Notes under the pieces: generated by a model
Database searches by the model: none
What the model saw: only the letters and a program-made list of their open reading frames with translations
Told to the model about the DNA's origin: nothing
Made by a program: the position numbers and the translations under genes
From: Neptuniibacter pectenicola
Lineage (GTDB): Bacteria; Pseudomonadota; Gammaproteobacteria; Pseudomonadales; Balneatricaceae
NCBI RefSeq assembly: GCF_001597735.1
Contig: NZ_LUTS01000004.1
Coordinates: 248,001 to 312,000 of the forward strand
Direction: 5' to 3'
Length of the DNA stretch: 64,000 nt
Part shown: piece by piece, positions 1-64,000 of the stretch
How the letters are laid out: each line of letters opens with the position of its first letter
Numbering within the stretch: position 1 is the stretch's first letter

Positions 1-359
1 TTCGCATGGTGGGGAGGGTATTCGATGGGGGATATATCAACCACAATGAGCTGATCAATGCGTTCGGGATGATTTAGGGCAAGTTGCATGGATGTTTTTC
101 CGCCCATTGAGTGGCCAATAATATTCACTTTGTTAAATCCAAGGTGATCGATTAACTCTACAATGTCATCCGCCATCAAGGCATAACTCATATCGTCTGA
201 GTGTGGGGAGTGTCCGTGATTTCTTAAGTCTACAGCGATAACCTGAAAGTGCTGGGAGAGGACTTTAATTTGGCCGCCCCAGTTATCCATTGTGCCCAAC
301 AGGCCGTGAAGGATAATTAAAGGCGCACCTTCACCCTGTTGTTTGTAGTTTAAAAGCAT
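1..359 (-). CDS. ybfF: YbfF-like alpha/beta-hydrolase esterase, N-terminal part
   Basis: Translating the minus strand from the ATG at 359-357 gives about 119 residues that run off the left edge of the window, so the C-terminal half is missing. It starts MLLNYKQQGEG and contains an HGLLG oxyanion motif, a DxRNHG segment and the nucleophile elbow GHSMGG, all typical of the YbfF branch of small acyl-CoA/ester hydrolases. The catalytic His lies outside the window. It is the last gene of a minus-strand run, separated from fklB by a terminator. Substrate cannot be told from sequence. Confidence 0.85.
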   Translation of the reverse strand, partial: MLLNYKQQGEGAPLIILHGLLGTMDNWGGQIKVLSQHFQVIAVDLRNHGHSPHSDDMSYALMADDIVELIDHLGFNKVNIIGHSMGGKTSMQLALNHPERIDQLIVVDISPIEYPPHHA

Positions 360-380
360 GACCGGTTCCCACTCATTAAA

Positions 381-402
381 AAAGGCGGCCTAAACCGCCT
401 TT
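381..402 (-). terminator. Intrinsic terminator after fklB
   Basis: Arms AAAGGCGG (381-388) and CCGCCTTT (395-402) pair perfectly around a 6-nt loop. Read on the minus strand the hairpin is followed by a T run (386-375), so it should end fklB transcription before the ybfF-like gene. Confidence 0.85.
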
Positions 403-417
403 CTATGATAAACGAAA

Positions 418-1044
418 TTATAGAATTTCTAAAAGCTCAACATCGAAGACAAGCGCAGAGTAAGGCGGAATACCACCTGGAGAGCCCTGTTCGCCGTAAG
501 CAAGGTTGTAAGGGATGTATAATTTCCACTTAGCGCCTTTGTTCATTAACTGAAGTGCTTCAGTCCAGCCAGCGATAACGCCACCGACTGGGAATTCAGC
601 AGGTTGACCGCGGTCATAAGAGCTGTCGAACACTTTTCCATCGATGAATGTACCGTGGTAGTGGGTACGTACTTTGGATTCGCGCGTTGGTTTTTCGCTA
701 CCCTCTTCACCGGCTTCAAGGATTTCGTATTGAAGGCCTGACTCAAGCACAACTACGCCATCACGTTTTGCGTTATCGGTTAGGAATGCTTCACCTACAG
801 CGGATGCTTTTTTGGCTTCTTCTTCCTGTTGAGCACGCATACGCTCATTAAGCACATTAAATGCTTCTTGGATTTCGCTGACTTCAACCTGCATACCATC
901 GCCATTAACGGCATCAGCAATACCGGCTGAAATGGCTTTAATGTCCATGCCTTCAAAGGGTTGCTGTGCTAATTGATCGCCCATCTGGCGACCGATGCCG
1001 TAACTTGCTTTTTGTTCTAGTGTTTCTAGTTGTACATCAGACAT
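418..1044 (-). CDS. fklB: FKBP-type peptidyl-prolyl cis-trans isomerase
   Basis: 208 aa, the usual length of FklB/FKBP22. The N-terminal half (to about residue 95) is the helical dimerisation domain beginning with an ASYGIGRQMGDQL segment. The C-terminal half is the FKBP isomerase fold, with VRTHYHGTFIDGKVFDSS, the GVIAGW turn and the terminal ALVFDVELLEIL strand. No signal peptide is visible, so a cytoplasmic folding catalyst is expected. It has its own terminator and no close operon partner. Confidence 0.95.
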   Translation of the reverse strand: MSDVQLETLEQKASYGIGRQMGDQLAQQPFEGMDIKAISAGIADAVNGDGMQVEVSEIQEAFNVLNERMRAQQEEEAKKASAVGEAFLTDNAKRDGVVVLESGLQYEILEAGEEGSEKPTRESKVRTHYHGTFIDGKVFDSSYDRGQPAEFPVGGVIAGWTEALQLMNKGAKWKLYIPYNLAYGEQGSPGGIPPYSALVFDVELLEIL

Positions 1045-1074
1045 GAATTAAGTCCTACTAGGTTTCTAAAAAAA

Positions 1075-1092
1075 ACGAGCCTTCAGGCTCGT
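1075..1092 (-). terminator. Intrinsic terminator after the M23 peptidase gene
   Basis: ACGAGCC (1075-1081) pairs with GGCTCGT (1086-1092) over a TTCA loop. On the minus strand it runs into a T8 tract. Confidence 0.85.
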
Positions 1093-1114
1093 CCTAAAAA
1101 TGTTTGTATTAAAA

Positions 1115-1954
1115 TTATGGTGCTAAAAACAATGTGGGGTCGACCCGGGTATTATTCAAGCTTACGCTCCAATGAAGATGGGGTCCGGTTACTCGACCGG
1201 TTTTTCCAATCTCGCCCAACTTGTCGCCGGTAGTGACATTATCTCCAATTTTCACATCGATTTTGCTCATATGACAGTACATGGTGGTGAGACCAAAACC
1301 ATGGTCAAGAATAACAGTATTGCCATTAAAGAAATAATTACCTGTATCAACCACTGTACCTTGGCTTGGCGCAACAATTGGGTCGCCGTGCGGGGCTGCA
1401 ATATCTAAACCGCTATGTGGGTTTCGTGGCTGCTTGTTAAAGAAGCGCTTTAAGCCAAATGGACTACTGTAAGGGCCTTGGGCGGGGAGCGCAAACTGTG
1501 TTGTCGCTGCTGTAGGCTCACTCCAATGCTTGAATGCCGCAACCATTTTGGCTTTTTCTGTACGCCAGCGTTTTATATCTTCTGGGTCTGGATCTACGTG
1601 GCGTTTGTTTTTGACGGTTAAATACTGGGCTTTGTACTCTTTATCCTCTATTTCAAAATAGAAGGAGGTTGCGTTCGCCCGTAGGTGCTGCTTTTGGTTG
1701 GGTTTTGCGCTTAATGGAATGCCAGCAATAGCGAGCCATGCACTCTTGCTTGCGTGCGTGCTGCCCTGGCTGGGTATTACCATTACTCTGTTGCCTTTAT
1801 ACCAAGCAGAGGGGGGCGTGCTACTCTCAATCCCCGTAAGTGGAATAATTGCGATGCCGCCGGGGACACGGCTCTCTTGTGGTAGCGGCTGGGCATAGGT
1901 TGTGAGGCTGATAAATAACAGCCCAATGAATATCATTAATTTTTGCATAGTCAT
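1115..1954 (-). CDS. Secreted M23 (LytM-type) metallopeptidase
   Basis: 279 aa with an N-terminal signal peptide (MTMQKLMIFIGLLFISLTTYA) and a C-terminal peptidase M23 domain, probably a cell-wall endopeptidase or EnvC/NlpD-like amidase activator in the periplasm. The zinc ligands are intact: HSGLDIA gives the first His and Asp, and HLHW the last His pair. The start ATG shares one base with the xseA stop (TAATG), so it is translationally coupled to xseA; a second ATG two codons further in is an alternative. No coiled coil precedes the domain, unlike EnvC. Its position after xseA suggests co-transcription rather than shared function. Confidence 0.9.
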   Translation of the reverse strand: MTMQKLMIFIGLLFISLTTYAQPLPQESRVPGGIAIIPLTGIESSTPPSAWYKGNRVMVIPSQGSTHASKSAWLAIAGIPLSAKPNQKQHLRANATSFYFEIEDKEYKAQYLTVKNKRHVDPDPEDIKRWRTEKAKMVAAFKHWSEPTAATTQFALPAQGPYSSPFGLKRFFNKQPRNPHSGLDIAAPHGDPIVAPSQGTVVDTGNYFFNGNTVILDHGFGLTTMYCHMSKIDVKIGDNVTTGDKLGEIGKTGRVTGPHLHWSVSLNNTRVDPTLFLAP

Positions 1955-3312
1955 TATTCCGTAATTACTTCATCTACGCGGCAGCGTAAATGTCCTTTAT
2001 ATAGCTGGCTTTCAATCATATCGCCTTTTTGAACGCTGGACGCGTCCTGAATAACCGCGCCTTTCTCATCTTTAACAATAGCGTAACCGCGCTCCAAGGT
2101 AGCCAGTGGGCTTACCGTACTTAGTTGGGAGGAGAGGGCGCCAAGTTTAAGCCCTTTTTGTTGCAAAAAGGTGTGCATTGATTGGGTTAAGCGTCGCTGT
2201 AATGAGTGAATCTGCTCCTCCTTTAAGGGGAGCTGTTTATCAGGTGATTGTGCTTTTATTCTGGAGGATAGCTGTTGCTGTTGATGCTTACTATCAGTGA
2301 TTTTAGTTTTAATGGCACTGAAGAGTTTGCCCTCTAGGTGGTCTAAACGTTGAGCTTGTTCGTTTAGTTTTTGTCCTGGGTGGCGCAAACGTGTTTTAGC
2401 GTGCTGGATGCTGAGTGCAGCCGTTTTTAACCTTTGCTCAATATGACGGACTAATCGCTGTTCAAGTAAGGTCAGTCTTTGTTTTAGCTGTTGTTGATCT
2501 GGACTGAGCATCTCTGCCGCAGCAGAGGGGGTCGGCGCTCGTGTATCTGCAATAAAATCGGTAATAACGACATCGACTTCATGGCCGACCGCGCTGATGA
2601 TGGGGATCTCACAATCAAACACGGTTCTTGCGACCGCTTCGGTATTAAATGCCCACAGATCCTCTAAAGAACCGCCGCCTCGACCAATGATTAAAACATC
2701 ACAGGTTTGATGAGCTTCCGCCAAAATGATGGCTTTACAGATCTGTGCAGGTGCTTCATCGCCCTGAACGGCTGTTGGGTAAATTGTGACCGGAAGGCCG
2801 GGAAAGCGTCGTTTTAAAACCGTTAAAATGTCGTGTACGGCCGCCCCTGTTTTTGAGGTGATAATGCCTATATGTGATGGGTGTGCAGGAATGGGCTTTT
2901 TATGTGTGCTATCAAATAGGCCTTCCGCTTGCAGCTTTCGTTTTAAGGCTTCAAATGCTGCTTGTAGGGAGCCACTACCGCTGGACTCCATAAAATCACA
3001 AATAAGTTGGTAGTCACCTCTGCCTTCATAAAGACTGACTTTTGCCCTGACAACAACCTTATCCCCTTGCTTAGGTTGCGGATTAATTACTTGGTTGCGA
3101 TTTTTAAACATCGCGCAGCGAACCTGAGCGTTGTCATCTTTTAGGGTGAAGTACCAATGCCCAGAACTCGGGCGGACGAAATTCGAGATCTCTCCCTCAA
3201 CTTGAATCGTTAGGAATGAGCGTTCGAGTAATGTGCGTGCCTGCCTATTGAGTTCTGAAACACTCATGGCATGTATACGACGCGTGTTTGTTTCGTTTGT
3301 TTCAGTCAACAT
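1954..3312 (-). CDS. xseA: Exodeoxyribonuclease VII large subunit
   Basis: 452 aa, full length for XseA. It has the N-terminal OB-fold (about residues 12-110, with WYFTLKDDNAQVRCAMF) and then the catalytic core with the conserved GRGGGSLEDLWAFN and SAVGHEVDVVITDFIADTRAPTPSAAAE regions. A long helical, Gln/Leu-rich coiled-coil section (about 265-400) follows. With XseB, not in this window, it degrades single-stranded DNA. It is divergent from guaB and overlaps the M23 gene by one base. Confidence 0.97.
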   Translation of the reverse strand: MLTETNETNTRRIHAMSVSELNRQARTLLERSFLTIQVEGEISNFVRPSSGHWYFTLKDDNAQVRCAMFKNRNQVINPQPKQGDKVVVRAKVSLYEGRGDYQLICDFMESSGSGSLQAAFEALKRKLQAEGLFDSTHKKPIPAHPSHIGIITSKTGAAVHDILTVLKRRFPGLPVTIYPTAVQGDEAPAQICKAIILAEAHQTCDVLIIGRGGGSLEDLWAFNTEAVARTVFDCEIPIISAVGHEVDVVITDFIADTRAPTPSAAAEMLSPDQQQLKQRLTLLEQRLVRHIEQRLKTAALSIQHAKTRLRHPGQKLNEQAQRLDHLEGKLFSAIKTKITDSKHQQQQLSSRIKAQSPDKQLPLKEEQIHSLQRRLTQSMHTFLQQKGLKLGALSSQLSTVSPLATLERGYAIVKDEKGAVIQDASSVQKGDMIESQLYKGHLRCRVDEVITE

Positions 3313-3463
3313 GGGCTTATAGTAAACGAAGTTGAAGCCCTGATGCAGTAGCTAATAGTAAGTTGTGTTGAATTGTGTGAGTTTTTAATGCGGCGAAAAG
3401 AATATTTCCGTCTATAGTTGTGCTAATTAAGCCTGTTTTTAGCGATTGAGTGTAACTTTTCGA

Positions 3464-3492
3464 TTGAGACAAAAGGCTAATTTCTGTATAAT
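3464..3492 (+). promoter_or_regulatory. Sigma-70 promoter of guaB
   Basis: -35 TTGAGA (3464-3469), a 17-bp spacer and a consensus -10 TATAAT (3487-3492), about 40 nt upstream of the guaB start. Confidence 0.85.
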
Positions 3493-3531
3493 TTCGCGTT
3501 TAAATTTATTCACTACACAGGCTGGCAAATA

Positions 3532-5001
3532 ATGTTGCGAATCGCTGAGGAAGCTCTCACTTTTGACGATGTCTTGCTGGTTCCGGGCTACTCTGAAGTA
3601 CTGCCTAAAGACGTTTCACTGAAAACACGCCTCACTAAGGAAATTGAACTTAATATTCCTTTAGTCTCTGCGGCAATGGACACAGTGACCGAATCGGGTC
3701 TTGCTATCGCTATGGCGCAGGAAGGTGGTATCGGAATCATCCATAAGAACCTGACGATTGAGCAACAGGCTGCAGAAGTGCTGCGTGTTAAAAAATACGA
3801 GGCAGGGGTTGTAAGCGATCCGGTCACGTGTCGTTCTGATATGACAGTGGGCGATCTACGTCAGTTATCTGCATCTGTAGGCTTCTCGGGTTTTCCTGTT
3901 GTTGATGACGGTAATCTCGTTGGTATCGTAACCGACCGCGATTTTCGTTTTGAGCACAAACTTGATGCTTTAGTTGCGACGATTATGACGCCTAAAGAGC
4001 GTTTAGTTACCGTTGAAGAGGGTGTTGACCCTGACGACGTAAGAAATCTGCTGCGCAAACACCGTATCGAAAAAATATTGGTAGTCGATAAGAACTTTAA
4101 ACTTTGCGGCATGATGACCGTGAAGGATATGAATAAAGCTGAATCGCACCCTAGTGGAGCAAAAGACGCTAAAGGCCGCTTAATTGTTGGTGCTGCGGTG
4201 GGTACTGGTCCAGAAACACCTGATCGCGTTGCTGCGTTAGTTGCTGCGGGTGTGGATGTGATTATTGTCGATACTGCACATGGTCACTCTAAAGGTGTAA
4301 TTGACCGTGTTGCTTGGGTGAAAAAGACGTTCCCTCAGGTTCAGGTTATTGGCGGTAATATCGCCACTGCAGAAGCGGCTATTGCGCTGGCTGATGCGGG
4401 TGCTGATGGCGTCAAAGTAGGTATCGGTCCAGGTTCAATCTGTACGACGCGTATTGTGGCAGGTGTGGGTGTTCCGCAAATTAGTGCGGTTGCCAATGTT
4501 GCTGAAGCGATGGCTGAACGTGGTGTACCTGTTATTGCTGATGGCGGCGTACGTTTCTCTGGCGACCTTGCTAAAGCCATTGTTGCCGGTGCATCCGCTA
4601 TCATGGTTGGCTCTATGTTGGCCGGTACTGATGAAGCGCCGGGTGAAGTTGAGTTGTTCCAAGGCCGTGCATTTAAATCATACCGTGGTATGGGTTCTTT
4701 AGGTGCAATGGGACAGTCTACTGGCTCTTCCGATCGTTATTTCCAAGATGCGTCTAAAGGTGTTGAAAAGTTGGTGCCTGAAGGCATTGAAGGGCGCGTG
4801 CCTTGTAAAGGACCTATGGGTGGCGTTGTACATCAGTTAGTTGGTGGTTTACGTGCCTCTATGGGCTATACAGGTAGTGCTAATATTGAAACGATGCGAA
4901 CAGTACCTCAGTTTGTACGTATTACAAACGCAGGCATGAACGAAAGCCATGTTCATGATGTGAGCATTACTAAAGAAGCACCTAACTACCGCATTAGCTA
5001 A
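3532..5001 (+). CDS. guaB: Inosine-5'-monophosphate dehydrogenase
   Basis: 489 aa, co-linear with E. coli GuaB from the first residues ([16 protein letters not shown]). It catalyses NAD-dependent oxidation of IMP to XMP, the first committed step to GMP. The TIM barrel is interrupted by a tandem CBS pair (about residues 92-205). The catalytic loop GSICTTR places the nucleophile at Cys304, and the mobile flap and the C-terminal [17 protein letters not shown] are present. It is followed by guaA, with an intrinsic terminator in between. Confidence 0.98.
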
Positions 5002-5014
5002 TTTTATAAACGCT

Positions 5015-5051
5015 AAAAAATGGGCGGAGTTCATAACTTTGCCCATTTTTT
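5015..5051 (+). terminator. Intrinsic terminator/attenuator between guaB and guaA
   Basis: AAAAAATGGGC (5015-5025) pairs with GCCCATTTTTT (5041-5051), and the T run continues. It probably lowers guaA read-through from the guaB promoter. Confidence 0.75.
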
Positions 5052-5095
5052 TTTTGCAGACACATAAACTCTGTAAAGCATTGAGATCATACGTT

Positions 5096-6676
5096 ATGAC
5101 CAAAGATATTCACGCTCAACGGATTTTAATTCTAGATTTTGGATCGCAATATACTCAGCTTATCGCGCGTCGTGTTCGTGAGATTGGTGTGTATTGTGAA
5201 ATTCGTGCATGGGACATGTCTGAAGACGAGATTCGCGAGTTTGCACCTAAAGGTGTGATCTTAGCGGGTGGGCCTGAATCAGTGACTGAAGGTGATTCAC
5301 CCCGTGCGCCTGCGATCATTTTTGATCTAGGTGTGCCGGTCTTAGGTATCTGCTACGGCATGCAGACGATGGCTGAGCAATTAGGCGGCACGGTTTCAGC
5401 CTCCGATAAGCGTGAATTTGGTTATGCGCAGGTGCGTTTAGAAGATAGCCCTAGCCACTTGCTAGAAGGGATTGAAGACCATGTAGCTAACAACGGCTCT
5501 TTGTTGTTAGATGTGTGGATGAGTCATGGCGATAAGGTGACACAGCTACCTGAAGGTTTCTCTATTATCGCAGCGACCGAATCAGCCCCTATTGCTGCTA
5601 TGTGTAACCCAACTAAGAACTTCTACGGTGTTCAGTTTCACCCAGAAGTAACACATACAAAACAAGGCGGTCGTATTCTTGAACGTTTTGTTGTGGATAT
5701 TTGTGGTACTGAGGCACTTTGGACATCTGCGAATATTATTGCCGATCAGATTGAAAAAGTGCGTGCGCAAGTGGGCGATAGCAAAGTTTTGTTGGGCTTA
5801 TCGGGCGGCGTGGATTCCTCGGTTGTGGCTGCGTTGTTGCATAAAGCGATTGGCGATCAGTTAACCTGTGTCTTTGTCGATAATGGCCTATTGCGTAAGC
5901 AGGAAGGCGATCAGGTTATGGATATGTTCGCTAAGAACATGGGCGTTAAGGTGATCCGTGTTGATGCGGAAGACCTATTCCTAGGACGCTTAAAGGGCGA
6001 GAATGATCCAGAAGCCAAGCGAAAAATTATCGGTAATACTTTTATCGAAGTGTTTGATAAGGAAGCCACTAAACTTACTGAAGTTAACTTCCTTGCGCAG
6101 GGTACGATCTACCCCGACGTAATCGAATCGGCTGCAGCAAAAACCGGCAAAGCGCACGTGATTAAATCCCATCATAACGTTGGCGGCTTGCCAGACGATA
6201 TGAAGATGGACCTAGTTGAACCGCTACGCGAGCTGTTTAAAGATGAAGTCCGTAAGCTGGGTCTAGAGTTGGGCTTGCCTTACGATATGGTCTACCGTCA
6301 TCCTTTCCCAGGACCGGGTTTAGGTGTGCGTATTCTGGGTGAAGTGAAGAAAGAGTATGCAGATATTCTGCGTGAAGCGGATGCGATCTTCCTTGAAGAG
6401 CTGCATAAAGCGGATTGGTACCATAAAACAAGTCAGTCTTTTGCCGTATTCCTACCGGTTAAATCGGTAGGTGTTGTCGGTGATGGCCGTCGTTATGAGT
6501 ATGTTATTGCGCTTAGAGCGGTAGAAACGATTGATTTCATGACGGCACGTTGGGCGCATCTGCCTTATGAGCTGTTGGAAACGGTTTCTAGTCGTATTAT
6601 TAATGAGATCGCGCACGTATCACGCGTAACTTATGATGTAAGCTCTAAGCCACCGGCTACGATTGAATGGGAGTAG
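5096..6676 (+). CDS. guaA: GMP synthase (glutamine-hydrolysing)
   Basis: 526 aa, converting XMP to GMP. The start is set at 5096 ([19 protein letters not shown]) because the family begins there; the open frame extends 19 codons upstream into the terminator. Glutaminase triad: Cys86 in GICYGMQ, His182 and Glu184 in FHPEV. The ATP-pyrophosphatase P-loop SGGVDSS starts at residue 236, and the dimerisation domain ends in PPATIEWE. The extreme 3' end (6662-6676) resembles a sequence at 11675-11689, consistent with guaA as an integration site of the following island. Confidence 0.98.
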
Positions 6677-6714
6677 GGTTGGCAATAAATAGCTGATCAG
6701 ACCTTTTCGAAGTG

Positions 6715-6747
6715 AAAAATGCCAGTCAGTTTCTGATTGGCATTTTT
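6715..6747 (+). terminator. Intrinsic terminator downstream of guaA
   Basis: A 15-bp stem, AAAAATGCCAGTCAG (6715-6729) against CTGATTGGCATTTTT (6733-6747) with one wobble pair, followed by more T. If the island inserted at the guaA end, this may be supplied by the island. Confidence 0.85.
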
Positions 6748-6795
6748 TTTGGTTTTTATTGTGATACGTGCCTTCCATTTTTTAAACAGTGGTAG

Positions 6796-6948
6796 TACAA
6801 CACCGACCGCGGCCTGAATATGAAAGCCATTGCTGACAAAATGGAGGTATTCCAAAACAGGTTGGCCGGGCGTGCTTACAAGGACATGAAGAGATCGGTC
6901 GATCAAATCGACAAAATGAGACGCTGGCCGTTTGGTCGACGCAAGTAG
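6796..6948 (+). pseudogene. C-terminal relic of an unidentified mobilisation-region gene
   Basis: An open frame of 50 codons closed by TAG at 6946-6948, preceded in frame by a stop at 6793-6795 and without a convincing start; the first ATG is at 6820. The peptide (ending RRWPFGRRK) is basic and helical and looks like the tail of a larger plasmid-type protein cut by the left island boundary. I do not recognise the family. Its GC-rich composition matches the neighbouring traJ part, not guaA. Confidence 0.4.
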
Positions 6949-6960
6949 TTAGAAAGCACA

Positions 6961-6986
6961 CGGGCCGGTGATGGTGCACCGGCCCG
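6961..6986. repeat. Perfect 10-bp GC-rich inverted repeat
   Basis: CGGGCCGGTG (6961-6970) and CACCGGCCCG (6977-6986) pair completely over a 6-nt loop. There is no T tract, so it may be a terminator remnant of the upstream gene or part of a transfer-origin region upstream of traJ. No IncP nick sequence was recognised nearby. Confidence 0.6.
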
Positions 6987-7020
6987 CATTTCCACATACC
7001 ACCTGACAGAGAGGTGACAC

Positions 7021-7248
7021 ATGACAACCACACATAATATCGAAGTTCAGCAAGCAATTCATCAGGCAGCGACCAAGCTGGCCGCCCTGGAGTTCATCGA
7101 CTAGGAAACCGCCCGGCAGATTTCGCCCGTTGCGGAAGCCGTCGCCAATATGTTCACGATCCTGTACTACCAGGCTGAAACTGGTCGAGCGACGCCGGAG
7201 GACTTCCAGGAGGCGTTGGACACTATTCGCCAGGTGACAAGGAGGTAA
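7021..7248 (+). pseudogene. Small ORF upstream of traJ, interrupted by an amber codon
   Basis: A 75-codon frame from ATG 7021 (MTTTHNIEVQQAIHQ) to TAA 7246-7248, with a TAG at codon 28 (7102-7104). The residues on both sides of the TAG continue in the same frame with matching composition. The terminal codons contain the Shine-Dalgarno sequence of traJ (AAGGAGGT), as expected for a coupled two-gene unit. Product unknown. It is either a point-mutated pseudogene or, less likely, read through. Confidence 0.55.
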
Positions 7249-7256
7249 GGCAAAAG

Positions 7257-7628
7257 ATGATGAGCGAAAAGGCAAAACGAATAACGAGGAAGAGCAGTAC
7301 ACCTATCAAGGTGTACAGCTTACCCGAGGAAAAGGAACATATCGAGGTGCAAACAAAGCGAGCAGGCATGAGCGTTACGCGTTATCTGCGTGAGGTTGGC
7401 CAGAGCTACAAGATCAAGGGTGTGGTCGATTGTGAGAAGGTCCGGGAGTTGGCTCTAATCAACGGCGATCTTGGCCGTTTGGGTGGCCTATTGAAGCTAT
7501 GGCTGACCGATGACGTGCGAACTGCCCAGTTCGGCCAGTCAACAATCCTTGCTGTCCTCCGCAAGATTGAGGCCACACAGGAGGAAATGGGAAAAGTTAT
7601 GACCAAGGTGGTCATGCCGAAGATATGA
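7257..7628 (+). CDS. traJ: IncP-type TraJ, oriT-recognition/relaxosome protein
   Basis: 123 aa, the length of RK2/RP4 TraJ. The segments PIKVYSLPEEKEHIE, INGDLGRLGGLLKLWLTDD and a C-terminal GKVMTKVVMP match that family closely. It is a ribbon-helix-helix DNA-binding protein that binds oriT and recruits the TraI relaxase. ATG 7257 follows AAGGAGGT by about 10 nt; ATG 7260 is equally possible. In RK2, traH/traI lie downstream, but here an intrinsic terminator and the RT genes follow, so traJ is an orphan. It may let the island be mobilised in trans by an IncP-like plasmid. Confidence 0.85.
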   Translation: MMSEKAKRITRKSSTPIKVYSLPEEKEHIEVQTKRAGMSVTRYLREVGQSYKIKGVVDCEKVRELALINGDLGRLGGLLKLWLTDDVRTAQFGQSTILAVLRKIEATQEEMGKVMTKVVMPKI

Positions 7629-7652
7629 ACCACAACAGGTTGATTCAGAGCA

Positions 7653-7670
7653 GGCGGCCAACTGGTCGCC
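7653..7670 (+). terminator. Intrinsic terminator after traJ
   Basis: GGCGGCCA (7653-7660) pairs with TGGTCGCC (7663-7670), with the innermost pairs probably open, followed by TTTATT. It separates the traJ unit from the RT operon. Confidence 0.65.
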
Positions 7671-7685
7671 TTTATTAACGTTAAA

Positions 7686-7755
7686 CCAACGAAGAATCTA
7701 TCGTTGGATTTGTGTCAGTATATCGATTACTGTAGCGAGAATGGTAAAGTAGTAT
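7686..7755 (+). promoter_or_regulatory. Candidate promoter and inverted repeat upstream of the RT operon
   Basis: A perfect inverted repeat CCAACGA (7686-7692)/TCGTTGG (7701-7707) lies upstream of a weak promoter candidate: TTACTG (7727-7732), 17-bp spacer, TAGTAT (7750-7755). It sits in AT-rich DNA 70-140 nt before the first RT start, which has an AAGGTG ribosome-binding site. The repeat could be an operator; this is inference. Confidence 0.35.
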
Positions 7756-7826
7756 ATAAGTATAAATCTTTATATTTTAGTTCCATATTTATTTAGTGGG
7801 CTAGGGATGGAGTAAGGTGATCGATT

Positions 7827-9173
7827 ATGGAACAGTCTTTTTCAGTTAAAAACTTCCGGAGTATTTATGATCTTGATCTGAAAAATCGAGGAGATTTAGA
7901 GCGTGAATACTTCGAAAAAGCATATGCAGAAAGACTGAAAATTAGAGTTTTAAAAAAGTTTAAGTATCGGATTCTATCCAAATTTAAAAAAGGCGTGATA
8001 ACAAAAGAATCCTATGAGAAAAGGGTGGATTTGATCCGTAAGTTATTGGAGGTAAGAAAGGGTAGATACAATAGTTTTGTAAATGATGAAATTGAAAGTA
8101 TTTGCAATAAGGTAAATAGGAAGGGGTATAATCTCCCATTATCAAAGCTTCCCGATCAGATTTCTGGTAAAGATGTATTTACAATTGGGAAAAGCGTGGA
8201 GAGTGTATTTGTTACAAGGCATTTACATAACATAATAAGAAGTACTTATAATATAAAGCAATCGCATCGTGACTTAATCGTTAGCAGAGTTAAAAGTATT
8301 TGTTTGGATAAAAGTCCTAAATATATTGTTAAAGCTGACGTAAAAGATTTTTACGAAAGCATTGAGCATGAACTAATTATAAAAAAGCTGCACGCATCTA
8401 CGAAGCTGTCTGTATTGCCTAAGAGAATACTTACCCAACTTCTTAGATCATATGCTAAATTGGTGGGGTGTGATAAAGGGCTTCCAAGAGGTGTTGGTTT
8501 GAGCGCCTATTTATCAGAAGTATATATGAAAGACTTGGATGAAGAGCTGGTGAACAATTCAGATTTAACTTTTTATTCTCGCTACGTTGATGATTTGATA
8601 TTGATATACTCTCCAGATGTTATAAAGGATAAATCTCATTATCTTCAAGTTGTAGATGAAGCTGTCGGTAGGAAGAAATTAAAATTAAACAATAAAACAA
8701 AAGAAATTGATCTGACAGTGGATAAAGCTCAAGAGTTTGAATATCTGGGGTATAGGTTTTTATTGAAAGGTAAAGATATAGCAATCCGGATTAGCAGTAA
8801 AAGGGTTGATAAATACAAAGACCGTATCAATCAGGCTTTCGATAACTATTTTAAAAAGTGCAAATATAATCCTGATAAAAAAGCTGACCTTCTAATAGAT
8901 AAAATTCGGTTTTTGACTGGAAATACTCGGCTTTTGCATGCCAAAAGCAAAGCGTTTACTGGCGTCTATTTTAATAACATGTATATAAATGACATTAGTG
9001 ATCTGGAAGAGATTGATAAGTACCTGAGAAATAAGTTGCTAGCAATAACAGATCAGAGATTACATAGGCGCCTAAATAAATTTTCTTTTGTTGAAGGATT
9101 TGAAAATAAAGTATTCAGAAGTTTTACTACTGCTGACTTGAAAAATATAACTAGAGGATGGAAGGATGCCTAA
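7827..9173 (+). CDS. drt3a: Reverse transcriptase, probable Drt3a (UG3-type) of a DRT3 defence system
   Basis: 448 aa. The RT palm motifs are complete: motif A ADVKDFYESI (Asp171), motif B GLPRGVGLSAYLSEVYM (218-234), motif C YVDD (253-256), and a FEYLGYRF segment (304-311). The N-terminal 110 residues are basic and helical; the C-terminal 130 residues form an all-alpha, Lys-rich region without recognisable thumb/X, maturase or HNH domains. That excludes group II introns and is unlike retrons. Size, motif style (LPRGxGLSAxLSE) and pairing with a second, larger RT fit the UG3 partner of type 3 defence-associated RTs. In that family, as I recall, Drt3a copies an ACACAC template in a partner RNA into GT-repeat DNA. 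Assignment to DRT3 is inferred from architecture, not a search. Confidence 0.75.
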   Translation: MEQSFSVKNFRSIYDLDLKNRGDLEREYFEKAYAERLKIRVLKKFKYRILSKFKKGVITKESYEKRVDLIRKLLEVRKGRYNSFVNDEIESICNKVNRKGYNLPLSKLPDQISGKDVFTIGKSVESVFVTRHLHNIIRSTYNIKQSHRDLIVSRVKSICLDKSPKYIVKADVKDFYESIEHELIIKKLHASTKLSVLPKRILTQLLRSYAKLVGCDKGLPRGVGLSAYLSEVYMKDLDEELVNNSDLTFYSRYVDDLILIYSPDVIKDKSHYLQVVDEAVGRKKLKLNNKTKEIDLTVDKAQEFEYLGYRFLLKGKDIAIRISSKRVDKYKDRINQAFDNYFKKCKYNPDKKADLLIDKIRFLTGNTRLLHAKSKAFTGVYFNNMYINDISDLEEIDKYLRNKLLAITDQRLHRRLNKFSFVEGFENKVFRSFTTADLKNITRGWKDA

Positions 9174-11211
9174 GAAAACATTATCGATCAATTTCCCAAT
9201 TGAGAGAGTAGTCCTTTCAGACCTGCTTCCATATGAGGTTCCAATAACATTTTCGAATAGGCATTTTTATAATTTTATAGTCGACAATAAAATAGAATGC
9301 TTGGGAGATTATTTTTTTTGGAGGAGGAAGGATGACGCATTCGATAGATTAGTAATGCTCTTGTTGGGCGTTCCTAGCAAAAAGGAAGTTAAGATAATTG
9401 AGGAAGAAGGGCAGAAATACAGCAAGGTTAAATTTAAAGAAAATAAAGCAGCTACATTTACTGTTCCATTTGTATTCGGAATCTCACATAAAAAAGATCA
9501 GTACAGACATCTCTCTTTAATTCATCCAAGATCTCAAGTTATTGCTGTAGAATTTTATAAAAATAATAAAGACCTAATAACTTACTATTGCGATAAAAGC
9601 CAGTTTAGTCTCAGGTCGGCGAAGCGAGTTGCTGGTTGTACATATGTAGATAAGAAGTCACTTATTGAGCAGTTTGATACTGATGGTGAAGTAATAGAGG
9701 TTGAAGGTGAGAATTACGAAAATTTGAAATCGTTTTTTGTATACGATAAATATAGCAGTATCTTTAATTTTTACGAATCTGATGAATATCATGATTGCGA
9801 GGGAAGGTATAGTTTTTTATCAAAGCTTGATATCTCGAATTGTTTTGATTCCATTTATACCCACTCGATAGCTTGGGCTGTATACAGTAAAGAATATGCC
9901 AAAAATAATCTTAGTCAAACTAAATCAACTTTTCCAAATGTTTTTGATAGTTTGATGCAGCAGCTTAACTATAATGAGACAAATGGAATTGTAATTGGTC
10001 CTGAATTGTCTAGAATATTTGCCGAAATTATACTTCAAGCTATTGATAATGATATTGTCTCAGACTTGGAGGGAAAGAGAGTTTTATTTGGGTTTGACTA
10101 CCATGTATTTAGGTATGTTGATGACTTCTTTGTTTTTTATAATGACCAAGAGGTTTTCTCTAAAATAAAGTCTTCAATTAGTCTTTGTTTGACAAAATAC
10201 AAGCTTAACCTGAATAAAAGTAAAGAGTACTTTTTTGATAGGCCTGTGATAACGCCTATCACAATAGCAAAAAAGAAAATTGCTGATCTTTTGTCAGATA
10301 AGCTGAAATATAATATAGAATATGTAGAGGGAACTAAGGAAATTGAGAAAGCTAGTTTGTATTTCAGAAAGTCAAGTTTAATTACAGACTTTAAATCTAT
10401 CCTCCATACGTCAGATGTTTCATATGGGGATATACTCAACTACACTCTTTCTATATTAGAGAAAAAAGTAAGAAAGATATTGCTTGTTTATACTAAGGTT
10501 CCTGAAGGTGAGAATGTTGATAAACAACTTGTAAGTGCGCTAGTTAGTTTAATTGAATTTTCATTCTTCATATATTCAATGTCTCCAAAAGTTAATGGAA
10601 CCATTAAGCTCTGTAGGATTATGCAGCAGATTATTCTGTTTGTTAATGATCGCACTCTGGGGATTGAATACCGTGATGTAATATTCCGTTCTATATTTAA
10701 TGGCTCTTGTTCTGTATTGGAAGACATAAAGGTAGGAAATGAAACTCCAGTTGAGACATTGTACTTGCTTGTTTTAATGCGTCAGCTAGGTAAGTTCTAT
10801 TGGCTTGATGAATTTTCCTTGTGCAAATATTTTGGGATTGTAAAAAGATCTGAGGGCATTAATGTTGAAAAAGATTTAAACTACTTTTCTATTATTGTTT
10901 TGCTGTTTTATATAGAGAACAAAAAACGGTATGATTTTTTAAAAGAGCCAATTGAAGAATACGTTTTGCAAAAATATGCACAAAAAAATTCGATAATAAA
11001 CATTGATAGTGAAATCACACATATGACTCTTGATTTGATTGCGTGTCCATATGTGAGTAATAAACTCAAAGATGAAATTTTAGAAAAAAGTGATGTCCCT
11101 AAGGCGTGTCGAAAAAAAGTTATCAGCTATTGCTCGACTTGGTTCACTAAGTGGTCAGGGTACAATTTCGCTAAAGAGCTAGACGCTAAAGTGAGCCAAG
11201 ATGTATACTGA
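9166..11211 (+). CDS. drt3b: Second reverse transcriptase, probable Drt3b (UG8-type)
   Basis: 681 aa, starting inside the last codons of the first RT gene (8-nt overlap, ATGCCTAA), so the two are translated from one message. RT motifs: motif A LSKLDISNCFDSI (Asp222), motif B NGIVIGPELSRIFAEIIL (273-290), motif C FRYVDDFFVFYN (YVDD 317-320). About 210 residues precede motif A and 360 follow motif C; the C-terminal half is helical and has no domain I recognise. Codon use is as AT-rich as the first RT and unlike the surrounding chromosome. In the DRT3 model Drt3b makes the complementary dinucleotide-repeat strand and the pair acts against phage. A generic Abi/UG RT is the alternative. Confidence 0.75.
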   Translation: MPKKTLSINFPIERVVLSDLLPYEVPITFSNRHFYNFIVDNKIECLGDYFFWRRKDDAFDRLVMLLLGVPSKKEVKIIEEEGQKYSKVKFKENKAATFTVPFVFGISHKKDQYRHLSLIHPRSQVIAVEFYKNNKDLITYYCDKSQFSLRSAKRVAGCTYVDKKSLIEQFDTDGEVIEVEGENYENLKSFFVYDKYSSIFNFYESDEYHDCEGRYSFLSKLDISNCFDSIYTHSIAWAVYSKEYAKNNLSQTKSTFPNVFDSLMQQLNYNETNGIVIGPELSRIFAEIILQAIDNDIVSDLEGKRVLFGFDYHVFRYVDDFFVFYNDQEVFSKIKSSISLCLTKYKLNLNKSKEYFFDRPVITPITIAKKKIADLLSDKLKYNIEYVEGTKEIEKASLYFRKSSLITDFKSILHTSDVSYGDILNYTLSILEKKVRKILLVYTKVPEGENVDKQLVSALVSLIEFSFFIYSMSPKVNGTIKLCRIMQQIILFVNDRTLGIEYRDVIFRSIFNGSCSVLEDIKVGNETPVETLYLLVLMRQLGKFYWLDEFSLCKYFGIVKRSEGINVEKDLNYFSIIVLLFYIENKKRYDFLKEPIEEYVLQKYAQKNSIINIDSEITHMTLDLIACPYVSNKLKDEILEKSDVPKACRKKVISYCSTWFTKWSGYNFAKELDAKVSQDVY

Positions 11212-11390
11212 AAAGAGCGCATCGTGCGACTTAATGGCTGTTTGCAGCTCACACACCAGCGCGCATGGGTAGACATTGTCCTACGCATGGAGATGTATGC
11301 CTGAGCGGTCCGCATGAGCCGCTCGGTCTCGGCAGTTCTACCAGACGTGAGGCGAAAGCTAAGTCGCATGGAGGGTGGGGCTGCCTAGGC
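11212..11390 (+). ncRNA. Candidate DRT3 structured RNA with ACACAC template
   Basis: No credible ORF lies here, but the region is GC-richer than the RT genes and packed with hairpins: CGCA-TCG-TGCG (11218-11228), GCTG-TTTG-CAGC (11237-11248), a stem at 11269-11284 with a one-base bulge, GAGCGG/CCGCTC (11303-11308/11319-11324, extendable by two pairs), GTCT/AGAC (11326-11329/11343-11346) and GCGA/TCGC (11352-11355/11364-11367). An ACACAC tract (11251-11256) lies unpaired just after the second hairpin. It directly follows the drt3b stop without a promoter, so it could be processed from the operon transcript. Ends are estimated. Confidence 0.65.
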
Positions 11391-11413
11391 TCTCTTATAT
11401 AACCTTTGCTTGT

Positions 11414-11641
11414 ATGACACATAGTTCAGATAAACCTTCCCTCCCTGATTTTGGCTCTGATAGAAAAGAAGCTAAGGTGCGCATGCTAACCCCTGAAGAG
11501 ATCGTTCAGTTACGGCAGGACATGGCCGAATCCTCAGCTTGGGCCAGGGCAGAACTCAAACGCCGACGAGTAGCAAAAAATCAAAAAAATTCTGAGCATG
11601 GTATAGATGATGGTATCGAGAAAGGTTGCTCTTCTAACTAG
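11414..11641 (+). CDS. Small hypothetical protein
   Basis: 75 aa from ATG 11414 (MTHSSDKPSLPDFGSDRKEAK); an upstream ATG at 11375 overlaps the RNA region and is less likely. The sequence is charged: an acidic N-terminal part, then TPEEIVQLRQDMAESS and a basic KRRRVAKNQ helix. No signal peptide or membrane segment. It is not recognised. It lies between the RNA region and the guaA-tail-like sequence, so it may be island cargo or a chromosomal gene displaced from guaA. Confidence 0.5.
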   Translation: MTHSSDKPSLPDFGSDRKEAKVRMLTPEEIVQLRQDMAESSAWARAELKRRRVAKNQKNSEHGIDDGIEKGCSSN

Positions 11642-11674
11642 CTGTTATTTCTATGTATTTTCTTCTAATTGATA

Positions 11675-11689
11675 TTCGAGTGGGAATAA
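11675..11689 (+). other. Possible right attachment site: relic of a guaA 3' end
   Basis: TTCGAGTGGGAATAA reads Phe-Glu-Trp-Glu-stop, against Ile-Glu-Trp-Glu-stop (ATTGAATGGGAGTAG, 6662-6676) at the end of guaA; 10 of 15 bases agree, with mostly synonymous differences. A strong terminator follows, as expected for the original end of guaA. This is the pattern left when an element inserts at the 3' end of guaA and replaces it. Confidence 0.45.
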
Positions 11690-11723
11690 TCGCTCTTGCG
11701 ATTAGTCTTATGAGGTTGTAGTT

Positions 11724-11745
11724 AAGCCCACGCTAACGTGGGCTT
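11724..11745. terminator. Bidirectional terminator
   Basis: AAGCCCACG (11724-11732) and CGTGGGCTT (11737-11745) pair perfectly over CTAA and run into T6. It separates convergent transcription from the island side and the flavoprotein gene. Confidence 0.9.
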
Positions 11746-11774
11746 TTTTGTGCGCGGCGTTTCAAGTTATTGGT

Positions 11775-13019
11775 TCAGCCTTGGCAGGCTAATGGGGTGG
11801 GTGTGGTAGAGGCTTGTGCCGCAGCGGTCATGCAGGGGGTGCCAAGGGCGGAAACGACCGAGAGAACCTGCTTGTACCCAGTCCTTAATAGGAAGGTAGG
11901 GGCGCGACCATAGCTCTTGATGCCTAAGATAAATACGCCGGGTTCCGGATGGGATAGTTCGCTTAAACCATGTTCAGGGACTGATCCGCAGCTGTGCTTA
12001 TTTGGGTCGATCAGTGGTGCCAGCCGCGTAGGGCTTTGAGTTGCCGGGTCAAGGGAGATACGCAGTTCCGCTAGGAGGCTAAGGTCGGGGCGGAAGCCGG
12101 TTGCAGCGATAATACGATCCACTGGCGGCAATGTGCGTGAACCACTGTGTACAATCAGTTTACCCGCTTTATGTTCGATCTTATCGATTTCAAGTTCAGT
12201 GAATACCTCAATGCGCCCCTGCTCAAGGAGTTCTTGAATTCGCAGTTCAAGGCATCGGCGCTCTTGCAGTTCATCATTTTCGGGTGACCGAGCGACATTG
12301 GCTACTGATGCATTTCTTACCCCCCACAGAACACGCATCGTTTTATGTTCATCGGCGAGTCGAACTAAATCTTGCAGTGCGTTAAAAGCTGAATGGCCGC
12401 CACCCACAACTAATACAGTTCTGTTTTTATACTGCTCCCGTGCAGAGCCGAGAATATTGGGAACACCGTAAGCAATAGCCTCTTTCGCTTCATTTTCGCC
12501 CAAGGCTGGAATGCCGTGGCTACCTAGCCAGTTAGGTGTTTGATAGGTGCCTGATGCATCGATAACGGCCTGCACGATTATATCTTGCTCACCCTCAAGG
12601 TTGGATACTCGCAACACGAACGGTGCTTGATCACGACCTTCAGTACGTAAGAGGTCGTGTTTGAGTCGGCTGACAGACTTAACGTGCGTATTTAACTGTA
12701 GGTGCGGGGCGATTTTAGGATGAGATGCTAAGGGGGTTATATATCGCTCAAGCAGCTCATGTCCGGTAGGGAACTCATTTGCAGCGGGCTCATTCCAATC
12801 CGTTTCTTTAAGCAGCTCTACAGCAGCAGGGTCTAGATTGTATGCCCATGGTGAAAACATACGTACATGGCCCCAGCGAGCAATATTAGCGCCTGCTTGG
12901 CTTTCCGCTTCAAAAAGGATGGGGGTATAGCCTTGCTTCAGTAATTGAACCGCTGCGCTTAATCCTATAGGGCCCGCGCCAATAACGGCTACCGGTAGGT
13001 TGGTTAATTTTTTGTGCAT
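11775..13019 (-). CDS. FAD/NAD(P)-binding flavoprotein oxidoreductase
   Basis: 414 aa from the ATG at 13019 (MHKKLTNLPVAVIGAGPIGLS), chosen because GGAGGAGAGG lies immediately upstream; the longer frame to 13055 would run through the operator. Two Rossmann dinucleotide sites are clear: GAGPIG near the N-terminus for FAD and VVGGGHSAFNAL in the middle for NAD(P)H. ATGFRPDL near the C-terminus is typical of such enzymes. No signal peptide. It resembles the CzcO/monooxygenase-like and thioredoxin-reductase-like flavoproteins; the substrate is unknown. It follows the marR-family gene and carries the same operator, so it is probably the target of that regulator. Confidence 0.85.
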   Translation of the reverse strand: MHKKLTNLPVAVIGAGPIGLSAAVQLLKQGYTPILFEAESQAGANIARWGHVRMFSPWAYNLDPAAVELLKETDWNEPAANEFPTGHELLERYITPLASHPKIAPHLQLNTHVKSVSRLKHDLLRTEGRDQAPFVLRVSNLEGEQDIIVQAVIDASGTYQTPNWLGSHGIPALGENEAKEAIAYGVPNILGSAREQYKNRTVLVVGGGHSAFNALQDLVRLADEHKTMRVLWGVRNASVANVARSPENDELQERRCLELRIQELLEQGRIEVFTELEIDKIEHKAGKLIVHSGSRTLPPVDRIIAATGFRPDLSLLAELRISLDPATQSPTRLAPLIDPNKHSCGSVPEHGLSELSHPEPGVFILGIKSYGRAPTFLLRTGYKQVLSVVSALGTPCMTAAAQASTTPTPLACQG

Positions 13020-13041
13020 AAGCCTCTCCTCCATGATTAAT

Positions 13042-13056
13042 GTTGTTACTAACAAC
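13042..13056. promoter_or_regulatory. MarR-type operator upstream of the flavoprotein gene
   Basis: GTTGTTACTAACAAC is a perfect 7-1-7 palindrome. It lies between the marR stop and the flavoprotein start, just upstream of the ribosome-binding site. An identical palindrome (opposite centre base) sits at the marR promoter. Confidence 0.75.
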
Positions 13057-13077
13057 TAATAGGTTAAAAAAAGTGCG

Positions 13078-13524
13078 CTATGAGCCTAGGCGAGCGCGTG
13101 CAGCTTTTGTTAGCTGCCGAATAAGGGTCAATGTTCCATCAATAACGTCTGGTGACATATCTTTAATGAGTAAAGCCTCTTCCATGATTAGATCTTGATG
13201 GATGGTATGGTAGAGCGCTTCGCCCGCGGGAGTCAGGGACAGCTGGATGGCCCGCTGATCCGCTGGGTCTAACAGTTTGAGCACATACTCTTTACGCAAT
13301 AGGGAATCTACAACGCGGCTGGTGGTACTCTTATCGAGATACATCTCATCAGCAAGTGCCTGAAGCCTTAAAGGGCCACGTTTTATTAACGTTTCAAGTG
13401 CATAACACTGTGCTACCGACACATCGTGAGAGCAGATGTAATCTCGGTCACGGAACTGGTGAACGCGGATGAGTTGGTTGACAGCCTCGTATAGCGCTTC
13501 AGCGCGCTCTAAATTAGCGGGCAT
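13078..13524 (-). CDS. MarR-family transcriptional regulator
   Basis: 148 aa, typical MarR length. A winged-helix core spans about residues 35-120, with PLRLQALADEMYLDKSTTSRVVDSLLRKEYV as recognition helix and wing entry and DQRAIQLSLT as the beta wing. Cys residues at about 31 and 41 (YICSHDVSVAQCYAL) could sense oxidants; this is inference. It is transcribed toward the flavoprotein gene, and both carry the same 15-bp palindrome, so autoregulation and control of that gene are likely. The inducer is unknown. Confidence 0.9.
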   Translation of the reverse strand: MPANLERAEALYEAVNQLIRVHQFRDRDYICSHDVSVAQCYALETLIKRGPLRLQALADEMYLDKSTTSRVVDSLLRKEYVLKLLDPADQRAIQLSLTPAGEALYHTIHQDLIMEEALLIKDMSPDVIDGTLTLIRQLTKAARARLGS

Positions 13525-13547
13525 AAAGTTAAGCCTTAAATTATTAT

Positions 13548-13589
13548 GTTGTTAGTAACAACTATAATGGCGATATCTTCAGTTTGCAA
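13548..13589 (-). promoter_or_regulatory. marR promoter with overlapping operator
   Basis: On the minus strand: -35 TTGCAA (13589-13584), 17-bp spacer, -10 TATAGT (13566-13561). The palindrome GTTGTTAGTAACAAC (13548-13562) overlaps the -10 and start site, a classic repressing position. Confidence 0.75.
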
Positions 13590-13912
13590 ACTTGAATGGA
13601 TAGCTTCTTCACCGTGCCGCTCTCTTATTTATGCTTTTTAATCGTTGTTGTTAATGTTATCGCCGTCTTTGTTACTGTATCTCGTATGGTCGATCTTGAT
13701 GTTTTACTGACAGTAATATTCAATCGATAAGTGATGTTGTCGCCAATTTTCGCTATCAAATCCAGCGGTTAAATGACCATAGAAGCCTTAAAATGTACGT
13801 AGTGTCAGAGTTCGCTTAATCCCCAGAGTAATAGGGTGCTTGGCCATAATTTGCTAAGTAGGATTGTCTAAGCGTATTGTTACGATTACTTAGCGCTTTA
13901 TGAGCAGTAAAA
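13590..13912. other. Intergenic region, nothing further recognised
   Basis: About 320 nt between the marR promoter and the next small gene. No ORF with a ribosome-binding site, tRNA or clear hairpin terminator was seen. It must hold the promoter for the gene at 13913, but no strong consensus stands out. Confidence 0.5.
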
Positions 13913-14149
13913 ATGATTAAAAGATCAGTTTTGACCGCTATGTTGATAGCCATTTCTCTATTCGTCAGGGCAGAGGATAGTGTTGGTGAAAAGATCCTTG
14001 CAGTAGACCAGTTATTTAAGGAAGTGCGTTACAGGGATGAACATATCAATCTAGAGGACGGGGTAACAATAGAGCAGTATGTTCAAACGCAGTTGTCGAT
14101 GTGTAAAGATGGGGTGAACTCGTTATGCACGAAATTGGTTCGAAGGTGA
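13913..14149 (+). CDS. Small secreted protein, N-terminal half of a probably frameshifted gene
   Basis: 78 aa with a signal peptide (MIKRSVLTAMLIAISLFVRA) and a mature part with two Cys (QLSMCKDGVNSLCTK). It stops at 14147-14149 just where an overlapping frame (14125-14382) continues with similarly charged, Lys-rich sequence. The simplest reading is one periplasmic protein of about 150 aa split by a frameshift within about 14125-14149. Family unknown. Confidence 0.5.
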   Translation: MIKRSVLTAMLIAISLFVRAEDSVGEKILAVDQLFKEVRYRDEHINLEDGVTIEQYVQTQLSMCKDGVNSLCTKLVRR

Positions 14150-14382
14150 TAGGGAAATATTACAAAAACCTTGAAAGTGCGGATAAAAAGAAGCAGCGGA
14201 ATGAGTTTATTCAAAACTATGATTCTTGTCTCTACATGATTAGAAGTCATGATCCAAAGAATAGGCGGGTGATAACGGCTGCCGATATCGGAAAAAGGAA
14301 AAAAAAGATGGAAGAAAGTCTGGAGCGCTATCGTAGTGGTAAAAAGGTAAAGGTAACGTTTGTAAAAAAAGAAGAGCCTTGA
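14125..14382 (+). pseudogene. C-terminal half of the probably frameshifted small secreted protein
   Basis: 85-codon frame overlapping the previous ORF by 25 nt. Its ATG at 14125 has no Shine-Dalgarno sequence of note and no signal peptide, and the sequence (KVIGKYYKNLESADKKKQ onward) reads naturally as a continuation of the preceding protein. It has one Cys (YDSCLYM) and a very basic tail. It could be a coupled second gene, but a frameshift, by mutation or sequencing error, explains it better. Confidence 0.45.
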
Positions 14383-14470
14383 GTGGAAAGAGTGTCAATT
14401 AGTGTTGTTCTGACGTGATTAGGTAATAAATGCCATTAGTTTTGCAATGCTAGAACGCTACATGATTGTA

Positions 14471-14655
14471 TGTGACCGCTAAGGATTGAATCTAATCCCT
14501 AATGGTTTCAAGTTATCGCCCTTTTGAAACAATGTGCTTGGCCCCGTGTCTGCTACATCTTATGTAGGTCAATCTGAACGATTTAATCCACTGCCAGAGT
14601 GAATGATAGTGTAGGCCCCTATTTCATGGGCATGCTGTTTTTTTAGCATCTAAGG
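14471..14655. repeat. Dispersed intergenic repeat/RNA candidate, copy 1
   Basis: Shares with 19843-20010 a series of co-linear blocks: CCGCTAAGG, GTGTCTGCT, CAATCTGA, CACT...AGTGAATGA, ATTTCATG-N-GCAT and a final T run. Conserved hairpin 1 is CTACAT (14553-14558)/ATGTAG (14562-14567); conserved hairpin 2 is CACT (14589-14592)/AGTG (14598-14601). One base pair of hairpin 1 (A-T here, T-A in copy 2) covaries, suggesting selection on RNA or DNA structure. No ORF is conserved between copies. Confidence 0.6.
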
Positions 14656-15231
14656 TTTAAGGCTCCTGACGATATTTTTTGATTATCATTGCAACGCTTT
14701 TTTTGAACGACAATAATTGATCTATTTGATTGAAAGTATGCTGAGAGCGCTGCTCGGAATCGCGTTCAATAGTAGCCATTGCGCAGTGGTTTGAAGGCGT
14801 AACGGGAGATAATATTTTTCGAGCAGAAAAAACATGGGAGTAATCAATCATATTGCCATTGTATCGGAGCTAGCCCCCTTATTTTTTCTAAAAGCTAAAA
14901 TAGCTTAGCAGGCAGTGAGTGTTGTTTCTGGCAAAGCGCTGTTAATTTCGGGCACTCGTCGCACCGAGTGCTATATTGATGTTAGTTGATTGATGATTTT
15001 GCGATGTGCATTTATCGGGTTGTATGGAAAATCCGTGTTGTTAATAATGTGGGGATGGCTTCTATGGACGATATGTTTGGAGGCTATATAGTGCGGCGTG
15101 CCGCTGAAGCGTTTATATTTTGATTGCGCATAAACATTATGTGCACTTGGTGGCGGTGAATAAAATGTTGGGATCGATGGGAGAAAATGACGGTAAGATT
15201 TTTTATCTTGTCCGACATAAGGTAGAAAATA
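14656..15231. other. Long intergenic region upstream of the TAXI transporter
   Basis: No gene supported. The minus-strand frame 14657-14851 (64 aa) lacks a ribosome-binding site and homology. A small AAGAT/ATCTT hairpin lies near 15195-15210. The promoter of the TRAP operon should be in the right part; no strong consensus was identified. Confidence 0.4.
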
Positions 15232-15246
15232 GTCGGTTACACCGAC
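15232..15246. promoter_or_regulatory. Inverted repeat in the leader of the TAXI-TRAP operon
   Basis: GTCGGT (15232-15237) and ACCGAC (15241-15246) pair over TAC, about 27 nt before the first gene. It could be an operator or a leader hairpin. Confidence 0.4.
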
Positions 15247-15272
15247 CTTAAATATAACTATAAAGGATGCAA

Positions 15273-16259
15273 ATGATGAAATTGAAGAAGTTATTTACTA
15301 ACACTGTGGTTGCTGCCGGCATCGCGATTGGGGTTCAAAGTGGCGCTGCATTTGCGGCTCCGCAATCATCCTATGTGACTATCGGTACGGGGGGACAGAC
15401 CGGTGTCTATTACGTGGTAGGTCAGTCCATTTGTCGTTTGGTTAATCGTGGTAACAACGATCACGGTATCAAGTGTACTGCGCCATCTACAGGTGGTTCG
15501 ATTGCTAACTTAAATGCCATTCGTGCGGGTAACCAAGATATGGGTGTGGCCCAGTCTGACTGGCAGTACCATGCTTATCATGGCAGCAGTAAATTTGCTG
15601 AACAGGGTGCTAACACAGAGCTCCGCGCGGTATTCTCAGTACATCCTGAACCATTCACCGTGATTGCGCGCTCCGATGCTGGTATTAAGAGCTTTGACGA
15701 TTTGAAAGGCAAGCGGGTTAATATAGGTAACCCAGGTTCCGGCCAGCGCGGCACTATGGAAGTGGTCATGAAGCGTAAAGGCTGGACCATGGATGACTTC
15801 AAACTGGCTTCAGAGTTGAAGGCGTCTGAGCAATCCCAAGCGTTGTGTGATAACAAGGTCGATGCGATTATCTACGCCGTAGGCCATCCTAATGGTTCGA
15901 TTAAAGAAGCAACAACTTCATGTGATACAGTCTTGGTGCCGGTTACCGGTCCTGAAATCACGAAGTTGATCGATGATAACGCTTTTTACGCTGAGGCGAT
16001 TATCCCCGGTGGCATGTATAACGGTAATGATGCCGATACGACTACTTTTGGTGTAGGTGCGACCTTCGTCTCCTCAACTAAGGCTGATCCGGAAGTGATC
16101 TATCAAGTTGTTAAGGCTGTGTTTGATAACTTTGACCGTTTCAAGCGTTTACACCCCGCCTTTGCCAATCTTGATCCTGCTAAAATGATCAAAAATGGTC
16201 TGTCTGCTCCATTACATGAAGGCGCTGTACGTTATTACAAAGAACGTGGCTGGATGTAA
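15273..16259 (+). CDS. TAXI-family TRAP transporter substrate-binding protein
   Basis: About 328 aa. Start placed at 15273, 5 nt after AAAGGA (15276 also possible; 15267 overlaps the Shine-Dalgarno). A signal peptide (MMKLKKLFTNTVVAAGIAIG onward) precedes the TAXI core, starting YVTIGTGGQTGVYYVVG, the family hallmark, with SGQRGTMEVV and DAIIYAVGHP further on. It delivers a carboxylate-type solute in the periplasm to the fused permease encoded next. The substrate cannot be assigned; TAXI proteins are known for 2-oxoglutarate/glutamate-like ligands. Confidence 0.93.
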   Translation: MMKLKKLFTNTVVAAGIAIGVQSGAAFAAPQSSYVTIGTGGQTGVYYVVGQSICRLVNRGNNDHGIKCTAPSTGGSIANLNAIRAGNQDMGVAQSDWQYHAYHGSSKFAEQGANTELRAVFSVHPEPFTVIARSDAGIKSFDDLKGKRVNIGNPGSGQRGTMEVVMKRKGWTMDDFKLASELKASEQSQALCDNKVDAIIYAVGHPNGSIKEATTSCDTVLVPVTGPEITKLIDDNAFYAEAIIPGGMYNGNDADTTTFGVGATFVSSTKADPEVIYQVVKAVFDNFDRFKRLHPAFANLDPAKMIKNGLSAPLHEGAVRYYKERGWM

Positions 16260-16297
16260 TTAATACACTCCTGACCGGCGGCTCCGCCGCCTCTCTC

Positions 16298-16330
16298 GAC
16301 TATCCTAGGGCACTCCTAGGATAGTCTTTT
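16298..16330 (+). terminator. Strong hairpin between TRAP binding protein and permease
   Basis: A 12-bp perfect stem, GACTATCCTAGG (16298-16309) with CCTAGGATAGTC (16315-16326), followed by TTTT. As part of an operon it likely acts as attenuator and 3' end protector, giving more binding protein than permease. Confidence 0.8.
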
Positions 16331-16420
16331 ACTCAGTTCTGGCGTGACCTTTTGGGCCTTGCTGGAGCGTACTAATATTTACCGGCGGTTGACGCTGGGA
16401 GTGTTGGATCGGAGAGTATT

Positions 16421-19048
16421 ATGACTGAACTGAATTCAAAAGAACCTACTAAACTCAGCGAAGCCGAGCTCCAAGATTTGGTGGCGTCGACGGATAGTGG
16501 TGCCCGAGACCCCGAAGGCGCTCAACGTATTTTACTGTTGGCTGCCGCACTGTTTTGGTCGCTATTTCAATTGTGGATTGCCTCGCCGCTCCCGTTTTAT
16601 GATTGGCCGTTGGTCGGCAGTTTTGGTGTTTTTAACGATACTGAAGCGCGTTCGATCCATCTTGCGTTTGCCGTATTCCTTGCTTTTATGGCCTACCCCG
16701 CCTTAGGTGGCTCTCCCCGTGAGCGGGTGCCTTTACCCGATATGGTGATGGCGATAGCGGGTGCTTTTTGCGCGGGCTATCTGTTTATATTCTATGTTCA
16801 AATATCGGATCGTCCGGGTTTACCGACAACGTTAGATATCGCCGTGGCCATTGCCGGGGTGATTTTATTGCTCGAAGCCACCCGACGTGCGCTCGGACCA
16901 CCATTGGTCGTCGTCGCGTCACTGTTTTTGTTTTATACCTTTGCCGGCCCTTATATGCCGGAAATCATCGCCCATAAAGGCGCGAGTTTGAAGGAAGTCG
17001 TTAATCACCAGTGGATCACTACCGAAGGTGTGTTTGGTATCGCATTGGGTGTGTCGACGAGTTTCGTGTTTCTATTTGTTTTATTTGGTGCGTTGCTGGA
17101 TAAAGCCGGTGCCGGTAACTATTTCATCAAGGTTGCCTTCTCCCTGCTAGGGCATCTACGTGGCGGCCCAGCTAAAGCGGCCGTTGTTGCTTCGGGTATG
17201 ACGGGGCTGATTTCAGGTTCCTCCATTGCTAATGTAGTCACCACGGGTACGTTTACTATTCCCATGATGCGTCGCGTGGGTTTCAGCGCGGAGAAAGCAG
17301 GTGCGGTGGAAGTGGCCTCATCGGTGAATGGCCAGATTATGCCGCCGGTAATGGGTGCTGCCGCGTTTTTGATGGTTGAGTATGTGGGTATCTCCTATGT
17401 GGAGGTGATCAAGCATGCTTTCCTGCCCGCATTGATCTCTTATATTGCACTGGTGTATATCGTTCACCTTGAAGCGCTTAAACAGAATATGTACGGCCTG
17501 CCACGGCGTAGTGCTGCTAAGCCTTGGATGGCGCGCTTGATGGGGCTGTTGATTGGCTTTTTTGCCACCGCTGCCGTGTCGATGGTGGTCTATTACGGTA
17601 TTGGCTGGATCAAACCGTTGTTTGGTCAATACGCCAGTCTGGTGATCGGTGTCTTGTTGTTGATTGTCTATGTCTTGCTGGTGCGTTTCTCTGCAGGTTA
17701 TCCCGACCTTGAATTGGATGATCCGAACTCTGATGTGGTAGAGCTACCGGAAGTTGGGCCGACCGTTAAATCGGGTTTGCATTTTATTCTGCCTGTTATC
17801 GTACTGGTTTGGTGTTTGATGGTTGAGCGTTTGTCTCCTGGACTCTCGGCATTCTGGGCGACTATGTTGATGGTCTTTATCCTGCTGACGCAAAAATCCT
17901 TGTTTGCGTTCTTTCGCAATGAAGGCGGTCTGGGACGACAGTTTAGGAAGGGCTTTAACCAGCTGATCGATGGCTTGATTGTTGGTGCGCGTAACATGAT
18001 CGGCATCGGTATTGCGACGGCGACTGCCGGTATTATCGTGGGCGTGGTATCGCAGACAGGTGTAGGTTCTGTGTTGGCGGATCTAGTTGAAGTGTTGTCG
18101 ATGGGCAACCTGTTGTTGATGCTAGCCTTGACGGCCGTACTTAGTTTGATTCTGGGTATGGGCTTGCCAACCACCGCCAACTATATTGTGGTGTCATCCT
18201 TGCTGGCGCCGGTGATCGTGACCTTGGGGCAAGAATCAGGTTTGATTGTGCCGCTGATTGCCGTGCATCTGTTCGTGTTCTACTTCGGCATTATGGCCGA
18301 TGTAACACCGCCGGTAGGGTTAGCGTCTTTTGCAGCGGCGGCAGTGTCTGGTGGTGATCCGATCCGTACCGGGTTTGTCGCATTCTTCTATAGTTTGCGA
18401 ACAGCGATTCTGCCGTTCCTGTTTATCTTCAACACAGACCTCTTATTGATCGATGTGAGCTGGTGGCAGGGCATTATCGTCTTCGTGGTGTCGACTGCAG
18501 CGATCTTGCTGTTTACCGCTGCGACCCAAGGACATTTTTTGGTGCGTAATCGGTTACACGAAACGGCGTTATTGATTCTTATTGCTTTCTCTCTATTTCG
18601 TCCCGGTTTTTGGATGGATATGGTGGCACCACCGTTCCAGACGGTAGCGGCTAGTGAGTTAATGGGTAATAGTTTGGATCTGCCAAATGGCGCTGAACTG
18701 AGGCTGCATTTGATCGGTGAGGATGATGTTGGTAATCCACGGGATTTTGTCGCGCTGTTTGAACTGGCTGACGGAGCGAACACTCAGGAACGCATAGTGA
18801 ATGCGGGTCTAGAGCTGGCGGATCTTGATGGTAAGGTCGTCGTTGATATGGTTGGCTTTGGCAGTCATGCAGAGAAAGCGGGGTTGATGTTTGATCAGCA
18901 GATCGGACAGGTGGAAGTACCGAAGGGACAGCCCCCCAAGGAACTTATGTTTATCCCTGCTTTGTTATTGCTGATACCGGTCGTGCTGTTTCAGCGCCGT
19001 CGTCGACGGGCTAGCGCTGATCCGGCACCGACCTTAGCAAAATCTTAA
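16421..19048 (+). CDS. TRAP transporter fused permease (4TM/12TM, DctQM type)
   Basis: 875 aa integral membrane protein. The first 200 or so residues are the small DctQ-like module. The middle is DctM-like, with GMTGLISGSSIANVVTTGTF, a second repeat with GMGLPTTANYIVVSS, and the FGIMADVTPPVGLASFAAA motif of the family. The C-terminal 200 residues are an extra hydrophobic and soluble tail (MVGFGSHAEKAGLMFDQQIG) common to the large fused form. It drives sodium-coupled uptake with the TAXI protein. ATG 16421 follows GGAGAG. Confidence 0.93.
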   Translation: MTELNSKEPTKLSEAELQDLVASTDSGARDPEGAQRILLLAAALFWSLFQLWIASPLPFYDWPLVGSFGVFNDTEARSIHLAFAVFLAFMAYPALGGSPRERVPLPDMVMAIAGAFCAGYLFIFYVQISDRPGLPTTLDIAVAIAGVILLLEATRRALGPPLVVVASLFLFYTFAGPYMPEIIAHKGASLKEVVNHQWITTEGVFGIALGVSTSFVFLFVLFGALLDKAGAGNYFIKVAFSLLGHLRGGPAKAAVVASGMTGLISGSSIANVVTTGTFTIPMMRRVGFSAEKAGAVEVASSVNGQIMPPVMGAAAFLMVEYVGISYVEVIKHAFLPALISYIALVYIVHLEALKQNMYGLPRRSAAKPWMARLMGLLIGFFATAAVSMVVYYGIGWIKPLFGQYASLVIGVLLLIVYVLLVRFSAGYPDLELDDPNSDVVELPEVGPTVKSGLHFILPVIVLVWCLMVERLSPGLSAFWATMLMVFILLTQKSLFAFFRNEGGLGRQFRKGFNQLIDGLIVGARNMIGIGIATATAGIIVGVVSQTGVGSVLADLVEVLSMGNLLLMLALTAVLSLILGMGLPTTANYIVVSSLLAPVIVTLGQESGLIVPLIAVHLFVFYFGIMADVTPPVGLASFAAAAVSGGDPIRTGFVAFFYSLRTAILPFLFIFNTDLLLIDVSWWQGIIVFVVSTAAILLFTAATQGHFLVRNRLHETALLILIAFSLFRPGFWMDMVAPPFQTVAASELMGNSLDLPNGAELRLHLIGEDDVGNPRDFVALFELADGANTQERIVNAGLELADLDGKVVVDMVGFGSHAEKAGLMFDQQIGQVEVPKGQPPKELMFIPALLLLIPVVLFQRRRRRASADPAPTLAKS

Positions 19049-19055
19049 TTCAGAA

Positions 19056-19085
19056 CCGAGGTCCCTTTTAGTAGGGCCTCGGTTT
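19056..19085 (+). terminator. Hairpin after the fused permease gene
   Basis: CCGAGG (19056-19061) with CCTCGG (19077-19082) and an inner CCC/GGG, followed by TTT. Weak T tract; probably partial termination before the UspA gene. Confidence 0.6.
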
Positions 19086-19118
19086 AGATAGCCATACTTT
19101 GTGGTAAAGGAAGGACTC

Positions 19119-19547
19119 ATGTTTAAGCAAATTATTGTTCCGGTTGATATCGAAGAACCCTCTTTTTCTGATAAGGCGATTGAGCTGGCATTGCGTGAAC
19201 TCGATAGTGGGGGCTGTATCCATCTAATGACTGTGATTCCTGGGTTTAACTCACCTTTGGTTGCCTCCTATTTTAAAAAATCAGCTGTTGAAAAGGCGCA
19301 TGAAGCTGTCGAAAAACAGTTACAAGCACTGGCTGAAGAGAAGTTACTACCAGAGGTTAATCGAACGCTTTCGGTACATCAGGGGAATCCGGCTGAACGT
19401 ATTATCAAGCATGTTAAACGCTGTAATGCAGATCTGATTATTATGACGGCGCATCACCGGGGTAAAGTCGATCACGTGTTATTAGGATCCAACTCCTCAC
19501 GGGTGGTTGAGCGCGCAGGTTGCTCGGTATTGGTCTTGCGCCCTTAA
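19119..19547 (+). CDS. Universal stress protein UspA family
   Basis: 142 aa from ATG 19119 (MFKQIIVPVDIEEPS), which has AAAGGAAGGA upstream; a GTG at 19101 is less likely. Single Usp domain with the ATP-binding signature in the C-terminal third (MTAHHRGKVDHVLLGSNSSRVV). Usp genes commonly follow TRAP permeases in Oceanospirillales; TeaD of Halomonas regulates the TeaABC transporter and binds ATP. A similar role as a brake on the TAXI-TRAP system is inferred. Confidence 0.9.
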   Translation: MFKQIIVPVDIEEPSFSDKAIELALRELDSGGCIHLMTVIPGFNSPLVASYFKKSAVEKAHEAVEKQLQALAEEKLLPEVNRTLSVHQGNPAERIIKHVKRCNADLIIMTAHHRGKVDHVLLGSNSSRVVERAGCSVLVLRP

Positions 19548-19842
19548 GGTTAAGCTATTGTCCTATGGGATTATTTTTTCCCCATGTAATTTCATAGGTG
19601 CTAGTTGTTGTGTGCTGTCTCATTTGATTGGATGGGTTATTTTATCTATAAACCTTACTCTCGTAGCGCTATATAGGCGCTTGTTTTGGGGTTAGCTGTA
19701 AGCACTTTAAAGCGTTAATGCTAAGGGCACCTATAAAAATAAGAGCCTTGAATATACAAGAGGGGAAGAGTAATAACTGTGTCGGTTTTTGGATCATAAA
19801 AGCTCGCATAAGTTTGATATGTTCGAATGATAAAGAGCCCCT
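19548..19842. other. Intergenic region before repeat copy 2
   Basis: About 295 nt without a supported gene; the frame reaching 19695 overlaps uspA out of frame and is hydrophobic by chance. With the following repeat it forms a 660-nt gene-free stretch. Confidence 0.4.
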
Positions 19843-20010
19843 ATGTAGCCGCTAAGGTTTAATTTAATCTGTTTGGGTCTTCAGCTATATTCGTGTCTGC
19901 TTCCCTTGTATGAAGGCCAATCTGATCAATCCAATACACTTTCCAAGTGAATGAGGAGTATCTCTCTCTTCATTTCATGCGCATTCAGTTTTTAATAATT
20001 TAAGATCCCT
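19843..20010. repeat. Dispersed intergenic repeat/RNA candidate, copy 2
   Basis: Diverged partner of 14471-14655 in the same orientation. Hairpin 1 is CTTC (19900-19903)/GAAG (19912-19915), hairpin 2 CACTT (19937-19941)/AAGTG (19945-19949). It ends in ATTTCATGCGCATTCAG and TTTTT. It lies about 200 nt upstream of an unknown secreted-protein gene, so it might be a leader, a small RNA or a non-autonomous repeat. Confidence 0.6.
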
Positions 20011-20207
20011 TAACGATTAAAGGGGGCGCGCTCTAATTTTATAAGGCGTTTTATTAGGTTACGGCGGCGCTATTTTATGGTTGCTATCTTTATGCTGCTA
20101 ATCAATTTAACGTCTTATTTATAGATTACCCGTTTTGGCTTTGATTAAGAGAGATAAGGGGGACATGTGAATAAGCTAAATAGACGTAGGCTAGGAGACG
20201 TACAGAG

Positions 20208-20795
20208 ATGAAATATGCGATCACACTTTTAATGGTTTGCTTGCCGAGTTTTGCTTATGCACTTAACCAAATTGAACTGATGCCGTCGGGAGAAAGCGCG
20301 CTTCAGGAAAGCATAAAGTACAGTGCGCCGTTTAAAAAAGAGTATTTTTCTGAGCTGGAAATAGGCGATAGTTTGTCTGAATCAGCAGTTATGTTGCTTG
20401 GTAAAGATCGTCCTAACTATAGAGTCACTTTTCAGCTTGAAACGAGTTTGTCGGTTAATGGGGAGGGCCCTCATCTTGACTTAACGGAGTGGGAACACTG
20501 TACCACCCAATGGCATAGCCTCAATATAATCGAGGATAATCGGGTTTTGTTGCCGAACTTTGACGAAGTGAATGTAGACTGCTTTCCTGAGGTAAGCGAT
20601 GACGAAATTAAAGAGGCTGTACTCGCTCAGGGCGGAGAGGAGTGGGTAAGGGTCTTTGAAGGAGAAGGTTGGCCCGACGGTTATAGTCCGGTTGAAATTT
20701 CGCTTAGCACGGTACGTATTAAAATCGAAAAATTAATCAGCGCCCAGTGGCGTGTAGTGACGGTTATAAATATCGCTATTCCTATGGGCTGCTAA
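20208..20795 (+). CDS. Hypothetical exported protein
   Basis: 195 aa with a clear signal peptide (MKYAITLLMVCLPSFAYA). The mature part is acidic and ends in a hydrophobic stretch (RVVTVINIAIPMGC). Cys pairs may form disulfides. No family recognised. It is the first of three small plus-strand genes for envelope proteins (20208, 20842, 21351), which may be one accessory unit. Confidence 0.6.
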   Translation: MKYAITLLMVCLPSFAYALNQIELMPSGESALQESIKYSAPFKKEYFSELEIGDSLSESAVMLLGKDRPNYRVTFQLETSLSVNGEGPHLDLTEWEHCTTQWHSLNIIEDNRVLLPNFDEVNVDCFPEVSDDEIKEAVLAQGGEEWVRVFEGEGWPDGYSPVEISLSTVRIKIEKLISAQWRVVTVINIAIPMGC

Positions 20796-20841
20796 CGTAG
20801 CGTACGGTCTATTCGATTGTTTTTTCTAGAGGGTGTATGTC

Positions 20842-21219
20842 ATGAATTTTAAAATGATAACGGTAGCCTTCGTTATTTTATTGCTTCAAGGTTGTGCGGG
20901 CTCCCGCGCTAGTTACGAATCCTTAATTGAAACGAGAGGCGATGAGCCAGCTATTTATTTGTCCGTAGGCCAAACTAAAGAGGTGCTCTCCATTAGTAAT
21001 GGTTTCCCCGGTTGGTGGGGGATATATCCAGCAATCGCGTCGTTTTCACCTGAGGTTGCGAGTGTGGACTGCCAAGACGTTATGGGGGGTGAAGTGTGCT
21101 ACCTAACGGCGAATGAGGTGGGTGAAGCATGGTTGCAGTATGGCAATAAATTCAACATGGATATGAGTGAGTCTGAATCTCAACATAATAAAATAAGAGT
21201 CGTGGTTAGCCCTAAGTAG
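20842..21219 (+). CDS. Hypothetical lipoprotein
   Basis: 125 aa from ATG 20842 (MNFKMITVAFVILLLQGCAG); the upstream start at 20833 is less likely. Lipobox LQGC predicts acylation at Cys17. The mature protein has a CQDVMGGEVC loop, likely a disulfide, and a beta-rich pattern (SVGQTKEVLSI, RVVVSP) resembling a small Ig-like domain; this is a visual guess. Function unknown. Confidence 0.6.
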   Translation: MNFKMITVAFVILLLQGCAGSRASYESLIETRGDEPAIYLSVGQTKEVLSISNGFPGWWGIYPAIASFSPEVASVDCQDVMGGEVCYLTANEVGEAWLQYGNKFNMDMSESESQHNKIRVVVSPK

Positions 21220-21350
21220 TGGATTTTTAGTGATAGGGTTGATGTTGGTTAGAAGATCAACGCTTTTTGGCTCTGTGATTTATTGATATGACGGAAACTA
21301 GATCTTCCCTGCGGGGGGGGTATGTATAACATTACTAGGATGTAGAAAAA

Positions 21351-21665
21351 ATGAAGAGTATTCGCGGTATTATCAGCTTAATTCTAGTGAGTGGGGCGAT
21401 CTACGCGCAGGCCGCATTGCCCCCTTCGGCTGTTAATTTGAAAGACTTGAACACGATGGTTCAATTTATAACAGAACACCCGCACGTGGCGCAGACATTA
21501 AAGCAAATTGACCTAAGATCCCTCACCATCTTTTTTGATCATGATTGCGAAGCTTATTTTGAGAGACGATCCCCGAGCTTGTTGACACGAGATATGCCTG
21601 GACCGCAGCCGGGGATAAGGTTTAAACGCAGTAACTGCCCATTGGTTGAGGGTCATAGCGAGTAA
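21351..21665 (+). CDS. Hypothetical small exported protein
   Basis: 104 aa with a signal peptide (MKSIRGIISLILVSGAIYAQA). Two Cys (HDCEAYF and SNCPLVE) may pair. No known family. A run of eight G (21313-21320) sits 30 nt upstream of the start, in the leader or promoter. Confidence 0.55.
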   Translation: MKSIRGIISLILVSGAIYAQAALPPSAVNLKDLNTMVQFITEHPHVAQTLKQIDLRSLTIFFDHDCEAYFERRSPSLLTRDMPGPQPGIRFKRSNCPLVEGHSE

Positions 21666-21889
21666 TCAGCCCTGTACTTGTATAAAAATGGCACCCACTA
21701 TCCGTTTGATAGGCGCGTAACCTGTTTAATATGGCAAACTAAACGCACGCACGCAGGCTAATCAGTATAAAATCAGTGCTACTCCACCAAAGAGTTTTCG
21801 TTAGTCTGCGGGTAAGATGATGCTACTAAAGCGTTATTCGTTGTTAAATTACCCATCCGAACCATAGGTTTAGGCGTTTAATTATAATC

Positions 21890-23755
21890 ATGGGCACACC
21901 AGATTTTAGTAGTATTAATAGCCGTCGGGAGATCAGTAGTCGACGTTGTGCGGGGCTTTTCTTTGAGTATCTAGGGCAGATCGCTGTGCTCCTGTTGTTG
22001 CTATTAGCCAGTGCTCTATGTCAGGCGCAGTCGCCGGTCAATCTGTCACCTTCGATGGCAGGGCTTAGTACACGGATGCATGTTCTTTATCTTGAAGATG
22101 CAAACCGAACCTATACCTTGGCGCAGGTGCAGAGCGAACCGCTCGCCTCTCGCTTTGCGCCGTTACCTAAGGGTAAGAGTAACTTTGGTATCGTTGGCGC
22201 GGATTATTGGTTGCGTATTGACCTGAAAAACAGCAGCGAAGATGCATTGTCATGGTTTCTTGAAGTACCTCACACCAATTGGGATTTTGTCACCTTTTAT
22301 ATGGACGGAGCTGCGCCTCAGGTAGGCGGAGATCATGTCCCGTTTTCTGAACGTGCAATTGCCGCTGAGAGTAATTTATATCCGGTGAACACGCCTGCCG
22401 GCGCGGTGCAACGAATATGGGTTAAGCTCTCCTATGCATTGCCGGGTAAGGCGGAAACACAGCTATTATTGTGGACCCCCGATGCGTTTTTTCAACACTA
22501 TGCCAAACGCTATTTTGTGATTGGTACCTTTATCGGTATTGGTCTGCTGCTGGTGTTTTCTAATTTCCTGATCGGCTACTCCACGCGGTTGCCCGAATAT
22601 AAATGGTATACCTTATATATTATGGCGGCGATGATGGTCTTGCTGACTAATACGGGCCTAGGTTATCGCTATTTGTGGCAGGGGTATCATTGGTTTGCCG
22701 ATTTCGCTCCGGTTCTTTTTGGCGTATTGACGTTGGTATTGGCGACTCAATTTACACGTTGTTTTTTGAACACTCGAGAGTCGTTGGTCATTGATCGGCT
22801 GCTACAAGCTCTTTTGTTGTTGGGTGGTGTTTCTGTGTTCTGCTATCTTTTAGGTGGGCGGGAATATGCACTCAAACTCGCTCTGCTCTATGCACTGTTT
22901 ACGGTTTTATTTCCACTGCTTGGGATATGGCAGTATAAAAAAGGTCGAGGGGATGCGCGGTTTTATGTATTGGGCTGGAGTATCTGGAGCTTAGCTGTTT
23001 TTATTGCCGTGATGCGTAATATTGGTTTTATTCCTGCCGATTTTGTGACCAATTTTTCCCCGCCGTTGGGGTTATGTATTGAGGGGGTGCTGCTCTCGTT
23101 AGCGTTGGCGGATCGTATTAACTACCTTACTCAAGAGAAAGAGACGGTAGAGTTACAACATATTCTGCACCTACAGCAGGAGCAGATGATGCTTGAACGG
23201 CAGGTATCAGAGCGTACAGTTGAACTCGAAAAGGCGGTGAAACAGGCAGAGTTGTTGGCGCAGACAGATTCGTTGACTGGGGTGTTAAATCGTCGTGCGT
23301 TCTATGATTTTAGTGAGCGGGAAGTCAATAGAGCTCGGCGGTTTGAGACACCGTTGGCGGTGGTGATGATTGATCTGGATATGTTTAAACGGATTAATGA
23401 TAGCTACGGTCATGCGACAGGAGATAAGGTCTTGATTGCCGCAATTAATACACTGCAAACGATCATTCGACATGTGGATCTGTTCGGGCGTATTGGTGGT
23501 GAAGAGTTCGCCGTGCTCCTGCCGCAGGCCCATTTGCATGAGGCAACCGAGTTAGCTGAGCGTCTCAGAGTCGCGTTGGCGGAGATGGAGGTTAAGGTTA
23601 AGGTCGATGAGCTGACCATTAAGGTCACCGCAAGTTTTGGTGTGGCGGCTGTTGATGTGGAAAATGAGTCAGTAGCCGACGCGATGCAGCGAGCCGATAC
23701 GGCGCTTTATCAAGCCAAATCCAGTGGCCGTAACTGTGTCGAGCAAGCCGGTTAG
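21890..23755 (+). CDS. Membrane diguanylate cyclase with 7TMR-DISM sensor
   Basis: 621 aa. An N-terminal signal/membrane helix is followed by a periplasmic 7TMR-DISMED2-type beta domain (about residues 50-190, with YWLRIDLKNSS and WFLEVPHTNWDFVTFYMDG), seven transmembrane helices (about 200-400), a short coiled coil and a C-terminal GGDEF domain. The active site is intact (GGEEF, residues 536-540), and an inhibitory I-site RHVD lies five residues before it, so an active, product-inhibited cyclase making c-di-GMP is expected. No EAL domain. The sensed ligand is unknown; DISMED2 domains resemble carbohydrate-binding modules. Confidence 0.92.
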   Translation: MGTPDFSSINSRREISSRRCAGLFFEYLGQIAVLLLLLLASALCQAQSPVNLSPSMAGLSTRMHVLYLEDANRTYTLAQVQSEPLASRFAPLPKGKSNFGIVGADYWLRIDLKNSSEDALSWFLEVPHTNWDFVTFYMDGAAPQVGGDHVPFSERAIAAESNLYPVNTPAGAVQRIWVKLSYALPGKAETQLLLWTPDAFFQHYAKRYFVIGTFIGIGLLLVFSNFLIGYSTRLPEYKWYTLYIMAAMMVLLTNTGLGYRYLWQGYHWFADFAPVLFGVLTLVLATQFTRCFLNTRESLVIDRLLQALLLLGGVSVFCYLLGGREYALKLALLYALFTVLFPLLGIWQYKKGRGDARFYVLGWSIWSLAVFIAVMRNIGFIPADFVTNFSPPLGLCIEGVLLSLALADRINYLTQEKETVELQHILHLQQEQMMLERQVSERTVELEKAVKQAELLAQTDSLTGVLNRRAFYDFSEREVNRARRFETPLAVVMIDLDMFKRINDSYGHATGDKVLIAAINTLQTIIRHVDLFGRIGGEEFAVLLPQAHLHEATELAERLRVALAEMEVKVKVDELTIKVTASFGVAAVDVENESVADAMQRADTALYQAKSSGRNCVEQAG

Positions 23756-23790
23756 CCTAGGCTGACATTAGGTGTTTTCAGTGGGAAAAA

Positions 23791-23820
23791 GGATCTGCGC
23801 TATACCTATTGCGCAGATCC
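23791..23820. terminator. Bidirectional hairpin between convergent genes
   Basis: GGATCTGCGC (23791-23800) and GCGCAGATCC (23811-23820), a perfect 10-bp stem between the cyclase gene and the MBL-fold gene. Confidence 0.7.
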
Positions 23821-23828
23821 CTTGTTAA

Positions 23829-24704
23829 TCACTTAATGTCAGGTCTCCACCCCATGCCTGACTCTTCCATTAGGCGTTCATAAACACCTTCTACATTGAG
23901 TGGAAGCCATTGCTTAAATTGCTTGAGATCACTGTAATTTGTTAATTTTATCGTCTGCTTTATTTCATCTAAACTTTGGCCTTTATGGATACCCGTGATG
24001 ACCGCGTTATACAGATCTTGCAGATAGTTAAGGTATCGCTCTACATCTGCTTTATTTCCTATGTCAGCATGTCCGCCGACGAAGGTGTCAAAATCTAGCT
24101 CAAGTACCTGTTGGGTTGAGTTGATCATCCCTTGAATGTCGTAACTCCATAGTTTTTGCCAAGGCATCCGGCCGATGACAATCCAGTCGACAACAAATAG
24201 CAATTTTTCGGGTTTAAAGAGCATGCTAATGGAGCCGCGTCCGTCATTAGGACCGTGATATCTAAGCTCAACTTTATGCCCACCTAAAGATATTGCCATT
24301 TTTTCTTTGAAGGTCATATCAGGAATAACGGTGTTAGCTTTAGTTATTCTAATATCTTGCGCGGCTAATTCATGGGCAATAAAAACGGTATCAGGATCGT
24401 CAAATACCTGTGCCCCGTAAATATGATCACTGTGGTTGTGGCTATAGATCACGTACTTAATGGGGGCATCGAAACGTTTTTTTAGCTCCGCTTTCAGCCA
24501 TGTTGCCGCTTGGGTATTTAAAGGATCGGTAAGCAAGATCCCTTCGTCAGTCACTAGAAAGACTGAACGGTGCCTATCGTCTACAAATCGATAAATATCG
24601 CCCTGTATTTTCTCAATTTTATAATCACTTGCTGAGACTACCGAGCTAGCGACGGATAAAAACAGCATTAAAACGAGGGTTTTGACTGAGCTGTATGTTT
24701 TCAT
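23829..24704 (-). CDS. Exported metallo-beta-lactamase-fold hydrolase
   Basis: 291 aa with a signal peptide. The zinc motif H-x-H-x-D-H is intact (His89, His91, Asp93, His94 in YSHNHSDH), with further metal-site candidates in YHGPNDGRGS and GGHADIG. It resembles the quinoprotein-relay/SoxH-like MBL proteins rather than true beta-lactamases. The substrate is unknown. It probably forms a two-gene unit with the DoxX-like membrane protein upstream (74-nt gap), suggesting a periplasmic redox or detoxification role. Confidence 0.85.
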   Translation of the reverse strand: MKTYSSVKTLVLMLFLSVASSVVSASDYKIEKIQGDIYRFVDDRHRSVFLVTDEGILLTDPLNTQAATWLKAELKKRFDAPIKYVIYSHNHSDHIYGAQVFDDPDTVFIAHELAAQDIRITKANTVIPDMTFKEKMAISLGGHKVELRYHGPNDGRGSISMLFKPEKLLFVVDWIVIGRMPWQKLWSYDIQGMINSTQQVLELDFDTFVGGHADIGNKADVERYLNYLQDLYNAVITGIHKGQSLDEIKQTIKLTNYSDLKQFKQWLPLNVEGVYERLMEESGMGWRPDIK

Positions 24705-24778
24705 AATTAAGACCTAACAAAAAAATGTGTGTTAACTCAATGCCATCAGCGAATCATCAGGCGGTGAGTTTCGCCGTG

Positions 24779-25216
24779 CTATTTGTTTTTTCCTTGTTGA
24801 GGAAACGTGCATAAGTTATCCCACGCTCTTAACCAGTATAGTGCTAAGCACGCAGCCAGCATGGGCCAAGCCGTGAAGAAGAGTAGGTGGTTAAACGGGT
24901 CCATATATTGTTTGTAAGGTGAAAAGGTGGAGAGTGAGTGAAGAAGTAAAATGCTTCCGTAAGTCCAGCGCCGCCAAAGACCGGTTACAAAGGCGAGTAT
25001 TAATAAGAGTTCTACTGCGCCAATGATATAAGACAGGTTGTTGCTCAACCAATCGATACCATAAAAGCCGTTAAGCACTTTACCTGTGTGGGCAGGGTTA
25101 ACAAACTTATCGAGTGTCCACATCAACATGACGATAAACACGCCTAAACGCAGCACCAATAACGAGCGTGCTAAGGGCTTTTCTAGGGAGTCGGGGAGAG
25201 GGCTGGTGGTGCTCAT
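24779..25216 (-). CDS. DoxX-like four-helix membrane protein
   Basis: 145 aa, four predicted transmembrane helices (around residues 18-35, 60-82, 86-105, 110-130) and the DoxX-type features LRLGVFIVMLMWTLDKF and a P-x-x-HLLFF segment. DoxX relatives are thiosulfate:quinone oxidoreductase subunits or partners of redox enzymes; the role here is unknown. First gene of the unit with the MBL-fold gene. Confidence 0.75.
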   Translation of the reverse strand: MSTTSPLPDSLEKPLARSLLVLRLGVFIVMLMWTLDKFVNPAHTGKVLNGFYGIDWLSNNLSYIIGAVELLLILAFVTGLWRRWTYGSILLLHSLSTFSPYKQYMDPFNHLLFFTAWPMLAACLALYWLRAWDNLCTFPQQGKNK

Positions 25217-25565
25217 CGGGCGGTGTCCTGTATGAAATGATTAGTGTATTGCCATCGCGTACCTGCACCATTTGGCATTGTGGTGATCGGCGTACAGCTC
25301 GGCATCAACCTGACATGTTTTGTCTTTTTTAGGTTGGATGGGTCAGGCTGCGGGCGCTTATTCCTTTTAGATAGAAGTAGACTGTTGGTTAGTACGAAAA
25401 GTTCAATGGAGTATTGGTTGGTCGGAGGGCGTATCAGTTACCTTTCAGGATAAAGGGGATTATCATGTGGTATTTGAGCGACGACTTGTCAGGGTGACGT
25501 GGTCGGGCCTGTGTGACTGTAAAGGCGTAGGGTTTGTCGCCGTACGCAATGGGGTGTAAACATTA
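25217..25565. other. Intergenic region upstream of tadA
   Basis: 349 nt between divergent genes. The 69-codon frame 25244-25453 has no ribosome-binding site or family features. No tRNA, SRP RNA or strong terminator seen. It marks the right end of the accessory zone that begins after guaA. Confidence 0.5.
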
Positions 25566-26066
25566 ATGAGTGAGCAAAAACAACAAGACCTGTTATGGAT
25601 GCATGAAGCGTTAGCCTTAGCTGATCACGCAGAAAATGCAGGGGAGGTGCCCGTGGGGGCGGTCGTTGTTCTTGATGGTGAGGTTGTGGGTGAAGGTTGG
25701 AATCACCCGATTAGCGGTCATGATCCTACTGCTCATGCTGAAATTATGGCGTTAAGAGATGCGGCTGCACGGGTTGGAAACTATCGTTTAGTCGGGGCTG
25801 AGCTCTATGTGACCATTGAGCCTTGCACTATGTGTGCGGGTGCCATTGTGCACTCAAGGGTGAGCCGTGTGATCTATGGTGCAAGCGAAGAAAAGGCGGG
25901 TGTGGTTGATAGTAACTGTCAGTTATTTCAACAACCTTGGGTTAACCATCAGGTCGAGGTGACTTCCGGTGTTTTAGCGGATGCGTGCCGTCAAAAAATC
26001 AGTGCTTTTTTCCAGCGCCGCCGCGCAGAGAAAAAAGCAGCAAAGCTCGGCCAAGTAGTACGCTAG
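25566..26066 (+). CDS. tadA: tRNA-specific adenosine deaminase
   Basis: 166 aa. The deaminase zinc site is complete: His57 and Glu59 in TAHAEI, Cys87 and Cys90 in PCTMC. It converts A34 to inosine in the anticodon of tRNA-Arg(ACG). It is convergent with mltF; the two stop codons are 2 nt apart, leaving no space for a separate terminator. Confidence 0.97.
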   Translation: MSEQKQQDLLWMHEALALADHAENAGEVPVGAVVVLDGEVVGEGWNHPISGHDPTAHAEIMALRDAAARVGNYRLVGAELYVTIEPCTMCAGAIVHSRVSRVIYGASEEKAGVVDSNCQLFQQPWVNHQVEVTSGVLADACRQKISAFFQRRRAEKKAAKLGQVVR

Positions 26067-26068
26067 AT

Positions 26069-27547
26069 TTATAGTGTAGGTAAAATATCCTCTACGACGG
26101 TCGTGTCATCCCAACTTGGGTGATCTGGGTTCATATCCGCTTCTTCGCTTTGGCGTTTGGCTTGACGTACTTGGACCTCCCAGCTTAAAAGTTTCATGTA
26201 CTTTCTGATGTTGCTGACATAGTGCACCGGTTCATAACCACGGGCATAGCCGTAGCGTACGGTGTTGAAGTATTTCTCTTTTGTTAATAGGGGGAGATGT
26301 TGTTTTACATCGTCCCATTTGTCTGGATTTAGGCCTGCCCGGCTGGTGAGTACACGCGCGTCTTCTAAGTGGCCATAACCAATGTTGTAGCCTGCCAATG
26401 CAAACCAGGTATGGTCAGGTTGTTTTATTCGCTCAGGGATCTTGTTCATTACGCTGACGAGGTAGTGAGCGCCGCCAATAATGCTTTGTTGTGGGTCGGT
26501 ACGGTCAGTAACACCCACTTCGGATGCGGCATCGTTGGTTAGCATCATGATGCCTTTTACGCCGGTGGGCGAAACCGCATCTGGATTCCAGTGGGACTCT
26601 TGATAGGCAATCGCAGCCAGCAGTTGCCAGTCAATATCGGTTTCTTGTTCGGCCATATAAAAATACTGTTCGATCTTTGGGAATCGCTCTTCCATATCCT
26701 CTTTAAAGGAGGCTGTGTCGTAGAAGTTGAGTGGATTGAAGCGATTAAAGTATTTCTTTTTTAGTTTTTTAATTAATTTTTGGGTGGATTCAAGCGCCAT
26801 AAAACGATCGACGGAGCTCTTTAGGCTGCGGTCACTATGGGGGTTGAGTATCCATGCCAAATCTTGTGGTTCATTCAAGTCAAAGGCTTTTTGTAGGCCG
26901 GGGAAAAAGGATTTTTGCGCATCAAAAGTGATGCTATCAACGACGGTATAGTCGATCTCTTTATTGTGTAGTTTCTCAAGTAACTCAACGGCCGAGTGTT
27001 CGCTGCTCTCTTTCCATTTGAGTGTAGGGTGTGTTGTTTGTAATCGTGCGAGAAGTTCTGCGTGACTGCTATTTGCCAGCACTAAGATTGTCTTATCTTT
27101 GGCAACTAAGTCGTTTAAATCTTTGGGAGCCTTGACCCCTTTTGTTGTACGGTAAACCACGGCGGCCGTGGTCGTGAGAAAGGGCGCTGAGAACTCGAAG
27201 GCTTTTTCCCTGTCATCAGTAACGGTGAGCATCGCGCCGGCAATGTGGCCATTCCGTGCTTTCATGGTTGAAAATATACCGCTAAAGCTTTCCGGTAGAA
27301 CCAGTTCGAGCTTGATGCCTAAATGTTCGGCATAGGCTTTCGCTAAGTCATATTCGAAACCAGCGGGTTCCCCTTTTTCAATGAAATAGGTGCTAGGGGA
27401 GTTGCGAGTAACCATTTTCAGGCTGCCCGACTCGATGATGGCGCCGAGCTGAGTTTTGCTATTCCAGCTTAAAAGTACCGGAATGCAGAACATTAAAAAA
27501 ATGACCAGCGCCTGTATGGCATCTTTTTTACGACTAATATCAAACAT
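26069..27547 (-). CDS. mltF: Membrane-bound lytic murein transglycosylase F
   Basis: 492 aa. An N-terminal membrane anchor (ALVIFLMFCIPVLLSW) is followed by a periplasmic solute-binding-protein-3-like regulatory domain (about residues 40-265) and an SLT catalytic domain (about 295-430). The catalytic Glu lies in AAIAYQESHWNPDAVSPTG, and GLMQ is replaced by GIMML. It cleaves peptidoglycan to 1,6-anhydro products. Conserved gene pair with the divergent purL. Confidence 0.95.
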   Translation of the reverse strand: MFDISRKKDAIQALVIFLMFCIPVLLSWNSKTQLGAIIESGSLKMVTRNSPSTYFIEKGEPAGFEYDLAKAYAEHLGIKLELVLPESFSGIFSTMKARNGHIAGAMLTVTDDREKAFEFSAPFLTTTAAVVYRTTKGVKAPKDLNDLVAKDKTILVLANSSHAELLARLQTTHPTLKWKESSEHSAVELLEKLHNKEIDYTVVDSITFDAQKSFFPGLQKAFDLNEPQDLAWILNPHSDRSLKSSVDRFMALESTQKLIKKLKKKYFNRFNPLNFYDTASFKEDMEERFPKIEQYFYMAEQETDIDWQLLAAIAYQESHWNPDAVSPTGVKGIMMLTNDAASEVGVTDRTDPQQSIIGGAHYLVSVMNKIPERIKQPDHTWFALAGYNIGYGHLEDARVLTSRAGLNPDKWDDVKQHLPLLTKEKYFNTVRYGYARGYEPVHYVSNIRKYMKLLSWEVQVRQAKRQSEEADMNPDHPSWDDTTVVEDILPTL

Positions 27548-27655
27548 ACTGCTGCTTTTCTGGTATCCAGCGAACTGTTTCTGTAAAATTCACAGCCTAT
27601 CATTCTCCTGTAACTACTGCCTAACGTAGGCAGCTATCAAGAGGCTCTATTAGAG

Positions 27656-30600
27656 ATGCTGGCACTGCGCGGAGCACCTGCTCTTTCTGCTTTTCGTCAT
27701 GAAAAGTTACTATCTGGTATTCAGTCAAAGGTTCCTGCCGTTACTGGCTTGTATGCTGAATTTATGCATTTTTCCGATCAGTCACAAGCATTATCGGAAA
27801 ATCAGCAACAAGTACTTGAACGTATTTTGCGTTATGGGCCTAAAGCAGAGGCTCAAGAACCTTCTGGTCAGCTGTTCCTAGTAGTGCCTCGGCCAGGCAC
27901 CATATCGCCTTGGTCATCGAAGGCAACTGATATAGCACATAACTGCGGTCTTGCCTCGATTAAACGTTTAGAACGCGGTATTGCGTATTATGTGAATGCC
28001 TCTTCAGCGCTCTCTGCATCCGATGTTGATGCCGTTAAAGCTGTATTATATGACCGCATGGTTGAAACAGTATTATCAAGTATAGATGATGCGGCCGCTT
28101 TGTTTATAGAAGAATCGCCTAAGCCTTTAACGACGGTCGATATTTTGTCCGGTGGTTGTGACGCTTTGGTTACTGCGAACGTCGAACTGGGTTTGGCATT
28201 GGCTGATGATGAAATTGATTACTTAGTTGATAGTTTTATCGAGCTAAAACGTAATCCAACCGATGTGGAGCTGATGATGTTTGCGCAAGCAAACTCAGAG
28301 CATTGTCGTCATAAGATCTTTAATGCGTCATGGGATATTGATGGCGAAGCTCAGGATAAATCGTTGTTTGCGATGATCCGTAACACGAATGAGCTAGGCG
28401 GCGAGAATGTATTGTCCGCGTATAAAGATAATGCGGCGGTTATGGCAGGGAGTAAGGCAGGTCGTTTCTTCCCGAAACCTGAAGGTAAAGAATATAGCTA
28501 CAATCAGGAAGATATTCAGATCCTGATGAAAGTGGAAACACATAACCATCCTACAGCGATTGCGCCCCATTCAGGCGCCGCGACAGGGTCGGGTGGTGAG
28601 ATTCGAGATGAAGGTGCGACGGGTAAAGGTTCTAAGCCTAAAGCGGGTTTAACCGGCTTCACGGTTTCCGATCTTAATATTCCCGGTTTTGAACAACCTT
28701 GGGAATCTAAATACGGCAAACCTGACCGTATTGTTACACCGCTCGATATTATGTTGGAAGGTCCGATTGGTGGTGCGGCGTTTAATAACGAGTTTGGTCG
28801 TCCAGCCTTAACGGGTTACTTCCGTACGTTTGAGCAAAAAGTAAATGGTGCGGCGGGCGAAGAGGTTCGCGGTTATCACAAGCCTATTATGATAGCGGGT
28901 GGCTTAGGTAATATCCGCGATAGTCATGTGGAAAAAGGCGAGATTCCTGTTGGCGCAAAGCTTATCTGTTTAGGCGGTCCTGCCATGCAGATCGGTTTAG
29001 GGGGCGGTGCTGCGTCGTCTATGTCTTCAGGTACCTCCTCTGCCGATTTAGACTTTGCTTCAGTACAGCGTGATAACCCAGAGTTAGAACGTCGTTGCCA
29101 AGAGGTCATCGACCAGTGCTGGCAGCAAGGCGATGACAACCCTATCGCGTTTATCCATGATGTTGGGGCGGGTGGTTTGTCTAACGCGTTCCCTGAACTT
29201 GTAAAAGATGGTGAGCGTGGCGGTAACTTTGAGTTACGTAATGTTAATAATGATGAACCGGGTATGTCGCCATTGGCGATCTGGTGTAACGAAGCGCAAG
29301 AACGCTATGTTATGGCGGTTGCGCCAGAAAACTTAGCGCGTTTTGAAGCGATCTGTAAACGTGAGCGTTGCCCTTATGCAGTTGTGGGTGAAGCAACCGA
29401 AGAGATGCACCTGACCTTAGGTGATACGCATTTCGAAAATAAACCGGTTGATCTACCGATGAGTGTTCTTTTTGGTAAAGCGCCAAAAATGCATCGCTCT
29501 GTCGAGCGTATTACATATCAAGTGCCTGATTTTGATACAAGCGCCATCGATCTAAAAGAAGCGGCAGAACGTGTTATGAAGCTGCCTTCAGTCGCGTCTA
29601 AGTCCTTTTTAATCACCATCGGCGATCGTTCCATCACCGGGCAAGTTGCACGGGATCAAATGGTCGGCCCATGGCAGGTGCCTGTTGCGGATTGCGCGGT
29701 TACAACCGCCTCTTTTGATACTTATGCTGGTGAAGCTATGGCGATGGGTGAGCGTACGCCGCTTGCGCTTGTTGATTCACCGGCGTCAGGGCGTATGTCT
29801 ATTGGTGAAACGGTTACCAATATGGCGGCTGCACGTATTGGCGAGATAAAAGATATTAAGCTATCGGCCAACTGGATGTGTGCCGCAGGCCATCCGGGCG
29901 AAGATGAAAAACTTTACGATACGGTAAAAGCCGTTGGCATGGAGTTATGTCCAGCACTAGGTATGACGATTCCTGTCGGCAAAGATTCTATGTCTATGCG
30001 TACCGTATGGAATGATGAGGGCGAAGATAAGTCCGTGACGGCGCCGATGTCATTGGTGATTACCGGTTTTGCGCCAGTGCTTGATGCACGTAAAACGCTC
30101 ACACCGCAGCTACGCACGGATAAAGGTGAAACGGATCTGATTCTGCTTGATTTAGGTGTGGGCCAGAACCGTATTGGTTTGTCTGCCTTGGCTCAAGTTT
30201 ATAATGAAGTGGGTCAAAACGTCCCTGATGTTGATCAGCCTGAGCTGCTGGTTGCATTTTTCGCGGCCATTCAAGAGTTGAATGAGCAGGGCTTATTGCT
30301 GGCTTACCATGATCGCTCGGATGGTGGTTTATTTACCACGGTTGCTGAGATGGCATTTGCTGGACATGCGGGTGTTGATATTAATCTAGATATGCTGGCG
30401 GCTGATAAAAGTGAGCTGGCGGCTGCACTCTTTTCTGAAGAGTTGGGTGCGGTTATTCAGGTTAAGCGTGACGATCTAGGTACCGTGTTAACTGAATTGA
30501 ATGCGGCGGGTCTAGGCGATGTAACCCAAGTGATCGGTTCTCTTAATTTAGATGATGAGTTGCGTTTCCATTTTGATGAGGAAGAGGTCTACGCCGAAAG

Positions 30601-31558
30601 CCGGACGCAGTTGCAGCGTTGGTGGGCAGAAACCTCTTATCAGATTCAATCGCTGCGTGATAACTCCGCGTGTGCGCAACAAGAGTTTGATAGCATTAAT
30701 GATAAAGAGAACCCAGGACTTCACAGCGCATTAACCTTTGATCAAAACGAAGATGTTGCTGCACCGTTTATTAGTACGGGAGTTCGCCCGCAGGTTGCCA
30801 TTGTTCGAGAGCAGGGCGTAAACGGCCAAATCGAGATGGCTGCTGCGTTTGATCGCGCAGGCTTTGCCGCTATCGATGTGCATATGAGCGATATCCTTTC
30901 GGGTCGGGTTGAGCTTGATCAGTTTAAAGGGCTTGTTGCTTGTGGTGGTTTCTCATATGGGGATGTATTAGGCGCGGGTGAAGGTTGGGCGAAATCTATT
31001 TTGTTCAACGCACGTGCACGTGATCAGTTCCAGTCCTTCTTTGCCCGTACAGATACCTTTGCGTTAGGTATCTGTAATGGTTGTCAGATGTTATCTAACC
31101 TGCATGAACTGATTCCTGGCGCTGATTTGTGGCCTCACTTTGTACGTAACGTTTCAGAGCAGTTTGAAGCGCGTGTAGCTATGGTTGAGGTGCAAGAGTC
31201 GAACTCTATCTTCTTGCAGGGCATGGCGGGGTCTCGTATGCCTATCGCAATCGCTCATGGGGAAGGGCGTGCTGAGTTTGAGGACGCTACTCATCTGGCT
31301 AATCTACAGGGCGCAAATGCGGTTGCATTACGTTATGTGGATAACTATGGGCAGCAGACTGAAGCTTATCCTGCTAACCCTAATGGCTCTCCTGCAGGGA
31401 TTACCGGTGTAACGAATAGCGATGGTCGTGTCACTATCATGATGCCGCACCCTGAACGTGTGTACCGAGCTGTGACAAACAGTTGGGCACCGGATGAGTG
31501 GGCTGATGATGGGGCGTGGATGCGTATGTTCCGAAATGCGCGGGTATGGGTTGGTTAA
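27656..31558 (+). CDS. purL: Phosphoribosylformylglycinamidine synthase
   Basis: 1300 aa, the large single-chain proteobacterial form. The N-terminal PurS-like domain is followed by two AIRS-like halves (ATP/FGAR sites with [25 protein letters not shown] and PVGKDSMSM) and a C-terminal glutamine amidotransferase with Cys1140 in GICNGCQ and the His/Glu pair in MPHPERV. It converts FGAR to FGAM in purine synthesis. Own intrinsic terminator. Confidence 0.98.
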
Positions 31559-31579
31559 ACCTATAGTCATCGCATCACT

Positions 31580-31608
31580 AAAAAAGGTGGCCATGTGCCA
31601 CCTTTTTT
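31580..31608 (+). terminator. Intrinsic terminator after purL
   Basis: GGTGGC (31586-31591) pairs with GCCACC (31597-31602), flanked by A6 and T6, so it works in both directions between purL and the convergent DsrE-family gene. Confidence 0.9.
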
Positions 31609-31641
31609 GTGTCTGTCGTGTCACCGCAGTGTCATCCCTTG

Positions 31642-32079
31642 TTAGGGGCGAACGTAAAAATAGCCCTGCTGCTGTAGGTGTACAATCTCGGGGAGTCCTG
31701 CTTGCACAACATCGTCGGCTTCAACCTCATAGAGGTCTTCACGGGTCACATGAAAGCCTTCAAGGCTGTTACGGCAAATAATGAATTGAACATTATTTAA
31801 ACGTAGTGAATCGAGCGCAATTTGTTTAGCGTCATCGTGGCTGGCTTCAATAAAGTATTTAATCGCAGGGCCATGAATAACCGCTTTAACGGTGATGTGA
31901 TCTTCACCCAGTTGATTTATATGATTCGCTATATTCGAGAACGTGGCGGAGATGCGGGTAGGGTCATCATAATTGATATGGTAAACGACCTTTTGATCTT
32001 GATAGGCTTCAGCAGAAAAAACAGAGGCGCTTAACAGTAAAAATAGAAAGGGGAGGACTTTTGTTAGTGTGTTCATCAT
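31642..32079 (-). CDS. Exported DsrE/DsrF-like protein
   Basis: 145 aa with a signal peptide (MMNTLTKVLPFLFLLLSASV onward) and a DsrE-type alpha/beta fold (QKVVYHINYDD..., VKAVIHGPAIKYF..., VQFIICRNSL, then a C-terminal VVQAGLPEIVHLQQQGYFYVRP). The single Cys in FIICRNS is where related proteins carry the sulfur-relay Cys. Periplasmic sulfur trafficking is possible; function unproven. Confidence 0.75.
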   Translation of the reverse strand: MMNTLTKVLPFLFLLLSASVFSAEAYQDQKVVYHINYDDPTRISATFSNIANHINQLGEDHITVKAVIHGPAIKYFIEASHDDAKQIALDSLRLNNVQFIICRNSLEGFHVTREDLYEVEADDVVQAGLPEIVHLQQQGYFYVRP

Positions 32080-32107
32080 CAGCCTTTATTTTATTGTTAT
32101 AAAAAAA

Positions 32108-32130
32108 AGGCACCTTGTTTAAAGGTGCCT
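32108..32130 (-). terminator. Intrinsic terminator after the OmpA-domain gene
   Basis: AGGCACCTT (32108-32116) with AAGGTGCCT (32122-32130); on the minus strand it is followed by T8. Confidence 0.9.
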
Positions 32131-32161
32131 CTCTAGCAACAAAGTACGCTGACTTTATCGC

Positions 32162-32761
32162 TTATTTTTTACCAGAAATCTCAACTTCTACACGACGGTT
32201 AGCGCGTAGGCAGTCAACAACGTTAGTGCCACGTAGGCCTTCACATGATTTAGCTGGTGCATTTTCGCCCATGTAGCCAGTGCTAATTACAGAAGCGCTT
32301 ACGCCGCCTGCCTGTAGTGCTTTAGCTACAGCGTTTACACGTTTCTGAGAAAGCGCATCGTTATATGCACTTGCACCAATGCGGTCAGCATGGCCAACAA
32401 GATTAACGCTAGTTACTTCTTTAAGAGAGTTAACATAGCTAGAGATGTCACTTACATCGCCAGGATTTGAGCTATCAAAATCGAAGTATACGATGTGTTT
32501 TTCAACAGTGCTCATCATTTTAGGTGCTGGAGCTGGAGCCGGAGCTGGAGCTTCTGCCATTGGCGCTTTGTAGCCCTCACAACCTTCGATTGCATCAGAC
32601 TCTTCCCAGAAACCATGACGCCAGCATCCACCAGTACCTGTTTTCCATACTGTAGACGTTGGTGATTCATCCCAGTAACCTGCGTTCTCTGGGTGAGCTT
32701 GAGCACCTGTTGCTAGGCCCATAGCGAGTACTAAGCCTGAAGCGATTGCGAATTTTTTCAT
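32162..32761 (-). CDS. OmpA-family peptidoglycan-binding outer-membrane protein
   Basis: 199 aa. Signal peptide to about residue 22, then a Trp/Cys-rich segment (GCWRHGFWEESDAIEGCEGY), an Ala-Pro repeat linker (about 71-80), and an OmpA C-terminal domain (about 87-197) with the peptidoglycan-binding NLVGHADRIGASAYNDALSQKR and RANRRVEVE motifs. It lacks a lipobox and the 8-strand barrel, so it is neither Pal nor full OmpA; similar short forms occur in Oceanospirillales. A strong terminator suggests high expression. Confidence 0.88.
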   Translation of the reverse strand: MKKFAIASGLVLAMGLATGAQAHPENAGYWDESPTSTVWKTGTGGCWRHGFWEESDAIEGCEGYKAPMAEAPAPAPAPAPKMMSTVEKHIVYFDFDSSNPGDVSDISSYVNSLKEVTSVNLVGHADRIGASAYNDALSQKRVNAVAKALQAGGVSASVISTGYMGENAPAKSCEGLRGTNVVDCLRANRRVEVEISGKK

Positions 32762-33003
32762 TTTAGCTGTCCTTGAAATACGATTTGGATTCTGTAATTA
32801 GGAATAATAAGAATTAATCTGTTTATTACAACTCTTCCTACCTTAACCTAGGATAAATAGCAGAAAAATAGTCATATTTTTGGACTAATTGCTTACTTAT
32901 GCTCATCTAAGGCAACGCTCAACTAAGTTTGCTTTATCTACATTGTAGGCGCATTCTTAGTCTTTAGTTCATAGTTGTACCAGTATTATAGCGTTCTTAT
33001 GTA

Positions 33004-33303
33004 CTAGGGTAGTACTTTTTTATACGGCTTAACAGTAACTTTTTTGTAAACACCCGCAGTTATATAAGGATCTTCATCTGCCCACTGCTGTGCATCGGCT
33101 AATGATGGAAACTCAGCAACGACTAAACTGCCTGTAAAGCCCGCAGCGCCAGGGTCTTCGCTGTCGATGGCTGGGTGAGGGCCCGCGATGAGTAATCTGC
33201 CCTCTGCATTTAAATCTTTTAGTCGTAGTAAGTGCTCAGGGCGTGCTGCGAGGCGGTTTTCTAAGCTGTTTTCTTTATCTTCTGCAATAATGGCGTAATA
33301 CAC
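33004..33303 (-). CDS. yciI: YciI family protein
   Basis: 99 aa from a GTG at 33303 preceded by AAGGA; the family begins at this point (E. coli YciI starts MLYVIYAQDKADSLE), and the open frame extends 22 codons too far upstream. The conserved residues [24 protein letters not shown] and a C-terminal VKPYKK are present. Small ferredoxin-like protein of uncertain enzymatic role. It follows yciB by 10 nt, as in enterobacteria. Confidence 0.93.
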
Positions 33304-33313
33304 AGATATATCC

Positions 33314-33868
33314 TTAATTATTTGAATCGTTGTTTTCTGTATTTTCAATATGGCGAGAAAGGTAGACACCTTGAGCGATAATGAAAATCACCGTGAGACC
33401 TAGCATCCCAAATAGTTTAAAGTTGACCCATGTTTCTTCGCTGAAGGAATAGGCGACATAAAGATTAAGCGCGCCCATGGCTAAGAAGAAAATGACCCAA
33501 GCAATGTTGAGCGTACGCCAAGCAAAACCGGGAAGGGAGATGTTACTTCCCATCAGGCGTTCTACAATCGTTTTACTTCCAATAAATTGGCTACCTAAAA
33601 ACGCTATACCAAATAACCAATTTACAACGGTCGGTTTCCATTGGATGAAGGTCTTGTCCTGAAATAGGACGGTAGCGCCACCAAGGATGACGACTAACGC
33701 TAAGGTGACCAATTGCATCTTTTCGATCTTATGCGTGCGCATCCATGTATATAGCATCTGTAAAAGCGTTGCTGGTATCAGGATAGCCGTGGCTAAAATA
33801 ATGTCATTAGTCGTTTTGTATACGATAAAAAAGATAATGATCGGTAAAAAATCTAATAAAAGCTTCAT
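33314..33868 (-). CDS. yciB: Inner-membrane septation protein YciB/IspZ
   Basis: 184 aa, five predicted membrane helices. It starts [18 protein letters not shown] and contains the family's [10 protein letters not shown] and [14 protein letters not shown] segments. YciB is linked to cell envelope synthesis and division in E. coli. In a unit with yciI, divergent from rnm. Confidence 0.95.
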
Positions 33869-33939
33869 GGTCGCCTTAATCTAGTGGGTTAACGTTGGAT
33901 TATAAGGTTGCTTGAACTTTATATAAACAGTGAATAAAT

Positions 33940-34773
33940 ATGGAATTACCTAAATACGACCTACATTGCCACACAACCGCGTCAGATGGGGCACTTGAGC
34001 CGCACGTTTTATTGGCGCGAGCGAAGGAGCGGCAGATCGAAGTCTTGGCGATTACTGACCATGACACGCTGGCGGGAATTGCGCAATTTAGCGATGAGGA
34101 CCTAGAAGGGATCCGTTTGATCTCTGGCGTTGAGTTTACCTGCACTTGGAATCAGCGCGTGCTGCATATTGTTGGTTTAGGGTTGGATGTGACGTCCGTT
34201 GAGTTGAAAGATTATCTAGCGAACCTTTCGGCCTTAAGGTTGGCAAGGGCAAGAAAGGTTGCGGATCAGTTGATGACCATGGGATTGCCCGATCTTTATT
34301 TGGCCGCTAAAGAGAAAGGGGGTGAAGGTGTTATTGGTCGTCCGCATTTTGCTCGGGTTATGTTGGAGCAGGGGTTGGTCAGTACAGAGCAGCAGGCATT
34401 TAAAAAATATTTAGGTATAGGCAAAAAAGGTGATGTAAAAATGGAGTGGCCATCGCTGGTGGAAGCGCTGTCCGTTATTAAAAACGCAGGAGGCGTTTCC
34501 ATTTTGGCGCACCCGACTAAATATAAAATGACATTTACTAAACTGCGTGGCGCGATTAACGATTTTACTGAAGCTGGGGGGGATGGTATTGAAGTATCTT
34601 ATCCTGGGATGACGCCGGACCATCATTTTCAATTGCTGCGTATCGCTAAAGAGAAAAATATGATGATTTCAGCGGGGAGTGATTTTCATTCTCCGGGGCA
34701 TACATGGACGGACCTAGGTAAATATCCACCATTGAAAAGTAATGTAAATCACGTGTTAAATTATTTATTGTGA
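33940..34773 (+). CDS. rnm: PHP-domain 5'-3' exoribonuclease / nucleoside 3',5'-bisphosphate phosphatase
   Basis: 277 aa. PHP metal motifs are in place: HCHTTASDG near the N-terminus, TDHDTLAG, the HPTKY segment and GSDFHSPG near the C-terminus. Orthologues (YciV, RNase AM) trim 5' ends of rRNAs and dephosphorylate pAp. Conserved order rnm-yciO-(H-NS-like)-rluB supports the assignment. Confidence 0.93.
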   Translation: MELPKYDLHCHTTASDGALEPHVLLARAKERQIEVLAITDHDTLAGIAQFSDEDLEGIRLISGVEFTCTWNQRVLHIVGLGLDVTSVELKDYLANLSALRLARARKVADQLMTMGLPDLYLAAKEKGGEGVIGRPHFARVMLEQGLVSTEQQAFKKYLGIGKKGDVKMEWPSLVEALSVIKNAGGVSILAHPTKYKMTFTKLRGAINDFTEAGGDGIEVSYPGMTPDHHFQLLRIAKEKNMMISAGSDFHSPGHTWTDLGKYPPLKSNVNHVLNYLL

Positions 34774-34858
34774 TTTATTGATCTGGTTTAATACGTAAAA
34801 TGATATAGATAAGTTATAATCGGTCATTGTTATTTTTGATAATTATCTAAGGTAGATT

Positions 34859-35479
34859 GTGAGTCAGTTTTTTCAAATACATCCTGAGAGCCCTCAGCAG
34901 CGTTTGATAAATCAAGCGGTTGAAATCATTAATAATGGTGGGGTTGTTATTTACCCTACAGATTGTGCGTATGCATTAGGTTGTCATCTAGGTGATAAGC
35001 GAGCGTTGGAACGGATAAAAAAAATACGCCAATTAAATGATAAACATAATTTTACGTTGGTCTGCCGTGATTTAAGTGAGATAAGTACCTACGCTAAGGT
35101 CGAGAATACTAACTACCGTTTATTAAAGGCACATACACCTGGTGCGTTTACGTTTATTCTTAAAGCGACCTCAGAAGTGCCTCGGCGCCTTTTGCATCCT
35201 AAAAGAAGAACTATAGGTATTCGTATACCAAATAACCCTATAGCGTTGGCATTAACTGAAACGCTGGGTGAACCTATTATGAGTACGTCATTAATTATGC
35301 CCGGAGATGGAACCCCGTTAATGGATCCCTATGAAATGCGGCAGTTGCTGCAAAATCAGGTTGATCTTATTATTGACGGTGGATACTGCGGTTTGGAAGC
35401 GACCAGTGTTATTAATCTTGTTGAAGAGGTGCCTGAGGTTATTCGACAAGGGGCGGGAGATATTACTAGCTTTTCATAA
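34859..35479 (+). CDS. yciO: YciO, Sua5/YrdC family protein
   Basis: 206 aa with a GTG start (MSQFFQIHPESPQQRLINQA), matching E. coli YciO from residue 1. The YrdC nucleotide/RNA-binding fold has conserved VIYPTDCAYALGC and RRTIGIRIPNN. Related to the TsaC threonylcarbamoyl-AMP synthase; the physiological role of YciO is less clear. AAGGTAG precedes the start. Confidence 0.95.
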   Translation: MSQFFQIHPESPQQRLINQAVEIINNGGVVIYPTDCAYALGCHLGDKRALERIKKIRQLNDKHNFTLVCRDLSEISTYAKVENTNYRLLKAHTPGAFTFILKATSEVPRRLLHPKRRTIGIRIPNNPIALALTETLGEPIMSTSLIMPGDGTPLMDPYEMRQLLQNQVDLIIDGGYCGLEATSVINLVEEVPEVIRQGAGDITSFS

Positions 35480-35560
35480 TTTAATATTATTGTTTATACT
35501 GAGTTCCTTATTACCTATAACGATAATCACTTTATTTATTTAATTCGATGAGTATGAGAA

Positions 35561-35953
35561 ATGTCTGATTTTTTAAAAATTCTAACGCGCAAAAATTCTC
35601 TTCGTAAACAGTGTCAGGAACTTAGTGTTTCTGAACTCGAAAAAGTAATCTCTGATTTAACTGTGATTGCGGACGATCGACGTGAAGAGGAAGCTGCAGT
35701 TCAGGCAGCTGAACAGGAAAAGCTTGAAAAGATTGAAGCGATTCGCCAAAGCATGTTAGAAGCAGGCGTGGATATGAATGATCTCATGGGTATGATTGGT
35801 GAGGTTGCTGCGCCTAAGAAAAAGGTTCAGCCAAAATATCGCGTTGTAGATGATGAAGGTGTTGAACATGAATGGTCAGGTCGTGGCCGTACGCCTTTAG
35901 CTTTCCAGGCTTATTTTGAAAAAGGATTTACTAAAGACGATTGCCTCATTTAA
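35561..35953 (+). CDS. H-NS family nucleoid-associated protein
   Basis: 130 aa. The N-terminal half is a charged coiled coil for oligomerisation; the C-terminal part has the H-NS DNA-binding loop WSGRGRTPLAFQAYFEKG. It would silence AT-rich, horizontally acquired DNA, such as the RT genes elsewhere in this window (inference). Placed between yciO and rluB, with its own terminator. Confidence 0.88.
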   Translation: MSDFLKILTRKNSLRKQCQELSVSELEKVISDLTVIADDRREEEAAVQAAEQEKLEKIEAIRQSMLEAGVDMNDLMGMIGEVAAPKKKVQPKYRVVDDEGVEHEWSGRGRTPLAFQAYFEKGFTKDDCLI

Positions 35954-35980
35954 TTATTGGGTCGCGTTTTTATAAATAAG

Positions 35981-36011
35981 AGCCCTTTCCTTAGCTGAAA
36001 GGGCTTTTTTG
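35981..36011 (+). terminator. Intrinsic terminator after the H-NS-like gene
   Basis: AGCCCTTTC (35981-35989) pairs with GAAAGGGCT (35997-36005), then T6. Confidence 0.9.
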
Positions 36012-36119
36012 TTGGTTTTAATGTTTGTTTTATTATTATCAATAAGGGGGGGGGCTGTGTCCTCGTCGTTTATTGATGATATTTTTTGTAAGTTGTTAGA
36101 TAAATGTTAGGTGCGTCAT

Positions 36120-36950
36120 ATGTCAGATGAAAAAATACATAAAGTTTTGGCGCGCTCCGGTATAGGCTCACGTCGTGAGATGGAGCGTTGGATTAAAGAC
36201 GGGCGAATTTCCGTTAATGATCAAGTTGCTACCTTAGGTGACCGCATAGCAGAAGGTGATGTTGTGTCGGTGGATGGATCGCTTGTTAATCTTATCTTTG
36301 ATAAGCAAGCTGAACGCAGGGTGTTGGTATATAACAAACCTGTCGGTGAAATATGTACGCGTCATGATCCAGAGGGGCGCCCAACCGTGTTTGACCACTT
36401 GCCGCCGCTTAAGGAAGGGCGTTGGATTGCCATTGGTCGTTTAGATATAAATACATCAGGTCTTTTATTGTTCACGACGGATGGTGACCTTGCGAATGCG
36501 CTTATGCATCCGTCGGCTCAAATTGATCGCGAATATGCTGTACGTGTTTTAGGGAGCGTGGATGACGCGCTTTTGAAGCGTTTAACTGATGGTGTGTTGC
36601 TTGATGATGGAATGGCACGCTTCACTGATGTGCAGTTCTTTGATGGTGATGGCGCTAATAAATGGTATCACTGTGTGGTTATGGAGGGGCGAAATCGAGA
36701 AGTACGTCGTCTTTGGGAATCACAAGAGATTCAAGTAAGCCGTTTGAAGCGTGTTCGTTTTGGTCCTGTATTTCTGCCGAGTGATGTTAGGGCGGGTACG
36801 TGGAAGATGATGGACGATAAAGAAGTTAAATCCTTGTCTCAGATGCTGGAATTAAAACCACGACGTGGCGCTAAAATGTCGGTGGTGGAAAAGCAGAAGT
36901 TTGATCGTCGTTATAAAAAGCAGAGAGCGAGAAGACAAGAAGGGGATTAA
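36120..36950 (+). CDS. rluB: 23S rRNA pseudouridine(2605) synthase
   Basis: 276 aa from ATG 36120 (MSDEKIHKVLARSGIGSRRE); the GTG at 36111 adds three residues without family support. An N-terminal S4 RNA-binding domain (about 1-60) precedes the RsuA-type catalytic domain, with the catalytic Asp in GRLDINTSGLLLFTTDG. The basic tail is typical of RluB. A run of nine G (36046-36054) lies upstream. Confidence 0.95.
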   Translation: MSDEKIHKVLARSGIGSRREMERWIKDGRISVNDQVATLGDRIAEGDVVSVDGSLVNLIFDKQAERRVLVYNKPVGEICTRHDPEGRPTVFDHLPPLKEGRWIAIGRLDINTSGLLLFTTDGDLANALMHPSAQIDREYAVRVLGSVDDALLKRLTDGVLLDDGMARFTDVQFFDGDGANKWYHCVVMEGRNREVRRLWESQEIQVSRLKRVRFGPVFLPSDVRAGTWKMMDDKEVKSLSQMLELKPRRGAKMSVVEKQKFDRRYKKQRARRQEGD

Positions 36951-36973
36951 GCTCGATTGATCCTTTTGGGTAC

Positions 36974-37034
36974 AAAAAAAGCAGTCTAGTGTAAGTGGTC
37001 AGTAGGATAGATCACTTCGCTAGGCTGCTTTTTT
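36974..37034. terminator. Bidirectional terminator between rluB and yciK
   Basis: A7-GCAG-T-CTAG (36974-36989) pairs with CTAG-G-CTGC-T6 (37020-37034), enclosing a smaller inner repeat (GTGGTC/GATCAC region). Confidence 0.8.
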
Positions 37035-37049
37035 ATGTCTGCTGGTTGC

Positions 37050-37790
37050 TTATTGGGCGTCCAGTGATTGTCCGTTTACCTCGAGGCTATCATCGCCCAT
37101 TAGGTATAAATATAGCGGCATAATCTCTTCGGCCGATTTTACCGAAGCGGGTTTTTCGGCAGGATATGCATCTGCGCGCATTTGAGTACGCGTAGCGCCT
37201 GGGTTGATGCAGTTTGTGCGGATTTTGCTGACGGATTCAAGCTCGTCCGCTAAGGTTTGCATCAGCCCTTCGGTTGCAAACTTAGAGATGCCGTATGCGC
37301 CCCAGTAGGCTTTGGCTTTTCGGCCTACGCTGGATGAGGTGAATACGATTGATGCATGGTTCGAACGCTCTAAAAGCGGCATCAAAATCTGTGTCATCAT
37401 AAAGGGTGCATTGAGGTTGACCTGCATAACCTGTTGCCAGATAACGGGGTCATAGCTTTCTATTGTGGTTCTAACGCCCAGTAAGCTTGCATTGTGGAGT
37501 ATGCCGTCCAGACGGCCAAACTCCTGCTCAAGCGTATTTGCAAGCTCAATGTAGTCATGTTCTTGTGCGCTTTCTAGATTGAGCGGTACGAGCGCGGGTT
37601 GTGGGTGTCCCGCTGCTTCAATCTCATCATAAACCTGCTCGAGCTTTTCTAAGGTGCGGCCGAGTAAAATTACGGTTGCTCCGTGAGCGGCATAAGCTTT
37701 AGCGGCTGCGCGACCAATACCTGCGCCGGCGCCTGTTACCAGAATAATGCGGTCTTGTAGGAGGTTCTCCGGTGCCTGGTAGTCAAACAT
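37050..37790 (-). CDS. yciK: YciK short-chain dehydrogenase/reductase
   Basis: 246 aa SDR. Cofactor motif TGAGAGIG, a HNAS (NNAG-type) motif, catalytic Ser in FTSSSVGR and YGISK with the Tyr-x-x-x-Lys pair. The C-terminal INPGATRTQMRADAYP and MPLYLYLMGDDS match YciK. The substrate is not established. Last gene of the ubiG-mupP-yciK unit. Confidence 0.95.
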   Translation of the reverse strand: MFDYQAPENLLQDRIILVTGAGAGIGRAAAKAYAAHGATVILLGRTLEKLEQVYDEIEAAGHPQPALVPLNLESAQEHDYIELANTLEQEFGRLDGILHNASLLGVRTTIESYDPVIWQQVMQVNLNAPFMMTQILMPLLERSNHASIVFTSSSVGRKAKAYWGAYGISKFATEGLMQTLADELESVSKIRTNCINPGATRTQMRADAYPAEKPASVKSAEEIMPLYLYLMGDDSLEVNGQSLDAQ

Positions 37791-37807
37791 AATTATTGAT
37801 CCTAATA

Positions 37808-38491
37808 TCAGCTGCGTAAATCACTATAAAGTGATTGTAGCAGGGGCTTTAGTTTAGTTGCACAGGTAATGTAATGATCGGCGTGCCATGTGGATGGATC
37901 TTCGCCGTCATTTAAATAGCCGTAAGTGGCGCCAACGGTTGTCATGCCTGCGCGATTACCTGCTTCGATGTCCCGTATATGATCCCCCACGTAGATGCTC
38001 TGTTCAGCAGGGCAGTTGATTTCATTGCAGGCAAGGAAGAGCGCTTCAGGGTCTGGTTTTTTGTTTTTTACATGATCAGGACAGATCACCGTGCTTACCC
38101 GTTTTGATAACCCGAGTCCTAGCATGACTGGGGTGGTATAAAGCGCTGGTTTGTTGGTGACAACGCCCCAAGGGATGTTATGTTGCTCTAACCAGATAAG
38201 GCAATCATCAAGGCCGGGGAACAGCTGGCTCTGGGTATTTAAATGCTGTAAATAGAGTTCTAGCATCCGTTGATGCAGATAATCAAATGCGTGATCATCT
38301 TCATGTAAATTAAATGCCGCACCCACCATCGCCCGAGCACCGTTAGAGACATAATGTCTTATATAGTCATAGCTGACAGGCGCTTTGTTCTCTTCTTTTA
38401 ATAGCTGATTAATAACCCAGTGAAAATCGGGGGCTGTATCAATCAGGGTGCCATCTAGATCGAATAGAACGGATGCTGGTCGTGTGTTCAT
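37808..38491 (-). CDS. mupP: HAD phosphatase, probable MurNAc-6-phosphate phosphatase
   Basis: 227 aa HAD hydrolase with FDLDGTLIDT (nucleophile Asp), TNKPALYT and GDHIRDIEAG. By sequence it is in the Gph/MupP group. The ubiG-mupP-yciK order is that of Pseudomonas, where this gene is MupP of the peptidoglycan recycling bypass, so MupP is preferred over phosphoglycolate phosphatase. Confidence 0.85.
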   Translation of the reverse strand: MNTRPASVLFDLDGTLIDTAPDFHWVINQLLKEENKAPVSYDYIRHYVSNGARAMVGAAFNLHEDDHAFDYLHQRMLELYLQHLNTQSQLFPGLDDCLIWLEQHNIPWGVVTNKPALYTTPVMLGLGLSKRVSTVICPDHVKNKKPDPEALFLACNEINCPAEQSIYVGDHIRDIEAGNRAGMTTVGATYGYLNDGEDPSTWHADHYITCATKLKPLLQSLYSDLRS

Positions 38492-38506
38492 CTGCGTCGC
38501 GGGCCC

Positions 38507-39232
38507 TTAGGCTGGTTTGGTGGTCGCAATCATATAGTTTACATCCACATCGGTGGGGTGCAGGCTGTATGTTTTTGTCAGCGGGTTGTAGGTCATGCCG
38601 CACATTTCGGTGCTGTGTAACCCGCTTTCTCGAATCCATGCGCCTAATTCGGATGGGCGGATGAACTTTTTAAAATCGTGGGTGCCGTCGGGTACTAACT
38701 TTAATAGCTTTTCTGCGCCTAAAATCGCAAATAGATAGCTCTTTGGGTTGCGGTTGAGGGTGGAAAAGAAAAGCGTGCCGCCCGGTTTGCAAAGTGTAGC
38801 GCACGCGTTGACGATTGAAGCGGGATCGGGCACATGCTCAAGCATCTCCATGCAGGTGACCACATCAAACGAAGCGGGCTGTTCTGCTGCAAGTTCCTCA
38901 ACGGTAATCTGTTTGTAGCTGACATCTACACCGCTCTCTAGGCCGTGAAGTTTAGCGATTTTGAGCGGCGCTGCGCCCATATCGATACCTGTCACGTGGG
39001 CACCGCGTTGTGCCATAGATTCGGATAAGATGCCGCCGCCGCAGCCTACGTCTAATACGTTCTTGTCAGCAAGGTGGGCGATACGGTCGATAAAGCCAAC
39101 GCGCAAAGGGTTGATATCATGCAGGGGCTTGAATTCGCTATTGCGGTCCCACCACTTGTTCGCCAGTTCTTCGAACTTTGCGATCTCTTCCGGATCAATG
39201 TTTTGCTGAGACGTTTTATTTGACTGTGTCAT
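38507..39232 (-). CDS. ubiG: Ubiquinone biosynthesis O-methyltransferase
   Basis: 241 aa class I SAM methyltransferase. N-terminal [10 protein letters not shown] and the SAM-binding [13 protein letters not shown] motif are diagnostic; [10 protein letters not shown] follows. It methylates twice in ubiquinone synthesis. First gene of the minus-strand unit, divergent from gyrA. Confidence 0.97.
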
Positions 39233-39369
39233 GGCGTTCTTTCGTTCGTGAATTTTGTCTTATTCTAGCACTCCTAGAGGCTTCAGAAATAGTCACAGAG
39301 GTAAATGCGTACGTCCTAATATTTAATTATATAACCCCTTATTTTTTCAGGATTCATTTGTGGAAAATA

Positions 39370-39378
39370 TGATATACT
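39370..39378 (+). promoter_or_regulatory. Extended -10 promoter of gyrA
   Basis: TGA-TATACT (39370-39378) is an extended -10 element about 60 nt before gyrA; no good -35 box is visible, as is usual for supercoiling-sensitive gyrase promoters. Confidence 0.6.
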
Positions 39379-39437
39379 CCTGCGGTTAAAAATATCCGCG
39401 GAAACCTTCCGTTGCGAGAGTGATTCAAGGATAGGGA

Positions 39438-42065
39438 ATGGGCGATCAAGTCAAAGAAATTCTGCCAGTTAACATCGAAGATGAACTGAAGCAGTCATAC
39501 CTAGATTACGCAATGAGCGTAATCGTGGGCCGTGCGTTACCAGACGCAAGAGACGGTCTTAAACCAGTACACCGTCGTGTTCTATTTGCGATGAACGAAC
39601 TCGGCAATGACTGGAACAAAGCATATAAAAAATCAGCGCGTGTGGTGGGCGATGTAATCGGTAAATACCACCCACATGGTGATAGTGCGGTTTACGATAC
39701 TATTGTACGTATGGCGCAGAGCTTTTCCATGCGCTATCCCCTTGTGGATGGTCAGGGTAACTTCGGTTCGATTGATGGCGATTCTGCTGCGGCGATGCGT
39801 TATACCGAAATCCGCATGGATAAAATCGCTCACGAACTGTTAGCTGATTTAGAAAAAGAAACCGTCGATTTTGTTGATAACTATGACGGTACTGAAAAAA
39901 TTCCAGTGGTTGTGCCAACACGTATCCCGAACCTGCTTGTTAATGGTTCTTCGGGTATCGCTGTAGGTATGGCTACTAATATTCCTCCTCATAACTTGTC
40001 AGAAGTTGTGCGTGGTTGTATCGCATTGATAGAAAATGGCGATCTAACGACCGATGAGTTGATGGAATATATTCCGGGCCCCGACTTTCCAACGGGCGGT
40101 ATTATTAACGGTCGCGCGGGTATTTTACAGGCGTACCGTACAGGGCGTGGACGTATCTATGTCCGTGCTAAATACCATGTTGAAGAAGATGAGAAGAACG
40201 GTAAGCCGTCTCTTATTATCACCGAGATCCCTTATCAGCTAAACAAAGCACGTTTGATCGAAAAAATTGCTGAGTTAGTTAAAGATAAGAAAATCGAAGG
40301 GATTACCGAACTGCGTGACGAGTCTGATAAAGACGGTATGCGCATTGTTATTGAATTACGACGTAATGAAGTACCTGAAGTCGTTATCAATAACCTGTTC
40401 GCACAGACCCAGATGGAGTCTGTCTTCGGTATCAATATGGTGGCGCTGGTTGATGGTCAGCCGCGCATACTGGATCTTAAAACCGCGCTTGAGTGCTTTG
40501 TACGTCATCGCCGTGAGGTGGTTACACGTCGTACTGTTTACCTACTAAGAAAGGCCCGTGAACGCGGCCATCTATTAGAAGGTTTAGCGGTAGCGCTGGC
40601 AAATATTGATCCGGTTATCGAATTAATTAAAAAATCACCAACGCCAGCAGAAGCAAAAGAAGGCTTGATTGCAGCAGCGTGGGCACCGGGTGATGTTATT
40701 CAGATGCTTGAGCGTGCAGGTGAAGATGCTTGCCGTCCTGATGATCTGGAAGAGCAGTACGGCTTGCGTGATGGGCATTACCACCTATCACCAGCACAAG
40801 CCCAAGCGATTCTAGAGCTACGTCTACACCGTTTGACCGGTTTAGAACATGACAAGCTGATTGCTGAATATAAAGAACTACTCGATAAAATTGCAGAACT
40901 TCTGCTTATCTTAGGCTCCCATGAGCGTTTGATGGAAGTGATTCGCGAAGAGCTTGAAGCGGTACTCGAAGAGTATGGTGATGAGCGTCGTACCGAGATT
41001 ACTGCATCACGTAAAGATTTGACGATTGCTGATCTTATTACCGAAGAGGACATGGTTGTTACCATCTCCCATGGTGGTTATGCGAAAACGCAGCCATTAA
41101 CGGATTACCAGTCACAGCGCCGTGGTGGTAAAGGTAAGTCTGCCGCAGCGATTAAAGATGAAGACTTTATAGAACATCTGCTTATCGCTAATACACACGA
41201 TACGATTCTCTGCTTTACCGATCGCGGTAAAGTCTATTGGTTACGTGTGTTTGAAATTCCTGTTGCGAGCCGAACCGCGCGTGGCCGTCCAATTGTGAAT
41301 ATCTTGCCATTGGATGAAGGGGAGCGCGTCAGTACAATCCTGCCGGTAGGTGCCTATGATGAAGATAAATTTATCTTTATGGCAACCGCTTCTGGCACGG
41401 TTAAGAAAACCGCGTTAACCAACTTTGCCCGTCCTCGCTCAAGCGGCTTGATTGCGTTAGACCTATTAGATGATGACCATCTGGTTGGCGCAGCGATCAC
41501 AGATGGCAGTAATGACATCATGCTTATGACCAGCGCAGGTAAGAGCATGCGCTTTAATGAAAATGATGTACGTCCAATGGGTCGTACGGCACGTGGCGTA
41601 CGTGGTGTAAGAATGGGCGATGGCGTTGAAGTTATCTCATTAATTATTCCACAGGAAGGCGGTAAGGTACTGACAGCATCTGAAAATGGCTATGGTAAGA
41701 AAACAGCCATTGATGACTTCCCCGTTAAAGGTCGTGGTGGTCAGGGTGTGATTGCGCAGCAATGTTCTGATCGTAATGGTCAGTTGGCGGGCGCAGTTCA
41801 GGTCTTTGATGGCGATGATGTGATGCTTATCAGTGACCGGGGTACATTAGTACGTACCGGTTGTGACGGCATTTCTGAGCTTGGACGAAATACTCAAGGG
41901 GTTACATTGATCCGTGTAAATACGGATGAACGTCTCGTGAGTGTTGCACGTATAGAGGAACCGGATGAAGAAGAGATCAGCGAAGGGGAGGTGTCTGAAG
42001 AATCGTCAGATAGCCCAGCTGACTTGCAGCCGGATGCGGAAAACCACTCGGATGAGAATGAGTAG
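39438..42065 (+). CDS. gyrA: DNA gyrase subunit A
   Basis: 875 aa. Catalytic Tyr122 in RYTEIRM. The quinolone-resistance region carries the susceptible-type residues Ser83 and Asp87 ([10 protein letters not shown]) in E. coli numbering, which coincides here. The GyrA box QRRGGKG is present at the start of the C-terminal beta-pinwheel. The tail is strongly acidic. First gene of a long plus-strand series. Confidence 0.98.
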
Positions 42066-42076
42066 TTTATCCAATC

Positions 42077-42102
42077 AAGTGCGGCTTTAAGTCGCACTTT
42101 TT
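42077..42102 (+). terminator. Hairpin terminator after gyrA
   Basis: AAGTGCG (42077-42083) with CGCACTT (42093-42099), followed by TTT and an AT-rich stretch. Confidence 0.7.
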
Positions 42103-42171
42103 ATATAGCACCCTTTTAGTTGCGCCTATTCTTAATAGCGGCAAGAAATATTGATATAAGAGACACGATCG

Positions 42172-43254
42172 ATGACACGCAAGTTTAATTTCAGTGCAGG
42201 ACCTGCAGGTTTACCCGAAGACGTGCTAGCACAAGCACAGCAAGAGTTGTTGGATTGGCACGGCAAGGGGCTCTCTATTATGGAGATGAGTCACCGCAGC
42301 GACGAGTTTGTATCGGTGGCTGAACAAGCGGAGCAAGATCTACGCGATCTAATGGGCATTAGCTCTGCTTATAAAGTGTTATTTCTCCAAGGCGGCGCAA
42401 CGTCGCAATTCTCAATGATTCCGATGAACTTATTGAGAGGCAAAACGAACGCCGACTATATCAATACCGGTATCTGGTCGAAAAAAGCGATCAAAGAAGC
42501 GGCTCGCTACTGTGATGTCTCTATTGCAGGCAGCAGTGAAGGAAACGGCAATATTGCCGTACCGACCCAAGCCGAACTTAAGCTTAACCCTGATGCGGCT
42601 TACCTTCACTACACGCCCAATGAAACCATTGGTGGATTGGAGTATGACTATATTCCAGAATCGGGTGATGTACCTCTCGTGGCTGATCTTTCTTCTACTA
42701 TATTGTCCCGTCAGCTGGATGTGGATAAGTTTGGATTGATCTATGCGGGTGCTCAAAAGAATATAGGCCCGGCGGGTTTGACCGTTGTTATTGTTCGAGA
42801 AGATCTGCTTGGCAGTGTCGTGGCCGGTACTCCGACTATGTTTGACTACAAAGTCCATGCGGATGCTGATTCCATGTGTAATACGCCACCTACATTTGGC
42901 TGGTACCTTGCTGGTTTGGTCTTTAAATGGCTGAAAGCGCAAGGCGGCGTTGCTGCAATGGAGAAAGCAAATCAGCGTAAGCAAGCTAAATTATATGCCG
43001 CGATTGATGCGAGCGATTTTTATGCTAATCCAATGGCGGTGGCAAACCGTTCATGGATGAATGTACCTTTTACACTGGCTGATGATGCGTTAGATGCACT
43101 TTTCTTGCAGCAGGCTGAAGAGGCCGGATTGTTGAATCTACAAGGTCATCGCTCTGTGGGTGGAATGCGTGCAAGTATTTATAACGCCGTGCCCGAAGCC
43201 GCCGTTGATGCGCTGATTAGTTTTATGCAGCAGTTTGAAAAACAACACGCCTAA
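42172..43254 (+). CDS. serC: Phosphoserine aminotransferase
   Basis: 360 aa class V aminotransferase. It begins KFNFSAGPAGLP; the PLP-binding lysine is Lys196 in YAGAQKNIGPAG. It makes 3-phosphoserine (serine pathway) and acts in pyridoxal phosphate synthesis. Followed 27 nt later by pheA in the conserved supercluster. Confidence 0.97.
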   Translation: MTRKFNFSAGPAGLPEDVLAQAQQELLDWHGKGLSIMEMSHRSDEFVSVAEQAEQDLRDLMGISSAYKVLFLQGGATSQFSMIPMNLLRGKTNADYINTGIWSKKAIKEAARYCDVSIAGSSEGNGNIAVPTQAELKLNPDAAYLHYTPNETIGGLEYDYIPESGDVPLVADLSSTILSRQLDVDKFGLIYAGAQKNIGPAGLTVVIVREDLLGSVVAGTPTMFDYKVHADADSMCNTPPTFGWYLAGLVFKWLKAQGGVAAMEKANQRKQAKLYAAIDASDFYANPMAVANRSWMNVPFTLADDALDALFLQQAEEAGLLNLQGHRSVGGMRASIYNAVPEAAVDALISFMQQFEKQHA

Positions 43255-43281
43255 GATCATCACAGAATTAAGTAGAAGAGT

Positions 43282-44373
43282 ATGAGCGAACAGGAAAAAG
43301 AGCTACGTATCCTCCGTGACCAGATCGACACTATTGATGGGCAACTCCATGAGTTGCTCAATCGTCGTGCCCGTTGTGCGCAAAGTGTGGCGGAAGTTAA
43401 ACAGAAATATCAGGGTGATGTTAGCCCTGTGTTTTATCGTCCAGAACGTGAAGCTCAAGTGTTGCGGGCAGTCATGGAGCGTAATGAGGGCCCTTTAGCT
43501 GATAAAGAGGTTGCCCGCTTATTCCGTGAGATCATGTCAGTCTGTCTTGCACTGGAAGAGCCGATGCGTGTTGCTTTTTTAGGCCCAGAAGGGACCTTTA
43601 CGCAACTGGCAGCTATGAAGCACTTTGGCCACTCCGCGCGTCACTTACCGATGCAATCACTGAAAGATGTTTTCCGTGAAGTACAGTCAGGGGCTGCCCA
43701 TTATGGTGTTGTGCCGATTGAAAACTCAACGGAAGGCGTTGTAAGCCATACGCTCGATCTATTTAAGCAGTTTGACCTTAAGATCTGTGGTGAAGTAGAA
43801 GTGCCGGTGCACTTGCACCTGCTATTAAATCGAGGGGACAGCCTCGATGGCATCAGAAAAATCTACTCCCATCAGCAGTCTTTAGCGCAGAGCCGTTGTT
43901 GGCTGGATGTACGCTATCCTGATATCGAAAAAGTGGCCGTTAGCTCAAATGCTGAGGCGGCCCGCTTAGCGGCGAAAGAGGGTAAAGGCTGTGCGGCGAT
44001 TGCAGGTGATATGGCCGCTGACCTTTATGATCTAGATGCTGCCGTCAAAAATATTGAAGATCAAATCGATAACTCTACACGCTTCCTGATTATCGGCGAT
44101 CAATATGTTGGCCCAAGTGGCGATGATAAAACCTCTATTTTAATCTCGGTGCCTGATACGCCGGGGGCGTTATATCAGCTGCTGGAGCCTTTCCACCGTT
44201 ACGGTGTGAGTTTGACGCGTGTTGAAACCCGTTCAGCGTCAAAAAATTCATTATTCTATATCGATTTTGTCGGCCATAACTCAGACCCCGTGGTACAGAA
44301 CGCACTACAGGATCTGATAAAGAACAGTATCGAGCTTAAAGTGCTTGGGTCTTACCCCAGTGCCGTACTTTAA
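43282..44373 (+). CDS. pheA: Chorismate mutase/prephenate dehydratase
   Basis: 363 aa P-protein: chorismate mutase (about 1-90, LRDQIDTIDGQLHELLNRRA), prephenate dehydratase (about 95-275, AFLGPEGTFTQLAA and the ENSTEG motif) and a C-terminal ACT domain (about 283-360, with the Phe-binding GALYQLLEPF and ESRxx-like VETRSA). Makes phenylpyruvate, with feedback control by phenylalanine expected. Confidence 0.97.
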   Translation: MSEQEKELRILRDQIDTIDGQLHELLNRRARCAQSVAEVKQKYQGDVSPVFYRPEREAQVLRAVMERNEGPLADKEVARLFREIMSVCLALEEPMRVAFLGPEGTFTQLAAMKHFGHSARHLPMQSLKDVFREVQSGAAHYGVVPIENSTEGVVSHTLDLFKQFDLKICGEVEVPVHLHLLLNRGDSLDGIRKIYSHQQSLAQSRCWLDVRYPDIEKVAVSSNAEAARLAAKEGKGCAAIAGDMAADLYDLDAAVKNIEDQIDNSTRFLIIGDQYVGPSGDDKTSILISVPDTPGALYQLLEPFHRYGVSLTRVETRSASKNSLFYIDFVGHNSDPVVQNALQDLIKNSIELKVLGSYPSAVL

Positions 44374-44417
44374 CGGGGTAGGGTCAGTCAATATATGATG
44401 CTCTCGGTCAGTGTATT

Positions 44418-45521
44418 ATGAAGTGTGATTTTATATCCTTAGCCTGTTCTGGTATTCAGGACCTTGTGCCGTATCAGCCAGGTAAACCGGTTGAGGAGCT
44501 GGAGCGAGAGCTGGGATTAACCGACGTTATCAAGCTTGCCAGTAATGAAAACCCGCTGGGGCCTTCTCCTCGTGTGTTATCTGCGATACAGCAAGGCCTG
44601 TCGGATATCACCCGCTACCCTGATGGTGGTGGCTATAGATTAAAACGCGCGCTATCGGATAAATATGCGGTTGCCGTAGACTCACTCACCTTAGGTAATG
44701 GCTCTAATGATGTTATTGACCTGATTGGTCGCGCCTACCTTGGGAGCGGTGATGAGGTTATCTATTCTGAGTTTAGCTTTGTGGCCTATTCGATTGTCAC
44801 ACAAGCCTCGGGTGCAACGGCGGTTGTTACGCCCGCTAAAGCATGGGGCCATGACCTAGATGCGATGCTGACGGCGATAACTGAGCGTACGCGGATTATC
44901 TTTATCGCAAACCCCAATAACCCGACCGGTACTTGGGTAACAGAACAGCAACTTACCGCCTTTTTGGATCAGGTGCCGGAGCAGGTTTTAGTGGTGCTTG
45001 ATGAGGCCTATACCGAATATGTTGAGCACCCTGAGTTTCCTAATGGACTGTTACTGCTTGAGCGTTACCCTAACTTAATCGTCACACGTACCTTTTCTAA
45101 GGCGTATGGATTAGCGGGTTTGCGCGTAGGTTATGCGGTGTCTAATGTGCAGATCGCGAATATTTTAAGCCGTGTGCGCCAACCTTTTAATGTTAATAGT
45201 TTAGCGTTGTTGGCTGCCGAAGTTGCGTTAAGCGATGAGGAGTATCTTGCACAGGGCATGGCGCTTAATAAGCAAGGTATGGCCTTGTATCAACAAGCAT
45301 TAACGACCATGGGGCTGAGTTATATTCCGTCTGTGGGTAACTTTATTACCGTTGATTTTGCCATGGATGCACAGCCTATTTATCAGGCGATGTTGGAAGC
45401 GGGAGTCATTGTTAGACCGATTGCGAGTTATGGTATGCCGCAACACCTTCGCATCAGTATTGGTTTACAAGAAGAAAACGAACGCTGCTTAAACACATTA
45501 AATCGAGTGATGAATCTTTGA
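44418..45521 (+). CDS. hisC: Histidinol-phosphate/aromatic aminotransferase
   Basis: 367 aa class I/II aminotransferase. The PLP lysine is Lys228 in TRTFSKAYGLAGLRVGY; ASNENPLGPSP and NPNNPTGTW are conserved. In this aromatic cluster it is the HisC2-type copy that probably also serves phenylalanine and tyrosine synthesis. Stop overlaps the region of the next start. Confidence 0.93.
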   Translation: MKCDFISLACSGIQDLVPYQPGKPVEELERELGLTDVIKLASNENPLGPSPRVLSAIQQGLSDITRYPDGGGYRLKRALSDKYAVAVDSLTLGNGSNDVIDLIGRAYLGSGDEVIYSEFSFVAYSIVTQASGATAVVTPAKAWGHDLDAMLTAITERTRIIFIANPNNPTGTWVTEQQLTAFLDQVPEQVLVVLDEAYTEYVEHPEFPNGLLLLERYPNLIVTRTFSKAYGLAGLRVGYAVSNVQIANILSRVRQPFNVNSLALLAAEVALSDEEYLAQGMALNKQGMALYQQALTTMGLSYIPSVGNFITVDFAMDAQPIYQAMLEAGVIVRPIASYGMPQHLRISIGLQEENERCLNTLNRVMNL

Positions 45522-45523
45522 GT

Positions 45524-47734
45524 ATGAGTATCAAGAAAACCCTCATTATCGGCTTAGGCTTGATTGGTGGGTCATTGGCGAAGGCGCTCAAAATGAATCG
45601 TCAATGCGGCCAAATTATAGGGTTCGATCGGAATAGTGACGAAGTCAAAATAGGTTTGGAAACCGGCGTTATTGATGTGGCGGCCGAGAATTTAGTTGAA
45701 GCCGCATCCCAAGCTGATTTGATCGTGTTAGCGGTTCCAGTTAAGGCGATGGAGAAGGTGCTCGTTGATATTGCACCGTTTATAGCAGAAAACACCCTGA
45801 TAACCGATGTAGGGAGTACCAAAGGGAATGTTGTTGAGGCCGCACGGCGTGTTTTCTCAACGATGCCTTCAGGTTTTGTGCCTGGACATCCTATCGCAGG
45901 CTCTGAGAAAAGTGGCGTCGTGGCAGCGGATGAGACACTTTTTGTAAATCATAACGTTATTCTTACGCCTTTAGCAGAATCTTCATCTAAGGCGGTTATC
46001 CTGTTGACGAAGATGTGGGAATCCACCGGTGCTGAGGTACTCGTCATGGCGGTTGATAAACATGATGAGGTCTTAGCTGCAACAAGCCATCTTCCGCATA
46101 TGCTTGCGTTTTCACTTGTGGATACTTTGGCGCAAGAACAAGATAACAATACAGATATTTTTCGTTACGCCGCGGGTGGGTTTCGAGATTTTACCCGTAT
46201 AGCGGGCAGTGATCCGACCATGTGGCACGATATCTGTTTGGCAAATAAGCATGCTTTGCTTGCCCAATTAGACCGGTATACGGCGGGTTTGGCAAAGTTG
46301 AGGGCTGCAATAGAGTGTGGGGACAGTGAATCAATGCTGGGTACCTTTACTCGAGCAAAAGCAGCAAGAGAACATTTTTCTAAAATTCTTTCGGGTACAG
46401 CATATTCACAGCATATGAGTAATCTACACGTAACCTTTCGCGCCCAGCCTGGCGGTAGCGTAAATGGAAAAATTAGAGTCCCAGGTGACAAATCCATCTC
46501 CCATCGTTCGATCATGTTGGGGTCTTTAGCTGATGGTGTAACGGAAGTAAGTGGTTTCTTAGAAGGTGAGGATAGTCTTGCGACACTTCAAGCATTCCGA
46601 GACATGGGGGTCGTTATTGAAGGCCCTGATGACGGTAATGTCACTATCTACGGCGTAGGTGTTAACGGCTTGCAGGCGCCTCCGGGGCCGTTGTATGTAG
46701 GTAATTCAGGTACATCAATGCGTCTTTTGTCCGGCCTTTTGGCGGCACAGGCATTTGATACTGAATTAAGTGGTGATGAATCGCTCACTAAACGTCCAAT
46801 GGGACGTGTGGCAGATCCTTTGCGTTTGATGGGTGCTGAGATTGAAACGGCGGAAAATGGCCGACCACCGCTTAAAATAAAAGGCGGTAAAGCACTTAAA
46901 GGTATTCATTATGATATGCCGATGGCGAGTGCTCAGGTTAAGTCCTGCCTTTTATTGGCCGGCCTTTATGCCGAGGGTGAAACCTCAGTGACTGAGCCTG
47001 CACCAACACGGGATCACACGGAGCGAATGCTCACGGGCTTTGGTTACCCTGTAGAGCAAGTAGGTGCTACCGCTAAAGTTAAATCCGGTGGCCATCTACA
47101 GGCAACGCGTATTGATGTACCAGCAGATATTTCGTCAGCTACCTTCTTCTTGGTAGCGGCGGCCATCTGCCCAGATTCCGATCTAACCATTGCGCATGTG
47201 GGTATCAACCCAACCCGTATTGGCATTATCAATATCTTACGGTTAATGGGTGCAAACCTAGAACTGCTCAATGAGCGTGAAGTGGGTGGTGAGCCTGTCG
47301 CGGATATTCGGGTGCGTTATGCACCGTTGAAAGGTATTCATGTGCCTGAAGACCAAGTGCCGTTGGCGATTGATGAGTTTCCTGCCATCTTTATTGCCGC
47401 AGTGTGTGCCGAAGGTACAACCACTGTCACGGGCGCTGAAGAGCTTCGGGTGAAGGAAAGTGATCGTATTCAAGCCATGGTTGACGGTTTAAAAACCTTA
47501 GGTGCTGATATTGAAGGTACGCCGGACGGTGCTGTGATTCAAGGCAGTCGTTTATCAGGTGGTGTTGTTGAAAGCCACGATGATCATCGTATCGCTATGG
47601 CATTCACGGTGGCTTCGCTTAGGTCGAGCGGCGAAATTACGATAAATGATTGCGCAAATGTTGCGACTTCATTCCCCGGCTTTGTTGAGTTAGCGAAGTC
47701 TGTGGGTCTTAAGGTTGAAAAGGAGGAGGGGTGA
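45524..47734 (+). CDS. tyrA-aroA: Prephenate dehydrogenase-EPSP synthase fusion
   Basis: 736 aa from ATG 45524; a TTG at 45518 overlapping the hisC stop is the alternative. Residues 1 to about 290 are a TyrA domain with the NAD motif [13 protein letters not shown] and [10 protein letters not shown]. From about residue 298 (46415, an internal Met) a complete EPSP synthase follows, with [21 protein letters not shown] and ESDRI...; it is of the glyphosate-target class by these motifs. The fusion joins two non-consecutive shikimate/tyrosine steps and is known from Pseudomonas and relatives. Confidence 0.95.
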
Positions 47735-48420
47735 TGTCTAATCGACAGGTACCCGTCATTACCATCGATGGTCCAAGCGGATCAGGTAAGGGAACTATCT
47801 GCCAATTATTGGCGCGCGAATTAGGTTGGGAGCTGCTTGATAGTGGTGCCCTTTACCGTTTAGTGGGTTTAGCAGCACGTCATCACGGCGTAGAGCTGGA
47901 TAATGAAGAAGCGTTGGTCGTGTTGGCCGCGCATCTGGATGTTCAGTTTGTTGCACGTACGGATAACAGTGTTCAGATTATTTTAGAAGGTGAAGAAGTT
48001 ACCGATGCCATTCGAACCGAAGTGGTAGGTAAAGACGCCTCTATCGTCGCGGCTATTCCCGCGGTACGTGACGCTTTATTAGAGCGGCAGCGTGCGTTTG
48101 CTGAACCTCCGGGTCTGATTGCTGACGGCCGAGATATGGGGACCGTTGTTTTTCCGGACGCTGCTTTAAAAATATATCTGGATGCTAGTGCTGAAGAGCG
48201 TGCATCACGCCGGTATAACCAGTTGATAAACAAGGGGCTCGGTGCTAGTCTTCAAGCTATATTAGAGGATATTCAAGCACGGGATGATCGTGATATGAAC
48301 CGTGCTGTTGCTCCTCTCAAGCCTGCGGCGGACGCTGTAATTCTAGATACGACAACAATGTCTATCAAAGAAGTGCTGGCCGCTGTAATGGATGATGCGA
48401 GGCATAAAGGGCTTCGCTGA
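47734..48420 (+). CDS. cmk: Cytidylate kinase
   Basis: 228 aa from ATG 47734 ([21 protein letters not shown]), sharing one base with the aroA stop (TGATG) and preceded by AGGAGGAGG inside aroA. P-loop [21 protein letters not shown] and a lid region RRYNQL are intact. Phosphorylates CMP/dCMP. The coupling to aroA is conserved. Confidence 0.97.
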
Positions 48421-48446
48421 GCGATTAAATGCGGGATGTAATAGAT

Positions 48447-50141
48447 ATGAGCGAGAGCTTTGCTGAGCTGTTTGAAGAAAGTCTTCAAGAATTAGAAATG
48501 GCACCCGGTGCAATAGTCACGGGAATAGTAATGGCTATTGAGGATGACTTTGTCATTGTCAATGCAGGTCTCAAATCTGAAGGTGTCATCCCGCGTGCGG
48601 AGTTCTTTGACGAGAACGGCAAACTGAGTGTTGAGGTAGGGTCCGAAGTTAAAGTCGCACTTGAGGCGATGGAAGATGGCTTCGGCACTACACAGCTGTC
48701 GCGCGAAAAAGCGAAACGCGCTGAAATCTGGCTTGAGCTTGAAAAGTCTTTCGAAAATGATGAGATCGTCCGTGGCCGTATTACTGGTAAAGTTAGGGGC
48801 GGTTTCACTGTAGATGTCAACACGATCCATGCTTTTCTGCCCGGCTCGTTAGTTGATGTTCGTCCTGTAAGAGATACCTCTCATCTTGAATCCCAAGAGC
48901 TAGAATTTAAGCTTGTTAAGCTTGATATCAAGCGTAACAACATTGTTGTGTCTCGCCGTGCTGTACTGGAAGCGGCGTACAATATCGAACGGGATCAGCT
49001 ACTTGCCAACATGGAAGAGGGGCAAGTGATCAAAGGTATTGTTAAAAATATTACAGACTATGGTGCCTTTATTGATTTGGGCGGCATCGATGGACTGCTG
49101 CATATTACCGATATTGCGTGGAAGCGTGTTAAACACCCAAGCGAAACCTTAACTGTTGGGCAAGAGCTTGATGTAAAAGTGCTACGCTTTGATAAAGAGA
49201 AAAGCCGTGTATCACTCGGTTTGAAACAGCTTAGTGATGATCCATGGACTCAGCTGATCTCTAACTACACTGTCGGAATGAAGGTGAAAGCCCGTGTCAC
49301 TAATTTGACCGATTATGGCTGTTTCGCTGAAGTTGAAAATGGTATTGAAGGTTTAATCCATGTTTCTGAGATGGATTGGACCAATAAAAATGTTCACCCA
49401 TCGAAAATGGTTCAGGTGGGAGACGAAGTCGATGTGATGTTATTAGACATCGATAAAGAAAAACGCCGTATATCGCTAGGGATGAAACAGTGTAAACAGA
49501 ATCCTTGGTTAGCTTTTGCTGAAACTTACGCTAAAGGCGACCGTCTCAGCGGAAAAATTCGATCCATTACCGATTTTGGTATATTTATCGGCCTTGAGGG
49601 TGGTATCGATGGTTTAGTTCATCTCTCTGATCTTTCGTGGGATGAAAATGACAAAGATGCCGTTAAGCGATATAAAAAAGGTGATGAGGTCGATGCAGCT
49701 GTGCTTTCAGTGGATGCTGAAAGAGAGCGTATTGCGCTAGGTATTAAGCAGTTAGATGCTGATCCTTTCGGCAATTTTAGTGCAGGTAAGAGCAAAGGCA
49801 CTGTTGTTAAAGGCACCGTTTCAGAGGTTAATGACAAAGTCTTAATTGTCACCTTAGCTGAGGGTGTTAACGGAACGATCAAAATTGCTGAGGCGTCCCG
49901 TGATCGTATTGAAAAGCTCAGCGATCATTTCAAGGTCGGTGATGAGGTTGAGGCCGTAATCACAAATATCGATAACCGCAATCGGGCTATCGTGCTGTCA
50001 ATTAAGCAGTTAGAAATACAGCAAGAGAAGAAAGTATTAGACAATGTCAGCCAACAGTCTGAAACTCGGCTATCGGGTCCGACAACGATTGGTGACCTGA
50101 TCAAAGCACAGATGAATAAAGTCGACTCAGACTCAGAGTAA
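48447..50141 (+). CDS. rpsA: 30S ribosomal protein S1
   Basis: 564 aa from ATG 48447 ([15 protein letters not shown]), the family start; the frame opens six codons earlier. Six S1 RNA-binding repeats at roughly 80-90-residue spacing, e.g. [25 protein letters not shown]. It delivers mRNAs to the ribosome. Follows cmk by 26 nt, as in most gammaproteobacteria. Confidence 0.97.
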
Positions 50142-50182
50142 ATTCCGGTTTACGAGAAGATCAAAAGATCGAGGAACATGAT

Positions 50183-50473
50183 ATGACTAAATCTGAACTG
50201 ATAGAAATACTTGTAGATCGCCATGATCAACTGTCAGTAAAAGATATTGAGCTGTCTGTAAAAACAATGCTTGATCATATGACAGAGTCTTTGTCTCAGG
50301 GTGATCGCATTGAAATCAGAGGGTTTGGTAGTTTTTCACTGCATTACCGCGCGCCACGAACAGGGCGTAACCCTAAAACGGGTGAATCTGTTGCACTGGA
50401 TGCAAAATATGTCCCGCACTTTAAGCCAGGTAAAGAGCTTAGAGAGCAAGTGAATGATTCAATTCAAAAATAG
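50183..50473 (+). CDS. ihfB: Integration host factor subunit beta
   Basis: 96 aa HU/IHF fold. The DNA-bending arm signature GRNPKTGE and [11 protein letters not shown] are present. Pairs with IhfA (not here). Conserved position after rpsA. Confidence 0.97.
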
Positions 50474-50492
50474 TTACTGAGGTTGTGCGACC

Positions 50493-50798
50493 GTGCGTTT
50501 TTTAAAAACCCTAATCCTTATATTGCTCTGTTTGGCAGTGTTGCTGATTGGAATCATGTTTACGATTCACAATACAGAAAAAGTCGTTATTGATTTGGTC
50601 TTTTTCCAACTGCCAGAAGCAAGCTTGTCCATTTGGTTGATTGCGACATTTTTGATGGGTGGTTTTATCGGTGTCACGTTAAGCGTTATGACAGTTTGGA
50701 TGCTAAAAACCCGTTTAGGTTCTGCTCGCCGTAAAATTGCTACTACTCAGAAAGAGTTAGACCAGCTGAGAGTTTCTAACCTAAAAGATGCCGTTTAA
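50493..50798 (+). CDS. lapA: Lipopolysaccharide assembly protein A
   Basis: 101 aa with GTG start, two transmembrane helices (about 5-24 and 42-66) and a short cytoplasmic coiled coil; LapA/YciS (DUF1049) family. It overlaps lapB by 11 nt, so the two are coupled. Confidence 0.93.
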   Translation: MRFLKTLILILLCLAVLLIGIMFTIHNTEKVVIDLVFFQLPEASLSIWLIATFLMGGFIGVTLSVMTVWMLKTRLGSARRKIATTQKELDQLRVSNLKDAV

Positions 50799-51990
50799 TT
50801 TAGATAGTCTATTGGGTAACTACGTCCTAATAGTACCTTTAGTCATTGCTATCGCTATTGGGTGGTTTCTAGGAAGGCGGGAGCGCCAGAGTAAAGCCTC
50901 TCGTCCGCAAACAAGCCTGAGTAGTGAATACTTTACCGGGTTAGACTACCTGCTTAACGAAAAAGTGGATGAAGCGATTGAGAGTTTTATCCGCGCCCTC
51001 GAAATTAACTCAGATACTATCCCCGCACACCTCTCGCTCGCTAAGTTATTTCGTCGTAAAGGCGATGTGGATCGGGCGATTCAAATTCATCAGAAACTAT
51101 TAGCGCGGCCAGACCTGACACGGTCCGATTTTATGCGGATTCAGATGGCGTTAGCGCGAGATTACTATGCGGTAGGGTTATTAGATCGCGCAGAAAACCT
51201 GCTGCAAGAGATCATCAAATCCGGATCAACAAAAAGTATCCGGCATAGCGCATTACGTCTGTTGATAAAGCTCTATGAAAAAGAGGGCGAGTGGGAGCAG
51301 GCTTTAAATACGGCACAGCAGCTGGATGTTGAGGAACGAAAAAGTATTGCGACCGAGTTAGCGCATTACTGCTGTGAACTGGCAGAACAGGCGATAGCGG
51401 CGAAGAAGCACAGCTTATCCGTGAGTTATTTAAAGCGTGCAGAACAGTTTGAAACGGATAATGTGCGGGTCTGCTTTATGTTGGCGCGTGTCGCGATGGC
51501 GGCTGGTCAATGGAAAGCGGCGATCAAGCAGCTTAAAGCGATCGCTAAGTTAGATAAGCTGTTTGTATCGGAGGCGATTCCGCTACTGGGCGAGTGTTAT
51601 GCCCAGCTGAATAATCAACGGGAATACACCGAGTATCTGCGTACGTGCTTAGCACAGGCGCCGTCTACAACTGCGATTATTGCCTTAGCGGAACAGATAC
51701 GCGCCGATCGTGGTATCTATGCGGCAGGCAGTTTCATTACTGAAGAATTAAAACGTCGCCCTTCAATAAAAGGGTTTAATAGCTTAATCGATCTTCATAT
51801 AGAATACGGCTCAGAAAGTGCCAAGGATAGCTTAACTGTTTTACGCGGCTTAACAGGGCAGTTAGAACTGTCTAAACCGGTTTATCGTTGTAACAGTTGC
51901 GGTTTTTCAGGCCGTTCGCTGCTTTGGCAATGCCCATCCTGTAAAAGCTGGGGTACAACAAAGCCTATCCAAGGGCTCGAAGGCGAATAA
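50788..51990 (+). CDS. lapB: Lipopolysaccharide assembly protein B (TPR/rubredoxin)
   Basis: 400 aa. An N-terminal membrane helix, then TPR repeats (YLLNEKVDEAIESFIRALE..., LSLAKLFRRKGDVDRAI) and a C-terminal rubredoxin-like metal site with two CxxC pairs (YRCNSCGF and WQCPSCKSW). LapB controls LpxC turnover with FtsH. Confidence 0.96.
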   Translation: MPFNLDSLLGNYVLIVPLVIAIAIGWFLGRRERQSKASRPQTSLSSEYFTGLDYLLNEKVDEAIESFIRALEINSDTIPAHLSLAKLFRRKGDVDRAIQIHQKLLARPDLTRSDFMRIQMALARDYYAVGLLDRAENLLQEIIKSGSTKSIRHSALRLLIKLYEKEGEWEQALNTAQQLDVEERKSIATELAHYCCELAEQAIAAKKHSLSVSYLKRAEQFETDNVRVCFMLARVAMAAGQWKAAIKQLKAIAKLDKLFVSEAIPLLGECYAQLNNQREYTEYLRTCLAQAPSTTAIIALAEQIRADRGIYAAGSFITEELKRRPSIKGFNSLIDLHIEYGSESAKDSLTVLRGLTGQLELSKPVYRCNSCGFSGRSLLWQCPSCKSWGTTKPIQGLEGE

Positions 51991-52009
51991 CAAACTTTAG
52001 AGAATAGAT

Positions 52010-52720
52010 ATGTCAGTAGATAAAAAACGCGTCATCGTTGCGCTAGATTACCCTGATCAGCAGCAAGCACTGGCGATGGCTAAGCAGCTTGATCCCCAGC
52101 GTTGTCGCGTTAAGGTGGGTAAAGAGCTGTTTACCCGTTGCGGTCCTGGGATTGTTGAAGCGCTTCAAAGCCAAGGGTTTGAAGTGTTTTTAGATCTTAA
52201 GTTTCATGATATTCCAAACACAACGGCGAAAGCGGTTAGAGCCGCAGCGGAGTTGGGTGTATGGATGGTCAATGTGCATGCATCGGGTGGTCGTAAAATG
52301 ATGGAAGCGGCACGTAATGAGCTTGAGCAAGTTAACGGTAGTAATACCTTATTAATTGCTGTGACCATTTTAACCAGTATGGAGCGTTCGGACCTGCAGG
52401 AAATCGGTTTAGATATCGATCCACTAGAGCAAGTGAAGCGACTTGCGGCATTAACTGAACGGAGCGGTTTGCACGGTGTGGTTTGCTCTGCGCAGGAAGT
52501 AAAACCTCTACGTGACATTATCGCGCCAGATTTTAAGTTAGTGACGCCAGGCATTAGGCCTGCCGACGCGGATATGGGCGATCAGAAACGCATCATGACA
52601 CCGTCCGCTGCTATTACTGCCGGTAGTGATTACCTTGTGATTGGCCGTCCCATTACTAAAGCGGATTCACCGATAGAATCGCTTGCTCGTATCGATGCTG
52701 AATTAAGCCCGTTGATTTAA
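52010..52720 (+). CDS. pyrF: Orotidine 5'-phosphate decarboxylase
   Basis: 236 aa. Catalytic Asp62-x-Lys64-x-x-Asp67 in [11 protein letters not shown] and the phosphate-binding TPGIRP and VIGRPIT motifs. Final step of UMP synthesis. Starts 19 nt after lapB. Confidence 0.97.
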
Positions 52721-52743
52721 GCGTGTAAGCAGGCTATAAATAA

Positions 52744-52767
52744 GATCTGGCTAAGGATAGCCAGATC
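52744..52767. repeat. Perfect 10-bp hairpin between pyrF and comEA-like gene
   Basis: GATCTGGCTA (52744-52753) and TAGCCAGATC (52758-52767) over AGGA. No T run follows on the plus strand, though an A7 run downstream would serve the minus strand. Possibly an mRNA-stabilising leader hairpin. Confidence 0.6.
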
Positions 52768-52791
52768 ACTATCAAAAAAAGGATTTTACTA

Positions 52792-53106
52792 ATGAAATAC
52801 TCTATCCAGATGAGCTCTGTATTGAGTTCTATTCGTGTACTTATTCTTGCATCTATCTGTGCATTCTCTTTTCCTACCTTTGCAGCCTCAATTGATATTA
52901 ATACCGCATCGGCTGAGCAGATCTCTGACGCCTTAAAAGGCGTAGGCCCTGCAAAAGCGAAAGCGATCGTTGCATACCGAACCGAACATGGGCCTTTTAT
53001 AACGGCAGATCAACTGACCGAAGTGAAAGGGATTGGGGCGGCGACCGTTGATAAAAACCGTGATGCGATTCTTATCTCTAAACCTGAGGCTAAACCGAAG
53101 AAATAG
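52792..53106 (+). CDS. ComEA-like helix-hairpin-helix protein
   Basis: 104 aa. A signal peptide (to about residue 31, FPTFAAS) followed by one ComEA-type helix-hairpin-helix DNA-binding unit (IDINTASAEQISDALKGVGP, then VKGIGAATVDKNRDAI). Likely a periplasmic DNA-binding protein helping DNA uptake or competence. Monocistronic. Confidence 0.92.
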   Translation: MKYSIQMSSVLSSIRVLILASICAFSFPTFAASIDINTASAEQISDALKGVGPAKAKAIVAYRTEHGPFITADQLTEVKGIGAATVDKNRDAILISKPEAKPKK

Positions 53107-53115
53107 CCGCCATAC

Positions 53116-53176
53116 CCTGCGAATAAGTGAGGGCCGTGCTGGATCATCTATCTGGTAAGGTTGGCTTATTCGCAGG
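53116..53176. terminator. Long-looped 12-bp inverted repeat between convergent genes
   Basis: CCTGCGAATAAG (53116-53127) and CTTATTCGCAGG (53165-53176) match perfectly with a 37-nt spacer, followed by CTTTTA. It ends where the mak stop begins. Possibly a bidirectional terminator of unusual form. Confidence 0.5.
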
Positions 53177-53179
53177 CTT

Positions 53180-54085
53180 TTATAGCCAAGCAGCGCCACG
53201 GACACCGCTAGAGTCGCCGTATTTTGCTTTGACGATCGGGGTTAAAACAGGATCACTGTGATGGCTGGCAGAAAAAAGGTAAGTGGCTAATCGTTTAGGG
53301 ACCTGCTCATAGATCTCATCAATATTTGAAAGCCCGCCGCCGAGCACAATAACGCTAGGATCAAGAACATTGATAATCGACGCTAGGGCTTTGCTAAGTT
53401 GCTCTATATATAAATCACAATGGGTTTGGCAGCTGCGGTCTCCCGCTCTGGCACGTTGCCAGATCGCAAGGCTAGTGAGTCCTGTGTTGCTAGGTAATGC
53501 GGATGAAAACCCAGGGCCAGAGAGAAAGGTCTCAATGCAGTCCTGTTTGCCACAGTAGCAGGCACGTTGCAGATTATCAGACGGTACCGGCCAAGGTAGA
53601 GGGTTGTGTCCCCACTCGCCGCAGATGGCATTAGGGCCGCTCAGTAATGTTTTATTAATCACAATACCCGCACCGACTCCCGTACCTAGAATAACGCCAA
53701 ACACACTGTTGTAACCGGCCGCACTACCATCGATCGCTTCAGACAGGGCAAAACAATCGGCATCATTGGCAAGACGAATAGGGCGTTTAAGTAATTTTTC
53801 TAGATCGTCATCTAAGCGCTGCCCAATGAGGCAGGTTGAATTTGCGTTTTTTATCAGCCCTGTGGCGGGGGAGATGGCACCGGGTATACCAACCCCTATC
53901 GCTTCGGCGTGATCTTGGCAGGCTTGTTCCGCGGCGGTTACGAGTTCTGCAATGCAATTAACGGTGGCGTTGTAATCCCCTTGGGGGGTATGGGTACGTT
54001 GTCGAAAAAGAGGTTTACCCTGTTCGGTTAGCGCGATCACCTCTATCTTCGTCCCGCCTAGATCAATCCCAATTTTTATACTCAT
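53180..54085 (-). CDS. mak: ROK-family fructokinase
   Basis: 301 aa. N-terminal phosphate motif DLGGTKIEV, the catalytic GxGIPG region, GEWGHNPLPW and the zinc-binding CYCGKQDCIETF typical of ROK kinases; HGDSS-like KYGDSSGVRGAAWL end as in E. coli Mak. Fructose or another hexose as substrate is inferred from overall resemblance. Confidence 0.88.
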   Translation of the reverse strand: MSIKIGIDLGGTKIEVIALTEQGKPLFRQRTHTPQGDYNATVNCIAELVTAAEQACQDHAEAIGVGIPGAISPATGLIKNANSTCLIGQRLDDDLEKLLKRPIRLANDADCFALSEAIDGSAAGYNSVFGVILGTGVGAGIVINKTLLSGPNAICGEWGHNPLPWPVPSDNLQRACYCGKQDCIETFLSGPGFSSALPSNTGLTSLAIWQRARAGDRSCQTHCDLYIEQLSKALASIINVLDPSVIVLGGGLSNIDEIYEQVPKRLATYLFSASHHSDPVLTPIVKAKYGDSSGVRGAAWL

Positions 54086-54123
54086 AACACGCTTTTTATC
54101 GGATGCTGTTTATCAGATAGATC

Positions 54124-55014
54124 TTATAGCACAAAGGCCAGCGTTAATGGGAGAAAGAGCAAGCTGCCGATATTACCGATTAACACAATGGATGCGACCT
54201 GTTCAGGCTCCTGATTATAGCGTTCGGCAATCATATAGTTGAGTACCGCTGGAGGAAGGGCGCCAAACACAACTAAATAGGCAAACTGCTCGGAGCTAAG
54301 CTGCATAAAGTGCTGGCAGGCTAAGGCTAAGAGAATACCGCTAGCGGGGCATAATACGGCACTATAGGTCCCAATCCTCCAGTTTTTAAGGTCAACACTG
54401 GTCATGCGAACCCCCAAGGCAAAAAGCATCAATGGAATCGCAATTTGTCCGAGCATATCGATGCAGGTTGCAGCGGCTTGGGGTACTGATAGATCAAAAC
54501 CACTCCAGATTAAACCAAGAATCGTGGCGGCAATCATCGGCATTTTAAGCAGGTTAATGAGCCGTGTTTTATGATCTAAGATGTAGATGCCAACTGTAAA
54601 GTGCAGCACATTTTCCACCAAAAATAGAACAACCGCGGCTGACAGTGCGTCTTCACCAAAGGCTAAAACCATCAGTGGAATGCCTAAGTTGCCGCTATTG
54701 CTAAACATAATGGGAGGGATAAATGTTTTCGGGTGAACCCCGAGTAATTTACAGGCTGGAAACAGCAATATGCCGGAGCCGATAACGACGATTGCGGCAC
54801 ATATAGCAAGATCTTGAAACTGGACTAAATCGAATGATTCAGCCGAGAGTACAGAGAAGATAAGTGCGGGTACAAATACATCAATATTGACCTGATTTGC
54901 GGTGGTCATATCAATCTTATAGCGCCGCGCATAGTAAAATCCCACGGTGACGATGGCCACCAGTGGGAAAACGGTTAAGAATATCCGTTCAAGTAAAAGA
55001 CTTTGTGTATCCAC
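54124..55014 (-). CDS. AEC-family (auxin efflux carrier-like) transporter
   Basis: 296 aa, about ten transmembrane helices in two repeats of five, with the family's FSNSGNLGIPLMV and C-terminal PPAVLNYMIAERYN motifs. Bacterial members include malonate and malate carriers. Its position beside 2-hydroxy-acid genes suggests an organic-acid carrier; inference. Confidence 0.85.
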   Translation of the reverse strand: MDTQSLLLERIFLTVFPLVAIVTVGFYYARRYKIDMTTANQVNIDVFVPALIFSVLSAESFDLVQFQDLAICAAIVVIGSGILLFPACKLLGVHPKTFIPPIMFSNSGNLGIPLMVLAFGEDALSAAVVLFLVENVLHFTVGIYILDHKTRLINLLKMPMIAATILGLIWSGFDLSVPQAAATCIDMLGQIAIPLMLFALGVRMTSVDLKNWRIGTYSAVLCPASGILLALACQHFMQLSSEQFAYLVVFGALPPAVLNYMIAERYNQEPEQVASIVLIGNIGSLLFLPLTLAFVL

Positions 55015-55076
55015 CTACAACTTCCTTCTTAAATGGCACAAAGCCTTTATTGATCGTTAACCGGCTTTGGTTGGGC

Positions 55077-55565
55077 TTATTCGAAGTTTTTACCCGTTGG
55101 TACAACCATGACAGGTACTTTTGCGTGACGAATAACCTGCTGGCTGGTGTTGCTATGATGCCCAAAGCGGTTTTCTGCGCCTAAAATAATCAGGTCAGCA
55201 TTCACCGATGTTGCGGCTTTGACAATGGAGTCAGCGTGATGGCCTTCAGCGACTTTATGCTCAATATCCAATACGATAGGGTGCTCTAAGCTCTCAAGCT
55301 CATCCGCACAAAACTGGGCGACCCGTTCTTTCATATTCTCATGTATCGCTTGAATCCCTTCATCATGCATTTTTTGAATCAGTTCTTCAGTTACATAATG
55401 TTGGATAAGCGCGTGCCCCATCTCTCCCATCGGCTCAACAACATGCAACATAACGATCTTTGCATTGTTTAGGCTTGCTTGTTTAACCGCTTGGCGAAAA
55501 ATTGGGCGAGTATGTTTGCCCAACGAGGTTGCGTAAAGAATCGTTTTTATCTGAGGGAGTGCCAT
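55077..55565 (-). CDS. Universal stress protein UspA family
   Basis: 162 aa single Usp domain. Begins LPQIKTILYATSLGKHTRPIFRQ and ends in a VIRHAKVPVMVVPTG strand; the nucleotide loop LGAENRFGHHSNTSQQ is a variant of the GxxGxxxxxxGS signature. It follows the D-lactate dehydrogenase gene by 25 nt and is likely co-transcribed. Confidence 0.88.
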   Translation of the reverse strand: MALPQIKTILYATSLGKHTRPIFRQAVKQASLNNAKIVMLHVVEPMGEMGHALIQHYVTEELIQKMHDEGIQAIHENMKERVAQFCADELESLEHPIVLDIEHKVAEGHHADSIVKAATSVNADLIILGAENRFGHHSNTSQQVIRHAKVPVMVVPTGKNFE

Positions 55566-55590
55566 CTTCTATATCCTCTATTAAAGCAGA

Positions 55591-58464
55591 TTATAACGGT
55601 TGAACCGAGATCTGTGAGTTTTCAGGATTACTGTTATCGTTTACTTGTTTCGGTTGGCTACAACGATCAAGTAAATAAACAATAGATTTGTAATCAATGC
55701 CACTGTGATGGGTTAGACCTATTTCACAGGTACGACTGGTTGAATAGCCGGTGTTACAGGTTTTAACTTGATCTTTTAGGGTGCGTAAAGACGACGCGTT
55801 TAACTCCGGCGTGCTAAAGCCCTTATCACCAGCAAAACCGCAGCAGGTGATGTGATCAGGAATAACCACATTACTTGAGCATGCCTTAATAATGCGTTTA
55901 ATCTTTTCAGCTTGGCCCATACGTGTGGCGCTACAGGTTATATGTAACGCAACGGCATCCGTTGTCGGTGTCACGACTAAACGGTCCAGTACAAACTGAT
56001 CTATAAAGTCGATGCTATCATAGAGCTTAATTTTAGCATCCATATTTTCCTGCAAACGAAGACTGCAAGGACTTGTGTCGGAATAGACCGGAATTCTTCC
56101 TTGGTCCGTGCAATCCAGCAAGAAACGTTCGGTTTCATTCGCTTTATAATCTGCCGCTTCAAACATACCTTTAGATTGAAAAGGCATACCACAGCAAAGA
56201 TTATCAAGGCCTTCTGGAATAATGACGTTAAAGCCCGCTTTTCGTAGCAGTTGAAGGGTCTTATCCGCTAACGGGGTCTGATCCTCTTCACCGCGGGAAG
56301 GGGCCATCGTTCGGCTTGCGCAACTGGGTAAGTAGACAACCTCGGGGCCTGTTTCATCGGGCGTAGGTTGATAGGCCTTAACTTTAGGCGCGGCTTTCGG
56401 CATTGACGGAGACCACTGTTGAACAAGCCCACCGGTGACTTTGCGCGCGGTATTGGTAATCGCACTCATTGCCTTAGTGCCTATGACCCCATGGGTAACA
56501 TCGGCAATTTTAAAGGTGGCACGAGTTGCGCTGGTTAGCCCGCCGTAATGTTCGGCGAGCCATTGGGCCAGTTTAGTATGGTTCTCATTCTTCCTGCTGC
56601 GGATGGAGCGGGTCAGGTCGCCCGTATTAATGCCGACAGGACAGGTTGTTGAGCATAATCCGCAAGCCGCACAGGTATCAGTCCCTTGATATTGATACTC
56701 TTTTCTTAAGGTGGCTAGCCGTTCAGGGTCTTCGCCGCTTTTCTCTAAACGGGCGATTTCGCGCCACAGCACAATACGTTGGCGAGGCGTTAAGGTTAAG
56801 GCACGGGACGGGCAGGTGGGTTCACAAAAACCACATTCGATACACTTATCCACAAGCTCATCGGCAGCCGGTAAGGACTTTAAGTTCTCTAAATGAACAT
56901 TGCTGTTTTTATTTAGAATAACGCCAGGGTTTAGAATGCCACGCGGGTCGAGTAGTTCTTTTAACTCCCACATTAAGCGATAGGCATCAACACCCCATTC
57001 CATCTCCACATAGGGTGCCATATTACGGCCAGTGCCATGCTCCGCTTTAAGGGAGCCGTTATATTTATGCACAACCAGTTTGCACACCTCGTCCATTAAG
57101 CCGTCATAGCGATCAATCTCAGCTTGCGTATCAAACGATTGGGTAAAGACAAAGTGTAAATTACCTTCTAGGGCATGGCCGAAGATCAGTGCTTCACTAT
57201 AGTTCCACTTAGTAAATAGCTGGTGAAGGTCGTGAACAGCGTCGGCGAGTTGTTCAACCGGAAAGGCGACATCCTCAATAATAACGGTTGTGCCTGTGAG
57301 CCTAACGGCGCCCACCGCTGGGAATAAGCCTTTACGTATAGCCCAAAATTGCGCATTAACCGCAGGGTCTGTTGAAAACTCAATAGGCTTTGTGGTTTCT
57401 AGCCCTGAGATAGAGGCTGCTATCGCATCAACCTGTTGCTGAAGCGTTGCTGCATCGGCTGCACGGGTTTCAACTAAAAGAGCGGCGGCATCATTGGGTA
57501 GCTCTTTGATAAACGGCGGCATACCCGCTTTATTCTCTATAGAGCGTAGGCCCGCACGATCCATCAGTTCTACCGCTGATACCGGTGTCTTTTTGAGAAT
57601 CGCGACCGCTTCGCAGGTGGTGCGTACGGTATTGAAGAAGATGAGCGCAGTGGCTTTGTGTTCATGCTCATCAACCGTGTTGTAGGTGATGTTTGAGATG
57701 AACCCTAACGTGCCTTCTGAGCCGATCATCAAATGCTGCAATATATCGATGGGATCTTCGTAATCAACCAGCGAGTTTAAGGCGTAGCCTGTCGTATTTT
57801 TTAGTCGGTACTTGTGCTCAATACGTTCGCGTAAATCATCATTGGTACGTGTCTGTTGAGATAAACAGTCCAGTGAATCTAATAACACGCTGTGGGAGCG
57901 GCGAAAGTGCTCAATACTTTCGGGGTCCGCCGTGTCGAGCACGGAGCCATCGGCCAGAACGACACGCATACTGTTTAAGGTGCGATAGCTGTTTTGCGCT
58001 GTGCCGCAACACATGCCACTGGCGTTGTTGGCTGCAATACCGCCGATTTTGGCTGTATTAATTGACGCAGGGTCGGGGCCTATTTTTTTGTTGAGAGGGG
58101 CTAAGTATTTGTTTGCATTACCGCCGATGACCCCAGGTTGAAGGGTGATGGTGCTGCCATCGTCGCTAATTTTATAGTTATCCCAGCCATCGCCCAGTTG
58201 TACCAACACTGAATCGGTAATGGCTTGGCCAGATAAGCTTGTACCTGCGGCCCTAAACGTGACAGGTGTATTGTGTCGGTCCGCTAGTTTTACAATTTTA
58301 ATAATCTCTTCTTCATCACTAGCACGCACCACAATCTGTGGAATCAAACGATAAAAACTAGCATCCGTGCCGTAGGCTAGGGTACGAAGAGGGTCTGTAA
58401 TCAGGCGCGTCTCGGGGATAAACTCCCGAAGAGCATTATAGAAGTCCTGATGGCCCTGTTGCAT
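55591..58464 (-). CDS. FAD- and Fe-S-binding D-2-hydroxyacid (D-lactate) dehydrogenase
   Basis: 957 aa. Three modules: an FAD-binding PCMH domain (about 35-270, with FRAAGTSLSGQ), an FAD-oxidase C domain to about 510, and an Fe-S/CCG part. Two [4Fe-4S] motifs start near residues 540 (CIECGFCEPTCP) and 597 (CAACGLCSTTCP), then cysteine-rich CCGMPFQSKG and CCGFAGDKG. This is the single-chain Dld-II/YdiJ type, oxidising D-lactate or D-2-hydroxyglutarate to the keto acid. Downstream of the TRAP genes, and near pdhR, a D-lactate role is favoured. Confidence 0.9.
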   Translation of the reverse strand: MQQGHQDFYNALREFIPETRLITDPLRTLAYGTDASFYRLIPQIVVRASDEEEIIKIVKLADRHNTPVTFRAAGTSLSGQAITDSVLVQLGDGWDNYKISDDGSTITLQPGVIGGNANKYLAPLNKKIGPDPASINTAKIGGIAANNASGMCCGTAQNSYRTLNSMRVVLADGSVLDTADPESIEHFRRSHSVLLDSLDCLSQQTRTNDDLRERIEHKYRLKNTTGYALNSLVDYEDPIDILQHLMIGSEGTLGFISNITYNTVDEHEHKATALIFFNTVRTTCEAVAILKKTPVSAVELMDRAGLRSIENKAGMPPFIKELPNDAAALLVETRAADAATLQQQVDAIAASISGLETTKPIEFSTDPAVNAQFWAIRKGLFPAVGAVRLTGTTVIIEDVAFPVEQLADAVHDLHQLFTKWNYSEALIFGHALEGNLHFVFTQSFDTQAEIDRYDGLMDEVCKLVVHKYNGSLKAEHGTGRNMAPYVEMEWGVDAYRLMWELKELLDPRGILNPGVILNKNSNVHLENLKSLPAADELVDKCIECGFCEPTCPSRALTLTPRQRIVLWREIARLEKSGEDPERLATLRKEYQYQGTDTCAACGLCSTTCPVGINTGDLTRSIRSRKNENHTKLAQWLAEHYGGLTSATRATFKIADVTHGVIGTKAMSAITNTARKVTGGLVQQWSPSMPKAAPKVKAYQPTPDETGPEVVYLPSCASRTMAPSRGEEDQTPLADKTLQLLRKAGFNVIIPEGLDNLCCGMPFQSKGMFEAADYKANETERFLLDCTDQGRIPVYSDTSPCSLRLQENMDAKIKLYDSIDFIDQFVLDRLVVTPTTDAVALHITCSATRMGQAEKIKRIIKACSSNVVIPDHITCCGFAGDKGFSTPELNASSLRTLKDQVKTCNTGYSTSRTCEIGLTHHSGIDYKSIVYLLDRCSQPKQVNDNSNPENSQISVQPL

Positions 58465-58513
58465 TGTTCACACCTCACTTGTGAAGAGAATAACCAGATT
58501 ATGTCTTAATAGG

Positions 58514-58544
58514 AGAGGCCCCTACCCGTTGGGGGCAGGGCCTC
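58514..58544 (-). terminator. GC-rich hairpin between dctM and the dehydrogenase gene
   Basis: GAGGCCC-type arms (58514-58544, imperfect, one slipped pair) follow the dctM stop on the minus strand; the T tract is poor. Likely partial termination or RNA processing site. Confidence 0.5.
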
Positions 58545-58554
58545 AGGTTTAGTA

Positions 58555-59937
58555 TTAGCTATAAGCCACTGTGGGCAACCACAGTACAAGCTGAGGCCAA
58601 AATACTAAGATCAATAAAGCAGCCAGCTGAATCATAATAAATGGCACGACGCCTTTATAAATATCAGTGATTTTTACATTTGGCGGGCAGACCCCTTTTA
58701 AATAGAAGAGGGCAAACCCAACGGGCGGGGTCAAAAAGGATGTTTGGAGTGCCATGGCGACTAGCATGACAAACCACACCAGTTCGGGGTTATCGATACC
58801 GGGTGCAGATATATCTAAGCCCAAGGCCGATATGACCGGCGCAAGCAGGGGCAAGATAATGAGCGTGATCTCAATCCAATCCAAGAAGAACCCAAGCAGA
58901 AAGATAACGCCCAGAATAAAGAAGATAATGCCATAAGGACCAAACGGAAGACCGGTTAGAAATGATTCAATCATCTCATCGCCGCCAAGCTCACGTAGTA
59001 CTAAGGCAAAGCAGGTTGCACCAATAAAAATAGCGAAGATATACGCCGTTGTATTCATCGTGCCGCCAACAACCTCTTTCAGTACCGGAATACTAAAGCG
59101 CTTGTTGTATATGGCGAGTAACGTTGCACCAAATGCACCGACACCAGAGGCTTCTGTCGGCGTTGCAATACCGGCAAAAATAGAGCCTAACACCACCACA
59201 ATTAAGGCAACGGTCGGCAATACATCTTTGAGTACATTAAACACAATGGCTGCGGTAACGGGTTTGGCATCATCTGGGACAGGTAGGTCTTCAGGTTTTA
59301 ACTTACCGCGAATAAGAATATAGATGATATAGAGCATACCCAGCATCAAGCCTGGGAAGACGGCACCCATAAAGAGATCGCCAACCGATAAACCTAATTG
59401 ATCGGCCATGATGACAAGCATAATGCTAGGTGGGATTAAAATACCTAAGGTGCCCGCAGACGCGATAGTCCCTAAGGCTAAAGGCATGTTGTAGCCTTGT
59501 TTCGTCATGGCCGGTAACGACATGACGGCAAGGAGTACAACGGACGCACCAATAATGCCGGTAGAGGCCGCTAAGATAATGCCTATCGCTGTGACGGTAA
59601 TGGCTAAACCGCCATGTACGCGCCCAAACAGCTCTTGCATCGATTGCATTAAACGTTCAGCTACACCGGATTTATCAAGCATGATCCCCATAAATATAAA
59701 CATGGGGAGTGCGACCAATATCCAGTTTTCCATAATGGTCCATAAACGGTTTACCACTAGTCCTAACGTGGTGTAATCCAACCCCGTCATCGTGTCTAGG
59801 TTGTTATCCGCAAATTGACCTAAAAAAGCGAAAGCAATACCAATACCGCCTAATACCCAAGCAACAGGTATGCCTGTGAAGAGTAGCGCGATGAACGATA
59901 GGAACATCGCGATAACGAGAATCTCATTCGCATCCAT
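58555..59937 (-). CDS. dctM: TRAP transporter large permease
   Basis: 460 aa, about 12 transmembrane helices; DctM with the GILIPPSIMLVIMAD and IGATCFALVLRELGG segments and PPVGFALFYLKGV at the end. Uses a sodium gradient to import the substrate brought by DctP. Start overlaps the dctQ stop by one base. Confidence 0.95.
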   Translation of the reverse strand: MDANEILVIAMFLSFIALLFTGIPVAWVLGGIGIAFAFLGQFADNNLDTMTGLDYTTLGLVVNRLWTIMENWILVALPMFIFMGIMLDKSGVAERLMQSMQELFGRVHGGLAITVTAIGIILAASTGIIGASVVLLAVMSLPAMTKQGYNMPLALGTIASAGTLGILIPPSIMLVIMADQLGLSVGDLFMGAVFPGLMLGMLYIIYILIRGKLKPEDLPVPDDAKPVTAAIVFNVLKDVLPTVALIVVVLGSIFAGIATPTEASGVGAFGATLLAIYNKRFSIPVLKEVVGGTMNTTAYIFAIFIGATCFALVLRELGGDEMIESFLTGLPFGPYGIIFFILGVIFLLGFFLDWIEITLIILPLLAPVISALGLDISAPGIDNPELVWFVMLVAMALQTSFLTPPVGFALFYLKGVCPPNVKITDIYKGVVPFIMIQLAALLILVFWPQLVLWLPTVAYS

Positions 59938-60464
59938 CAGTCGTCACCTTTAATTAATAAAGTAAAATCTCGAATAAAACGTGAAACAACGGCAAGGCCG
60001 AGTAGGGCAAAACTGACGGGGATAACACCTTTAATCGCCCATCGCCACGGTAGGCCTGAGGCCGCTTCCGAGGCTTCGTTAACGCGCCACGCTTCCGTAA
60101 CAAAGTCGATACTATGTAAAAAAATGACAATGATGAAAGGCAGTACAAGCGTAACAATACTAATAATCTCGATAATACGCCGTGTTCTTGCACGCATGTG
60201 TGCATAGAACAGGTCTACACGGATATGGGAATTGGTAGTTTGGGCATAAGATAAGCCAAACATTACGCCAATAGAGTAGAGATGCCATTGCAGCTCTTCT
60301 AATGCGATTAATCCACTGGAAAAACCTTTGCGTAAAATAACTTGAAGCATGATTACCAATACTAGAACGACATAAGTCCAAGCAATGGTTTGACCTATTC
60401 GCTGGATGAATCTATCAATTGCATCCGCGAGTGGCACTCGGGGCAGTGTATCGTTTTCAGTCAC
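59937..60464 (-). CDS. dctQ: TRAP transporter small permease
   Basis: 175 aa, four transmembrane helices, with the family's EELQWHLYSIGVMFGLSYA and HIRVDLFY segments. Coupled to dctM. The dctP-dctQ gap (205 nt) carries a strong hairpin. Confidence 0.93.
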   Translation of the reverse strand: MTENDTLPRVPLADAIDRFIQRIGQTIAWTYVVLVLVIMLQVILRKGFSSGLIALEELQWHLYSIGVMFGLSYAQTTNSHIRVDLFYAHMRARTRRIIEIISIVTLVLPFIIVIFLHSIDFVTEAWRVNEASEAASGLPWRWAIKGVIPVSFALLGLAVVSRFIRDFTLLIKGDD

Positions 60465-60604
60465 TGAAACGTACCTTCGTTGCTCGTCATCAGATTCATA
60501 CAGTGTAGGACATCTGTATAAGAGCTGACTTATTTATAATTATAAACAAACGCGATGGGGCGATGGTAAAAACCAAATGAGGTCGTTCGATCGATCCCAA
60601 AATA

Positions 60605-60630
60605 AACAGGGTAGCTGTTGCTACCCTGTT
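60605..60630 (-). terminator. Attenuator hairpin between dctP and dctQ
   Basis: AACAGGGTAGC (60605-60615) and GCTACCCTGTT (60620-60630), a perfect 11-bp stem with a modest T tract on the minus strand. It should keep the binding protein more abundant than the permease. Confidence 0.75.
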
Positions 60631-60669
60631 TTCTTCAGAAGGCTGGTGGCTTTCCGAAGTTATGTCATA

Positions 60670-61740
60670 TTACTTAGTTGCACGCGGAAGGAATGCATTC
60701 GCTTCCCATAGGTCGTAACCTTTACGGAACGTGCTTAGGTCATCCCATACTTTCTTGAAGAATGGGTCAGCGGCAGATTTTTCAGCGGCCACTTCATTCC
60801 ATGTAGTTTGGAACGTGTTAAGCATCGTTTCATTCCAGTAGCGGATATGCACGCCGTTTTCTTTCGCTTTCTCCATTACTGGGAACTGCATCGCTTCACC
60901 TTCAGCAATTGAATTGGTGATAGATGCTTTACAGGTTGTTTCTATAAGTGCCTGCTGGCTCTTGCTCATGTCAGCCCACGCATCTTTGTTGATCAACAAT
61001 TCGAAGATCGTTGCTTGCTGATGCCAACCTGGGAAATAGTTGTATTTTACGATTTTGTGGAAGCCTAGACGTTGGTCAATGGCAGGCTGAGAGAACTCAG
61101 ATGCATCGATCGCACCCTTCTCAAGTGCGCCAAAGATCTCGCCGCCTGGAAGCTGAACCGTGCCTACGCCCAGTTTTTCCATGACGGATGCACCCAGCCC
61201 GAAGAAACGCATGTTTAGACCTTTAAGGTCTTCTGGTTTCTCAATCGGTTTAGCAAACCAACCGGATGTTTCAGGGGAGATAATCGCACATGGCATAACT
61301 TTAACGTTATAGCCTGATGAGTCATACATCTCTTGATACAAAGTCATACCGTTACCGTAGTACAACCATGCCATATATTCGCCGGCTTCAGGGCCGAACG
61401 GAACCGCAGAGAAAAGTGAAGCTGCAGGGATTTTACCCTGCCAATAACCCGCTGTTGCGTAACCTGAGTTTACTTTGCCTGAAGATACTGCATCTAAAAT
61501 CTCTTTCGGGCTAACCAGTTTGCCTGGCTCATAAATCTTCATTCTTACGTTGCCGCCACTGATGATCTTTAGCTGATCGGCAACCCAAACAATCGGTGTG
61601 CCAAGTGCAGGTAAGTGAGAGCCGAACGCGATAGGGGTTTTCAGTAGTAGCTTGTCAGCTGCTTGTACTGGGGCGGATACGCTTGCCACAGCGGCTGTTA
61701 GAACAGCAGCGGAGATTAAAGATTTGGCGAACTTTTTCAT
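60670..61740 (-). CDS. dctP: TRAP transporter DctP-type substrate-binding protein
   Basis: 356 aa with a signal peptide (cut after PVQA). DctP fold with GGNVRMKIYEPGKLV, LKGLNMRFFGLGASVM and the substrate region GGEIFGALEKGAIDASEFSQPA, whose Arg and Glu residues resemble the 2-oxo acid/lactate (TakP-like) group. With the D-lactate dehydrogenase downstream and a PdhR-type operator upstream, a pyruvate or lactate ligand is the best guess. Confidence 0.9.
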   Translation of the reverse strand: MKKFAKSLISAAVLTAAVASVSAPVQAADKLLLKTPIAFGSHLPALGTPIVWVADQLKIISGGNVRMKIYEPGKLVSPKEILDAVSSGKVNSGYATAGYWQGKIPAASLFSAVPFGPEAGEYMAWLYYGNGMTLYQEMYDSSGYNVKVMPCAIISPETSGWFAKPIEKPEDLKGLNMRFFGLGASVMEKLGVGTVQLPGGEIFGALEKGAIDASEFSQPAIDQRLGFHKIVKYNYFPGWHQQATIFELLINKDAWADMSKSQQALIETTCKASITNSIAEGEAMQFPVMEKAKENGVHIRYWNETMLNTFQTTWNEVAAEKSAADPFFKKVWDDLSTFRKGYDLWEANAFLPRATK

Positions 61741-61839
61741 GTCACATCCTCTAGAGATTTATTTTTTATAGTTAGAGTGTTGCTGCAGGCAGAGGGAGAT
61801 TTCGGTTGTAGCTAATCTATGCTGCACTGCATTAATCCC

Positions 61840-61856
61840 AATTGGTATTACCAATT
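61840..61856. promoter_or_regulatory. PdhR-type operator before dctP
   Basis: AATTGGTATTACCAATT, a perfect 8-1-8 palindrome with the core ATTGGT-N3-ACCAAT of E. coli PdhR. It lies about 12-28 nt downstream of the predicted dctP transcription start, suited to block elongation. Confidence 0.85.
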
Positions 61857-61874
61857 TACCACAAGAGACTTCAT

Positions 61875-61904
61875 ACTGTATTTTTTTTGAGCAGTGCATG
61901 TCAA
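61875..61904 (-). promoter_or_regulatory. dctP promoter
   Basis: Minus strand: -35 TTGACA (61904-61899), 18-bp spacer, -10 TACAGT (61880-61875). Confidence 0.75.
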
Positions 61905-62062
61905 TATCTTTTTTTATTTTAACGACTATAGTCTAGATTTTAGAATCTTTATAAAGTGATTCTATGGTTTGCAATATAAAGGGTTTCTGTACTACTTTGG
62001 GTCGATATTGTGAATAAAAAACATTCAGGGCTTGTTTTGATTCATTAGATTAATCTAGTATT

Positions 62063-62083
62063 GATATTGGTCATACCAATATC
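62063..62083. promoter_or_regulatory. PdhR-type operator before pdhR
   Basis: Half-sites GATATTGGT (62063-62071) and ACCAATATC (62075-62083) around CAT, a perfect palindrome with the same ATTGGT-N3-ACCAAT core. It is 16 nt before the pdhR start, implying autorepression. Confidence 0.85.
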
Positions 62084-62098
62084 AGTTGAGTGGAAAAT

Positions 62099-62866
62099 AT
62101 GAGTTACAGTCGGGTTAAACAACCTAAAATTTCAGATGTCATCATGGGGCAGCTGGAGGTGATGATTCTGGAAGGTATTCTCAAGCCTGGACAGAAATTA
62201 CCTCCCGAACGAGAGCTGGCAAAGCAGTTTGATGTGTCCCGCCCATCGTTGCGCGAGGCTGTACAAAAATTAGCAGCTAAAGGGCTGCTTATTAGTCGGC
62301 AGGGTGGTGGAACCTATGTATCTGAAGATTTAGGTGGATCTTTCTCTGATCCTCTACTAGAACTATTTAGGACGCATCCAGAAGCACAATATGACCTGTT
62401 GGAGTTTCGTCATGCGCTCGAAGGGGTTGCGGCTTATTATGCAGCGTTAAGAAGTACCCCGGCAGATAAAGAGGCTATTTTACAAGCCTATGCCGATCTA
62501 CAGCACCACCATGACAATAAAGAGATACAGAAAGAGGTTTATGCGGATGTGGATTTCCATTTAGCGATTGCGGCCTCTACGCACAACATGGTCTTGCTAC
62601 ATATGATGCGGGCGCTGTTTAGCCTGTTACGTGAACATATTTGGGATAACTTGAAAAACATTTATCCGCGCTCGGAGTATCGAGAAAAGATACACGACCA
62701 GCACAAAGTATTAATGGATGCGATTTTAGACGGCGATCCAGAAAAAGCGCGCCAAGCGGCCCATCACCATCTGGCTTATGTTGAAGATGCCCTGCTTGAA
62801 GGCGAGCGCGAAAATACCCGATTAGAACGAGCGCTGCGACGTGCGAATATTAGTACTAACTTATAA
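62099..62866 (+). CDS. pdhR: Pyruvate dehydrogenase complex repressor
   Basis: 255 aa from ATG 62099 (MSYSRVKQPKISDVI), the family start; GTG 62090 adds three residues. GntR winged helix (PPERELAKQFDVSRPSLREAVQKLAAKGLL) and FCD ligand domain; the residues throughout match E. coli PdhR (QYDLLEFRHALEGVAAYYAALRST). It senses pyruvate. Upstream of aceE, divergent from the TRAP/D-lactate genes. Confidence 0.95.
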   Translation: MSYSRVKQPKISDVIMGQLEVMILEGILKPGQKLPPERELAKQFDVSRPSLREAVQKLAAKGLLISRQGGGTYVSEDLGGSFSDPLLELFRTHPEAQYDLLEFRHALEGVAAYYAALRSTPADKEAILQAYADLQHHHDNKEIQKEVYADVDFHLAIAASTHNMVLLHMMRALFSLLREHIWDNLKNIYPRSEYREKIHDQHKVLMDAILDGDPEKARQAAHHHLAYVEDALLEGERENTRLERALRRANISTNL

Positions 62867-62896
62867 TGTACTAAAATTACAAGACTGAGTGGCGAA

Positions 62897-62933
62897 GTAA
62901 ACAATTTTTACTACTTAAGCTGTAGTTGTTTAC
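62897..62933. promoter_or_regulatory. Bipartite inverted repeat in the pdhR-aceE gap
   Basis: GTAAACA (62897-62903)/TGTTTAC (62927-62933) enclose ACTAC (62910-62914)/GTAGT (62922-62926). It could be a leader hairpin or protein site. No T tract. Confidence 0.45.
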
Positions 62934-62960
62934 GATTTGTAGACACTTTAGTTATATTTA

Positions 62961-62975
62961 TGTAGTATTACTACA
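62961..62975. promoter_or_regulatory. FadR/GntR-like operator before aceE
   Basis: TGTAGTATTACTACA, a perfect 7-1-7 palindrome. It fits the GntR/FadR consensus T-N-GT-N3-AC-N-A but has TAGT in place of the TGGT of the other two sites. Confidence 0.6.
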
Positions 62976-63115
62976 CGAAAATTATTATAAGACTTGATCA
63001 GGCGTCCTTTTGTGCTTTTTAAGGTGAGCAGGGCTACTGGCAAAAAGTCATAACAATAGAAGGAATCAACTTAGATTCCCTATACGTTGCGTTAACTTAG
63101 AGTGGAGAGGTCAAA

Positions 63116-64000
63116 GTGTTAGACATTATTGATGACGTTGATCCAATTGAAACACAAGAATGGTTGGATGCACTGGAATCGGTTGCCAAAAACAATGGCG
63201 ACGACCGTGCAAAATATATTTTAAGAAAGTTAGGTGAAAAAGCGAACGATATGGGTGTTGATTCAGCATCGGTATTGACGACACCTTACCGAAACACTAT
63301 TTCGGTGAAAGATGAAGCACGAATGCCAGGCGATCTATTTATGGAACGTCGTATTCGCTCCTTTATTCGCTGGAACGCAATGGCCATGGTCATGCGAGCC
63401 AATGATAATGATGATGGCCTAGGCGGTCATATCTCCTCTTTCTCCTCATCTGCAACACTCTACGATATCGGTTTTAATTACTTTTTCCGTGGTAACGAAG
63501 GTCAGGAATCTGACATGGTCTTCTTCCAGGGGCATATCTCTCCCGGTATCTATTCACGCGCTTACTTAGAAGGACGTCTATCTGAAGAACAGATGGATAA
63601 CTACCGTCGTGAAGTTGATGGTCACGGTCTTTCATCTTACCCACACCCTTGGCTTATGCCTGATTTCTGGCAGTTCCCAACGGTATCTATGGGTCTAGGT
63701 CCGATTCAGGCGATCTACCAAGCACACGTTATGCGTTACCTTTCGGCACGTGAATTAATTAATCGTGGCGATCGAAAAGTATGGGCATTTTTGGGTGATG
63801 GTGAGTGTGATGAACCTGAATCCTTGGGTGCTATCTCGCTAGCGGGACGTGAAGGTTTAGAGAACCTAATCTTTGTTGTTAACTGTAACCTGCAGCGCCT
63901 TGATGGCCCAGTACGCGGTAACGGCAAGATCGTACAGGAACTCGAAGGTATCTTCCGCGGCGCTGGCTGGAACGTTATTAAATGTCTCTGGGGTCGTCAT
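63116..64000 (+). CDS. aceE: Pyruvate dehydrogenase E1 component, N-terminal part
   Basis: Starts at GTG 63116 (read [16 protein letters not shown]) after GGAGAGG, and stays open for 295 codons to the window edge. Homodimeric E1 type: [36 protein letters not shown], and the thiamine-diphosphate motif from GDGECDEPE to NCN. Catalyses oxidative decarboxylation of pyruvate. Separated from pdhR by about 250 nt, so it may have its own promoter. Confidence 0.96.

Follow-up and report, generated by a model that had tools for sequence, protein, structure and literature searches.

A DRT3-type reverse transcriptase pair with a predicted non-coding RNA on an island remnant of Neptuniibacter pectenicola

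The stretch of 64,000 nucleotides analysed here (hereafter the window) carries what we hold, with very high confidence, to be a complete DRT3 anti-phage system, composed of drt3a, drt3b and a cis-encoded non-coding RNA (ncRNA). Its anti-phage activity is expected from its family: by analogy, the two polymerases and the small RNA would probably build a repetitive DNA that shuts the infected cell down. DRT3 makes DNA of fixed sequence, one strand of it without a nucleic-acid template, a principle reported in 2026. The locus is complete and well bounded and is carried by a mobile island. Its host possesses recB, recC and greA, and the PDB sequence search gave no solved structure for the branch to which the locus belongs. 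It allows a direct test of the generality of the published DRT3 mechanism and complex.

Two reverse transcriptases of the DRT3 families

The operon consists of two genes:

7827..9173, + strand: drt3a, RNA-templated reverse transcriptase (UG3 type), 448 aa (NF041747, PADLOC Drt3a, solved chain 9z6y_A, AlphaFold2)
9166..11211, + strand: drt3b, protein-primed, protein-templated polymerase (UG8 type) with a C-terminal alpha-repeat domain, 681 aa (NF041748, 26cz and 9z6y_H, AlphaFold2)

As the first-pass annotation had described, the genes overlap and form one operon, the small one before the large one. Both are on the same strand, overlap by 8 bp and are free of internal stops; the operon, likewise noted there as AT-rich, has 32.5% G+C against 45.7% for the window. 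Both proteins exceed the Pfam cut-off for RVT_1 (Drt3a 68.5 bits, Drt3b 46.7 bits) and are the only ORFs of the 3.63-Mb host assembly that match this family at E <= 0.001. The catalytic YVDD and the motif A aspartate, reported earlier as intact in both, are read in the translations as D171 and Y253-V254-D255-D256 of Drt3a, and as D222 and Y317-V318-D319-D320 of Drt3b. Alignments of 20 Drt3a and 101 Drt3b sequences show no exception at the catalytic aspartates.

The proposed DRT3 membership of both proteins is borne out by full-length matches far above the curated NCBIfam cut-offs: 357.7 bits for Drt3a with NF041747 (cut-off 200, model positions 2-412 of 412) and 713.9 bits for Drt3b with NF041748 (cut-off 350, positions 1-647 of 647). 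A search against DRT and UG RT profiles, suggested in the first-pass annotation as a check, returned Drt3a and Drt3b as the best families. In PADLOC, Drt3a reaches 351 bits with its own model and 113 with the best other family, UG17; for Drt3b the values are 651 bits and 154 with Drt6. The best-scoring models are those of Drt3a and Drt3b and not those of retrons or group II introns, the placement in UG3 and UG8 being one by profile scores rather than by a tree of all UG groups.

The nearest solved chains found by the PDB sequence search are published Drt3a and Drt3b. AlphaFold2 models have a mean pLDDT of 90.6 for Drt3a, whose best structural matches are DRT9 chains, and of 82.4 for Drt3b, which best matches the class 1 UG polymerases DRT6, UG15, DRT4 and AbiK. 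Approximately residues 402 to 655 of the Drt3b model are mostly helical and constitute an alpha-helical repeat domain fused to the RT. Among the loci compared, a Drt3a-type ORF lies 5' of Drt3b in 94 of 101 loci.

Base-gate and primer residues of Drt3b

The DRT3 system of E. coli (EcoDRT3; Drt3b structure 26CZ), as described in PMC13174585, has the same two RT families with YVDD in both; its proteins measure 398 aa (EcoDrt3a) and 667 aa (EcoDrt3b), against 448 and 681 aa in the window. It also shares with the window the E/R gate residues and the C-terminal primer tyrosine of Drt3b, as well as an ncRNA directly 3' of drt3b with an ACACAC template.

Residues E22, R71, D182, F187 and R241 of EcoDrt3b are equivalent to E24, R114, D222, F227 and R283 in the window, and Y276, D278, D279 and Y666 to Y317, D319, D320 and Y681. 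An alignment of 101 Drt3b sequences of at least 600 aa shows no variation at D222, F227, R283, Y317, D319 and D320; the column of E24 holds 96 E and 5 D, that of R114 100 R and 1 N, and that of Y681 100 Y and 1 A. The base gates E22, R71 and R241 are kept as E24, R114 and R283, the first two mapped from the 26cz alignment and all three from that of the 101 sequences. Y681, the last residue of Drt3b, is the candidate primer tyrosine; it is equated with Y666 by C-terminal position only, because the 26cz alignment ends earlier. A variant with changed base gates or a different template was looked for in the window and not found.

A predicted template-bearing RNA downstream of drt3b

The third DRT3 component is pinned down as a predicted ncRNA directly 3' of drt3b, with its template in a covarying fold:

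11211..11335, + strand: DRT3 ncRNA core with P1, SL2, template and 3' hairpin (covariance model R1, 102.1 bits; covariation)
11217..11262, + strand: P1 closing helix, 11217-11220 with 11259-11262, enclosing SL2 and the template (98.8% of cells paired)
11236..11249, + strand: SL2 hairpin immediately before the template (90.5% of cells paired)
11251..11256, + strand: ACACAC template of Drt3a (invariant in 22 aligned ncRNAs)
11301..11326, + strand: 3' hairpin of the ncRNA core (91.0% of cells paired)

Because R1 was trained on 21 rows that include the window, its score for the window is not independent. RNAalifold had first suggested two of the three helices, from the same alignment that then served to test them, and SL2, likely the stop for reverse transcription, was added by eye. 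Both sides change in 2 of 4 pairs of P1, 3 of 5 pairs of SL2 and 8 of 9 pairs of the 3' hairpin. None of 500 shuffles (mean score 0.297) reaches the covariation score of 0.621, in a control that leaves the relatedness of the sequences in place; two of the five covariation measures are often matched by shuffles (both-side-change pairs in 29/500, further pair types in 108/500).

The ACACAC starts 40 nt past the drt3b stop. An ACACAC is found within 350 nt of the drt3b stop in 99 of 101 loci and within 100 nt in 80, where first-order resampling gives expectations of 7.8% and 2.6%, respectively. Two Orbaceae loci (L100, L108) lack ACACAC, have CACACA at an apparently homologous place and are both missed by R1. 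The ncRNA of a DRT3 on the E. coli IncY plasmid CP083496.1 is clearly alignable to that of the window; its Drt3b is 53.9% identical over two pieces, and its drt3b appears as two ORFs in the record annotation.

The first-pass annotation had mentioned only "the downstream RNA"; its coordinates and fold are added here. In an Rfam search of 6500-13000, only PtaRNA1 lies above its gathering score, with SNORD26 and speF below, so that no Rfam family covers the DRT3 ncRNA in this range. A scan found promoter-like and terminator-like sites no commoner than in shuffles.

Long and short architectures of DRT3

The 101 loci fall into two architectures, "long" (83) and "short" (18), in proportions that are not natural frequencies, because the loci derive from a long-type query and from among the matches listed. 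The window is of the long type: Drt3a bears an extra hairpin of two helices (30-54 and 60-96 in the AlphaFold2 model), Drt3b has a larger N-terminal insert between residues 31 and 101, and the RNA is compact. In long-type RNAs the template follows a leader, in most cases of 25-76 nt, that a short helix closes; short-type RNAs have a closed domain of 127-272 nt there, and the proteins of this type lack the added parts.

The N31..P101 span of Drt3b comprises 71 residues in the window and about 30 in 26CZ, in an alignment read by eye. The DRT3 of PDB 9z6y/9z6z (Drt3a 426 aa, Drt3b 650 aa) provides the nearest Drt3a chain by sequence and the second-best Drt3b chain. It looks short-type: the Drt3b span measures about 38 residues there, and R148 of the window Drt3a aligns near residue 92 of the 9z6y chain (both read by eye). 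Both solved systems found thus seem to be of the short type.

We suggest, tentatively and with considerable doubt, that the two architectures trade protein for RNA, the added protein parts perhaps replacing the RNA-leader scaffolding of E. coli DRT3; the long-type complex would then be assembled in another way, with its chemistry unchanged. The long/short split is a single branch, so the joint change of the three traits is seen once at most, in a tree of 63 of the 101 rows made by a quick method from RT-core columns only, with a long-branch warning for L040 and L140.

For this comparison 116 loci were examined (L033-L146, L004 and the window), the contig scan using the best 80 of 462 relatives; L147-L152 and the family-level matches L154 and L155 lie outside this set. 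Eight loci had no ORF fitting the motif pattern (L067, L103, L127, L129, L137, L139, L145, L146), a limit of the pattern itself, since some of them hold ORFs of the right length. Seven more, with a Drt3b ORF under 600 aa, were dropped (L033, L043, L116, L130, L142, L143, L144), leaving 101. Drt3a was measured in 94 of these. In the span table, L090 (0), L077 (97) and L114 (119) lie outside 130-151, and RNAs were folded for 16 of the 18 short and 29 of the 83 long loci.

An island remnant at guaA

A 5-kb island remnant at guaA, flanked by att sites, carries the operon as cargo and has the following landmarks:

6665..6675, + strand: left attachment site, within the 3' end of guaA (GARTGGGARTA)
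6954..7027, - strand: PtaRNA1 antisense RNA, island backbone (Rfam RF01811, 77.3 bits, gathering score 47)
7257..7628, + strand: TraJ/NikA-type relaxosome gene, island backbone (NF010451, 182.6 bits against a cut-off of 134; PF21983, 62.7 bits)
11678..11688, + strand: right attachment site (GARTGGGARTA)

GARTGGGARTA occurs twice in the window, against 0.08 expected, and homology to Zobellella and Amphritea ends at 11691. Of the earlier link to a "plasmid-type traJ", the traJ-type gene upstream stands, but it belongs to the guaA island remnant. The guaA-flanked borders of the island, absent from the first-pass annotation, are defined here.

GIsul2 and ICERspD18B (PMC9376610, PMC7775301) target the 3' end of guaA, as in the window; their GAGTGGGA core is exact in the right site and one base off in the left. 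Unlike these islands, the window element has no integrase and carries DRT3 as cargo. We term it a remnant because no ORF of integrase size lies between the att sites, the largest besides the two RTs having 123 aa. PADLOC found no further defence genes among 10 flanking proteins.

Zobellella has a 22.6-kb island with integrase and relaxase. Its module and that of the window share 90% DNA identity, although the adjacent guaA genes reach only 65% where they align. Amphritea pacifica shows 98% DNA identity over 1.9 kb and provides the nearest Drt3b relative retrieved (98% over residues 192-681, among the best 80 of 462). The DNA identities point to recent movement. The operon travels, or once travelled, on an integrative island that uses the guaA 3' end.

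On such a decaying island, DRT3 might be a stranded passenger, intact in sequence and inactive in its host. The remnant keeps only PtaRNA1, traJ, DRT3 and a small ORF, the frame beside PtaRNA1 contains an in-frame stop, and none of 10 other genomes from the genus has a Drt3b over cut-off. We nevertheless judge this unlikely, as both RTs and the ncRNA are intact, all checked catalytic, gate and primer residues are kept, and the movement appears recent.

A role of the pair in contests between mobile elements or in keeping the island in place, instead of in phage defence, is improbable in our estimation. Its carriage by a conjugative-type island in Zobellella, and by the remnant here, would suit such a role, as would 26 of the 32 IMG/VR contigs listed, which match Drt3b over at least 400 residues and show that such genes are also carried by phages or prophages. 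Against that role, defence genes are often found on phages. So, too, speaks the protection of E. coli by DRT3 against T5 and lambda (PMC13174585).

A chance pairing of unrelated RTs, of the retron, group II intron or CRISPR kind, can be practically dismissed: both proteins share the general RT core and match all three kinds weakly, yet the group II maturase (71.3 bits, cut-off 300) and retron (St85 model, 54.7 bits, cut-off 235) profiles remain far under cut-off, the CRISPR RT matches are weak only and were set aside on profile scores, RVT_1 is the sole Pfam family over its cut-off, and the two ORFs recur in this order.

Proposed mechanism and host factors

For a complete DRT3 anti-phage system, the published features are a poly(GT/AC) product, a 6:6:6 complex and phage defence. 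The product, trigger and abortive infection proposed here are modelled on E. coli DRT3 (PMC13174585). Operon and RNA would be expressed together, and Drt3a would grip the RNA through its fold and copy the ACACAC loop repeatedly into poly(TG), read-through being limited by SL2. Drt3b would start its chain on the C-terminal tyrosine Y681 and add C and A in alternation without a template, R283 picking C and E24 picking A. The strands would then anneal to a poly(TG/CA) duplex, held low by RecBCD until a phage inhibits it, when accumulation would stop the cell.

A regulatory region may have been lost, the element being a remnant without integrase, and the RNA architecture of the window is unlike the short type, so the published complex may not apply here in every detail. 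The host genes recB (1118.8 bits), recC (1183.1) and greA (194.4) are all found over their own cut-offs.

A complete DRT3 system with two reverse transcriptases

The locus is a genuine, complete DRT3 system of an already known kind. Its two reverse transcriptase (RT) genes, drt3a (7827-9173) and drt3b (9166-11211), lie on the plus strand with an overlap of 8 bp, as the first-pass annotation had proposed. The operon is also as AT-rich as described there, with 32.5% G+C versus 45.7% in the window. Their products are the only proteins of the host assembly that match RVT_1 at E ≤ 0.001.

The profile search suggested in that annotation supports the assignment. The 448-residue protein scores 357.7 bits with the NCBIfam Drt3a model (cut-off 200) and the 681-residue protein 713.9 bits with Drt3b (cut-off 350), each covering the whole model; PADLOC gives the same result with other families far behind, the UG-group placement of both RTs being based on profile scores. 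By sequence search, the best solved chains are Drt3a of 9z6y for the first protein, and Drt3b of 26cz and 9z6y for the second. AlphaFold2 models have a mean pLDDT of 90.6 (Drt3a) and 82.4 (Drt3b). The best Foldseek matches of Drt3b are the class 1 UG polymerases DRT6, UG15, DRT4 and AbiK; Drt3a matches DRT9 chains best, followed by G2L4, DRT2 and group II RTs, with TM-scores around 0.5. No DRT3 entry is among the 50 matches listed for either model (structure library to April 2026).

The EcoDrt3b determinants given in the available text of PMC13174585 (E22, R71, D182, F187, R241, Y276, D278, D279 and Y666) correspond, in this order, to E24, R114, D222, F227, R283, Y317, D319, D320 and Y681, the last match resting on its C-terminal place. 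Across 101 Drt3b proteins, the columns of D222, F227, R283, Y317, D319 and D320 each hold that residue in 101/101; the others hold E in 96 and D in 5 (E24), R in 100 and N in 1 (R114), and Y in 100 and A in 1 (Y681). The Drt3b with the exception in the last column (locus L117) nevertheless terminates in Y. By analogy with EcoDRT3, Drt3a would synthesise poly(TG) on the ncRNA and Drt3b poly(CA), primed from its own tyrosine and with bases chosen by side chains; upon blockage of RecBCD, the duplex would kill or arrest the cell. The host has recB (1118.8 bits), recC (1183.1 bits) and greA (194.4 bits).

The ncRNA and its template

The DRT3 ncRNA is described, in the available text of PMC13174585 (also PMC13314766 and PMC13213688), as lying downstream of drt3b with a 5'-ACACAC-3' loop. 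In the window, ACACAC occupies 11251-11256, 40 nt past the drt3b stop, and the hexamer is invariant in an alignment with 21 relatives. Among the 101 loci with a Drt3b of at least 600 aa, it occurs within 350 nt of the stop in 99 (7.8% expected) and within 100 nt in 80 (2.6% expected). Two Orbaceae loci of bee-gut symbionts (L100, L108) have CACACA, not ACACAC, at the apparent template place.

In 21 sequences, the named 18-pair structure, with two helices proposed by RNAalifold on the same alignment as tested and SL2, the hairpin 5' of the template, placed by eye, has 92.6% of its cells paired and both-side changes in 76 cells, against 22.5 on average in shuffles. Its covariation score is 0.621 against a shuffled mean of 0.297, with 0/500 shuffles as high. 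Two weaker measures on these sequences are not outstanding: 13 pairs with both-side change (29/500 shuffles as high) and 33 further pair types (108/500). R1, a covariance model of the ncRNA core built from the 18-pair structure, matches RNA at E ≤ 0.01 in 56/96 sources, among which the window is the sole training sequence; in the host genome it finds one copy, with 150 of the 383 first-look candidates scored.

Long and short architectures

The 101 loci comprise 18 short and 83 long ones, the window being long. The Drt3a span N9..R148 measures 82-85 aa in short loci (16 measured) and 130-151 aa in long ones (75 of 78 measured); in the window, AlphaFold2 models the added part as a pair of long helices (residues 30-54 and 60-96). 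The Drt3b span N31..P101 is 30-53 aa in short and 44-86 aa in long loci, the ranges slightly overlapping. The template lies 102-262 nt past the drt3b stop in short loci versus 25-76 nt in 80/83 long ones, and R1 matches 0/18 of the short set, even with the threshold relaxed to E ≤ 1. In single-sequence folds constrained to leave the template open, the enclosing RNA domain measures 127-272 nt in 16/16 short loci tried, and 40-69 nt in 24/29 long ones (none in 5); domain size partly restates template distance, and the predicted enclosing helix differs from P1, the closing helix, in some long loci. One branch with 100% SH-aLRT parts long from short in a Drt3b RT-core tree (63 rows).

The two systems with solved structures appear to be of the short type: their Drt3b spans are, by eye, ~30 (26CZ) and ~38 (9z6y), and EcoDrt3a has 398 residues. 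We found no mention of the split in the available text of PMC13174585 and PMC13213688. According to PMC13174585, subgroups were defined by Mestre et al. 2022. A family-level structural split of DRT3 merits testing.

Mobile context

The mobile context of this DRT3 is bounded. The end of guaA lies immediately left of the insertion, and GARTGGGARTA occurs twice in the window (6665 and 11678; 0.08 expected). The right copy contains GAGTGGGA, the core reported for guaA islands in the available text of PMC9376610 and PMC7775301, and the left copy GAATGGGA. The shared module is 90% identical to Zobellella DNA over 7703-11691, against only 65% for the aligned part of guaA, and 98% identical to Amphritea pacifica over 9759-11691 (its contig ends leftward); both matches end at the right site. 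In Zobellella, the module stands at the closing end of a 22.6-kb island that begins at guaA and carries a tyrosine integrase, AAA ATPase, NikA, TraI-type relaxase and DDE transposase, along with traJ-II RNA and PtaRNA1. The window insertion retains PtaRNA1, traJ and DRT3, in agreement with the traJ linkage first noticed; besides the RTs, it has no ORF above 123 aa. Two small frames are present:

Small frames of the island
7021-7245, plus strand: possible partner gene of PtaRNA1 (6954-7027, minus strand), which it adjoins; in-frame stop
11375-11641, plus strand: small ORF at the island's right end; no Pfam match

The PtaRNA1 module looks decayed because of the in-frame stop in its candidate partner. 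Apart from the region near its C-terminus, the right-end ORF is conserved in both Zobellella and Amphritea.

In the ten other genomes of the genus, guaA is present in all and Drt3b exceeds the cut-off in none, one having a weak match (94.7 bits) to another RT. The module is absent from the guaA region examined in Pseudohongiella (Drt3b 80%). In L160, a genome of the same genus, sequence similar to window 14666-15748 follows guaA within ~1 kb; therefore the FAD oxidoreductase and MarR genes (11775-13524) may also form a strain-specific segment.

Drt3b-like genes occur on phage or prophage sequences too, since 32 IMG/VR viral contigs (L121-L152) encode a Drt3b relative, 26 of them over at least 400 residues. 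On an E. coli plasmid (L033, CP083496.1), the ncRNA is well kept and drt3b is annotated as two ORFs.
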